42,680 bases of DNA from Anaeromicrobium sp. (lineage in GTDB: Bacteria > Bacillota > Clostridia > Peptostreptococcales > Thermotaleaceae), in NCBI RefSeq assembly GCF_025210435.1, contig NZ_JAOART010000084.1, positions 1 through 42,680 of the forward strand, written 5' to 3'. The notes below the pieces were generated by a model. It ran no database searches, was not told where the DNA came from, and worked only from the letters and a program-made list of their open reading frames with translations. Within the stretch, counting starts at the first letter, position 1; each line of letters begins with the position of its first letter. Positions 1-42,680 of the stretch are shown here, piece by piece. The translations under genes were made by a program, and so were the position numbers.

Positions 1-8
1 AAAAAACT

Positions 9-128
9 CAGTCTCAAACTTTTTGCAAAATAACAACTTAGTCTCAAACTTTATAGAAATCAGTCTCAAACTTAATGAAAAATTATACTAAGAAATGTAG
101 GGTATAGATATACTCAGTCTCAAACTTT
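9..128. repeat. Four short direct repeats at the left edge (probable mobile-element end)
   Basis: A 13-14 bp unit, read on the plus strand as YAGTCTCAAACTTT, occurs at 9-22, 39-52, 61-73 and 115-128, all in the same orientation with uneven spacing (starts 30, 22 and 54 bases apart). The last copy lies just outside the broken end of an integrase gene, whose stop codon (TGA, 137-139) seems to be supplied by the repeat-bearing DNA, which would then begin TGAG on the minus strand at 139. Multiple short repeats inside a terminus are known for transposase-binding ends of IS21-, Tn7- and Tn552-like elements. Which family this is cannot be told because the element continues outside the window. Confidence 0.65.
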
Positions 129-136
129 ATGAAAAC

Positions 137-627
137 TCATAAAATCTTTTTCTTAGGAGTTTCCACATAGTCACACGGATTTTTTTCTATAATCTGCAAC
201 ATAACTGCATTTTTCAATGCCTTCCTAAGTATCCTATAAGTTTGTATCACTGTTTTAGGATTCAGTGGTTTTTTACCATTCATACGACCATTTTTAAGTA
301 ACTCACAATACATAGTTTGCACTTCTATAGGCCTTAAGTCCACTATTTTCATATGTCCAATCCTAGGGCATATATAATTGTCTATGTGTTGTCTATAGCC
401 TGTATATGTGGTTAATTTAAGGTTATTTAGACAATATGTTTCAAACCAATTATTTAAATATTGCTCAACTGTTATATCTGAACTATCTATTTTTAATATG
501 TTATTATCATATTTGTATTCTAATTCTCTCATATATTTAAGAGTCTCTTTTTTTAGATTGTCCTTGACAAAGGTACCATTTTATAAGTAAACTCTCTTTT
601 TCCATTGTCTATTATATACGTTCCATT
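137..627 (-). pseudogene. Tyrosine recombinase/integrase remnant (N-terminal half only, frameshifted)
   Basis: The longest open piece (137-532) encodes a core-binding (SAM-like) domain of Tn916/phage-type integrases: a V-E-Q-Y-L-x-x-W start, T-x-x-x-Y at the first helix, an I-G-H-M-K-I-V-D-L turn, and a helix ending N-P-C-D-Y-V-E. It stops right after E-T-P-K-K-K-I-L, where the catalytic domain with the R-H-R-Y residues should begin, so it cannot be active. Upstream, frame 627-562 encodes N-G-T-Y-I-I-D-N-G-K-R-E-F-T-Y-K and the main frame, open back to about 588, encodes G-T-F-V-K-D. Together these resemble the arm-binding N-terminal domain split by a frameshift near 580-590. No start codon is left. 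Both ends are lost, so this is a relic of an older integrated element. Confidence 0.8.
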
Positions 628-634
628 TTAACTA

Positions 635-1342
635 TCACATCATTCCCTTTTTATGTTTATTAACCCTCGAAGGACAGAACTCAGGATTTAAGACAAAAAA
701 CATTATCATTCCAATAGCCGCTATCCTCCAAAACACCCAAGCTGAAAAAGGCCAAACAGGAACATCCAAGTGGATTTTTTCAACTTTTCCATTTGATTTA
801 TCCTCGACACTTACAATATTTAGGGATGAAATATCATAGGTTTTACTACCAGTAGAAAATGTGTTTTCTGCCGTCATATGATACTCTGTCTCTAATTCTC
901 CACAACGATTATAACCAATCTCTTTTTCAGAATAAATTAATTCACCCTTGTCAAATATAAAATAGCTATCAGTACGCGCAGTGACTATATTAATTTTATC
1001 TTCTTTAATGCCAAAAGCAAACCAACCTCCCCCACCTGTAGGGAAACTAAATCCATATTGAAAATTACCAAGACTATCGTACACTTGGATACTTTCTGTT
1101 TCGCCTTCCCCAATATATATATTTCCTTCAGAGTCTACAGCAATTCCATTCTTATCATTGAGAGGATACTGCTTGTAATATTTATGACAACTAGAAACAC
1201 TCCCCATCTTACTACAAAATCCAACACCTCCAAATACTAACATACAAACTGCTACAAAGGTTAGAACTCTTTTTATAATTAATATAGAAACTGATACAAA
1301 GGCTAACACTCTTTTTATAATTGTATTATTTTTTAATTTCAT
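635..1342 (-). CDS. Membrane protein with NHL-like beta-propeller segment, function unknown
   Basis: This is a 235-residue protein with a long hydrophobic N-terminus (about residues 10-45), a soluble central part, and a second hydrophobic segment near residues 200-222 followed by a basic tail. Residues about 66-95 (N-G-I-A-V-D-S-E-G-N-I-Y-I, then Q-V-Y-D-S-L-G) match the pattern of NHL/beta-propeller blades, but there is room for only one or two blades. It has a good ribosome site (AAAAGGAGAGG) before an ATG. The N-terminal hydrophobic stretch carries an in-frame 14-residue duplication. It lies directly beside the integrase relic, so it may be cargo of that element or a host flank. Function is not recognised. 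Confidence 0.7.
   Translation of the reverse strand: MKLKNNTIIKRVLAFVSVSILIIKRVLTFVAVCMLVFGGVGFCSKMGSVSSCHKYYKQYPLNDKNGIAVDSEGNIYIGEGETESIQVYDSLGNFQYGFSFPTGGGGWFAFGIKEDKINIVTARTDSYFIFDKGELIYSEKEIGYNRCGELETEYHMTAENTFSTGSKTYDISSLNIVSVEDKSNGKVEKIHLDVPVWPFSAWVFWRIAAIGMIMFFVLNPEFCPSRVNKHKKGMM
1249..1332 (-). repeat. 42-bp in-frame tandem duplication in the N-terminal membrane segment
   Basis: Two adjacent 42-base copies (1249-1290 and 1291-1332) differ at a handful of positions. Each encodes I-I-K-R-V-L-x-F-V-x-V-x-x-L, so the duplication lengthens the hydrophobic N-terminus by 14 residues while keeping the frame. It looks like replication slippage or a recent duplication. Confidence 0.85.
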
Positions 1343-1513
1343 ATTCCTCTCCTTTTAAACCAATAATAGTTATATAGATATTGTTTTTTGCTTAAGTTTC
1401 AATACCTTAATCTTATAACTTCGAAACTCATCTCCCATATTGACATTGCTCATAAACTCATTTCACGAACCAGTTTCACTTTTATCCATATATGGTGGTG
1501 TTTGCGTACTCAT

Positions 1514-1885
1514 TTAGTAATATTTACCAATCCGCAAACCTATATATTTTGTGACCGTAGAACCAGAATACTCATATCCTGAGTGCACTACCTTTATCTT
1601 TTTTGCCCCCTCGATAACACCACTTATCTCATATTGAATATGAGGATCACCTAAATATAATATTTGAAATTCAGCACCATCATTTTCCTCAAATATATTG
1701 AATTCTAGTGTATAGGATGTACTAAATTCATTAACTTGCTTAACTTCAGCTCCAACAACATCTCTTGTTTGTCGAATTAATGAAAAATCCAATATTTCTG
1801 ATTTCGACTTGTTAATTGTAATTACCAGCTTTTGAAGAACATCCTCCTTCTTAATTGATTCTCTGCCTATATTTCCAATAGCAAT
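1514..1885 (-). CDS. Orphan reading frame in frame behind the SUKH-LRR gene, start unclear
   Basis: The frame is open from the TAA stop of the preceding gene (1886-1888) to 1514, 124 codons in the same frame. The only standard start I see is a TTG at 1792, giving 92 residues, with no ribosome site near it. A strong AAGGAGG at about 1840-1846 precedes an out-of-frame ATG that stops after six codons. The translated part is strand-rich (for example S-Y-T-L-E-F-N-I-F-E, Y-L-G-D-P-H-I-Q-Y-E-I-S-G-V) and ends Y-I-G-L-R-I-G-K-Y-Y. I do not recognise a family. It may be a 5'-damaged gene, the C-terminal part of a gene split from its neighbour by one stop, or a translationally coupled small protein. 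Confidence 0.45.
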   Translation of the reverse strand: MAIGNIGRESIKKEDVLQKLVITINKSKSEILDFSLIRQTRDVVGAEVKQVNEFSTSYTLEFNIFEENDGAEFQILYLGDPHIQYEISGVIEGAKKIKVVHSGYEYSGSTVTKYIGLRIGKYY

Positions 1886-3361
1886 TTAACATTTCCATGT
1901 TTGTTGCCAACCATATGATTGAAGTTTACAATTCTTTTCAACTTCTGATACTATAGATTCTGCACTTTCTTCTGATTTTGCATTAAAGATAGTTATACTA
2001 GTTATGTTTGAACCACTAATGCAGTGTAAATTTTTAAGGTTTGTTGCATCAATTCCAATGCTTTTTAGATTTATACAATGTTTTAAAATTTTCATATCTC
2101 CAATTGGATAAATCAGTTCTTTTAATCTCTGCATATTTTCAACAACTCCTATACTAGATTCATCCTCTGCCTTTCTATCTGTCTCAAATACTGTTAGTTT
2201 TTCTAAGCCTTGTAAAAATTCTAAATTAGGTATACTTACTTTTCTTAGTTCCAAATTTGTTAATTTCTTAAGAGTTGAAATGTAGGATAAATCACCAACT
2301 TCCATATCTTCCAAACTCAATTTTGTTAAATTTTTCAAATTTCCTATAGAATCCCTATTAAGTTTAGTTATTTTATATAGCCTTAGATACTTTAAAGTTT
2401 TTATATTTTTTAAGATACTTATATCACTTAATCTAAGTTTTACAAAGGTTAATTCTTTTAACTTCCCTTGATTAACTATATATTTTAAATCAGAATCTTT
2501 AAAAGATTTACTACCAATTACAAGCTTTGTCAGAGAGGATATTTCTTTAATGGGTTCAAAGCTACTTATATAATCAGCATGAATAATCAATTCCTTCAGA
2601 TTAATCATATGCTTTAAAATATCTAATGATATTGCCCCAAATTTTTTAGCCATATCCCCCTTTATGAATATGATTCTGTTTTTTGCTAATGCTTCAGTAG
2701 TAATACTTCCATTAACAATTTCATCTTTAAAATATTCTGCCCAAAATCCATTGACCAAAAAGGAATCTTTCTCTATTGCTGTACCTGTTAAAGTCATCAC
2801 ATCATCCAAAAGATGCCGCTGCTTCCAATCTATTACCTTCTCATTGTCATCTTGCCAAATATTCAAATCTCCACTTTCAAAACTTTTCACAATAAATTCA
2901 AATAACATTTGAATATTCTCTGAAATAACATAAGAAATTGATGAATTATGATCTATCGTTATAATTTGTCCATATTTCCCTTTTATTCCTGGATCTAAAT
3001 CCATTACCAAAAACGAGCCTCCACCATCTTCTGCAAAAGGTATCCACCCTTTTTTAAAATTTCCATCCTTAATCAATCCATCTTTATCGGATATAATATC
3101 ATAGGCCGATTCTTGAAGTGATCTCCATTCGCTTATAACTGTCTCTATGTTCATCCACCTAAAGCCTGCCATTAGTCCAAAAATCAAATTTCCTTCACCG
3201 TTATATTTTAAATAAAGGTTTCTAAAATCTTTAGGTATCTTTTTACCACTAAGACTTTCTAATTCACTTATTTTTATATCATCAGTAGGTTCATTGAGTA
3301 ACTCTTCAATGTTAGGAATGTATGCTCTTATTTCTTTTATATTTTTATTTAATATTTCCAT
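1886..3361 (-). CDS. SUKH (SMI1/KNR4)-domain protein with C-terminal leucine-rich repeats
   Basis: Residues about 1-155 match the SMI1/KNR4 (SUKH) fold: I-S-E-L-E-S-L-S-G-K-K-I-P-K-D-F-R-N-L-Y near residue 35, then a Y-N-G-E-G turn and G-W-I-P-F-A-E-D-G-G-G near 105-115, which is the family signature. Residues about 240-470 form irregular leucine-rich repeats of roughly 20-24 residues (L-K-x-L-x-L-x-K-I-x-x-L). SUKH domains are best known as immunity proteins for contact-dependent and polymorphic toxins; LRRs are binding scaffolds. There is no signal peptide, so the product should be cytosolic. A GAAGGAG ribosome site precedes the ATG. No toxin gene is visible nearby, so an immunity role is inference. 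Confidence 0.8.
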   Translation of the reverse strand: MEILNKNIKEIRAYIPNIEELLNEPTDDIKISELESLSGKKIPKDFRNLYLKYNGEGNLIFGLMAGFRWMNIETVISEWRSLQESAYDIISDKDGLIKDGNFKKGWIPFAEDGGGSFLVMDLDPGIKGKYGQIITIDHNSSISYVISENIQMLFEFIVKSFESGDLNIWQDDNEKVIDWKQRHLLDDVMTLTGTAIEKDSFLVNGFWAEYFKDEIVNGSITTEALAKNRIIFIKGDMAKKFGAISLDILKHMINLKELIIHADYISSFEPIKEISSLTKLVIGSKSFKDSDLKYIVNQGKLKELTFVKLRLSDISILKNIKTLKYLRLYKITKLNRDSIGNLKNLTKLSLEDMEVGDLSYISTLKKLTNLELRKVSIPNLEFLQGLEKLTVFETDRKAEDESSIGVVENMQRLKELIYPIGDMKILKHCINLKSIGIDATNLKNLHCISGSNITSITIFNAKSEESAESIVSEVEKNCKLQSYGWQQTWKC

Positions 3362-3499
3362 ATATTTTCTCCTTCATTTTCTATAATATATTTTCAAATT
3401 CTATTAAATGAGTATATATCTCTTTATCTTCCATTTTTCAGCTTGAAATTTTTTTCATTAGATTTATTCCCATTATATGGTTATAACTTATAGGAAAAT

Positions 3500-3537
3500 A
3501 AAAATAGGAGATAGCCTTATGGCCATTTCCTATTTCT
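3500..3537 (-). terminator. Rho-independent terminator after the Sel1-repeat gene
   Basis: Read on the minus strand, AAATAGGAAATGGCC pairs imperfectly with GGCTATCTCCTATTT around a short ATAA loop and is followed by a T-rich run. It lies 58 bases past the stop codon of the Sel1-repeat gene. Confidence 0.65.
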
Positions 3538-3594
3538 TATTTATAAAACTCATATGGAAATTATGTAAATAACCTGGGCTTTTTGTAATCCATA

Positions 3595-4212
3595 TTATTC
3601 TTCCCCGTAGCCCTTTTCATACAATATATTCAGTTTATCCTTAGCATCTACAAGACTTTGGTCTGCTGACTTTTCATACCATTCTAATGCCTTTTGATAA
3701 TTTTGCTCTACTCCATTACCCTCGTAGTACATATCCCCAAGATTGTTTTGAGCAAGTATATCTCCTTGGTCTGCTGCCCTTTTATACCATTTTAATGCCT
3801 TTTCATAACTTTGCTCTACTCCATTACCCTCATAATACATATCTCCAAGATTATTTTGAGCACATGGATCCCCTTTGTCTGCTAATTTCACATACCACCC
3901 TAATGCCTCTTCATAATTTTGTTCTACTCCATGGCCTTTTGCATACATATAACCAAGATTATACTGTGCTGTTTCATTTCCCTGTTCTGCTGATTTCTTA
4001 TACCATTTTACTGCTTCTTCGTAACTTTGTTGTACTCCGTTGCCCGTTGCATACATATACCCTATATTACATTGTGCTGCCGCATCACCTTGCTCTGCTA
4101 ACTTCTTATGTAATTTTACCTCTACACTATTTTCATAGTCCATTGCATTACTTATTATTGGTGACATAACCATACTCATAAAAACTAATACTACTGATAA
4201 AATTTTTTTCAA
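3595..4212 (-). CDS. Exported Sel1-repeat (tetratricopeptide-like) protein
   Basis: The 205-residue product has a signal peptide (M-K-K, hydrophobic core to about residue 20, S-N-A cleavage site) and four full 36-residue Sel1-like repeats at about 39-74, 75-110, 111-146 and 147-182, plus a partial fifth. Each has the pattern A-x-x-G-D-x-x-A-Q-x-N-L-G-x-M-Y-x-x-G-x-G-V-x-Q-x-Y-x-x-A-x-x-W-Y. Sel1 repeats form alpha-solenoids that bind proteins, so this is likely a periplasm-side or surface adaptor. Translation appears to start at TTG (4210-4212) behind a GGGG ribosome site. Repeats three and four are almost identical in DNA, pointing to recent duplication. The binding partner is unknown. Confidence 0.85.
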   Translation of the reverse strand: MKKILSVVLVFMSMVMSPIISNAMDYENSVEVKLHKKLAEQGDAAAQCNIGYMYATGNGVQQSYEEAVKWYKKSAEQGNETAQYNLGYMYAKGHGVEQNYEEALGWYVKLADKGDPCAQNNLGDMYYEGNGVEQSYEKALKWYKRAADQGDILAQNNLGDMYYEGNGVEQNYQKALEWYEKSADQSLVDAKDKLNILYEKGYGEE

Positions 4213-4355
4213 ATTTATTCCCCACTTTCTAACCCATTGTTTTTTAATTTTCCTTATATTAACAGTCTATATGAATAATAGATATATTTCAAGATGTAGC
4301 AATCCTTGGATTTTTATCCAAAGACTTTGTTATCTTAAATACTAAAGACAACCCA

Positions 4356-4949
4356 CTAACACCTTACGACTGGTTCTGCTCCATGCAACCATGCACTAAA
4401 TATTACATATTCATTTGCCCCCCTATGAACCCATAAGGTCTCCTCTTGAGAACTAGCTGGTTCAGCTTTAGTAACATAATTATATAGGCCTAAATATTCT
4501 TGCCCCCCATAGAAATTTCTACTAACATTACTTTGTCTAACTGGTAAAATAGCAACTTTTCCTTTTAAGCCATCAAAGTACCCTAACTCCCAGGGCATCC
4601 ATTTAGAATTTTCCCTATCACTAAAAGTAGCATAAATTAAGGATTTACACGACTTCATTCTTTCTCTCAATATATGTGCCCTTTCCTCATTTATTCCAGT
4701 TCTATCTAATTTTGTACTATCAGTCCAGTGGACATATACTGAAAATCCCATCTTTTCAATTGTTTCTTTCAAGTTCAATATTTGCACTGCATCTGAAGAA
4801 TTATGAGAAAGGAAAATATCATATTTAGTTTCAGCAGAAAAATTCATCTCTAATTTCCTCAATCTTCCCTGTGCTTTTTTCTCCACAATGGCACGTTCAT
4901 ATCTATTTTTATAAATTCCTCGTAAATCAGACTCTTTAAATAATGCCAT
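4356..4949 (-). CDS. Stand-alone TIR-domain protein
   Basis: Residues 43-140 form a TIR domain: Y-D-I-F-L-S-H-N-S-S-D at 43-53 (box 1), G-F-S-V-Y-V-H-W near 68-75, a C-K-S-L-I-Y-A-T-F-S strand, then S-K-W-M-P-W-E-L-G-Y-F-D-G at 115-127. The latter holds the W-x-x-x-E pattern with E121 in the position of the NADase glutamate. Bacterial TIR proteins cleave NAD or make cyclic ADP-ribose signals, as in Thoeris ThsB, or act in other anti-phage systems. The first 40 residues are basic and helical; the tail (140-197) is unassigned. It has its own ribosome site (GGGGGG) and an extended -10 promoter. No ThsA, SIR2, SLOG or STING-like partner is visible nearby, so an immune role is inferred only from the domain. 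Confidence 0.85.
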   Translation of the reverse strand: MALFKESDLRGIYKNRYERAIVEKKAQGRLRKLEMNFSAETKYDIFLSHNSSDAVQILNLKETIEKMGFSVYVHWTDSTKLDRTGINEERAHILRERMKSCKSLIYATFSDRENSKWMPWELGYFDGLKGKVAILPVRQSNVSRNFYGGQEYLGLYNYVTKAEPASSQEETLWVHRGANEYVIFSAWLHGAEPVVRC

Positions 4950-4982
4950 TTTATCCCCCCTATTTCAAATGAACTAATGCTA

Positions 4983-4988
4983 ATTATA
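4983..4988 (-). promoter_or_regulatory. Extended -10 promoter of the TIR gene
   Basis: On the minus strand a perfect TATAAT is preceded by TGG, forming an extended TGnTATAAT -10 element. The -35 position is weak. It lies about 35 bases upstream of the TIR start codon, giving a short leader. Confidence 0.6.
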
Positions 4989-5035
4989 CCATAATATGTA
5001 AAATTCTACATGCTTTCCTACCTTTAATAGACCCA

Positions 5036-5064
5036 AAAAGCTAGGATTTAGCACCCTAGCTTTT
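5036..5064 (-). terminator. Terminator after the 444-residue gene
   Basis: AAAAGCTAGG and CCTAGCTTTT form a 10-bp stem with a 9-base loop. On the minus strand it is followed by a T run. It sits 25 bases past the stop codon at 5089, closing that transcript before the TIR gene. Confidence 0.75.
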
Positions 5065-5088
5065 AATATTTCTATGAAACTACTTTAC

Positions 5089-6423
5089 CTATCTAAAAAA
5101 TATACCCTTTCTCTTCCTTGGATTTCTTTGATTTCTTGGATTAGAAGCTTGGGATTCCATTTCTTTTAATTTTCTTCTTAGTCCCTCTACTTCCTGCTTT
5201 AATAATAAAATCTCCTTTTCATATCCTTCATGTTCATCTTCTATAATCTTTACATTATTATCATTTACTATTAAAAAGGATTTAGTACCGTCATCCTCTT
5301 CCCTATCCTCTTTATCATCTATAATTGCATCTTTTTTTTTTACATTTACCTTAAAGGCATCCTCTACCTTAGAAAATCCTAAAAAAGAAAAGTATGGATA
5401 ATCCTTACCAAAGGCATGATTAAGAGTATACTTATCTCCCCTGTTAGTCTTATATTCATATCTGTAAAACCTATCCTCATGGGTTTCTTTCCACTCATAG
5501 GGACCTTCCCAAGTTAGTCCCTTATCCTTAGAGTAGGAGCTAACTACCTTATCAAACTCTGTCCATACATTCCAAAGCTTTCCTTCTTCTAATATTAAAG
5601 TAGGATGCATAGCCGTTCCTATATTAGATACTAATTCTTCTGCTTCTTTTTTAAAAGTATCTAGTTTGTATTTTTCAAATTTAATTATCAAATTATCATC
5701 CACATATTTTGAATAAGTAACATATAGACTCTCCTCATCTACTAAAGTATCTAAACATAATTTAGCACTTTTATCATTTGTGATTTTCCTTCTATCACTC
5801 CATTTTTCTTCTTCAAAATCAAACTCTTGTACAAATACTTCTTCGTATTCTCCATCTATATCATAGAAAAATAACATTAGTTTTTCATCCCTTTTTATAA
5901 TATTAAAAGGATTAAGTATATTTTGTCTAGTTATCTCACCTATTTTAACACTTTTCCAATCTTCATCATAATAATGGTGGTATATACCATACTTATGATC
6001 CTTCTTGTTTTCAAAGGTACAATAGATTATATTTAGGTGATTTTCATGAATTAATAAATTCAAATTAAATAGGTCAAGTCCATCTACATTTCCCAAACTA
6101 TCCTTTGACCAAGTACCCTTAATACATTTCCCTAATATTATTTCCTTATTTCTTTTTTGGTATATGGCATATAATCTATCCTCTTCATCTATGTTTCCAT
6201 CAAACTCCAATAATACATTTTCATCTAATATTATATTTTCATGCTCCTTATCCTTTGAAAATTTACTGTAGCACATGTTTGCCTTATCCCAATAAATATT
6301 GTGAACATTACCTTTTTTGTCTGTTAAGAGTATGTTTCTCTCATTTACAAAGGACATAACTTCACCATCCTTAATATATATTCCTTTTATTATAATATTA
6401 AAATTTTTTAAAATATATGACAT
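5089..6423 (-). CDS. Beta-strand-rich (propeller-like) protein with C-terminal coiled coil, unknown
   Basis: This 444-residue protein is made of repeated short strands with motifs typical of BNR/sialidase-like propellers (for example N-L-N-L-L-I-H-E-N-H-L-N-I-I-Y; L-Y-V-T-Y-S-K-Y; L-W-N-V-W-T-E; and an S-Y-S-K-D-K-G-L-T-W Asp-box-like S-x-D-x-G-x-T-W near residue 300). Residues about 405-430 form a heptad-rich coiled coil (L-L-L-K-Q-E-V-E-G-L-R-R-K-L-K-E-M) and the last 15 residues are Arg/Asn-rich and basic. No signal peptide is seen. It is transcribed divergently from the Cys-rich gene at 6516, 92 bases away. I cannot assign a function; a structural or surface/spore role is only a guess. 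Confidence 0.7.
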   Translation of the reverse strand: MSYILKNFNIIIKGIYIKDGEVMSFVNERNILLTDKKGNVHNIYWDKANMCYSKFSKDKEHENIILDENVLLEFDGNIDEEDRLYAIYQKRNKEIILGKCIKGTWSKDSLGNVDGLDLFNLNLLIHENHLNIIYCTFENKKDHKYGIYHHYYDEDWKSVKIGEITRQNILNPFNIIKRDEKLMLFFYDIDGEYEEVFVQEFDFEEEKWSDRRKITNDKSAKLCLDTLVDEESLYVTYSKYVDDNLIIKFEKYKLDTFKKEAEELVSNIGTAMHPTLILEEGKLWNVWTEFDKVVSSYSKDKGLTWEGPYEWKETHEDRFYRYEYKTNRGDKYTLNHAFGKDYPYFSFLGFSKVEDAFKVNVKKKDAIIDDKEDREEDDGTKSFLIVNDNNVKIIEDEHEGYEKEILLLKQEVEGLRRKLKEMESQASNPRNQRNPRKRKGIFFR

Positions 6424-6515
6424 TAAATCGCCCTATGTGTAACACAAATTTCTATTCAGAATATAATAATATTGACAACAAGATTTATGAATATTAAGAA
6501 AGGGGGTAACAATAT

Positions 6516-7457
6516 ATGACTAAATCAGCACCATTAACTCTTGCACTTTCAGATAAATGTTGTGAGGGGCATACTGGATGCGAGTTTGATGGAACATTAA
6601 AGAGAGTTTGTGCTGAGTCTGTATATCTTCAAAAAGTATATGATGCAACTCTATTTAATCTACAAGGACTTAAAAATGCAGCTGGTCACCACTTTAAACC
6701 TTATTTAGGTGATGATGTTAGAATCATTAGAGTATTAGACATAAGATGTAAAAAGGTATTTAATCCTCATGACATAAATGATCCTGATAACTTAAATGTA
6801 GATCTTAACACTACAGTCTCAGGCGCTTCCTTTGTTGAAAATGAACATGGTCCTATTAGGGTAGTAGGTCCTGATGGCAGAAGATCTGAGTTTATTCTTT
6901 ATACAGACACTAGTGAATGTGACGACGAATATAAAGGCACTCCAATTTTCGGTACTCAAGTTATAAATATTACTGGTAAGGTATTAGTAGAAATAGACGT
7001 GGTATATTCTGATGATTGTGACTGTGAATGTACTGCCACACTAAGGGGAGAAGTTCCAATAGGAACTGAATGCGATCCTCTTGTTCTAACTAATTTCTTC
7101 GAATTATGTATGCCATCAGTATTTAACTCAGCATTTTTACCAAGATTTACAGAGTTTTGTAATGTAGGGTGTGAAGCTAGATTAGCTACTAACAGCATTA
7201 CTAGAGACATAGTAATAGACCCATGTACAGGATGCATTAAAGTTAACCTAATAATCGCAATCTGTGTTACATGTGAAAAGAAAATAATTGTACCAGTTCA
7301 ACTTTGTGTATTATCAACTGGTTTCCCATGCTTAAAACCTAACAGAGACCCAATTTGTTCTTCATTCCCACAACTTTTCCCAGACAATATAAATAGACAT
7401 TGTAAACCATGTAAACCTTGTGCTTCAGATCAATCCCTTGAGGAAGAACCTATCTAA
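6516..7457 (+). CDS. Cysteine-rich protein, possible spore-surface component
   Basis: The 313-residue product has 23 cysteines, many paired as C-x-C-x-C (D-C-D-C-E-C near 168), C-x-x-C (C-T-G-C near 236; C-V-T-C near 249) and a final C-K-P-C-K-P-C. There is no signal peptide or membrane segment. The centre is strand-rich and hydrophobic (I-N-I-T-G-K-V-L-V-E-I-D-V-V). Cytosolic proteins this rich in Cys in spore-formers are often coat or exosporium proteins that cross-link or bind metal, but I see no named domain. A strong AAAGGGGG ribosome site lies before the ATG and a strong terminator follows at once. It is one of only three plus-strand genes in the window. Confidence 0.75.
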   Translation: MTKSAPLTLALSDKCCEGHTGCEFDGTLKRVCAESVYLQKVYDATLFNLQGLKNAAGHHFKPYLGDDVRIIRVLDIRCKKVFNPHDINDPDNLNVDLNTTVSGASFVENEHGPIRVVGPDGRRSEFILYTDTSECDDEYKGTPIFGTQVINITGKVLVEIDVVYSDDCDCECTATLRGEVPIGTECDPLVLTNFFELCMPSVFNSAFLPRFTEFCNVGCEARLATNSITRDIVIDPCTGCIKVNLIIAICVTCEKKIIVPVQLCVLSTGFPCLKPNRDPICSSFPQLFPDNINRHCKPCKPCASDQSLEEEPI

Positions 7458-7460
7458 CAA

Positions 7461-7496
7461 AAAAACCTTCTTTAGAAAAACTAAAGAAGGTTTTTT
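7461..7496 (+). terminator. Bidirectional terminator between convergent genes
   Basis: AAAAACCTTCTTTAG and CTAAAGAAGGTTTTT pair around a short A loop, with A and T tracts on both sides, so it can stop transcription from either direction. The right arm holds the stop codon (7481-7483) and last codons of the leftward LacI-type gene. Confidence 0.9.
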
Positions 7497-8497
7497 AACG
7501 ATCTTATGGACCCTTTAAATTTAATTACAGAATTCATTACTATATTTTTATATCCACTAACAGGATTATCTATTTTATCTGAAACCACTTGTCCTGCTAC
7601 TCTACCCATTTCAAATGCATCCTGAGTTATGGTAGTTATCTGAGGGTGTATTAACTGTGGTACACTAAGTTCTCCAAAGGATCCTAAGGATATATCCCTT
7701 GGTATATTTAGATTCATTTCTTTAATGGCTATTATGGCCCCTTCTGCCATTTTGTTACTAGTTGCAAAAATCATTGTGGGTAAGTTCTTTCTATTTTTTA
7801 TTATCATATTTTTAACTTCCTTATATGATTTTTCCATTATGAAATCACCACATACAGAATATTTAGGGTTAAAGGGAATATGATAGTCTTCTAAGGCCTT
7901 TCTAAAAGCTTCATATCTTTCCCTTGCAGTACTTACCCTCATAAGACCATTTATAATTCCAATTTTTTCATGACCCCTTTTTATGGCATATTCAATGAGC
8001 TTATAACTTGCTTTAAAATTATCTATAACTATGGAATTAATCTCTAAATACGGTAAATATCTATCTATTAAAACAATCTTCATTCCCTTTTTGATTAATC
8101 CATTAATTCTGTATGAATCATTAATAGTTGGGATCAACAATATATATTCAACCCTTTTTTCATTTAATGCATTTAATAAATCCATTTCTCGTTCAGTATT
8201 TTCATTACTACTACAAAATATTAAATTATATCCTAGTTTACTAACTACACTCTCTACCCCTTTAGCTATTTCCATATAGTAGGGATTTGATATATCTGGC
8301 ACAACCATACCTATCATATAAGTCCTATTCACTTTCAGGCTTCTAGCTATAGCATTTGGTCTATAACCTAATTCTCTTACAGCATCCATAACCCTTTTCT
8401 TAGTCTTATCACTTACAGGATAATTACCATTCATTACCCTTGATACGGTGGCTATGGATACGCCAGCCCTTTTAGCCACGTCTTTTATCGTCATCAT
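7481..8497 (-). CDS. LacI/GalR-family transcriptional regulator
   Basis: Residues 1-60 are the LacI helix-turn-helix: T-I-K-D-V-A-K-R-A-G-V-S-I-A-T-V-S-R-V-M-N, followed by the hinge G-Y-R-P-N-A-I-A-R-S-L. Residues 61-338 are a periplasmic-binding-protein-like sensor (I-G-M-V-V-P-D-I-S-N-P-Y-Y; I-V-I-D-N near 165; L-G-S-F-G near 272). Length (338) is usual for CcpA/RbsR-type regulators. Two ATGs in tandem could both start it. No sugar transport or catabolic gene lies beside it, so the ligand and targets are unknown. Its last codons form part of the convergent terminator with the Cys-rich gene. Confidence 0.93.
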   Translation of the reverse strand: MMTIKDVAKRAGVSIATVSRVMNGNYPVSDKTKKRVMDAVRELGYRPNAIARSLKVNRTYMIGMVVPDISNPYYMEIAKGVESVVSKLGYNLIFCSSNENTEREMDLLNALNEKRVEYILLIPTINDSYRINGLIKKGMKIVLIDRYLPYLEINSIVIDNFKASYKLIEYAIKRGHEKIGIINGLMRVSTARERYEAFRKALEDYHIPFNPKYSVCGDFIMEKSYKEVKNMIIKNRKNLPTMIFATSNKMAEGAIIAIKEMNLNIPRDISLGSFGELSVPQLIHPQITTITQDAFEMGRVAGQVVSDKIDNPVSGYKNIVMNSVIKFKGSIRSLKNLL

Positions 8498-8695
8498 CCA
8501 TATCCATATCCCTTCATTTCTAATTATTCCCTTTACTATATGTTACCATAATATTTGAAATTTTAACATATCTTTAGGGTTTTAAATAAATGTAAAACCT
8601 CTCATGATATCTAAAGTCTTGCTCTTTTCCATTCTCATGTATAAATTTACTTATTTTACAATCTTGTACAAATTCTTTTATTATAACAAAGAGAT

Positions 8696-8776
8696 TAATA
8701 TGTAACATATGTGCCCCATGTTGCATACCTTGTATTAGGGAAAGAGATAAAAGCCCTTTAATAATATGTAACATAT
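8696..8776. promoter_or_regulatory. Two copies of a 15-bp palindromic repeat (candidate operator pair)
   Basis: TAATATGTAACATAT occurs at 8696-8710 and again at 8762-8776, 66 bases apart, in the same orientation. Each contains the odd-centred palindrome ATATGT-A-ACATAT. The second copy ends 28 bases before the start of the small peptide gene. The lacI-type gene lies 200 bases to the left and is read away, so the pair sits in the shared upstream region (8498-8804), in which I see no other gene. Confidence 0.5.
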
Positions 8777-8804
8777 ACATAATAAGAAAAGGAGGTGTTT
8801 CATA

Positions 8805-8933
8805 ATGTGTATTGGTGGACCTGTTGGTGGCGTATTTGATGGATGTGATAGCAGCTTACTATTCTTCTTCTTACTTCTTGTTATCTTATTCTGCAACTGT
8901 GGACTTTTTGGAGGCTATGGTGGCGGTTGCTAA
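8805..8933 (+). CDS. Small Gly/Cys hydrophobic peptide (42 aa), YjcZ-like in style
   Basis: This is a 42-codon frame with a strong AAAAGGAGG ribosome site and ATG. It opens M-C-I-G-G-P-V-G-G-V-F, has a hydrophobic core (L-L-F-F-F-L-L-L-V-I-L-F) and ends C-N-C-G-L-F-G-G-Y-G-G-G-C. Short peptides with a hydrophobic middle and Gly/Cys tails are common in spore-formers (YjcZ/sporulation-peptide type), but the match is by style, not by a clear signature. The palindromic repeat pair upstream and a hairpin right after the stop support a real transcription unit. Confidence 0.65.
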   Translation: MCIGGPVGGVFDGCDSSLLFFFLLLVILFCNCGLFGGYGGGC

Positions 8934-8961
8934 AAAAAGAATTGGGTATTTTACCCAATTC
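8932..8961. terminator. Hairpin after the small peptide gene
   Basis: GAATTGGGTA and TACCCAATTC form a perfect 10-bp stem with a 3-base loop, starting 6 bases past the stop. The A tract on its left gives a T tract only on the minus strand; the plus side lacks one. It could stop transcripts from either direction. Confidence 0.5.
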
Positions 8962-9033
8962 CATATACATAAATGTCCATCTAAAAACTATAAAATTTCC
9001 AATGAAAAAATCAGCCATATGAAGCATTTCTTT

Positions 9034-9061
9034 AAAGGACCAAGTTTTATCTTGGTCTTTT
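9034..9061 (+). terminator. Weak hairpin with T run between the peptide gene and rnpB
   Basis: GACCAAG and CTTGGTC form a 7-bp stem with flanking AAAG/TTT partial pairing, followed by TTTTG on the plus strand. It may be a second stop for rightward transcription that converges on rnpB. Confidence 0.35.
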
Positions 9062-9084
9062 GTATGTAATTTTACCTATATATT

Positions 9085-9118
9085 AAAAAAAACTCAAGGA
9101 AATTAATCCTTGAGTTTT
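9085..9118 (-). terminator. rnpB terminator
   Basis: On the minus strand CTCAAGGA pairs with TCCTTGAG across a 6-base loop and is followed by eight T. It lies just past the 3' end of the RNase P RNA. Confidence 0.9.
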
Positions 9119-9125
9119 CATATCT

Positions 9126-9480
9126 TAAAGTGACCAAATCTATAAGCCGAGTTCTGTATTTGACAATCATCTATCTAGGCCTATTGTTGCCAATAGGCTC
9201 AAGCGACCTACCACGGGACACGACGGGCCGTCGTTACCAAATGTCCCTACTTGGTCTTGCTCCAGGTGGGGTTTACATAGCAGACTAGTCACCTAGCCCC
9301 TGGTGAGCTCTTACCTCACCTTTCCATCCTTACCAGTAAAACTGGCGGTCTATTTCTGTTGCACTATCCTTCAGGTCACCCTGACTGGGTATTACCCAGC
9401 ACCCTTGCCCTATGGAGCTCGGACTTTCCTCGTACAAGGCATGCCTGCACGCGATCATCTGACTTACTCACTTTATTCAC
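9126..9480 (-). ncRNA. rnpB: RNase P RNA (bacterial type A-like)
   Basis: The minus strand carries the universal rnpB landmarks in order: GAGGAAAGTCCGAGCTCC and CATAGGGC (P4 5' side and flank), CAGGGTGACCTGAAGG, CAACAGAAA, TAGACCGCC, a GGTAAGGATGGAAAGGTG region, GGTAAGAGCTCACC, and near the 3' end CAGAACTCGGCTTATAGA. The P1 strands AAAGTGA and TCACTTT frame it at about 9474 and 9127. About 350 nt and this layout fit a type A molecule. It is the catalytic RNA that matures tRNA 5' ends; its protein partner rnpA is not in the window. Exact ends are estimated. Confidence 0.96.
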
Positions 9481-9500
9481 TTTTCTTGAGAACAAGATAT

Positions 9501-9529
9501 ATCTTATCATAATATATGGCCTTTGTCAA
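9501..9529 (-). promoter_or_regulatory. Sigma-A promoter of rnpB
   Basis: The minus strand has a perfect TTGACA (9524-9529), a 17-base spacer and TAAGAT (9501-9506). The predicted start is near 9494, just before the RNase P RNA. Confidence 0.85.
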
Positions 9530-9544
9530 AATCCTTTTTTTTAA

Positions 9545-10249
9545 TTATTGTCCTAATATTACCACTATCCTTCTACAATTAGGACATAATTTCATGTTCC
9601 CCTTATTGATTTTTTCCATTATTTCTATTGGTAAGTCCATATGGCATCCACTACATATTTGATTATGAGCATAAGCCATTGGCTTAACTTTTTTCTTCTT
9701 TATAGTATAATATAATTCTAAATTACCTTTTGGTATGATTCTTTTTATATCTTCCCTTTCCCTTTCTAAGTTATGTAAATTCTCTTCTACTATTTCCTTT
9801 TTACTTTTTCTTTCTTTTAATAGTTCATTTATCCTAGCCCCCATATCTTTTGCCTTTTTCACATACTTTTCTAATTCCATTTCCACCTTTTCTTGACTCT
9901 CAATTTTTTCTACCATTCTCTCCGTATAAGTATCTATACTTGTTTCTAATCTTTTTTCCTTTTCCATTAATAATTCTAATCCCTTGGAGTCCTTAATTTC
10001 TCCTCCGTATAATTTTTTCTTCATTTCCTCTTTTGTCTTTTCTATATCTTTTATATGATCCTCTAATAATTTGGACTCAGTTTTATATTTTTTCTTAAGG
10101 CATTTAATTTTTTCTATATGTTTTCTTACCTTTTTATCTTCCATTATATATTTTTTTATCTCCTCTGCTTTATCTATTCCTTCTAGTTCCCTTTCCTTTT
10201 TTAATATATTCATCTCTATTTCTTGAAGCTCAAATAAGTATTTCACCAT
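9545..10249 (-). CDS. C4-type zinc-ribbon coiled-coil protein (COG1579 family)
   Basis: The 234-residue protein is almost all charged coiled coil for residues about 5-180 (Lys/Glu heptads), followed by a zinc ribbon with C-S-G-C and C-P-N-C pairs at about 198-226. This is the COG1579 family often found beside Nif3 in Firmicutes; a nucleic-acid or ribosome-associated role has been suggested but is not secure. It lies 50 bases behind nif3 with a hairpin between, so it may be expressed partly by read-through. An AGGAGG site precedes the ATG. Confidence 0.9.
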   Translation of the reverse strand: MVKYLFELQEIEMNILKKERELEGIDKAEEIKKYIMEDKKVRKHIEKIKCLKKKYKTESKLLEDHIKDIEKTKEEMKKKLYGGEIKDSKGLELLMEKEKRLETSIDTYTERMVEKIESQEKVEMELEKYVKKAKDMGARINELLKERKSKKEIVEENLHNLEREREDIKRIIPKGNLELYYTIKKKKVKPMAYAHNQICSGCHMDLPIEIMEKINKGNMKLCPNCRRIVVILGQ

Positions 10250-10269
10250 TGAAATTTCCTCCTTTTATA

Positions 10270-10301
10270 TATACAAAAAGAATAGGCATATGCCTATTCT
10301 T
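10270..10301 (-). terminator. Palindromic terminator at the end of nif3
   Basis: AAGAATAGGCAT pairs perfectly with ATGCCTATTCTT (10278-10301), followed on the minus strand by five T. It overlaps the stop codon of the Nif3-family gene and separates it from the zinc-ribbon gene. Confidence 0.75.
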
Positions 10302-11406
10302 ATATAGTCTTAAATGGATTAATATTTAATTTAGATACTAAAACTTTCACATTATTATTAAGCTCTTTAGTTAAATACTCGGCAACTAAATCGCATACTA
10401 TATTTTCAGTTTCAAAATGACCAGCATCAATTACACAAATACCTAATTCTTTGGCATTTTGTGCATCATGATATTTAACATCTCCTGTTATATAAAGATC
10501 ACAACCTAATCTATGGGCATTTTCAATAAAGCTAGCTCCACTTCCTGTGCATAGGGCAACCTTCTCTATTTTTCTGTCCATATTTCCCACTACTTTTAAT
10601 GACTCGATGGCAAGTTTGTCCTTTATATTTTTGCAAACTTCTTCTAAAGTTGACTCTTTTATAGTCCCAACTCTACCTAATCCATATTTTAATATATTAT
10701 TTTCTAATTTAAATATGTCATAGGCCACTTCTTCATAGGGATGAGACTCAATCATTTTGTTTATAACTTTATTTAAATGATTTTTAGAGACTATGGTCTC
10801 TAATTTAGTTTCTTCCACATACTCTAGTTTATTACTCTCTCCTATAAAGGGGTTAGCTTCCTCTGAAGGCTTAAAAGTCCCCTTACCTATACTTTGGAAT
10901 GTACAATGGCTATACTCTCCTATATGGCCTGCTCCTTGGCTACACATACTGTCCATAACCTTTTCTTTATGACTTGTGGGTACATATACTATTATTTTAT
11001 AATAATCTTCTTTCATAGTAGGTACTAATACATTTTTATTTTCTAACCCTACTAGTTCTCCTAACAAATCATTAGTTCCCCCATAGGCCACATCTAAATT
11101 TGTATGGATAGCATATACACTAATATTATTTTTTATTAGTTTATGTATCATACTTCCTATGGGATTGTCGTTAACTACAGCTTTTAATTTATTAAAAATA
11201 AGAGGATGATGAGTTATTATCATATCCACATTATTATCTATAGCTTCATCTATAACTTCACTAGTCGCTTCTAAAGCCACTAGTACAGTATTTATATCAC
11301 TCTCAATATCTCCCACTAAAAGGCCCACATTGTCCCATTTTTCCGCTAACTTTTTAGGGGCTATCTTTTCTATATTTCTTATTAGTTTCTTTAACTTCCT
11401 AGGCAT
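10300..11406 (-). CDS. yqfO: Nif3-like dinuclear metal centre protein
   Basis: The 368-residue length fits the long YqfO/Nif3 form, in which a PII-like insert sits in the middle of the metal-binding fold. Metal ligands are seen in I-I-T-H-H-P-L-I-F (about 63-71), H-T-N-L-D (about 101-105) and G-H-F-E-T-E-N near 332-338. The insert (about 130-235) contains the usual G-x-G-H-I-G-E-Y-S-x-C-x-F segment. Biochemical function of the family is unsettled (proposed GTP cyclohydrolase-like or regulatory). The start overlaps the end of trmK by 16 bases, so the two are translationally coupled, as in many Firmicutes. Confidence 0.95.
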   Translation of the reverse strand: MPRKLKKLIRNIEKIAPKKLAEKWDNVGLLVGDIESDINTVLVALEATSEVIDEAIDNNVDMIITHHPLIFNKLKAVVNDNPIGSMIHKLIKNNISVYAIHTNLDVAYGGTNDLLGELVGLENKNVLVPTMKEDYYKIIVYVPTSHKEKVMDSMCSQGAGHIGEYSHCTFQSIGKGTFKPSEEANPFIGESNKLEYVEETKLETIVSKNHLNKVINKMIESHPYEEVAYDIFKLENNILKYGLGRVGTIKESTLEEVCKNIKDKLAIESLKVVGNMDRKIEKVALCTGSGASFIENAHRLGCDLYITGDVKYHDAQNAKELGICVIDAGHFETENIVCDLVAEYLTKELNNNVKVLVSKLNINPFKTI

Positions 11407-12086
11407 TTTAGCACCCCTTTAAGCTTTTTTAATTTTTCTTTATGAATTATATACTTCTCATCTTCTTCAAAGGATTTTTGCTTACTTAGATTATATAATA
11501 ATTTTTCATATTTGGCTATTTTATTTGTAATAAATTCCTTAAGTAAAGGGTCCTTATCTTCTATTAACCTTTTTCCCACATCATAATATATGGAATCTTC
11601 TATCTCCTCAAAACCCTTCTTTGTCACTATTACTTCATACATTTTTCCATCATCTATAACTAATCCTTCCTTTTCTATGATAAATCCATTTTTATTAAGC
11701 CAGATTCTTAATTCTTCTTGGGCTACCATAGGTTGTAGGATTAATCTATCTAAAGACTTGGCAATTTCCATACTTTCCTCTAATATGGTACTTATTAATA
11801 GGCCTCCCATGCCAGCTATTATGGCCGTATCTACTTCCCCCATTTTTAAGGGTTTTAAGCCACTACCAATTCTTGTTTCTATCTTGTGTTCTAATCCATT
11901 TTCCATAATATTTTTTTTAGCTATATTAAGTGGTCCTTCATTCACATCACAAGCGATGGCCCTACTAACTATATTTTTCTCTGCCAAATATACGGGTATA
12001 TAAGCATGATCCGTTCCTATATCAGCAATTTTTGCTCCTTCTTTTACAAATTTTGCTATCTTATCTAATCGTTTAGTTAATTTCAT
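11391..12086 (-). CDS. trmK: tRNA (adenine22-N1)-methyltransferase TrmK
   Basis: TrmK makes m1A22 in tRNA using S-adenosylmethionine. The 231-residue protein starts M-K-L-T-K-R-L with the family's I-A-D-I-G-T-D-H-A-Y-I-P motif I at about 20-31, then A-C-D-V-N-E-G-P (motif II) and A-I-I-A-G-M-G-G (motif IV-like) near 88-95. The C-terminal third is a helical coiled coil, as in the family. An AAGGAG site precedes the ATG. It forms an operon with nif3 downstream (16-base overlap). Confidence 0.95.
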   Translation of the reverse strand: MKLTKRLDKIAKFVKEGAKIADIGTDHAYIPVYLAEKNIVSRAIACDVNEGPLNIAKKNIMENGLEHKIETRIGSGLKPLKMGEVDTAIIAGMGGLLISTILEESMEIAKSLDRLILQPMVAQEELRIWLNKNGFIIEKEGLVIDDGKMYEVIVTKKGFEEIEDSIYYDVGKRLIEDKDPLLKEFITNKIAKYEKLLYNLSKQKSFEEDEKYIIHKEKLKKLKGVLKCLGS

Positions 12087-12178
12087 GTATATCTCCTTTT
12101 TAGTACTTTATAGTATTTTCTATTTTTAAATATATTTTAACTCATTTTAATTAAAAATAATTATAGGGAGGTTTTAAT

Positions 12179-12361
12179 ATGGATAAAACTAAGAGTAACA
12201 ACCCTAAATCCTCTGTTCATTTTAAATGGGGTGGAACTACCTCTGATTGGCAAGCAGAAGCTGAGGAACTTTATGAAGAGACCAAACCCAAAGAAAGCCC
12301 TAGGGAAAAGAAACATGATATAGAATATGGTTCCTCAAAGCAACGTTGGTCTCCTCTTTAG
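12179..12361 (+). CDS. Small conserved-looking hypothetical protein (60 aa)
   Basis: This 60-residue hydrophilic frame has a strong AGGGAGG site 6 bases before the ATG. It holds H-F-K-W-G-G-T-T-S-D-W-Q-A-E-A-E-E-L-Y, then a charged, Pro-rich tail. It is read opposite to trmK from a 92-base shared upstream region and is closed by a bidirectional terminator. There is no signal peptide or known domain. The clear ribosome site and terminator make it likely real; function unknown. Confidence 0.7.
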   Translation: MDKTKSNNPKSSVHFKWGGTTSDWQAEAEELYEETKPKESPREKKHDIEYGSSKQRWSPL

Positions 12362-12375
12362 ATGTTCTATGTGAC

Positions 12376-12420
12376 AAAAAAAGTGTGACTAAGGTCTAAA
12401 ACCTTTTGTCACACCCTATT
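12376..12420 (-). terminator. Bidirectional terminator serving rpoD and the 60-aa gene
   Basis: GTGTGACTAAGGT (12383-12395) pairs with ACCTTTTGTCACAC (12401-12414) with one bulge. Seven T follow on the minus strand (end of the dnaG-rpoD transcript) and a T-rich stretch on the plus strand. Between it and the rpoD stop (12421-12502) a weaker hairpin, ATTCAAA.../...TTTGAAT, and several TAGGCAT-like words are present. Confidence 0.8.
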
Positions 12421-12502
12421 TTAGGCATATTCAAAAAATAAATTAGGCATTTCACTGGTTATTTGAATTATTTTCTTCGTTATGGAGTCGCTTACATATG
12501 CC

Positions 12503-13591
12503 TTATTCTAAATAATCCTTTAGTTTTTTACTTCTACTTGGATGTCTAAGCTTTCTTAAAGCCTTTGCTTCTATCTGACGTATTCTCTCCCTTGTTACAT
12601 CAAACTTTTTCCCTACTTCCTCTAGGGTTCTAGCTCTTCCATCATCTAATCCGAATCTTAACCTTAGTACCTTTTGCTCCCTTGGAGTTAAGGTATCTAA
12701 TACTTCTATTAATTGTTCCTTTAGCATGGAGAAGGCTGCAGCTTCTGCTGGTGCTGGTGCATCATCATCTGGAATAAAGTCTCCTAAATGACTATCTTCC
12801 TCTTCTCCTATTGGAGTTTCTAAGGATACAGGTTCTTGAGCTATTTTTAAGATTTCTCTTACCTTTTCTTCTGGAAGGTCCATCTCCTTAGCAATTTCAT
12901 CTGGCTTAGGCTCTCTTCCTAATTCTTGAAGTAATTGCCTAGATACTCTTATTAATTTATTTATAGTTTCAACCATATGTACAGGAATTCTTATGGTTCT
13001 AGCTTGGTCCGCAATGGCTCTAGTTATTGCCTGTCTTATCCACCAAGTGGCATATGTACTAAACTTATATCCCTTTCTCCAGTCAAACTTCTCAACGGCC
13101 TTAATAAGACCAAGATTACCTTCTTGTATTAAATCTAAGAATAACATACCTCTTCCCACATAACGTTTAGCTATACTTACAACTAATCTAAGGTTGGCCT
13201 CACAGAGCCTTTTTTTAGAGTATTCATCTCCAAGTTCCATTTTCTTTGCAAGTTCAATTTCCTCTGTGGCAGATAAAAGGGGCACCTTTCCAATCTCTTT
13301 TAAATACATTCTTACTGGATCATCTATGTTAATCCCCTTAGGGACAGAGATATCTATACTAACAGTTTCTTCTTCCTCTTCTTTTTTTTCCTTTACAGTT
13401 TCCTTCTCTCCTACGATTTCGATTCCCATAGAAGATAGGTTATCATATACCTCTTCAATTTGTTCCTTATCTATGTCAACTTCTTCTAAAGTATTCATAA
13501 CTTCCTTATAAGTAAGCATTCCAGTTTTCTTACCCTTATCTACTAATTTTTTAACTAGTAGTAATTTTTTACTATCTATTCTCTTGCTCAT
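12503..13591 (-). CDS. rpoD: Primary sigma factor SigA/RpoD
   Basis: The housekeeping sigma factor directs RNA polymerase to -35/-10 promoters. I start it at M-S-K-R-I-D (13589-13591) because AAGGGAGGG lies just upstream, overlapping the codons of a longer in-frame ATG; this gives 362 residues. Region 1.1 spans about 1-65, followed by an acidic linker. Region 1.2/2 has [11 protein letters not shown], then [13 protein letters not shown] and [13 protein letters not shown]; region 4.2 ends [19 protein letters not shown]. It follows dnaG after 27 bases, the conserved dnaG-rpoD macromolecular-synthesis arrangement. Confidence 0.98.
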
Positions 13592-13618
13592 TTTAAGATT
13601 CCCTCCCTTCAAAGGCCG

Positions 13619-15442
13619 CTAGATCTTTTTTAGTTCCTTCAATATTTTTTCGTAATTTATGCATAATTCTCTTATCCTCACAATCTCTTCCTTAGATTTA
13701 TTTTCTCTTTTTTCTATGATTTTAAGTTCCTTTTCTATGCCATTTTTTTCTAGTATGAGTCTGTGTTTTTTTATAGTATTTACACAATCTATTAACATCT
13801 TATGGGCATTATCCTCTGGAACAATAATTTTGTTTATTTGGTGAAATAATCTTATTTCCTCAATTTCCAATTCCTTTAGGATTTCATCCTTATCTAAAGA
13901 ATTAGTTTCATAAGCCCTATATATGGATTTTGCTATATTTTTTATATTAGAACTTATAAACTTGTCATAAGTGAAATTATTTTTTATTTCCCTATACATG
14001 TTTTCGTTCTCTATGATTAACTTTAAGAATATTTTTTCAGCTTCAAAATACCCTTGCTTTTTTATTGGTTTTTCAGGTATAATATTATATTTATTATTAT
14101 TCCTATCTTTTTTGCTTCTATACTTTTTAAAACTTTCAGGATTTTTCTCTTTATTATTGCCATAAAATTCTTTATTTATAGCCTTTCTAGAAATTCCCGT
14201 TTCCGAAGAAATTTTGCCAATGTATGCATCTACCTCCACTGGACTTTTAAGATTTTTAAGTATGGGAGTAATCTCTTTAACAAACTTAATAGACCCATCT
14301 GTAGTTTTAATATTATATTTTTCTTTAGCTAAACTGATTTTATATTCTACTAAAGTTAAAGCATCATCTACATACTTTAAAAAAGCCCCTTTGCCATGCT
14401 CTTTAACTAATTCATCTGGATCTTTGGCTCCTTTAAGGCTTATGACCTTAACTTCACATCCCACTTCAGTTAGTGTGTCAAGACCCCTTAGGGTAGCCGT
14501 TTGTCCCGCCACATCCGAGTCATAGCATATATAGGTTTTGTCTGCATATCTTTTTAATAACTGTCCTTGCCCCTTAGTTAGTGCCGTACCTAAAGATGCA
14601 ACAGCATTTTTAATTCCCTTTTCATATAGGGATATTACGTCCATATAACCTTCTACCACTATTATCCTTTTATCATTGCTTATTTGGTTCTTTGCCACAT
14701 TTAATCCAAATAAATTGTTACTCTTATTAAATACAGGCGTTTGTGGTGAATTTAAATATTTAGGCATTTCATTTCCTATGGACCTAGCTCCAAAGCCAAT
14801 AACTTTGCCTGTAGTATTAATTATTGGAAATATGGTTCTGTTTCTAAATCTATCATAAAATCCTTTTTTTTCTTTTTTTTGTAAAACTAGACCAGATTTA
14901 TATATTAATGATTGATCATACCCTTTTCTTAATAAATATTTATTAAGAGCATCCCAATTATTTAAGGCATATCCTAATCCAAATTTTTTTATTGTCTCCA
15001 TACTTAGACCTCTTTTTTTTGAAAGATATGCTAAAGCCTCTGGTCCCCTTTTATGTAAATTCTTATAATAAAAAATAGCTGCTTCCCTATTAATTTCATA
15101 TATTTTTGTTTTTTCTTCTACAGCTTTTTTTTCTTCCTTGTTTAAAGTCTTTTCTTCTATGTTTATACCAACCCTATTGCCAAGGAATTTTAATGAATCT
15201 ATAAAATCCAAATTTTCTTTCTTTGATATGAATTCAATCACATCTCCAGCTTGGCCACATCCAAAGCAATGGTACAATTGCTTATCCTCAGAAACTATAA
15301 AAGATGGTGTCTTTTCATTATGAAATGGACATAAGCCCTTATAGTTCTTTCCATTTTGCTTTAGTTGCGTATAGGCTGATATTATATCTATAATATTATT
15401 TTTACTTTTAATTTCATCTATTAAATGTTCGTTTACACTCAT
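13619..15442 (-). CDS. dnaG: DNA primase DnaG
   Basis: DnaG makes RNA primers for replication. The 607-residue product (start M-S-V-N-E-H, chosen because TAGGTGAT sits before it; a GTG three codons earlier is possible) has a CHC2 zinc domain, C-P-F-H then Y-H-C-F-G-C-G, at about 38-63. The catalytic core follows, with TOPRIM V-V-E-G-Y-M-D near 262 and Y-D-S-D-V-A-G near 310, then a helical helicase-interaction tail. Length fits Firmicute primases. It is the first gene of dnaG-rpoD; the promoter must lie in the 553-base gap upstream, where I see no clean -35/-10 pair. Confidence 0.97.
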   Translation of the reverse strand: MSVNEHLIDEIKSKNNIIDIISAYTQLKQNGKNYKGLCPFHNEKTPSFIVSEDKQLYHCFGCGQAGDVIEFISKKENLDFIDSLKFLGNRVGINIEEKTLNKEEKKAVEEKTKIYEINREAAIFYYKNLHKRGPEALAYLSKKRGLSMETIKKFGLGYALNNWDALNKYLLRKGYDQSLIYKSGLVLQKKEKKGFYDRFRNRTIFPIINTTGKVIGFGARSIGNEMPKYLNSPQTPVFNKSNNLFGLNVAKNQISNDKRIIVVEGYMDVISLYEKGIKNAVASLGTALTKGQGQLLKRYADKTYICYDSDVAGQTATLRGLDTLTEVGCEVKVISLKGAKDPDELVKEHGKGAFLKYVDDALTLVEYKISLAKEKYNIKTTDGSIKFVKEITPILKNLKSPVEVDAYIGKISSETGISRKAINKEFYGNNKEKNPESFKKYRSKKDRNNNKYNIIPEKPIKKQGYFEAEKIFLKLIIENENMYREIKNNFTYDKFISSNIKNIAKSIYRAYETNSLDKDEILKELEIEEIRLFHQINKIIVPEDNAHKMLIDCVNTIKKHRLILEKNGIEKELKIIEKRENKSKEEIVRIRELCINYEKILKELKKI

Positions 15443-15995
15443 TTTTATCACCTACATAGTCCCTTTATGTACATTTTCTCCAAATAGATTAAATTTCCTT
15501 CTTCATTTAGGAATTACTTATTCATCACCTCTAGGACTATGTTTAAAATATATTCTAAACACATGGGCTCAAATTGTTTATTCTACACCTTATTTGTTAA
15601 TATTCCCTCCTTTTAAGAAACTTCTTTCTTAAATTCTTCGAAGAAGTAATTTCCATTTTCTTTCTAACTTCTTTTGTATTTATGGATTGAAAAAAGTTTT
15701 CCTTAGGAAAATATTAAAAATCCAATACTAGCCTTCACTAATAATAGTCATATCAAAGGCCCAAGAAACATATTTATACATATTCCTTTTGTGAAGCACT
15801 CGGTGACATGACTTATATTAATAGGATAATTGTGTATATTATTTTTACTAAATCTACATATATTTGAAAAACTGTTATCTTACATTTATTTCCTTTTTTC
15901 TACATTATCTTTAATCCATATCTTTCAATATTCGACACCCAACTTATTAATCCTTCTTTAATTTATATAAAATATAAAATCCAAAATTTTCAGAA
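15443..15995. other. 553-base gap between dgt and dnaG with a possible gene remnant
   Basis: No full gene fits here. On the minus strand 15597-15713 is open (38 codons plus stop) and protein-like: it reads Y-F-P-K-E-N-F-F-Q-S-I-N-T-K-E-V-R-K-K-M then a Lys/Arg-rich end K-F-L-K-R-R-E-Y. It has no start with a ribosome site, so it may be the broken C-terminus of a lost gene, perhaps a transposase, or chance. The rest is AT-rich with no strong repeat or hairpin. The dnaG-rpoD promoter is expected in this gap. Confidence 0.4.
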
Positions 15996-16997
15996 CTATT
16001 TTCTCCACACTTTAGGAACAAATATATCCATATATTTTTTTAATGCATATTTATCTGTCATACCTGCCACATAATCCTTCACAACCTCTTCTATCCCCTG
16101 GTCTTTTCCCCTATGAACTATTTCTATTGGCAATTTTTCTGGCCTTTTGACAAAGAAATAATATAGTTCTTTTATAATATTTTGAGCCTTTTTCTCTTCC
16201 TTCTTAGCTTTATGATTTAAATATACTTCTTTAAACATGAACCCCCTTAGTTTATCCATATATATTTTCATTTCCTTGCTTATATGTATTCTATCTTTAT
16301 TTCCACTATTATTAATTATATCTAGTATCATATTATTTATTCTCAAACTATGGGTATTTCCTAATTTTTCAAGACAATCTCCAGGTAGCTGAGATTTTTT
16401 TAATAAACCTCCCCTTATGGCATCATCTATATCATGGTTTATATAGGCTATCCTATCACTGATTTTTACAATCTGCCCCTCTAAAGTAACAGGTTCTTTA
16501 TCTCCTGTATGATTTAATATGCCATCCCTCACTTCATAGGTCAAATTTAAGCCAAATGTATCTTCCTTTTCTAGGAAGTCTACTATTCTCAAACTTTGCT
16601 CATTGTGTTTAAATCCATTTTCATGGATTTCATTTAAAATCACCTCTCCACAATGGCCAAAGGGAGTATGACCCAAATCATGACCAAGGGCTATAGCTTC
16701 TGTTAAATCTTCATTTAAATTTAAGGCTCTTGCAATAGTTCTTGATATTTGTGCCACCTCTAGGGTATGGGTTAATCTAGTCCTATAGTAAGCCTTCTCT
16801 GGTGCTATAAACACTTGAGTTTTATCCTTTAGCCTTCTAAAGGATTTTGAATGTATTATCCTATCCCGGTCCCTTTGATATACGGTTCTTATGTGACATT
16901 TTTCTTCTGGTTTTCGTCTTCCCTTTGACAAGTATGATTTAGCTGCATATTTAGATAGTTTTTCTTCTCTTTCTTCTATTAAGATTCTACTATTCAC
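15996..16997 (-). CDS. dgt: dGTP triphosphohydrolase-like HD-domain protein
   Basis: Dgt-family enzymes split dNTPs, mainly dGTP, into deoxynucleoside and triphosphate. HD-domain ligands are present: R-L-T-H-T-L-E-V near 74-81, G-H-D-L-G-H-T-P-F-G-H near 104-114, and D-R-I-A-Y-I-N-H-D near 180. I place the start at GTG 16995-16997 (333 residues, M-N-S-R-I-L-I-E-E), 7 bases past an AAAGGGG site. An ATG at 17001-17003 is also possible but sits too close to that site. Dgt upstream of dnaG-rpoD is a common clostridial order. A terminator-less 553-base gap separates them. Confidence 0.94.
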   Translation of the reverse strand: MNSRILIEEREEKLSKYAAKSYLSKGRRKPEEKCHIRTVYQRDRDRIIHSKSFRRLKDKTQVFIAPEKAYYRTRLTHTLEVAQISRTIARALNLNEDLTEAIALGHDLGHTPFGHCGEVILNEIHENGFKHNEQSLRIVDFLEKEDTFGLNLTYEVRDGILNHTGDKEPVTLEGQIVKISDRIAYINHDIDDAIRGGLLKKSQLPGDCLEKLGNTHSLRINNMILDIINNSGNKDRIHISKEMKIYMDKLRGFMFKEVYLNHKAKKEEKKAQNIIKELYYFFVKRPEKLPIEIVHRGKDQGIEEVVKDYVAGMTDKYALKKYMDIFVPKVWRK

Positions 16998-17093
16998 AAG
17001 CATACCCCTTTCATACCCTCGTAATATAATGTTATACAATTATTTTTCTTTTATTCCTTTTAAAATACCCATAAATTTCAAATTCTAACAAAA

Positions 17094-17136
17094 TAAAAGG
17101 GACATGACTAAAAATCCTCTTTAGCCATGTCCTTTA
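17094..17136 (-). terminator. Terminator after ppdK
   Basis: On the minus strand AAAGGACATGGCTAAA pairs with TTTTAGTCATGTCCCTTT around a short loop, followed by a T-rich run. It lies 15 bases past the ppdK stop and isolates ppdK from dgt. Confidence 0.85.
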
Positions 17137-17150
17137 TAATATTAGGTATA

Positions 17151-19736
17151 TTATCTATTTTTTTCTTTTATTACAGCTACTGCTGCTGCAAGTCTTGCCT
17201 TTGGTATTCTATATGGTGAGCAAGATACATAATCTATATCTAGTTTATTTATAAACTCTATAGATTGTGGATCTCCTCCATGTTCTCCACAAACCCCTAG
17301 TTTAATATGTTTCTTTGTATTCCTGGCTAAGTTTGAAGACATTTCTATTAATTTGCCTACACCCTTTGTATCTAATACTTCAAACGGATCCTTCTCAAAT
17401 ATATTTTTATTTCTATATTCGCTTATAAACTTACCTGAATCGTCCCTAGAAAAAGCCAGAGTAGTTTGAGTTAAATCATTAGTTCCATAGGAGAAAAAGT
17501 CTGCTTCCTCTGCAATTTCATCTGAAGTAAGGGCAGCCCTTGGCACCTCAATCATAGTACCAATTTTATATTCTATATTCATGGCCTCTTCTTCAAAGAC
17601 TTTTTCAATTTCTTTTATTGCTAAATCTTTTATAATCTTAAGTTCAGTCACATCTCCAACTAAAGGTACCATGATTTCTGGATTTACTGTAAATCCACTG
17701 CATTTACTAACTTCTATAGCAGCTTCCATAATGGCCCTTACTTGCATTACGTATATTTCAGGATAAGTGATTGCAAGCCTACAACCTCTATGTCCTAACA
17801 TAGGGTTAAATTCCTTTAAACTGTCTACTCTCTCTTTTAACATTTCATAATCATATCCTAATATATGTGCAAGATTTTTAATCTCCTCATGTCCATGGGG
17901 TAAGAATTCGTGAAGTGGTGGATCTAATAACCTTACAGTTACAGGGAACTGTTTCATCACATTAAATATTTCTACAAAATCTTTTCTTTGGAATGGCAAT
18001 AACTTATCTAGAGCTTCTTTTCTTTCCTCAAGATTTTCTGCTATGATCATATGTCTTACCGTATTTATTCTTTCCTCATCAAAGAACATATGCTCTGTTC
18101 TACAAAGGCCAATTCCCTTAGCTCCTAATTCTATTGCTACTTTTGCATCACGTTCATTATCGGCATTAGCCCTGATTCCTAATCTCTTAATCTCATCTGC
18201 CCAATTCATGATTGTCTCAAAATCATCAGATAATTTTGTAGCTTCTGTTTCTACAAGACCCTTATACACAACACCACTAGTTCCATCTATTGATATATAT
18301 TCCCCTTCTTTTACCTCTATATGATTAGCTGTTAAAGTTTTAGCCTTTTCATTAATAGTTAATTCTCCACATCCTACTACACAACATTTTCCCATACCTC
18401 TGGCTACAACAGCCGCATGGGATGTCATTCCTCCATGAACTGTTAATACTCCTTGTGCTTTTATCATTCCTTCAATATCCTCTGGAGAAGTTTCTTGTCT
18501 AACTAAAATAGTCTTTTCTCCCTTTTCAGCTTCTCTAACCACATCTTCTGCACTAAAATATACTCTTCCACTTGCAGCTCCTGGAGATGCTCCAATTCCT
18601 TTAGCCATTTTAGTACCATTGTTTAAGGATTCTTCCTTAAAAGTAGGATGAAGAAGTTGATCTAATTTGTCTATCTCTATTCTTAAAAGTGCTTCTTCTT
18701 TATTTATTACATTTTCTTCAACTAAATCTGCAGCTATTTTTATGGCAGCCTTTGCAGTTCTTTTTCCCGTTCTAGTTTGTAATAAATACAATTTTCTATC
18801 CTCAAAGGTAAATTCAATGTCTTGCATATCTTTGTAGTGATCCTCTAATAATTTTGTAACACCAACAAACTCTTCATATAATTTAGGCATAAGATCCTTA
18901 AGTTGTGATATGTCCTTAGGAGTTCTTATTCCTGCCACCACATCTTCACCTTGAGCATTAGTTAAGAATTCTCCAAATAATACCTTTTCCCCTGTGGAAG
19001 GATTTCTTGTAAATGCCACACCAGTTCCTGAAGTTTCTCCCATATTTCCAAATACCATAGCTTGTACATTTACTGCTGTTCCTATTTTATCAGGTATATT
19101 ATTAATCCTTCTATAAATTATAGCCCTTTGATTGTTCCATGAATCAAAAACTGCCCTTATAGCCATCATTAATTGTTCCTTAGGATCTTGAGGAAACTCC
19201 TTTTTAGTTTCCTTTTTTACTAATTTTTTATATTTTTCAATAATAAGCTCTATTTCATCCCCACTGCCACTTATAGAATCAAATTTATATTTTTCAATTC
19301 CCAATACTACATCAGAAAACATTTGGATAAATCTTTTATAACAATCATAGGCAAAAGACTTATTATTAGTTTTTTCAAATAAAACTTTCACAGTTTCGTC
19401 ATTTAGTCCTAAATTTAATATGGTATCCATCATTCCTGGCATGGATATGGCTGCCCCTGATCTTACCGATACTAACAGTGGATTTTCCTTTGATCCAAGG
19501 ATTTTTCCAGTTTCTTCTTCGATTTTAACCACATGTTCTAATATTTCAGCAACTATATTATCCTCTATCTTCTTTCCGTCTTCATAATACTTATTACAAG
19601 TTTCTGTAGTTACAGTAAATCCATGGGGCACAGGTAAGCCAATTTTTCTCATTTCAGCCAAATTGGCCCCTTTTCCACCTAATAAGTTTTTCATAGATTT
19701 ATTTCCTTCTGTGAAAGAGTATACAAATTTGTTCAT
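17151..19736 (-). CDS. ppdK: Pyruvate, phosphate dikinase
   Basis: PpdK interconverts pyruvate + ATP + Pi and PEP + AMP + PPi. The 861 residues cover the ATP-grasp nucleotide domain (G-G-K-G-A-N-L-A-E-M near 22-31), the swivel domain with the phospho-histidine motif G-G-M-T-S-H-A-A-V near residue 440, and the PEP/pyruvate barrel (G-L-C-R-T-E-H-M-F near 550; G-V-C-G-E-H-G-G-D-P and S-C-S-P-Y-R near the C-terminus). The Thr two residues before the His is the site controlled by PpsR-type kinases, whose gene lies 39 bases upstream. It is third in a ccpN-ppsR-ppdK unit, with a GGGGG ribosome site. Confidence 0.98.
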   Translation of the reverse strand: MNKFVYSFTEGNKSMKNLLGGKGANLAEMRKIGLPVPHGFTVTTETCNKYYEDGKKIEDNIVAEILEHVVKIEEETGKILGSKENPLLVSVRSGAAISMPGMMDTILNLGLNDETVKVLFEKTNNKSFAYDCYKRFIQMFSDVVLGIEKYKFDSISGSGDEIELIIEKYKKLVKKETKKEFPQDPKEQLMMAIRAVFDSWNNQRAIIYRRINNIPDKIGTAVNVQAMVFGNMGETSGTGVAFTRNPSTGEKVLFGEFLTNAQGEDVVAGIRTPKDISQLKDLMPKLYEEFVGVTKLLEDHYKDMQDIEFTFEDRKLYLLQTRTGKRTAKAAIKIAADLVEENVINKEEALLRIEIDKLDQLLHPTFKEESLNNGTKMAKGIGASPGAASGRVYFSAEDVVREAEKGEKTILVRQETSPEDIEGMIKAQGVLTVHGGMTSHAAVVARGMGKCCVVGCGELTINEKAKTLTANHIEVKEGEYISIDGTSGVVYKGLVETEATKLSDDFETIMNWADEIKRLGIRANADNERDAKVAIELGAKGIGLCRTEHMFFDEERINTVRHMIIAENLEERKEALDKLLPFQRKDFVEIFNVMKQFPVTVRLLDPPLHEFLPHGHEEIKNLAHILGYDYEMLKERVDSLKEFNPMLGHRGCRLAITYPEIYVMQVRAIMEAAIEVSKCSGFTVNPEIMVPLVGDVTELKIIKDLAIKEIEKVFEEEAMNIEYKIGTMIEVPRAALTSDEIAEEADFFSYGTNDLTQTTLAFSRDDSGKFISEYRNKNIFEKDPFEVLDTKGVGKLIEMSSNLARNTKKHIKLGVCGEHGGDPQSIEFINKLDIDYVSCSPYRIPKARLAAAVAVIKEKNR

Positions 19737-19775
19737 TTAACTAATCCCCCTAGTAATTTTTATATTCTCATTTTA

Positions 19776-20588
19776 TTATTTATTAACTGTTCTTATTATA
19801 TTCAAAATTATGTTTGCACTTTCTTCTACTGCCTTGTTAGATACATCTATAATTGGGCATCCTAATCTTTTCATTAGGGACTCGGCATAATCTAATTCTT
19901 TTAGTATCCTATCCATACTAGCGTAATTTGCTTCACTGCCTAATCCTAGTGCCTTTAAACGCTCTTGTCTTATTTCATTTAATTTTATTGGGTTTGTAGT
20001 TAGGCCTATTATCTTTTTAGGATCAACCTTAAAAATCTCTTCTGTAACAGGAACTTCTGGTACTAATGGCACATTAGCAACCTTTATGTTCTTATGAGCT
20101 AAGTACATGCTAAGGGGAGTCTTTGAAGTCCTTGATATTCCCACTAATACAATGTCAGCCTTTTTTAATCCACGAGGATCCTTTCCATCATCATATTTAA
20201 CTGCAAATTCAATGGCCTCTACTTTTTTGAAATATTTTTCGTCTAACTTTCTTATAAGTCCAGATTCATATTTAGGTTTTTGATTCAGAACTTTCTTTAA
20301 TGGATCCATAAGGGGTGTCATTATATCTACAGTTTCTATATTATTTTTTTTAGCCTCACTAATTATTAAATTCCTAAGTTCTGGTACTACCATGGTAAAT
20401 ACGATTATACTTCTTTCTTCCTTTGCTTCATTTATAATGTCCATTATGTGTTCTTCATCAGAAATGTATGGAAATCTTTTTATTTGAAAGTTTTTGCACT
20501 CAAATTGGCTTATGGCTGCTCTAAGTACCTGTTCCCCCGTTTCCCCAATAGAATCAGATAGTATGTATACTGATAAATTTTCTTCCAT
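19776..20588 (-). CDS. ppsR: PPDK/PEP synthase regulatory kinase-pyrophosphorylase
   Basis: This DUF299/YqfL-family bifunctional enzyme turns PPDK off by ADP-dependent phosphorylation of the active-site Thr and on again by Pi-dependent removal. The 270-residue product opens with Y-I-L-S-D-S-I-G-E-T-G-E, carries the P-loop-like G-I-S-R-T-S-K-T-P near 149-157, and the conserved G-L-T-T-N-P-I-K-L near 195-203. It starts 2 bases after the ccpN stop and lies just before ppdK, so regulator and target are one transcription unit. AAGGAGG precedes the ATG. Confidence 0.96.
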   Translation of the reverse strand: MEENLSVYILSDSIGETGEQVLRAAISQFECKNFQIKRFPYISDEEHIMDIINEAKEERSIIVFTMVVPELRNLIISEAKKNNIETVDIMTPLMDPLKKVLNQKPKYESGLIRKLDEKYFKKVEAIEFAVKYDDGKDPRGLKKADIVLVGISRTSKTPLSMYLAHKNIKVANVPLVPEVPVTEEIFKVDPKKIIGLTTNPIKLNEIRQERLKALGLGSEANYASMDRILKELDYAESLMKRLGCPIIDVSNKAVEESANIILNIIRTVNK

Positions 20589-20590
20589 CT

Positions 20591-21238
20591 TTAGTCCTCC
20601 TTGTTACTTTTTAATTCTGCAAATAACCTAGTTATGTTAGTTTTAGATATTCGTCCTACTACTTTTAAATATTCTTTGTCTCCGTCTTTTATTGTGTCCA
20701 CCACAGGCATGCTATCTACTTCATGTTCTATTAATTTCATAGCAACCATTATGGCACTTTCTTCTTGGGATACGGTTATTATATTAGGCATTCTAGTCAT
20801 GATGAAGTTTATAGGCACCTTATGCATATCTATTCCACCTATTATTGCCCTTAAAAAGTCTTTTCTAGAAGCCACTCCAACTAAATGGCCCTTTGATATT
20901 ACAAATATGGTTCCCACATCTTCTAAGAATAATTTTGTTACACCTTCATATACACTGTCCTTTTCATCTACCAATATGGGAATAGACATTATGTCCTTCA
21001 CCCTAATATTTTTTATATAATCTAACTTCATACTAGCACTATTTTGGCCAGAGTAAAAATATCCAACCTTTGGTCTTGCATCTAAAATACCAGTCATAGT
21101 TAAAATAGCCAAATCCGGCCTTAATGTGGCCCTTGTTACATTTAAAATCTTTCCTATATTTTCACTAGTTATAGGCTGGTTTTCTTTAACTATATTTATT
21201 ATCTTTTCTTGTCTACTTGATAGTCCGATTTTTACCAC
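20591..21238 (-). CDS. ccpN: CcpN-type HTH-CBS transcriptional regulator
   Basis: Residues about 8-60 are a winged helix (S-S-R-Q-E-K-I-I-N-I-V-K-E; T-R-A-T-L-R-P-D-L-A-I-L), followed by two CBS domains (V-K-D-I-M-S-I-P near 79 and F-I-M-T-R-M-P-N-I near 144), which sense adenine nucleotides. The layout and 215-residue length match CcpN, the Bacillus repressor of gluconeogenic genes, and the next gene is the YqfL-type enzyme as in Bacillus. Here the unit also holds ppdK, so it probably controls the PEP-pyruvate step. Start is GTG directly behind AAGGGG, tight spacing, so the exact start is not certain. Confidence 0.9.
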   Translation of the reverse strand: MVKIGLSSRQEKIINIVKENQPITSENIGKILNVTRATLRPDLAILTMTGILDARPKVGYFYSGQNSASMKLDYIKNIRVKDIMSIPILVDEKDSVYEGVTKLFLEDVGTIFVISKGHLVGVASRKDFLRAIIGGIDMHKVPINFIMTRMPNIITVSQEESAIMVAMKLIEHEVDSMPVVDTIKDGDKEYLKVVGRISKTNITRLFAELKSNKED

Positions 21239-21267
21239 CCCTTAATGTGTTATACTTTTTATTATTT

Positions 21268-21296
21268 ATGTTACCCTACATATAGAATTCTAGCAA
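21268..21296 (-). promoter_or_regulatory. Probable promoter of ccpN-ppsR-ppdK
   Basis: Minus-strand TTGCTA (21291-21296), 17-base spacer and TAACAT (21268-21273) lie 30 bases before the GTG. The -10 is only a fair match. Confidence 0.5.
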
Positions 21297-21344
21297 ATTT
21301 TTCATGCTATTTCCACCCTTTTTTCATATTTTTTTAAAAAATAC

Positions 21345-21376
21345 AAAAAATATGACAGAAATATTATTTCTGCCAT
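21345..21376 (-). terminator. Terminator after glyS
   Basis: TATGGCAGAAAT pairs with ATTTCTGTCATA (one G-T pair) on the minus strand and is followed by six T. It lies 10 bases past the glyS stop. Confidence 0.88.
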
Positions 21377-21385
21377 ACTAATTAA

Positions 21386-22774
21386 TTAAAATTTAATTTT
21401 ATCTTCAATGTATTTATCTAACTCATCTATCTTTATTCTTACTTGTTCCATAGTATCCCTATCTCTAATTGTTACTGACTTATCTTCTAAGGAATCAAAA
21501 TCAAAGGTTATGCAAAGGGGTGTTCCTATTTCATCTTGTCTTCTGTATCTCTTACCAATACTTCCTGTCACATCATAATCTACCATATACTTAGAAGCTA
21601 ACATGGTATATACCTTCTCAGCCTCTTCACCTAACTTCTTAGCAAGTGGTAATACGGCTGCCTTAAATGGAGCTAATGCTGGATGGAATTTAAGAACAGT
21701 TCTTGTCTTTCCATCTTCTAATTCCTCCTCTTCATAGGCTTGTGTTAAAAATGCAAGTGTAACACGGTCTGCACCTAAGGATGGTTCTATACAATAAGGA
21801 ACATATTTTTCGTTAGTTGTAGGATCATGATAGACTAAATCCACACCAGAATGATCAATATGTTGTTTTAAGTCAAAATCAGTTCTATCTGCTATTCCCC
21901 AAAGTTCACCCCATCCAAATGGGAATTTAAATTCTATATCAGTAGTAGCATTACTATAATGAGATAATTCATCCTCATCATGATCTCTTAATCTGATACT
22001 ATCTTCACTTATATTTAAATTTAATAACCAATCTTTACAATAATTTCTCCAGTAGTTAAACCACTTTAAATCTTCCCCTGGTTTGCAGAAGAATTCAAGC
22101 TCCATTTGTTCAAACTCTCTAGTTCTGAAAGTAAAGTTACCTGGTGTAATTTCATTTCTAAAGGATTTACCTATTTGTCCTATTCCAAATGGCATCTTCT
22201 TTCTACTAGTTCTAGCCACATTTTTAAAGTTTACAAATATACCTTGAGCCGTTTCAGGTCTTAAGTATATTTCTGACTTAGAATCATCTGTAACCCCTTG
22301 ATGAGTTTTAAACATTAGGTTAAATTGTCTAATAGAAGTATAGTCTAACTTTCCACACTCAGGGCACTTAATTTCATTTTCATGAATATATTTTTCCATA
22401 GCCTCATTAGACCAGCCATCAACTACAGCTTCGTCTCCCTTTTGTGCCATAAAATCTTCAATTAGTTTATCTGCTCTAAATCTTGAATTACAATCTTTAC
22501 AGTCAAGTAGTGGATCACTAAATCCACCCACATGGCCTGATGCAACCCAAGCTTGTGGATTCATTAAAATCGCCGCATCTAAACCTACATTATAAGGAGA
22601 TTCTTGAATAAATTTCTTCCACCATGCTTTTTTTACATTATTCTTTAATTCCACACCTAATGGACCATAATCCCAAGTATTTGCCAATCCGCCATATATT
22701 TCTGACCCTGGGAATACAAAACCTCTATTTTTACTTAAAGCAACTATTTTTTCCATAGTCTTTTCCATAGCCAT
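21386..22774 (-). CDS. glyS: Glycyl-tRNA synthetase, single-chain type
   Basis: The enzyme charges tRNA-Gly. At 462 residues it is the alpha2 (eukaryote/archaea-like) type also found in many Clostridia, not the two-subunit form. Class II motif 2 is [10 protein letters not shown] with [14 protein letters not shown] near 205-232, the zinc-like C-K-D-C and C-P-E-C pairs lie near 92-140, and the anticodon-binding domain occupies the last 110 residues. AAAGGAGG precedes the ATG. Expression is controlled by the T-box leader just upstream; a terminator follows. Confidence 0.97.
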
Positions 22775-22812
22775 ATGAATTCCTCCTTTAAATTATTCAT
22801 AATTTTACAAAT

Positions 22813-23019
22813 AAAAAAACTCTCTCATCCCTAAAGAAGGGACGAAAGAGTTACTTCCGCGGTTCCACCCTTATTGATACATAATTCTATGCATCCTCTT
22901 TTCATTAGTAGCTCAGAAGCTCCCTTCATCAAGGTGTCATGTCGGCTTTCCACCATCACCAACTCTCTTTTATAACAGTACTTGACTACTCTTCTTCATC
23001 ACGGCTTTACCTATTACTT
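22813..23019 (-). promoter_or_regulatory. T-box riboswitch controlling glyS
   Basis: The minus strand holds the diagnostic T-box AGGGTGGAACCGCG (22858-22871), an upstream AGAGAG box, and a terminator hairpin AACTCTTTCGTCCCT / AGGGATGAGAGAGTT followed by seven T (22813-22852). Uncharged tRNA-Gly should pair with the TGGA bulge and favour the antiterminator. A likely specifier is GGG (or the overlapping GGA) in GAAGGGAGC near 22927, both glycine codons. The leader ends about 40 bases before the glyS start. Confidence 0.95.
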
Positions 23020-23025
23020 TAATAG

Positions 23026-23054
23026 ATTTTAACATATACCCCACAAAATGTAAA
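23026..23054 (-). promoter_or_regulatory. Sigma-A promoter of the T-box-glyS unit
   Basis: Minus-strand TTTACA (23049-23054), 17-base spacer and TAAAAT (23026-23031). It starts right at the end of the upstream gene (stop at 23056), so glyS has its own promoter. Confidence 0.75.
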
Positions 23055-23055
23055 G

Positions 23056-23580
23056 TTACTTATTTTCATCTTCTTTATTAAATTCACTTTCTTCTTTTTT
23101 TTCAGGTTGAGAAGATCCATTAGGCTCAAATTTGTCCTTATATTCATTTACCTTATCTACCACATTGTCAATGGATTCCTTGGTCATCTCATTAACATCT
23201 ATTACTTCCCCATCATCTTTAACTATCTCAACTCTACATTTAGAAACTAGAGCTGTAGCTAGACCTAATACTGCTATAGGAGGAGAAATGATTGCTCCTA
23301 TGGCTCCAGCTGTTATGGGAATATTCATAACTATCTCATGATTTCTTTTTAATTGAATCCTAGTTACATTTCCCTTTTTAAGTAGTTCTTTAACCTTATC
23401 CATAACTTCATTTCCCTTATCAGATAGGTTATTTCCCCAAGTACCACCATTTTTCTCTTCAATGTGAATTATAGTATCTATCACATCACCATTACACATT
23501 TCTAGTGCCTCTTTAGCTTCCTTGTAACTAACTCCTGTTCTGTCCCTTACTGCATCCACCTTTTCTAAGTTTATCTCCAT
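23056..23580 (-). CDS. DUF4342 protein with N-terminal UBA/TS-N-like domain
   Basis: Residues about 1-40 resemble the UBA-like fold of elongation factor Ts (V-D-A-V-R-D-R-T-G-V-S-Y-K-E-A-K-E-A-L-E). Residues about 65-130 fit DUF4342 with a hydrophobic, glycine-rich stretch (I-T-A-G-A-I-G-A-I-I-S-P-P-I-A-V-L-G-L) that could bind membrane. The tail is acidic and low-complexity. It is co-directional with recO, 16 bases behind it. The molecular role is unknown; the UBA/TS-N part suggests protein or ribosome contact, which is inference. Confidence 0.82.
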   Translation of the reverse strand: MEINLEKVDAVRDRTGVSYKEAKEALEMCNGDVIDTIIHIEEKNGGTWGNNLSDKGNEVMDKVKELLKKGNVTRIQLKRNHEIVMNIPITAGAIGAIISPPIAVLGLATALVSKCRVEIVKDDGEVIDVNEMTKESIDNVVDKVNEYKDKFEPNGSSQPEKKEESEFNKEDENK

Positions 23581-23596
23581 TCTAACACCACCTTAT

Positions 23597-24352
23597 TTAA
23601 ATTTTTAAAGATTTTATAGATTCAAGAAATTCTAGACTATTAAAAGTACTTTTCCCCAAATGGGTTAGTATGTAATTCTTAATAATCTTATCTAACTCTT
23701 TTTTAGCATCATCTTGAATTTTTAATTTTATAATCTTTTCTAAAGGACTTTGTATCAAATATCTCATCACATTGATGGATAAACTTGATATGTTCATTGA
23801 ATAAGAATCCTTTTTGAGACACTTCCTACATAAAATGCCACCTTCTCTAGAACTAAACTTATATGAGGAATCATTAGGATTCCCACAGGATACACACTCA
23901 GTTAAAACAGGCATATAGCCTGCATAAAGCATGAGTTTAGCTTCATAGGCCTTTACTAGAGTTTCCACATCCACCTTCTTATTTCCTAGTATATCCAAAA
24001 AATCAATTAATAAATTAAAAAGTTTAGGATTATTTTCACCTTCACTTATACTACTCTCTGTTAATTCTAAAATATATGAGCCATAACTTAATTTAATTAC
24101 ATCCTCATGGATTTTATGAAATGATTTTTTAAAATCTACTTGAGAAATTTGATATAGATTTTTGCCCTTATAAAGTAGGAATTCTCCATATGTAAATGCC
24201 TGAATATTTGAAGATCCCTTTCCTTTAGTTTTTTTAAATCCTCTTGCAACAGATTGTACTTTCCCAATTTTCTTAGAAAAAATAGTTAGTAAAGCTTCAT
24301 TTTCTCCAAACACTTTTTTTCTTAAGACAATTGCTTCGGTTTTAAAAAGCAT
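23597..24352 (-). CDS. recO: DNA repair protein RecO
   Basis: RecO loads RecA with RecF/RecR. The 251-residue protein has the N-terminal OB fold (E-A-I-V-L-R-K-K-V-F-G-E-N-E-A-L-L-T-I-F-S near 6-26), a helical centre and the zinc finger C-V-S-C then C-R-K-C at about 151-180. AGGTGGGGG precedes the ATG. It lies 17 bases downstream of yqzL, the standard era-yqzL-recO order. Confidence 0.96.
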   Translation of the reverse strand: MLFKTEAIVLRKKVFGENEALLTIFSKKIGKVQSVARGFKKTKGKGSSNIQAFTYGEFLLYKGKNLYQISQVDFKKSFHKIHEDVIKLSYGSYILELTESSISEGENNPKLFNLLIDFLDILGNKKVDVETLVKAYEAKLMLYAGYMPVLTECVSCGNPNDSSYKFSSREGGILCRKCLKKDSYSMNISSLSINVMRYLIQSPLEKIIKLKIQDDAKKELDKIIKNYILTHLGKSTFNSLEFLESIKSLKI

Positions 24353-24369
24353 TCCCCCACCTCAAATTT

Positions 24370-24498
24370 TTAGTACTCTTCTTCTGTTATTTTTTCTTCA
24401 TCCCTAATTATTATACTTTCTTCTAAGTCTTTATAGGCCAGATAACTATTTAAATCTCCCGTGTTTAGAAATACATGCCAAAATACACTATCTAACAT
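24370..24498 (-). CDS. yqzL: YqzL-family small protein (42 aa)
   Basis: This 42-codon frame encodes M-L-D-S-V-F-W-H-V-F-L-N-T-G-D-L-N-S-Y-L, then A-Y-K-D-L-E-E-S-I. It matches the YqzL family (M-L-D-x-x-W-x-x-F-x-x-T-G-x-x-x-x-Y-L-x-x-K) that sits between era and recO in Bacilli and Clostridia. An AAAGGGG/AAGG site lies upstream of the ATG. Function unknown. Position and sequence make the call strong despite the size. Confidence 0.88.
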   Translation of the reverse strand: MLDSVFWHVFLNTGDLNSYLAYKDLEESIIIRDEEKITEEEY

Positions 24499-24571
24499 TA
24501 CCTTATGCCCCTTTCAATTTGTTTTTAGGAAATTACATTTCCACAGACTTATATGAAAAGCAAAAAACTAT

Positions 24572-24691
24572 TATAGATTTCGTAACACCAAGATTTCTTT
24601 ATACAGTAACTTGCCTATAAGGGAAATTTTTTTCAATATATTTTTCTGAAATAGGCACACATAAAGCTTGTTTATAAATACGAAATCTATA
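24572..24691 (+). mobile_element. MITE-like inverted-repeat element, internally deleted copy (120 bp)
   Basis: The element is bounded by perfect 13-base inverted repeats TATAGATTTCGTA (24572-24584) and TACGAAATCTATA (24679-24691). Inside, the left arm (TATACAGTAACTTGCCTATA) and right arm (CTGAAATAGGCACACATAAA) match the arms of the two copies near 42.3-42.7 kb, but about 118 bases of the centre are missing. No coding capacity. It lies between era and yqzL in a 326-base gap. A second imperfect hairpin (24688-24723) follows at once; the rest of the gap is AT-rich with no gene. Confidence 0.8.
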
Positions 24692-24824
24692 GTAAAGAAA
24701 AATCTAAAGATTTTCCCTTACTATGAAAAGTAAATTTAAAATACTTTACTTCATTTATTATTTTTTTTATATTTAGGGACGAATATTCATTGAATTTTTT
24801 TCTTTTAATTAAATAATATGCCTA

Positions 24825-25712
24825 TTACTTATATCCTAGATAGTTTAGCATATTTTGTTGATCTCTCCAGTCTTCCTTTATCTTAACCCACAGTTCTAAA
24901 AACACTTTAGAACCTAAAAGTCTCTCTATATCTTCACGGGCACTTTTTCCTACACCCTTTAATTTCCTTCCGTTTTTCCCTATTATTATTCCCTTGTGTG
25001 ATTTTTTCTCACAATAAATAGTAGCACTAATATCCACTATATCCTTTTCTTTTCTCTTTCTCATTTTTAATACTTCCACAGCCACACCATGGGGAACTTC
25101 TTCATGTAAATAGTGTAATAATTTTTCTCTTATGATCTCACTTACTATTATTTTTTCTGGCTGGTCTGTTATCATATCTTCCGGAAAATATTGCGGTCCT
25201 TCTGGAAGATTTTCAACTATAGTATTTAATAACATTCTAACATTTTTATCATTTAATGCAGAAATACCTATTATCTCCTTAAAAATTCCTAATTTTTTAT
25301 ACATATTGTATATCTTTTCAAATTTTTCTGGCGGAATTTTATCAACCTTGTTTATTACCAATATTACATTAGTTTTAATATTTTTAATAGTATCTATTAT
25401 ATATTGGTCTCCTGGCCCCATATCTGTAGTATCATCTACCACTAATAGGACCACATCCACTTCGTTTAGTGTAGTGACTGCTGTCTTTTGCATGTATTCA
25501 CCTAATTTATTTTTAGGCTTATGCATACCAGGTGTATCTAAAAATATGATTTGAAAATCCCTCTCCGTGTGTATGGTTTGTATCCTATTTCTAGTAGTCT
25601 GAGGTTTATCTGACATGATGGCAATCTTTTCACCGATCATATTATTCATCAATGTGGATTTTCCCACATTAGGTCTACCTATTATTGTTACAAATCCTGA
25701 TTTAAACTTCAT
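24825..25712 (-). CDS. era: Ribosome-assembly GTPase Era
   Basis: Era binds 16S rRNA 3' ends during 30S maturation. GTPase motifs: G-R-P-N-V-G-K-S-T near 12-20, D-T-P-G-M-H near 59-64, N-K-V-D near 121-124. The C-terminal KH domain has I-I-G-K-N-G-R-K-L-K-G. I prefer the ATG at 25710-25712 (M-K-F-K-S-G-F, 295 residues), 6-9 bases past AAGGATGG; an ATG three codons earlier overlaps that site. It follows cdd after 18 bases, with ybeY further up, all rRNA-processing partners. Confidence 0.97.
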   Translation of the reverse strand: MKFKSGFVTIIGRPNVGKSTLMNNMIGEKIAIMSDKPQTTRNRIQTIHTERDFQIIFLDTPGMHKPKNKLGEYMQKTAVTTLNEVDVVLLVVDDTTDMGPGDQYIIDTIKNIKTNVILVINKVDKIPPEKFEKIYNMYKKLGIFKEIIGISALNDKNVRMLLNTIVENLPEGPQYFPEDMITDQPEKIIVSEIIREKLLHYLHEEVPHGVAVEVLKMRKRKEKDIVDISATIYCEKKSHKGIIIGKNGRKLKGVGKSAREDIERLLGSKVFLELWVKIKEDWRDQQNMLNYLGYK

Positions 25713-25730
25713 CTTATCCATCCTTCGTAT

Positions 25731-26126
25731 TTATTTTTTCAAGTCCTTCTCTGTGAAGCTATGAGGTAGTAACTCCCCCATTGAAAAGGTTTTTATTTTT
25801 CCATCCTTATTACTTAATATTATCTCAATGTCTAACCCAAATTCAACTATTACCTGTCTACAAATTCCACACGGGAAGGTATAGTCATCTAAATCACTCG
25901 TTATGGCTATCTTTTCAATATCCTTGTGCCCTTCTGATACTGCTTTGAATATGGCCGTTCTTTCAGCACAATTTGTGCCTCCATAAGATGCACATTCCAC
26001 ATTACAACCAGTATATGCCTTACCACTCTTAGTTAAAAGGGCTGCCCCTACTCTAAAGTTTGAATAAGGTGAATGGGAGAATTCCTTTGCTCCAATTGCT
26101 TTTTCCATTAATTCTTCATTTGTCAT
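25731..26126 (-). CDS. cdd: Cytidine deaminase
   Basis: Cdd converts cytidine and deoxycytidine to uridine in pyrimidine salvage. The 131-residue tetrameric-type enzyme has N-V-E-C-A-S-Y near 43-49, the zinc/catalytic motif C-A-E-R-T-A near 53-58 and P-C-G-I-C-R-Q near 85-91. AGGAGG precedes the ATG. It lies between the DUF3048 lipoprotein gene and era, the usual Firmicute order (ybeY-dgk-cdd-era). Confidence 0.97.
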   Translation of the reverse strand: MTNEELMEKAIGAKEFSHSPYSNFRVGAALLTKSGKAYTGCNVECASYGGTNCAERTAIFKAVSEGHKDIEKIAITSDLDDYTFPCGICRQVIVEFGLDIEIILSNKDGKIKTFSMGELLPHSFTEKDLKK

Positions 26127-26142
26127 AGTATGTCCTCCTAGT

Positions 26143-27198
26143 TTAATATTGTGTGTAATTCAAAGATTTTGGTATAACCTCAACCCAAGTCACACCTGGA
26201 TTTAGTTTAACTTCTTCTCCATTTTTATAGAAAAATCTTGTAATAGATCTTCTTGAATCCTTTTTCCATGTTACTTCCTTCATTTCACCATTTGTTATAT
26301 ATATACCGTCACCCGTTCCTACTAAACCTATTTTTAATCTTCCTGCACTGTCTAAAACTTTCTTAGAAGCCCTTTGAACTATTATATTTTTAGCACTTAG
26401 CTCTACCTTAGATATTTCATCTAAATGGGGTTTGTTATTTATATGTCTATCATATAACTTAGTATTTTCATCATATTTAAATGTAACCTTGTAGTTCTTT
26501 GAGTATGGTATATCTATATTCTTTAATTCATTACCTTCAATAGATGTATCCTTATCATAATACTTCCACATATCTATATTCACAGTTTTTTTATAATTAC
26601 TTACATTAGCTGCCTTTCTGATGGCATCTGCACTAGTATATTCATTATGAGGTCTCTTCTTATGAGATTTTCTCCAAAATGTATTTTTTCCCCTTGATTG
26701 AGCACTTATATCTGCCATTTTTAATCTTATTATATCATCTAAAGCTTGAGGACTTCCTCCATCATGGACATATAGGGCATCATATTCTAGAGCCTTATCT
26801 ATAAAATATGGCCTTGCACTTCTTACAGGTCCTATTAATTTTGGCGATTTGGTTGCAAATATGGCCATATATCTAGTAATATTCCCCTCTGCTAGAATTT
26901 CATATACTATTTCAGCTCCATCAAGGCCTGCCTGAGGTCTAGCTTGAACCTGATTATCTAGCATTACAGCAAAGGGTCTATTATTAACTTGATTCTCTTC
27001 ACATTCCATATGACTAATTGGAGATAGATTTTTTTCTTCTATTACTTCTATCACTGGCTCTTCCTTCTTTATCTCCTCTTTTTTAACTTCTACTATAGGG
27101 TCCTTTTCCTTTAGGGTTTCTACAACCTTTTCTTCTTTAGAACACCCACTAAAAGCAAGAGTGCTCATAATAATAGTTAAAATTACAAATTTTTTCAT
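26143..27198 (-). CDS. DUF3048 lipoprotein (YerB-like)
   Basis: This is a secreted lipoprotein: signal M-K-K-F-V-I-L and lipobox L-A-F-S-G-C with Cys at about 19, then a Glu/Lys-rich linker to residue 55. The mature part shows family features: N-R-P-F-A-V-M-L-D-N (about 72-81), G-L-D-G-A-E-I-V-Y-E, A-E-G-N-I-T-R-Y-M-A-I-F, and G-P-V-R-S-A-R-P-Y-F near 125-134. The family is extracellular with unknown biochemical role. GAGGGGG precedes the ATG. It sits 17 bases after the DUF502 gene, so both envelope proteins are likely co-made. Confidence 0.92.
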   Translation of the reverse strand: MKKFVILTIIMSTLAFSGCSKEEKVVETLKEKDPIVEVKKEEIKKEEPVIEVIEEKNLSPISHMECEENQVNNRPFAVMLDNQVQARPQAGLDGAEIVYEILAEGNITRYMAIFATKSPKLIGPVRSARPYFIDKALEYDALYVHDGGSPQALDDIIRLKMADISAQSRGKNTFWRKSHKKRPHNEYTSADAIRKAANVSNYKKTVNIDMWKYYDKDTSIEGNELKNIDIPYSKNYKVTFKYDENTKLYDRHINNKPHLDEISKVELSAKNIIVQRASKKVLDSAGRLKIGLVGTGDGIYITNGEMKEVTWKKDSRRSITRFFYKNGEEVKLNPGVTWVEVIPKSLNYTQY

Positions 27199-27215
27199 GT
27201 CCCCCTCATCCTTTC

Positions 27216-27845
27216 TTATGTATCTCTCTTTTCATCCTGAATAATATCTGGAGTTATTATTCCTCCTGATACGATTAACTTAATTGCTGCGTCTACACTT
27301 AAACCTAAATATACTATATCCTTTTCTCCAATCATTACAAACATTCCAGAAGTGGGATTGGGTGTAGTAGGTACAAATATACTTTTCATTTTTTCATTTG
27401 TTATATCCGTTATAACTCTAGGTGCATCAGCTGTTAAAAAGCCTATAGTATAAATACCTTTAGATGGGTATTCTATGGCCACTGCACTTTTAAAATTATT
27501 ATTCTTTTCTGTTAAAACAGTATTTATAATCTGCTTAATAGAAGAATATATCATGCTCACTAAGGGTACCTTGCATATGGTTTTTTCTAAACAATGGATT
27601 ATTTTCCTTCCCAAATAATTAGTAGCAAATAGACCTGTCCAAAATACTATGACTAAAGTTAGTATTACTCCTATTCCCACAATTTTAAATCCTAGTATCT
27701 TCTCAATGGGATCCCTAAAAAAGGAATCTACCACATTAAATAGCCACACAATAGTAAAAAAAGTAGCTGCTATAGGTATTAACACTATTAATCCTGTAAA
27801 GAAAATATTTCTAGCATCTTTTATCTGCATTTTATTATTCTTCAT
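27216..27845 (-). CDS. DUF502 membrane protein
   Basis: The 209-residue product (start chosen at ATG 27843-27845, behind CTGGAGG) has two membrane segments near residues 13-35 (F-F-T-G-L-I-V-L-I-P-I-A-A-T) and 51-75, followed by a cytosolic or external strand-rich domain with the family motif V-P-T-T-P-N-P-T-S-G near 158-167. DUF502 proteins are widespread in bacteria and plants with unclear function (membrane trafficking or stress). An upstream hairpin (27903-27930) separates it from dgk-PAP2. Confidence 0.92.
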   Translation of the reverse strand: MKNNKMQIKDARNIFFTGLIVLIPIAATFFTIVWLFNVVDSFFRDPIEKILGFKIVGIGVILTLVIVFWTGLFATNYLGRKIIHCLEKTICKVPLVSMIYSSIKQIINTVLTEKNNNFKSAVAIEYPSKGIYTIGFLTADAPRVITDITNEKMKSIFVPTTPNPTSGMFVMIGEKDIVYLGLSVDAAIKLIVSGGIITPDIIQDEKRDT

Positions 27846-27902
27846 TATTAAAGTTACCTCCAGTAAAAACTTCTTAAATCTGTACTTTAATGTGGTCACA
27901 AA

Positions 27903-27930
27903 GGGGAAGTAATGATTTTATTACTTCCCC
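27903..27930 (-). terminator. Hairpin after the dgk-PAP2 gene
   Basis: GGGGAAGTAAT and ATTACTTCCCC form an 11-bp perfect stem with a 6-base loop. On the minus strand only three T follow, so it may be a partial terminator between the yqfC-dgk operon and DUF502. Confidence 0.55.
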
Positions 27931-27992
27931 CCTTAATATATTATATAATATAAACATACTCTTTACTATTTATTTTCTATAGAATCCCCTAT

Positions 27993-28712
27993 CTACAAAG
28001 GAGGGAAACTACCATTTCCTAGAAAGTAAAAGAATAATAATGTGATTCCCACACCTAATATTCCCCCTATGAAAACTTGAAACCAAGTATGAATTTTCCC
28101 CTCTATTCTACTTTGCCCTACTAATAGGGCTAATATTAATCCAAGGATTATAACATATATATTACTGGATATGAATATTATTGAGGTTAAAATGGAAAAA
28201 GCCACTGCCGTATGTCCACTAGGCATACCACCCTTTAGAGGGGTTCCTATGCCCTTTTGTAGCTTTATTATTATAACAGATATTATAACTATAAGAAAGC
28301 TCAAAAAACTAATATGTAGGCTAGTCTTTCTAATTTTATTAAATAGAATTTCTGCTATGGGTATGAACTTGTCATAAAATACAATATATGCTACCAATAC
28401 ACTATTAAGTGCAGCCAGTAATACACCACCTGCTGCAACATTTTTAGCTATTTTAGCTAGTGGATGATATTCCCTTGTTATTAAGTCAATAGTCACTTCT
28501 ATGGAAGTGTTTATCATTTCTGTTATTATGACCAAAAATATGGAGAATAAAACCAATGCCAAATCCCATTTTGTCAAATCAAAAAACATACTTCCCACTA
28601 TGACTAATATGGCCATTATCATATGTATCTTCATATTTCGCTGAGTTTTAATACTATAAAATATGCCATCTATTGCATAATTAAAACTATCTATTAGTTT
28701 TCTTACCTTCAT
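27993..28712 (-). CDS. dgkA: Diacylglycerol/undecaprenol kinase fused to a PAP2 phosphatase domain
   Basis: Residues 1-115 are a DgkA-type integral membrane kinase: F-N-Y-A-I-D-G-I near 10-17, the signature E-M-I-N-T-S-I-E-V-T-I-D at 65-76 and A-K-I-A-K-N-V-A-A-G-G-V-L at 86-98. Residues 120-239 are a PAP2-type phosphatase: P-S-G-H-T at 164-168 and S-R-x-x-x-x-x-H at 201-208. The site four residues after that His is Gln where many PAP2 enzymes have Asp, and no clear K-x6-R-P is seen, so activity is not assured. In Firmicutes DgkA phosphorylates undecaprenol; the PAP2 half could remove phosphate from a polyprenyl or lipid phosphate. It lies 12 bases after ybeY, as stand-alone dgkA usually does. 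Confidence 0.93.
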   Translation of the reverse strand: MKVRKLIDSFNYAIDGIFYSIKTQRNMKIHMIMAILVIVGSMFFDLTKWDLALVLFSIFLVIITEMINTSIEVTIDLITREYHPLAKIAKNVAAGGVLLAALNSVLVAYIVFYDKFIPIAEILFNKIRKTSLHISFLSFLIVIISVIIIKLQKGIGTPLKGGMPSGHTAVAFSILTSIIFISSNIYVIILGLILALLVGQSRIEGKIHTWFQVFIGGILGVGITLLFFYFLGNGSFPPL

Positions 28713-28724
28713 TATCCATCTCCA

Positions 28725-29180
28725 TTAATTTCTTAATATACCCATATGGGACAATACTTTTTCTTCTTTCATTCTCATTTCCTTTGTATTTTCCTCTGTA
28801 TCATGGTCATATCCCATTAAATGAAACATACTATGTACTGTTAAAAACAATACTTCCCTTTCAAAGGAATGATTATATAAGATTCTTTGTTCTTCTGCCT
28901 TTTCTAAGGATATTACTATATCTCCTAGGCACATGCCCATATTTATTTCATCCATACTATCATACTGTGGAAATGATAATACATCCGTTTCACTATCCTT
29001 ATTTCTATATTCCCTATTCAATTCTCTTATGGATTCATTGTCCACAAAGGTAATGCTCACTTCTACTTCTTCACTTACACTTTCTTCTTTTAAAGATTCT
29101 TTTACAGCTTGTACTATTAAATTTTCCATGTTTTCATCATATTTTATTTTCTCTTGTCTATCATCAATTATTACATTCAT
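28725..29180 (-). CDS. ybeY: Endoribonuclease YbeY
   Basis: YbeY is a zinc RNase for 16S rRNA 3' maturation and 70S quality control. The 151 residues hold the metal motif H-S-M-F-H-L-M-G-Y-D-H (H-x3-H-x5-H) near 116-126 and the conserved R-N-K-D-S-E-T-D-V-L-S-F-P near 61-73. AAGGAGG precedes the ATG. It starts 6 bases after pgpH ends. Confidence 0.97.
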   Translation of the reverse strand: MNVIIDDRQEKIKYDENMENLIVQAVKESLKEESVSEEVEVSITFVDNESIRELNREYRNKDSETDVLSFPQYDSMDEINMGMCLGDIVISLEKAEEQRILYNHSFEREVLFLTVHSMFHLMGYDHDTEENTKEMRMKEEKVLSHMGILRN

Positions 29181-29185
29181 TAAAG

Positions 29186-31270
29186 TTAGTCCTCCTTCTT
29201 ATCCTTGTCCATATCTGGGTATTCTATTCTCTCATGAAATATGCCCATAAGTATGGTCATAAAGGATTCTGAAATCATCTTTAAATCCTTTAGGGTCATA
29301 TTACATTCATCAAATTGACTATCATTTAATTTATCTTTTACAATCTTGTCAATCAAATCTCTTATTTTTTCTTCTGTAGGTTCTTTTATACTTCTTACGG
29401 CAGCTTCAACAGAATCGGCAAGCATTACTACTGCCGCTTCCTTACTCTTAGGTTTTTCACCCTTATATCTATAGTCTGATTCATTTATAGTTTTTTTAGA
29501 ATTTTGAGTTGCTTTAAAGTAAAAGAATTTTACTAAAGTAGTTCCATGATGTTGAAATATTATATCTACTATCTCCTGAGGTAATTCTTCTTCCTTAGCA
29601 AAATCAACCCCATCCTTTATGTGACTAGTTATAACATTCACACTTCGTATAGGTTTTAATTTATCATGGGGATTTTCAGAAGTCAGTTGATTTTCCTTAA
29701 ATAAATAGGGTCTTCTTAATTTCCCTATATCATGATAATAGGCTCCAACTCTAGCCAGCAAACTATTAGCACCTATGGACTGGGCAGCATTTTCACTTAA
29801 ATTTCCCACAATTATACTGTGATGATAGGTCCCTGGAGCTTCTAGTAGTAACCTCTTTAATAATTTATTATTAGGATTAGAAAGTTCTAATAATTTAAAA
29901 GGGGTTAATATCTTAAAAGCCCATTCCCAAAGGGGTAATGATCCTATAGTAATTACAGCACAAAATATACCGTTTAAAAGGCCATTGAACACATTGGAAA
30001 AAACTAATGAAAAATCATAATGGTTTATAAGGCCAATTGAAGTTAGTATTATTATATTACTAAAGCTTATCATCAATCCAGTTAGGAAAATAGTACTTCT
30101 TTGACTAGCTTTTTTTATACCACATGTGGCCACTATAGATGCCATTATATTAGTATATATAAACTCCACATTATAACCTTTAGATATGGATAGCATGATA
30201 GTCATAGATATACTTATAACTAAAGCTAGTTTTGGTTCTATGAGTATACCTACTAAACATGTAAAGGCCGCCACAGGACCAATATATGGTGATAGGTAAA
30301 ATAAACTCTTACTTATATAAAATACAAATACATAAAGTATTATTAATAAATATAGCTTTCTTGGAGATTGAAGTAAGGGTCTATTGAAAAAATATATGTA
30401 TAATATTATAGTTAGGAATGTCATTAAGATAACTCCTAAAGCTCCTAAATATAGGAACATATCCCTTTTGTTATCTTCTTTTAGTACCCCTAAGTCTTTC
30501 AATACACTTATATGGTCTGGTGTTATTATTTCACCTTCCCCCACAATAATACTTCCCCTTTTTATCATTACCTTTTCTACACTATTTCTTGCCTCTTCAA
30601 TTTTCTCCTTTGTAGTTTCCACATCTACAAATCTATTTGCCTTAATAGAATTATTTACAATCTTAGTTCCAATACTTTTCGTATCATTAGAAAAATCCTC
30701 TAATCCCTTAAAATATTCTTCTATTTCCTGTTTCTTATTTTCAAGTTCATGGGGCCTAATACCACTTGACATTATCTGAGATACAATTTCATATACATAG
30801 CTCTCCACATTTTTTAATTCAGTTACATCTCCATTAACTAAAATCTCTAAATCTTCATCATCTAATAAAAATTTATTTTTACTCTTTAATAATCCTATTT
30901 TTTCATAATCAAGTATTTCTTCTGCCCTTATTTGATATAGGTTATTAAAAAACTTTTCTATATTTTTCTTAACGTCAATTTGAATGGTAGGATAAAACTT
31001 CTCAATATTTTCAACAGAAGCTATTTCCCTTTGTATTAGCCTTTGTGTGGCACTCTTATCTTCCACGTCCCTAGGAGCTTTTATATCTGCTGGAGCCTTA
31101 TTTCCTGCTTTTAAATCATACTCATTGGGAGTAAATTCAGATATTATGCTAAAAAACATACTTCCTATAAAAATAAAAGTTATAAAAAAGTAGGCCATAT
31201 TTTTATTCTTTAGTATCCTTATAAAAAAACTATTTTCCATAGCTTTTTTCATATGTTTTATGAAGGTCAT
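29186..31270 (-). CDS. pgpH: 7TM-HD cyclic-di-AMP phosphodiesterase (PgpH/YqfF family)
   Basis: PgpH splits c-di-AMP. The 694 residues have an N-terminal membrane helix (about 20-40), an extracellular helical domain (about 45-270), seven membrane segments (about 275-470), then an HD domain with H-H-S-I-I-V-G-N-L near 483-491, Y-Y-H-D-I-G-K-L near 512-519 and H-H-G-T-T. AGGAGG precedes the ATG. It sits between phoH and ybeY, the standard Firmicute order, so control of c-di-AMP is linked to ribosome-maturation genes by operon only. Confidence 0.96.
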   Translation of the reverse strand: MTFIKHMKKAMENSFFIRILKNKNMAYFFITFIFIGSMFFSIISEFTPNEYDLKAGNKAPADIKAPRDVEDKSATQRLIQREIASVENIEKFYPTIQIDVKKNIEKFFNNLYQIRAEEILDYEKIGLLKSKNKFLLDDEDLEILVNGDVTELKNVESYVYEIVSQIMSSGIRPHELENKKQEIEEYFKGLEDFSNDTKSIGTKIVNNSIKANRFVDVETTKEKIEEARNSVEKVMIKRGSIIVGEGEIITPDHISVLKDLGVLKEDNKRDMFLYLGALGVILMTFLTIILYIYFFNRPLLQSPRKLYLLIILYVFVFYISKSLFYLSPYIGPVAAFTCLVGILIEPKLALVISISMTIMLSISKGYNVEFIYTNIMASIVATCGIKKASQRSTIFLTGLMISFSNIIILTSIGLINHYDFSLVFSNVFNGLLNGIFCAVITIGSLPLWEWAFKILTPFKLLELSNPNNKLLKRLLLEAPGTYHHSIIVGNLSENAAQSIGANSLLARVGAYYHDIGKLRRPYLFKENQLTSENPHDKLKPIRSVNVITSHIKDGVDFAKEEELPQEIVDIIFQHHGTTLVKFFYFKATQNSKKTINESDYRYKGEKPKSKEAAVVMLADSVEAAVRSIKEPTEEKIRDLIDKIVKDKLNDSQFDECNMTLKDLKMISESFMTILMGIFHERIEYPDMDKDKKED

Positions 31271-31281
31271 ACCTTTGCCTC

Positions 31282-32247
31282 CTAAATTTCCTCTTTAGTA
31301 TTTTCATATTTTTCATAGGCTTTTATTATCCTTTGGACTAAAGCGTGTCTAACCACATCAGCTTCTCCTAAGAATTGAAATGATACGCCCTTTACGTCCT
31401 TTAAAATTTTTACCACTTGATTTAATCCAGATGCCTTTCCCCTTGGTAGATCAATTTGAGTTATATCTCCTGTCACAATGGCCTTAGAACCAAATCCAAG
31501 TCTAGTTAAGAACATCTTCATCTGTTCCTTTGTAGTATTTTGTGCTTCATCTAATATTATAAAAGAATTATCTAGAGTTCTTCCTCTCATATAAGCTAAG
31601 GGAGCAACTTCTATCATTCCCCTTTCCTTATATTTTATGAAAGTGTCTCCTCCTAAAATATCATATAAGGCATCATATAAGGGTCTTAGATAAGGATCTA
31701 CCTTTTCTTGTAAATCACCTGGTAAAAAACCTAAACTCTCTCCAGCTTCCACAGCAGGCCTAGTTAATATTATCTTATTTACTTCCTTATTTTTAAATGC
31801 ATTCACAGCCATGGCCATGGCCAAATAGGTTTTTCCCGTTCCTGCAGGACCTATTCCAAATACCACATCATGTTCCCTAATAGCCTGTGTATATTTCTTT
31901 TGACCTACAGTCTTTGGTTTTATTTTCTTTCCTTTAGATGTAATACAAACCACATCATCCACTAACTCATCTATTTTATTTTCGTCTCCCTTTTCAAATA
32001 ATTCTATGGTATATTTTATCTTTTGTTCGTCTAAATTTTCCTTGGCCTCTAATAGTTTCATAAATTTTAATATTATCTTTTCTACTTTTTTAGTAGATTC
32101 CTTTTCTCCTATAATAACTACTTCTCCCTGTCTTGAAACTATATTTACATTAAACCTTTCCTCAATAAACTTTATATTCTCATCAAAATTACCAAACAAT
32201 TCATTTGTATAATTGAATTCATTAATGTCAATTCTCTTTTCTTCCAA
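31282..32247 (-). CDS. phoH: PhoH-like ATPase
   Basis: This P-loop protein has Walker A G-P-A-G-T-G-K-T near 134-141, Walker [10 protein letters not shown] near 228-236, and an N-terminal KH-like part (residues 1-100). PhoH proteins bind RNA and are thought to act with YbeY in RNA processing; the neighbour pair here fits that. The start is TTG 7-8 bases behind AAGGAGG, giving 321 residues. It ends 12 bases before pgpH. Confidence 0.95.
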
Positions 32248-32266
32248 GTCTATATCCTCCTTAAGT

Positions 32267-33487
32267 TTATTCTTCCAAGTCTTTTTTTTCCTCTATTATT
32301 TCTTCTTTCCTAATAGGTTTTTGTATAGATATATTTTCTAAGACCTCAACTATCAACTTGCCTTTAATTATACTATTTTCCTCTGTAAATACAATGTTTT
32401 TATTGATTATTTTTCCATCCTTGGGTATTATTTCATATACATTTACCATCATTTTATCAAATAACATCTTTTTCACATTAGACTTATTAAGTTTATTTTT
32501 TCTAATATTAACTTCATAATACTCTTCTATTATAACTTCTACAGGAAAGTTACTATTCCTCCACTTTGGTAAAGTTTTATGTTTCCTTTCCATTAATACA
32601 TTTTTATAGGGTATGTTTTCTTCTCCCCATATAATTTGACTATTTCCAAGTTTTATTATTCTCTTAGTTTTTTTCTCTCCTGTTTTTATTTTTTCCACAT
32701 TTATTAAGCTAATTTCATCCCTTTCCTCATAATAGGTTTTTGCCATTACTTCACCAAAGGCATGAACATATCTATTTTCCACACCTTCTCTTGCTATAAT
32801 TCCTGTAACTAGACATTGACCTTTTTTTACTATATCTCCCTCTTTAACTAAGGCGTCACCTTCTTTAGCTATTACCCTTTTTATTACTCCATCCTTTTTA
32901 GCTATTATATCACATGGCATATGTTTATTTATTTTAGGAGGTGGCTCTACCTTTTCCACAATCTCAATTAAGGCTTTCGTTCCCTTAAATTCCATACCTA
33001 CCCATGCTATTTTATTAAAATCAATAATTATTTTTTTCTCTAATTCTTCCCTATTAACATCATATTTCCACTCACCAATTTTCACTCCATGGTTTTTTAC
33101 ATAGTTCTTTATTTCAGAAGGGTTTATGGTCTCACAGCCTTTAACATCAATACTCCATATGAAAGATGTCATTATAAAAATACTTATTAGAAAAAATATA
33201 AATCCTCCCATAAAAATTTTTCTCTTTTTAATTTTGTACATAAAAAAAGGATATCCTATCTTTACTTTTATTTTTACCCTGCAACCTGCCTTTTTCACAA
33301 CATGTCTTAGTTCTTTATATGCCCTAAGACCAACTTTAGCCTCCATGGTAGTGTAGTCTATCCTTCTTATATCCCAAAGAAAAATCCCCCTTGCAATAGC
33401 ATAGTTTATAAATTTTTCCAAGGATAAGCCTTCTATTTTTATTAAAACATATCCTCTAAAGTAATTCCATAATCTCAAAACAAGCAA
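32267..33487 (-). CDS. yqfD: Sporulation protein YqfD
   Basis: The 406-residue product has an N-terminal cytosolic part ([11 protein letters not shown] near 17-27), one membrane helix (about 92-114) and an outer strand-rich domain including [15 protein letters not shown] near 212-226, a lipoyl/barrel-sandwich-like hairpin. It belongs to the YqfD/SpoIV family expressed in the mother cell of Bacillus. Start appears to be TTG (33485-33487) 9 bases behind GGGGGGAG. It follows yqfC after 13 bases. Confirms a spore-former. Confidence 0.93.
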
Positions 33488-33500
33488 AAGCTCTCCCCCC

Positions 33501-33779
33501 CTATTTCATAAACTCTATGCTATGAAGTTCTCCACATATTACTATCTCTTCTTCCATTATATTCTTTATAGTAAGGTCTTTTCCTATAACCCTTAAGGAA
33601 CCTTCCCTAAGTTTAACCCTTATCCTAACTTTAGTATATTCTATTATACCCTTGTGATTTTCTATGTATAGCTGCAAATTACCAAGCATGGTTATTCTAG
33701 GAAGATCCAGTATTATATCTTTGGGAAGCTCTAGTAATTCTGCTAAGCTCTCTCTTATTTCCATATTTTTATTTTTCAT
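33501..33779 (-). CDS. yqfC: Sporulation protein YqfC
   Basis: The 92-residue protein shows the family pattern: L-A-E-L-L-E-L-P-K-D-I-I-L-D-L-P-R-I-T-M then L-G-N-L-Q-L-Y-I-E-N-H-K-G-I, and ends with I-C-G-E-L-H-S-I. It resembles YabP/YqfC coat-related proteins. AAGGGGG precedes the ATG. It heads the yqfC-yqfD-phoH-pgpH-ybeY-dgk operon, behind a sigma-E-like promoter. Confidence 0.94.
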   Translation of the reverse strand: MKNKNMEIRESLAELLELPKDIILDLPRITMLGNLQLYIENHKGIIEYTKVRIRVKLREGSLRVIGKDLTIKNIMEEEIVICGELHSIEFMK

Positions 33780-33803
33780 GAAACTCCCCCTTTTTATATA
33801 GTA

Positions 33804-33832
33804 ATTTTATGCATCTGTTCTATTGTCTATGA
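33804..33832 (-). promoter_or_regulatory. Sigma-E-like sporulation promoter of yqfC
   Basis: The minus strand has TCATA (33828-33832) and CATAAAAT (33804-33811), close to the mother-cell sigma-E consensus (ATA-centred -35; CATACAnT -10), with spacing one base short of the usual value. It lies 25 bases before the yqfC start, and yqfC-yqfD are sigma-E genes in Bacillus. Confidence 0.45.
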
Positions 33833-33861
33833 CACAATGTTCTATGGGACAATTTAAGAAA

Positions 33862-33900
33862 ATAAAAATATCACGAGTAAGATTACTCGTGATATTTTTA
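33862..33900 (-). terminator. Terminator after the 127-aa membrane-anchored gene
   Basis: AAAATATCACGAGTAA and TTACTCGTGATATTTT form a long stem with a very short loop, with T run on both strands. On the minus strand it overlaps the stop codon of the 33898-34281 gene and precedes yqfC. Confidence 0.88.
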
Positions 33901-34281
33901 TTTTCTTAAAGATTTTGGTTTATTTAATATTTCATTCCAAACTATACCTTGTGCAATATTTTTCCTGTTCATATTTAGTTTTGATTTACTCTTTCCCATT
34001 CTCTTGCTACGGGGTTTCACTTCTACTAGTCTAGGTTCTTCTATCTTTTCAATATGTGTTTTATCTTCTACTACTTCCTTTACTTCTTCAATTATATCCT
34101 CTTCTTCACTAGTATCCATATATGGTTTTATCATTTCTTCCACATTAATGTTCTCATCTATGTGTTTAGTGTTTTTTACTTTTTTATTTTTTTTACTAAC
34201 TTGATTTTTCTTTGGCCTATTAAAAAAATTCTGGAAAAGATTCACAATGGCCACTATGATAATCATTATAATTAACTTCAT
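33898..34281 (-). CDS. Small membrane-anchored charged protein, unknown
   Basis: This 127-residue protein has one N-terminal membrane helix (L-I-I-M-I-I-I-V-A-I-V-N-L-F, residues 3-16), then a Lys-rich and an acidic low-complexity region, and a conserved-looking C-terminus (G-I-V-W-N-E-I-L-N-K-P-K-S-L). GAGGATG precedes the ATG. It lies 28 bases after floA and ends in a strong terminator, so it is last in the NfeD-floA unit. A link to flotillin microdomains is only positional. Confidence 0.7.
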   Translation of the reverse strand: MKLIIMIIIVAIVNLFQNFFNRPKKNQVSKKNKKVKNTKHIDENINVEEMIKPYMDTSEEEDIIEEVKEVVEDKTHIEKIEEPRLVEVKPRSKRMGKSKSKLNMNRKNIAQGIVWNEILNKPKSLRK

Positions 34282-34308
34282 AAAATCACATCCTCAAAAG
34301 ATGTATAT

Positions 34309-35286
34309 CTATTCTTCGTCTTTGCTTATTGACGAAATAGATTTTCTCATTTCAGTATCTGCCATTACATTTTTCATATTGTAATAGTCCATAACTCCTA
34401 TTTTACCTTCTTTTAAAGCATAAGCCATAGCCTTTGGCACCTCAGCCTCGGCTTCCACAACTTTTGCTCTCATTTCTTGTACCCTAGCTACCATTTCCTG
34501 TTCATTAGCAACGGCCATAGCACGTCTTTCCTCTGCCTTAGCCTGTGCTATTCTCTTGTCAGCCTCTGCTTGGTCCGTTTGAAGTTGTGCTCCTATATTT
34601 CTACCAATGTCAATATCAGCTATATCTATAGATAGTATTTCAAAGGCAGAACCTGCATCTAGGCCCTTTGTTAATACAGTTTGAGATATACTATCTGGAT
34701 TTTCAAGTACTGCCTTATGGGATGAAGAACTACCCACAGTAGTTACAATACCCTCTCCAACTCTTGCTATGATAGTTTCTTCTCCAGCTCCACCAACTAA
34801 TCTTTCTATATTAGCCCTTACTGTGACCCTAGCTTTTACCATAACTTCAATACCATCCTTAGCTACGGCTGCCACTTTAGGCGTTTCAATAACCTTAGGC
34901 TTAACGGACATTCGAACTGCTTCAAGTACATCCCTTCCAGCCAAATCAATTGCTGCCGCCCTTTCAAATTCTAAAACTATCTCTGCCGTGTGAGCTGCAA
35001 TAAGTGCATCTACCACACTATTTACATTTCCACCCGCTAAATAATGGGCTTCTAAACTATCCGTGCTTAAATCAATACCAGCTTTAGTAGCTTTAATAAG
35101 TGGATTTACAATTCTTGATGGTGCTACCCTTCTAAATCTCATACCTATTAAAGTAAATAGTCCTATTCTAACGCCTGAGAAAAAGGCTGTTATCCAAAGG
35201 CCTACTGGAATAAAACTAAATAAAAATGTCAACACTAAAAAACCTACGATAGCTATAATCCCAAATGATATTAATGGTCCTGTCAT
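34309..35286 (-). CDS. floA: Flotillin-like protein FloA (YqfA)
   Basis: FloA organises bacterial membrane microdomains. The 325-residue product (start at M-T-G-P-L, 9 bases past AAGGTGG) has an N-terminal hydrophobic hairpin (about 5-45), the SPFH-like domain with [14 protein letters not shown] near 170-183, then the Glu-Ala-rich coiled coil ([22 protein letters not shown]). The neighbouring NfeD gene just upstream is the usual partner. Confidence 0.96.
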
Positions 35287-35287
35287 A

Positions 35288-36595
35288 CTAATCATCCACC
35301 TTTTTAACTATTATTTTTTTACCAATTACCTTTATCACTTGTATCTTTTCTCCAGCTTTAACAAAATCTCCTTCTGTTATTACATCATACCTATTATTAT
35401 TAATTTTAACACTACCTGCTGGCCTTAAACTAGTAATTGCTATTCCCACTTCATGAAGAAGTATTTCATATCCTAAATTTATTTTTTCATTTTTTACACT
35501 TAACTTTTCATCTAATATTATATGATTTAAGTATTTATTTTTAGGTCCATATTTAAATAAAAATACCCCTACTACTATACATAATATTAAAGATACTAAA
35601 AGAGCATATACGCCCACCAGGATGGAGTTAAAAGATAATATTATACTGGTTATAATAAGTATAATACCACTTACACCAAAGATTCCAAATCCAGGTATTC
35701 CAACTTCAATTGCAAATAGTATAATCCCTAGGACAAATACACTAACGATTATAACACTTGAATCTCCAGAAAGATTTTTCCCAAAGAAAAAAGTAAAAAA
35801 TCCTACAATCCCCACAAGACCTCCAATACCAAAACCAGGAGTCATAATCTCTATTATTATTCCTAAAAAACCAATTAATATTAAAAATGTGGCCACATAG
35901 GGATTACTCACCACTTGAGCAACTTTCAATGTGAAATTTTCACCTATCACTTCTATGGAAGAATAATCTATACTAGCTATGTTTAAAACCTCTTTGTGAG
36001 TGGAGCCTATTCCATCTATTAGTTTTGCATCTTTAGCTTCCTTACTAGTTAAGTTCAATAATTCTCCCTTTTTTACTATATAATCCCCTGAACTTTCATC
36101 TATAATCTCATTTCTCTTATCTGCCATGGCTTCTATCAACTCTGGATCTCTATTTTTCATTTGGGCTACGGCTCTTAATTCCCCCTTCCAATAACTTAAG
36201 TTTTTCTCCGTATGGGGAATAGTCTCTGCAGAACCTATTGTTGCACCCTTTGCCATAACTATTTTGTCACAGGATATGGTGAGAAGTACCCCTGCCGACT
36301 CAGCTTTTTTATTCACAAAGGCTATAGTTTGTAAATTAGATTCTAATATGTAATCTTTTATTTTAACAGCCTCTTGTATAAAACCTCCGAGTGTATCAAT
36401 TTCAAATATTATTGCAACTGCATCTTCATCATTCTCAGCTCTTTCAATATTAGCTTTAATATGAGTAGTTACAGCTTTATTTATTTCTCCTTTTATAGGT
36501 ATCACATAAATCTTTCCAGTGTCATTCCCATAAGACATACTTGTTAACAAGCTATATACTAATAGAACTATTAGAAACTTTACAATACGTTTCAT
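35288..36595 (-). CDS. NfeD-family membrane serine protease
   Basis: The 435-residue long-form NfeD protein (start ATG 36593-36595, behind GTGAGGG) has a signal sequence, a ClpP/SDH-like protease domain (residues about 28-210; I-D-T-L-G-G-F near 69-75; A-E-S-A-G-V-L near 98-104 with the candidate nucleophile Ser), four or five membrane segments (about 230-350) and a C-terminal NfeD OB fold ([13 protein letters not shown]). Such proteins work with flotillin/stomatin partners. Its stop lies just before the start codon of floA (stop 35288-35290, start 35284-35286), so they are coupled. Confidence 0.94.
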
Positions 36596-36637
36596 AGTAT
36601 CCCTCACTTTTTCTATTTTTTGGAAGGAAAATAGAAC

Positions 36638-36667
36638 AAAAAAATGACCTAATAATTAGGCCATTTC
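36638..36667 (-). terminator. Terminator after yqeY
   Basis: AAATGGCCTAAT and ATTAGGTCATTT pair with one G-T on the minus strand, followed by a run of seven T. It closes the rpsU-yqeY transcript. Confidence 0.88.
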
Positions 36668-36699
36668 TTACTATAATGAAAAGTTTTTTCGTAAAAGAT

Positions 36700-37140
36700 T
36701 TATATGAACTCTCTAACGATATTATTTACCACTTTTCCATCAGCTTTGCCCTTAACCTTTGGCATTAATGCCCCCATTAATTTTCCCATGTCCTTAGGAC
36801 TAGTAGCACCGACAGCTTCTACAGCTTCCTTTACTAATACCCTAATTTCATCTTCAGTTAATTGCTTTGGTAAGTAGTTCATTATGACTTCTATTTCTGC
36901 TTTTGCTTCGTCTACTAAGTCTTCTCTATTTCCTTTAGTAAATTCCACAATTGCATCTCTTTTCTGCTTAACTTGCTTAAACATTATCTCTAAAATTTGC
37001 TGTTCAGTCATTTCAGCTCTATTATCAACTTCAAATTGTTTTATTGAAGCTCTAATCATAGTAATTACAGATTTTTTTACCTTGTCCTTACTTTTCATAG
37101 CATCTTTTAGATCTGCCATTAACTTTTCTTTTAGGGTCAC
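36700..37140 (-). CDS. yqeY: GatB/YqeY-domain protein
   Basis: YqeY resembles the tail domain of amidotransferase subunit GatB that contacts tRNA, but its own role is unclear. The 146-residue protein (start GTG 37138-37140, M-T-L-K-E-K-L-M-A-D-L, 8 bases after AAAGGGG) has the family pattern V-I-T-M-I-R-A-S-I-K-Q near 25-35, Y-L-P-K-Q-L-T near 90-96 and D-M-G-K-L-M-G near 119. It follows rpsU after 20 bases, as in Bacillus. Confidence 0.95.
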   Translation of the reverse strand: MTLKEKLMADLKDAMKSKDKVKKSVITMIRASIKQFEVDNRAEMTEQQILEIMFKQVKQKRDAIVEFTKGNREDLVDEAKAEIEVIMNYLPKQLTEDEIRVLVKEAVEAVGATSPKDMGKLMGALMPKVKGKADGKVVNNIVREFI

Positions 37141-37160
37141 ATTATTCACCCCTTTTTTAA

Positions 37161-37343
37161 TTAAAATCTTTTTTTCTTTCTTCTTGCTGCCTCTGCTTTC
37201 TTTTTACGCTTTACACTTGGCTTTTCATAATGTTCTCTCTTTCTTACTTCAGAAAGAACTCCAGATTTAGCACATGAACGCTTGAATCTACGAAGAGCAT
37301 TCTCAAGAGTTTCGTTTTCTCCTATTTTGATTTCTGATGCCAT
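37161..37343 (-). CDS. rpsU: 30S ribosomal protein S21
   Basis: This 60-residue basic protein matches S21: [18 protein letters not shown] at 6-23, a second helix [15 protein letters not shown], and a Lys/Arg tail. S21 sits near the anti-SD region of 16S rRNA. AGGGAGGGAG precedes the ATG. It has a clear sigma-A promoter about 80 bases upstream and heads rpsU-yqeY. Confidence 0.98.
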
Positions 37344-37420
37344 CTACTTCTCCCTCCCTCCGATAGATACTTGTGCTGATTAATCAACGTTTTTAAACCA
37401 CGATTACACAACACTATGCT

Positions 37421-37449
37421 ATTATACATTAAATTTATAATTAATGCAA
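37421..37449 (-). promoter_or_regulatory. Sigma-A promoter of rpsU
   Basis: Minus-strand TTGCAT (37444-37449), a 17-base spacer and a perfect TATAAT (37421-37426). Predicted leader is about 70 bases. Confidence 0.8.
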
Positions 37450-37464
37450 CAGTTTTTAGCTATT

Positions 37465-37809
37465 TTAACCAGCTGGCCATTCCAGTTGTCTTCCACCTAA
37501 TAAATGGAAGTGAATATGACCTACTGTTTGACCCCCCAGTTTGCCACAATTGTTAACAACTCTGTATCCACTTTCACTTATGCCTAACTCTTGTGCAATT
37601 TCCTTTATACAAAGGTGAATATGCCCTATAAGTTCCTTTTTTTCATGATTAATATGATTTAAGGACTCTATATGCTCTTTAGGTACTACTAGCACATGAA
37701 CAGGTGCAGTAGGAGAAATATCATGAAAGGCTATTACATGATCATCTTCATATACTAAATTAGCAGGAATCTCCTTAGAAATTATTTTACAAAATATACA
37801 ATCAGACAT
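37465..37809 (-). CDS. HIT-family (HINT-type) nucleotide phosphoramidase
   Basis: The 114-residue product (start M-S-D-C-I-F-C, behind AAAGGAGGTG) has the zinc pair C-I-F-C at 4-7 and the histidine triad G-H-I-H-F-H-L-L-G-G near residues 98-107. HINT proteins hydrolyse purine phosphoramidates and aminoacyl-AMP. Its place between mtaB and rpsU is standard for Firmicutes. Confidence 0.95.
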   Translation of the reverse strand: MSDCIFCKIISKEIPANLVYEDDHVIAFHDISPTAPVHVLVVPKEHIESLNHINHEKKELIGHIHLCIKEIAQELGISESGYRVVNNCGKLGGQTVGHIHFHLLGGRQLEWPAG

Positions 37810-37881
37810 GAGTTTCACCTCCTTTTCTTTAACAAAATGAAACATTAAATAAAGTATTCCACATATTGTTGGAATTTCCTT

Positions 37882-39189
37882 CTATTTATTTAAAATACTT
37901 CCAAATACTATTTCATTATGTATTTTTTCTAGTTTTGTATTTAAAACTTTACCAGAAATATCTTCATTAGACTTACACAATACCTTTATATAATTTTCTG
38001 TTAAACCTTCATAATAGCCTTCTTCTTCAGCTGATTTAGTTTCAAACAGTACATGTTTATTTTGTCCTATAAACTTATTATTATATTCTTTAGTTAATTT
38101 TTCCACTATAGAAATCAACTCTTCACTTCTCTTGTTCTTAATAATTCCATCCACTTGATTTTCAAACTTTGCAGCTGGAGTTCCTTTTCTTGGAGAATAT
38201 TTAAAAACGTGAATTTGACTAAACTTTATGTCTTTTACAAATTTTATAGTTTTTTCAAATTCTTCATCCGTCTCTCCTGGGAATCCTACTATTATATCTG
38301 TAGTTATGGATACTTTAGGCATATATCCTCTTATTCTATCCACCACTTCCCTGTATTCCTTCGTTGTATACTTCCTATTCATCCTCTTTAAAGTTTCATC
38401 GCAACCACTTTGTAAAGATAGATGGAAGTGTTCACAAACCTTATCTAGTTCAGATAAAGTCTTTACAAATTCTTTAGTCATTATGGTAGGTTCTATAGAA
38501 CTTAATCTAATTCTCTTTAATCCTTCAATCTTATTGACTTCCTTAATTACATCAAGTAGGGTTCCCTCCTCTAGATCCTTTCCATAGGAGGCCACATGAA
38601 TACCTGTGAGAACCACTTCGTCAAATCCATTTTCCACAAGTCTTTTTACTTCTTTAATAATATCTTCAAGTTTTCTACTTCTTATAGGACCCCTTGCATA
38701 AGGAATTATACAATAGGAACAATATTGGTTACAACCTTCTTGGATTTTTAAAAATGCCCTAGTTTTTCCCTTTATATTATGAATAGTCATTTCTTCAAAA
38801 TCTTTAATTTCCATAATATCCGTTACTACATTTATTTTTTCCTTTTGCTTTTCTTTCTTTTTAACATACTCTACTATTTTATTTCTGTCACTAGTTCCTA
38901 AAATCACGTCTACTTCTTCTATCTTAGATACTTCATCAGGTGCAGTTTGAGAGTAACATCCTACTACGGCCACTATGGAATCTGGATTTTTTCTTTTACA
39001 TCTTCTTATAAACTGTCTCGATTTCCTATCCCCTAAATTAGTAACAGTACACGTATTTATTACATAAACATCTGCCACTTCTTCACTTTCCACCAGATCA
39101 TATCCATTTTTTTCAAATAATTCTGTCATTGCTTCTGTCTCATATTGATTAACTTTGCACCCTAGAGTATAAAAGGCTACTTTTCCCAT
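37882..39189 (-). CDS. mtaB: tRNA t6A37 methylthiotransferase MtaB
   Basis: MtaB converts t6A37 to ms2t6A37 in tRNA using two Fe-S clusters. The 435 residues have the UPF0004 domain (T-L-G-C-K-V-N-Q-Y-E-T near 8-18; N-T-C-T-V-T near 45-50; G-C-Y-S-Q near 78), the radical-SAM motif C-N-Q-Y-C-S-Y-C near 154-161 and a C-terminal TRAM part. It starts with M-G-K-V-A-F-Y-T behind AGGAGG, directly after rsmE (no gap). Confidence 0.96.
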   Translation of the reverse strand: MGKVAFYTLGCKVNQYETEAMTELFEKNGYDLVESEEVADVYVINTCTVTNLGDRKSRQFIRRCKRKNPDSIVAVVGCYSQTAPDEVSKIEEVDVILGTSDRNKIVEYVKKKEKQKEKINVVTDIMEIKDFEEMTIHNIKGKTRAFLKIQEGCNQYCSYCIIPYARGPIRSRKLEDIIKEVKRLVENGFDEVVLTGIHVASYGKDLEEGTLLDVIKEVNKIEGLKRIRLSSIEPTIMTKEFVKTLSELDKVCEHFHLSLQSGCDETLKRMNRKYTTKEYREVVDRIRGYMPKVSITTDIIVGFPGETDEEFEKTIKFVKDIKFSQIHVFKYSPRKGTPAAKFENQVDGIIKNKRSEELISIVEKLTKEYNNKFIGQNKHVLFETKSAEEEGYYEGLTENYIKVLCKSNEDISGKVLNTKLEKIHNEIVFGSILNK

Positions 39190-39945
39190 TTATCTGCCTC
39201 CTAAATCGCCTATTTCATACATTATTATACTTAAAGCTGTAAAACCAGCTGTCTCAGTTCTTAAAATTCGAGGTCCTAAAGTAATAGACTTTCCATGGTT
39301 ATTTTTTATTATGTCTATTTCTTCTTTTTCAAATCCACCTTCTGGTCCTATGATTATGGCTATTTTTTCATATTTGGAGTTTCTCAATAAATTCTTTAGG
39401 CCATGAGTTTCTTCATCTTCATAGGCAACTACTGCAATATCATATTCCTTTAATTTATCTATTGCTTCATTTAATCTATGTAATTTACCTATTGTAGGTA
39501 TTTTACCTCTTTTACATTGTTTAGCTGCAGATAAAGCTATTTTTTCCCATCTTTCTAATTTTTTCTCTTCTGATTTTTTATCCTTTATTTGTGCCACACA
39601 TCTTTTAGTCAAAATGGGAATTATTTTATTTATTCCTAATTCTGTACATTTTTGTATTATAGTATCCATCTTAGTAGCCTTTGGAAGACCCTGATATAGA
39701 TCTATTATCACATCTGCTTCCCTATTTGATTCCTTTTCCCCTATTATAGATACCCTTATATCCTTTTTAGACATATATTCTATTTCACATATGTATTCTT
39801 TATTATGTCCATCACATATTTCTATCTTTTCTCCTATATCTAGCCTAAGGACTTTAGAAATATGTTTCACATCTTCCCCTTCATTTATGAGGACACTTTT
39901 CTTTTCCCTATCTATATTGTGTTTTTCTACAAAGAACCTATGCAT
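39190..39945 (-). CDS. rsmE: 16S rRNA m3U1498 methyltransferase RsmE
   Basis: RsmE is a SPOUT-class methylase. The 251-residue product (start M-H-R-F-F-V-E behind TTTGGAGAG; a longer TTG start overlaps that site) has the PUA-like N-terminus (E-D-V-K-H-I-S-K-V-L-R near 24-34) and the knot motif I-I-G-P-E-G-G-F near 197-204, with L-G-P-R-I-L-R-T-E-T-A near 223-233. It begins 1-2 bases after prmA. Confidence 0.97.
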   Translation of the reverse strand: MHRFFVEKHNIDREKKSVLINEGEDVKHISKVLRLDIGEKIEICDGHNKEYICEIEYMSKKDIRVSIIGEKESNREADVIIDLYQGLPKATKMDTIIQKCTELGINKIIPILTKRCVAQIKDKKSEEKKLERWEKIALSAAKQCKRGKIPTIGKLHRLNEAIDKLKEYDIAVVAYEDEETHGLKNLLRNSKYEKIAIIIGPEGGFEKEEIDIIKNNHGKSITLGPRILRTETAGFTALSIIMYEIGDLGGR

Positions 39946-39946
39946 T

Positions 39947-40894
39947 TTATTTCTCTCCAAACTTTTTTGATACTATGGCTGCCCATTCTCCCTGTTTATC
40001 CACCCTAATAATCTCTAAATTATTTCTCATTAGAGCTTCTTTTACCTCTTCTACTTTATCTAGTATAATTCCCGAGGAAATAAATACGCCATCATCCTTT
40101 ATAAACTTTCCTATATAGTCTGAAAGTCCAATTATTATATCTGCTATAATATTAGCCACAACCACATGTGCTTTTCCATCTATAAGTTCCATTAAATTTC
40201 CCTCTAAAACTGTAACTTTATCCTTCACATGGTTAAGTTCCACATTTCTTTTAGATGACTCAACTGCCACTGGATCTAAATCTACAGCTATAACTTCCTT
40301 AGCTCCTAGTTTAGCTGCTCCTATGGATAAAATACCACTACCACAACCAATATCATATACTAATGAATTTTCGTCCACATGTCTTTCTAAGTTTTGTATG
40401 CACATCATTGTAGTTTCATGGGTTCCCGTTCCAAAGGCCATTCCAGGGTCTAATTCGATAATAACTTCTTCATCCTTTTTCTCATAATCTTCCCAAGTAG
40501 GTTTTACAACCACCTTTTGTCCAATTTTTTTAGGTTTATAATATTTTTTCCATCCATTAGCCCAGTCTTCCTCATATACTTCACTTGTAGTTACTTCTCC
40601 TAATCCCTTGTCTAGATTATATGTAGGTATCTTTTCAACATTTTGCTTTATGAGCTCCACAATGTCTATTAAACCTTCACCCTCTTCTAAATATCCTTTT
40701 ACTATGGCACCTTCATAATCTGTAAGTAATATGGACTCATCAAAATAATCCCATTCATTTTCACACTTAGACTTTAAATAGACATCATTTGGGTCTTCTA
40801 TTACAACTCCAGTAACACCTGATTCATATAATATGTTTGATACTGCCTCAACTGCCTCCGTAGTAGTTTTTATTTTTACTTCGATCCATTTCAT
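39947..40894 (-). CDS. prmA: Ribosomal protein L11 methyltransferase PrmA
   Basis: PrmA trimethylates L11. The 315 residues carry an N-terminal substrate domain (I-E-V-K-I-K-T-T-T-E-A-V-E near 4-16; W-K-K-Y-Y-K-P near 114), then the SAM domain with F-G-T-G-T-H-E-T-T near 154-162, D-I-G-C-G-S-G-I-L near 181-189 and N-I-I-A-D near 247. GGAGG precedes the ATG. It follows dnaJ after 176 bases with a terminator between. Confidence 0.97.
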   Translation of the reverse strand: MKWIEVKIKTTTEAVEAVSNILYESGVTGVVIEDPNDVYLKSKCENEWDYFDESILLTDYEGAIVKGYLEEGEGLIDIVELIKQNVEKIPTYNLDKGLGEVTTSEVYEEDWANGWKKYYKPKKIGQKVVVKPTWEDYEKKDEEVIIELDPGMAFGTGTHETTMMCIQNLERHVDENSLVYDIGCGSGILSIGAAKLGAKEVIAVDLDPVAVESSKRNVELNHVKDKVTVLEGNLMELIDGKAHVVVANIIADIIIGLSDYIGKFIKDDGVFISSGIILDKVEEVKEALMRNNLEIIRVDKQGEWAAIVSKKFGEK

Positions 40895-40999
40895 ATAAAA
40901 AACCTCCGCACCTTTTACTTTACCTGTTATTATACCCTATATAGGGTTATTTACAACGTTAAAAAGTTATATTTTTACTCCCTTTAACCTCCTATGGGT

Positions 41000-41052
41000 T
41001 AAAAAAAAAGGAGGAAGATAATAGGTTTCAAACCCAAACTGCCTCCTTTTTA
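41000..41052 (-). terminator. Terminator after dnaJ
   Basis: On the minus strand AAAAGGAGG pairs with CCTCCTTTT, with an inner GGGTTT/AAACCT stem, followed by nine T. It sits just past the dnaJ stop. Confidence 0.85.
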
Positions 41053-41070
41053 AATCTTAATTATTAATTT

Positions 41071-42198
41071 TTATTTAAATATCTCTTTTACCTTATCAAA
41101 AAAAGTTTTTCTTTGTTCATGAACATCCTCATCCATTACGTCTGAGAACTTCATTAGCATTTCCCTTTGCTTAGAGTTAAGTTTCTTAGGAACTTCCACT
41201 ATGATCTTAACATAATGATCTCCCCTACCATAACCTCTCATGTTAGGGATTCCCTTTCCTCTTAACCTAAATATGGTTCCACTTTGAGTTCCTTCAGGAA
41301 TTTTATACTTGACCTTTCCGTCTAAAGTTGGAATGATTAATTCATCTCCCAAAGCTGCTTGAGTAAATGTTATAGGTACGTCACAAATTATATCATTGCC
41401 TTCTCTTTTAAATAGTTCATGGGGTTTAACCCTAAGTATAATAAATAAGTCACCAAAAGGGCCTCCCTTTTCACCAGGCTCACCTTCTCCCCTAAGAGAT
41501 ATGACAGAACCATTATCAACACCTTCTGGTATATTTATTTGTATAGTCTTATTCTTAAGCTCTTTTCCAGTTCCATGGCAAGTATCACAAGGTGATTCTA
41601 TTATATGACCTTCTCCGCCACATAGGTCACATGGTTTTACATTTACAAACTGGCCTAGAGGTGTCCTTTGTGCATATCTAACTTCTCCAGTTCCATTACA
41701 AGTAGAACATGTCTTTTTAGCTGTTCCTTCCTTTGCTCCTGTACCACCACATTTTTTACAACTTTCATGCCTCTTTATATTTACTTCTTTTTTAGCTCCA
41801 AAGGCTGCTTCTTCAAAGGTAATATTAAGTTCGTATCTTAAGTCAGCACCCTTTTTAGGTCCGTTTCTTCTTCTAGATGAAGAAAACCCGCCTCCAAACA
41901 TGTCAAAAATATCACTAAATATATCGTCAAATCCACCTGCTCCGAATCCACCTGATCCGAATCCACCTTGACCATCAACACCTGCATGGCCAAATTGATC
42001 GTATCTAGCCTTTTTTTCACTATCACTAAGAACTTCGTAGGCTTCGTTGATTTCTTTAAATTTTTCTTCTGCTTCCTTATCCCCTGGGTTCTTATCCGGG
42101 TGATATTTCATAGCAAGTTTTCTATATGCTCTTTTTAATTCTTTTTCATCTACATTTTTATCTGTTCCTAAAACTTCATAATAGTCTCTTTTTGCCAC
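41071..42198 (-). CDS. dnaJ: Chaperone DnaJ (Hsp40, type I)
   Basis: DnaJ delivers clients to DnaK. The 375 residues show the J domain (Y-H-P-D-K-N-P-G-D near 32-40), a Gly/Phe-rich linker (about 70-110), four C-x-x-C-x-G-x-G zinc repeats ([32 protein letters not shown] at about 145-210) and two client-binding barrels. Start is GTG with GGCGGTGAG upstream. dnaK is expected to the right but lies beyond the window, past two mobile repeats. Confidence 0.98.
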
Positions 42199-42286
42199 TA
42201 ATTCTCACCGCCTTTCTAATTGGGTCTTGCGAGAAATCACAAGCTATATCAATTATATTCAAAATACATTATCATTGCAACTATTT

Positions 42287-42524
42287 TATAAATTTATCAT
42301 CACTAAGCTTTTTTATAAAATAACTTGCCTACGAAGGTAAATATATTGAAAATTTTTGGAACCCTGGAACGTCACAACAGCATATGCTACTCAAACATGA
42401 GTCATGAACCTATCTACGAAAATTCAAACTTTCGCTTGTGACAAGGACTTGGGTGGAAAAAATGTTCAATATATTTTCCTGAAATAGGCCCGCATAAAGC
42501 AATTTTGTAATCAAGAAATCTATA
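42287..42524 (+). mobile_element. MITE-like element, full-length copy (about 238 bp)
   Basis: It runs from a degenerate left terminus TATAAATTTATCA (42287-42299) to CAAGAAATCTATA (42512-42524). Nested inverted pairs are seen: TTGCCT/AGGC arms, ATATATTGAA (42341-42350) with TTCAATATAT (42465-42474), ACCC with GGGT, and GTCACAA (42371-42377) with TTGTGAC (42436-42442), so the whole unit can fold into one long hairpin. It encodes no protein. It is followed without a gap by a second copy and lies upstream of dnaJ. Confidence 0.75.
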
Positions 42525-42680
42525 TAGATTTCTTGGTTTTAAATTTGTTTTATACAGTAACTTGCCTATAAGGGAAAATATATTGAAAATCTTTGGAACC
42601 CTGGAACGTCACAACATCCTATGCTACTCCAACATGACACATGAACCTATATACGAAGATTCACACTTTCGCTTGTGACA
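42523..42680 (+). mobile_element. MITE-like element, second copy, cut by the window end
   Basis: It begins at TATAGATTTCTTG (42523-42535), sharing the central TA with the end of the first copy. The interior (GGAACCCTGGAACGTCACAA...) is about 85-90% alike to the first copy by eye, with the GTCACAA/TTGTGAC arms kept. It is still open at position 42680. Confidence 0.75.

Follow-up and report, generated by a model that had tools for sequence, protein, structure and literature searches.

An apparently IS630-mobilised repeat family with a conserved folded interior and a strong orientation bias in Anaeromicrobium sp. and a sister species

Our analysis of a 42,680-nucleotide stretch of Anaeromicrobium sp. 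DNA, which constitutes contig C38 of a 3.96-Mb genome in 148 contigs and is hereafter called the window, revealed a family of short repeats. They are multiple copies of a small transposon that lacks an enzyme of its own and is apparently moved by an IS630-type transposase. The interior of these elements folds into a hairpin that is conserved in a sister species, and copies that lie between co-directional genes are nearly always antisense to them. We consider it probable, from sequence comparison, that an IS630-type element mobilises this MITE family and that the action of its RNA inside the host message filters the insertions.

Results

An earlier note, made from the letters of the window, had placed three copies of the repeat there, and all three were found where it put them (Table 1). 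The 24.6-kb copy was said to retain both ends and to lack its centre. Both claims were borne out: the copy carries a perfect 13-bp terminal inverted repeat, and the internally deleted form is present in at least four copies of the own genome, this one included (a lower bound, as exact flanks were required). At three deletion junctions, GGGAAAA stands directly before GATTTTC or AATTTTC, a pattern that suggests loss of the interior between short GGAAAA repeats. The full-length copy at 42287-42524 has a diverged left end, TATAAATTT, which leaves a perfect terminal repeat of only 4 bp. The copies were further said to hold no open reading frame (ORF), and indeed no ORF of 80 or more amino acids overlaps them; in this, as in their short length and terminal inverted repeats, they conform to the description of a MITE. 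Smaller ORFs reach 38 amino acids inside the copies and 65 where they overlap an edge. A small-peptide reading of the 38-residue ORF was dropped after inspection of the sister copies. Its place was found in 62 of these (and not in 12 more), and in 61 of them a stop closes the frame before 34 codons have passed.

Table 1. Positions of the repeat copies in the window and of their parts
Feature	Position	Strand	Remark
Internally deleted MITE copy, 120 bp	24572..24691	+	folded core absent; both ends and GCCTA/TAGGC arms retained
Left terminal inverted repeat (perfect, 13 bp), flanking TA included	24572..24584	.	
Right terminal inverted repeat, flanking TA included	24679..24691	.	
DnaJ-like gene (by reading only), adjoining the full-length copy	41071-42198	minus	
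Full-length MITE copy, 238 bp	42287..42524	+	antisense to minus-strand gene 41071-42198
Conserved folded interior	42320..42500	+	model R1, 182 bits
Outer helix, 5′ side, GCCTA	42327..42331	+	
Core helix, 5′ side, GTCACA	42371..42376	+	
Core helix, 3′ side, TGTGAC	42437..42442	+	
Outer helix, 3′ side, TAGGC	42485..42489	+	
TA common to the two adjoining copies	42523..42524	.	
Third copy, truncated by the contig end	42523..42680	+	TA in common with the second copy

Counting copies across the genome, as the earlier note had proposed, yielded 238 core matches at up to three mismatches (114 forward and 124 reverse). The repeats are not due to chance, because the reversed-pattern control gave none. 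Complete copies are uniform in size, with 41 of the 43 usable ones measuring 234-240 bp (one zero-length row of 44 was left out). Among the core matches listed, more than 20 are found no further than 200 bases from the start of a contig, as would be expected if the repeat interrupts the assembly.

Beyond the own genome, the family is narrowly distributed. A DNA search found matches in 3 of 60 genomes, the own genome included (best 13 candidates scored per genome). When 17 genomes of the taxonomic family were searched with a covariance model and the best 150 candidates were scored in each, three matched, namely the own genome, the sister species G001 and G015; the other 14 had no match. The elements also lie at many loci, and the distribution is not that of a structured RNA held at the same locus in distant species, the finding that the earlier note had named as speaking against a MITE. 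All 150 scored candidates matched in the own genome, which therefore holds at least 150; G001 gave 86 rows, two of them reverse-strand shadows and the last few partial, or about 84 copies, and G015 gave two. G015 belongs to another genus, and its copies at C5 and C22 share 85-90% identity with the own type across a portion of the element; those of the same-genus species reach at best 76% over its whole length. That the G015 copies are the closer ones suggests that they may have been transferred recently. We found no match by blastn in plasmid and phage collections, which may leave out the window's own genome, and none to the exact core pattern in genome-contig and viral-contig collections, from which the own genome may be absent as well. 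No Rfam family fits the element at gathering score in a scan of the whole window. At relaxed thresholds, only animal and plant miRNA and similar models appeared, far below their gathering scores, and the best of these near an element at 10 sister loci was mir-459 (E value of 0.013, 28.9 of 62 bits).

The earlier note had also described the elements as flanked by TA, and TA was present at both ends of 44 of the 47 complete copies with enough flank, the other three being off by one base; this count is partly built in, since the search motif held the TA with one mismatch allowed. Because of this, the insertion sites themselves provide the more independent evidence for insertion at TA. At locus L020, a full copy is nested in an internally deleted copy with TA on both sides, and its flanks, once joined at a single TA, match the window's deleted copy apart from a further gap of 25 bases. 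Nine distinct element-TA-element junctions occur in the loci examined. A search for orthologous gaps by flanking proteins, in which 45 G001 elements were compared with 662 kb of own-genome loci (overlaps included), recovered five gaps. The element is absent from the own species in three of them, with junctions that are compatible with TA insertion without being base-perfect, one of the three aligning poorly. It is present in both species in the remaining two, and in one doubly occupied gap an 80-base stretch from the beginning of the sister-type copy can still be aligned (67/80) directly before the start of the own-type copy. Collectively, the mobility of the repeat family is well supported.

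The earlier note had further proposed a search for an IS630-type transposase with TATAGATTTC termini, and a DDE_3 fragment with such a terminus is present in the own genome. PF13358 (DDE_3) has matches at three places there, and the transposase fragment P0001, a C-terminal piece of 152 amino acids (E value of 4.4 × 10−21), occurs at five places, every one of which ends at a contig end; of the IS itself, the assembly contains no more than the 3′ end. All five places being cut in this way, this assembly holds no full-length transposase, and an own-genome search for the N-terminal half, run without a positive control, was empty. A 33-base pattern taken from the P0001 end occurred at six places in the own genome (control, 0), comprising five IS ends and one MITE copy (C21). 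The latter, picked by that same pattern, is identical to the IS end at 33 of 33 bases, and the ends of the window copies agree with it at 26, 24, 18, 21 and 26 of 33. Within the order, relatives were found in 24 of 394 genomes, counting the own genome; a related-locus search with the fragment gave 50 pattern matches, none of them confirmed. Among the terminal repeats of IS relatives at five loci in other genomes, one pair starts with TATAGAT and scores no better than two rival pairs there, and we therefore set it aside as evidence. The guess of a Tc1/mariner-IS630-type MITE is thus supported by the copy number, the TA boundaries, the empty and nested sites and the DDE_3 fragment with its matching end. 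As a full account it is incomplete, since the conserved, covarying fold and the strong orientation bias described below lie beyond it.

The window copy folds better than its shuffled versions on both strands (z of −4.8 and −5.1). The G001 copies have different termini and the same core. Two-sided changes were seen at 16 of 27 consensus pairs in 34 mixed sequences and at 17 of 27 pairs in 74 sister copies. The latter set contained 207 such cells, a number reached by none of 500 shuffles and to be compared with 18-27 cells for slid structures. The 74-copy alignment was fitted to model R1, itself built partly from these copies, and a sequence-only realignment of the same copies gave a similar nested fold. 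These comparisons show that the interior of about 180 nt constitutes a conserved, long predicted hairpin whose pairs covary and which was retained across sister species with different termini.

Such a fold would also be expected of a static, riboswitch-like RNA family that does not move. This reading is extremely improbable, as it is contradicted by the empty sites, the nested insertions, the TA boundaries and the presence of the element at hundreds of loci, and no Rfam model matched at gathering score.

The fold is accompanied by uneven conservation along the element. In 69 of the 74 sister copies (three short matches, one own-type copy and the weakest copy were left out), identity to the consensus was 0.90 in the core, 0.82 in the arms and 0.62 in the terminal zones, the last value possibly being lowered by flank misalignment. 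Where the terminal zones are most decayed (0.32-0.43, six copies), core identity is 0.93, 0.89, 0.58, 0.89, 0.84 and 0.78, and the correlation between core and terminal identity is 0.34. Sister copies appear to be older than own copies, because their mutual identity is lower (0.75 versus 0.91). The aligned copies show that, as far as identity to a consensus can tell, the core was kept in many individual copies whose termini had decayed.

An appearance of core constraint and of covariation could also be produced by gene conversion or by template switching in imperfect palindromes. On this basis, the family could be a plain MITE with a functionless interior, its palindromy and covariation arising from these processes at the DNA level and its orientation bias from target choice. 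Long stem-loops are usual in bacterial MITEs (PMC2229807), the copies look mosaic in their arm variants by eye, an own-species copy at one shared site carries a young-type core beside older-looking sequence, and the core was lost as well (0.58) in one of the most decayed sister copies. However, the internal loops and unpaired core bases of the sister copies are conserved, whereas template switching would tend to erase bulges, and a 103:6 bias relative to local genes is hard to obtain from a symmetric TA target. We therefore regard the functionless interior as an unlikely explanation.

The orientation of the copies was scanned with R1 in 81 sampling windows of 10-43 kb, mostly 20 kb, chosen for holding copies, with genes called by a simple codon-score script rather than taken from annotation. 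Of 144 rows, 140 copies were placed, after three reverse-strand shadows and one contig-end copy had been left out. Between co-directional genes lay 109 of them, 103 antisense and 6 sense (a bias of 94%; P = 7 × 10−24, with neighbouring copies not fully independent), divided as 63:2 in the own species and 40:4 in the sister species. The other 31 comprised 11 in divergent and 9 in convergent gaps, 10 at the edges of sampling windows and 1 in an ORF. Half of the four sister sense copies are halves of inverted pairs. Head-to-head inverted element pairs were observed in G001 at L262, L265 and L136, one half of each being sense to the genes. In many cases a copy occupies almost all of the space separating two genes, which makes co-transcription with host genes likely. 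Target choice beside terminators was considered and dropped, with terminator-like hairpins lying near the right end of 17 and near the left end of 13 of 72 copies.

Orientation could instead be set by the direction of the replication fork at insertion, which would agree with the 15:5 distribution of non-codirectional copies against the leading strand (by GC skew, P = 0.04) and with copy L320, which is sense to its genes yet against the skew. The bias is, however, stronger in codirectional gaps (103:6 versus 15:5, Fisher P = 0.014), and four clear discordant copies (L273 twice, L277 and L280), each in an operon that points opposite to its surroundings, follow local transcription, being antisense to the local operon and along the surrounding leading strand. 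Three near-even cases comprise one copy antisense and two sense to local genes. Transcription is the better predictor of orientation, and we consider a decisive role of the fork improbable.

The element might also carry a promoter of its own and make a small structured plus-strand RNA; an insertion in sense would then drive expression of the gene behind it and be eliminated. In the sister species, the plus strand does fold better as an alignment (alifold energy of −18.2 versus −2.3 for the minus strand; GU 132 versus AC 35 cells), though host messages would carry the minus strand. GU over AC wobbles, counted by column pair, likewise favoured the plus strand there (23 versus 10, P = 0.035), and the counts averaged per reference copy were 128 versus 99; column-shuffle z-scores were set aside for this species, as their null had almost no spread. 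Neither strand is favoured in the own species (11 versus 7, P = 0.48; 58 versus 55; −22.0 for plus versus −23.2 for minus), and only 2 promoter-like sites were found in positions 42200-42680, where 2.3 were expected. The same scan gave one terminator-like site (0.1 expected), which is the palindrome where two copies adjoin. Against a baseline from the first 41 sampling windows, the gap classes of the own genome track gap length (65, 9 and 6 copies seen versus 61.4, 13.7 and 4.9 expected, P = 0.36), so that divergent gaps, with 9 of 80 copies, are not clearly depleted, and the sister species has 2 copies in divergent gaps versus 11.5 expected (class P = 0.005). On balance, an internal promoter seems a rather unlikely cause of the bias.

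Discussion

The reading that we favour, filtering of the insertions by their RNA, would proceed as follows. Non-autonomous IS630/Tc1-mariner-type elements (MITEs) would be moved in trans into TA sites by an IS630-type transposase, their interior would act as RNA, and co-transcription with host genes would filter the insertions. Copies that place the plus strand (the GGAACGTCACAACA strand) in the message would be removed; those that place the complement of the GGAACGTCACAACA strand there would do no harm or be of use, and selection may maintain some of them. The fact that intergenic copies lie almost always in one orientation suggests that the fold may matter beyond jumping, and a role of the interior at the RNA level, which might concern processing, decay, termination or protein binding, is our best inference. 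A further-reaching version, possible but doubtful, is that the MITE serves as a vehicle for a functional RNA module of about 180 nt, which an IS630 transposase would spread through intercistronic gaps in a constant orientation and which host selection would maintain after mobility was lost, so that dozens of operons would share one RNA-level control element. One family with closely similar and more diverged copies in two close species offers a natural experiment on how transcription filters structured mobile repeats. Should selection be maintaining the core, the family would exemplify a transposon that delivers an RNA element to numerous operons.

Several known repeats resemble the family, each by literature description. 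RUP of Streptococcus pneumoniae, found with IS630-Spn1, is likewise short and non-coding, has TA at its ends and resembles a resident IS630 element in its termini (PMC2229807 and PMC3049150), and the former source names it as the one repeat that had been linked to an IS at the time. It differs in its 107 bp and its over-representation between convergent genes, as opposed to 238 bp with a covarying core here (PMC3049150). Its orientation differs as well: RUP and BOX lie on the leading strand in about 61% of cases, RUP in 60.9% (PMC3049150), compared with 103 of 109 copies antisense in codirectional gaps here. ERIC/IRU elements share TA ends, intergenic location and a stem-loop RNA, and reportedly alter mRNA stability in one orientation; they measure 127 bp and belong to enterobacteria (all from PMC2229807). 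PMC3049150 describes Correia elements of Neisseria and BOX of pneumococcus as folded repeats reported to affect co-transcribed genes, in other hosts, with BOX being modular and linked to ISSpn2, and the Nezha MITE of cyanobacteria as having a resident, ISNpu3-like IS as its proposed mover. The terms "orientation", "antisense" and "IS630" are absent, by term search, from the main text of a 2024 review of prokaryotic MITEs (PMC10969869), and among the open-access matches listed, titles and the starts of abstracts contained no description of such an element.

The window holds several features apart from the repeats. Four direct repeats (CTCAGTCTCAAACTT-like) at positions 2-135 lie beside a minus-strand ORF (137-532) with a phage-integrase N-terminal domain (PF14659), and they are perhaps candidate binding sites of the integrase. 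A Sel1-repeat protein is encoded at 3595-4212 by 108-bp tandem repeats, and an ORF at 4356-4949 resembles a TIR-type domain protein by reading only, with no Pfam match at an E value of 0.001. Rfam identified an ordinary RNase P RNA at 9127-9470 and an ordinary T-box leader at 22835-23011. Finally, an inverted repeat at 33853-33910, with perfectly matching 28-bp arms set 2 nt apart, is perhaps a bidirectional terminator.
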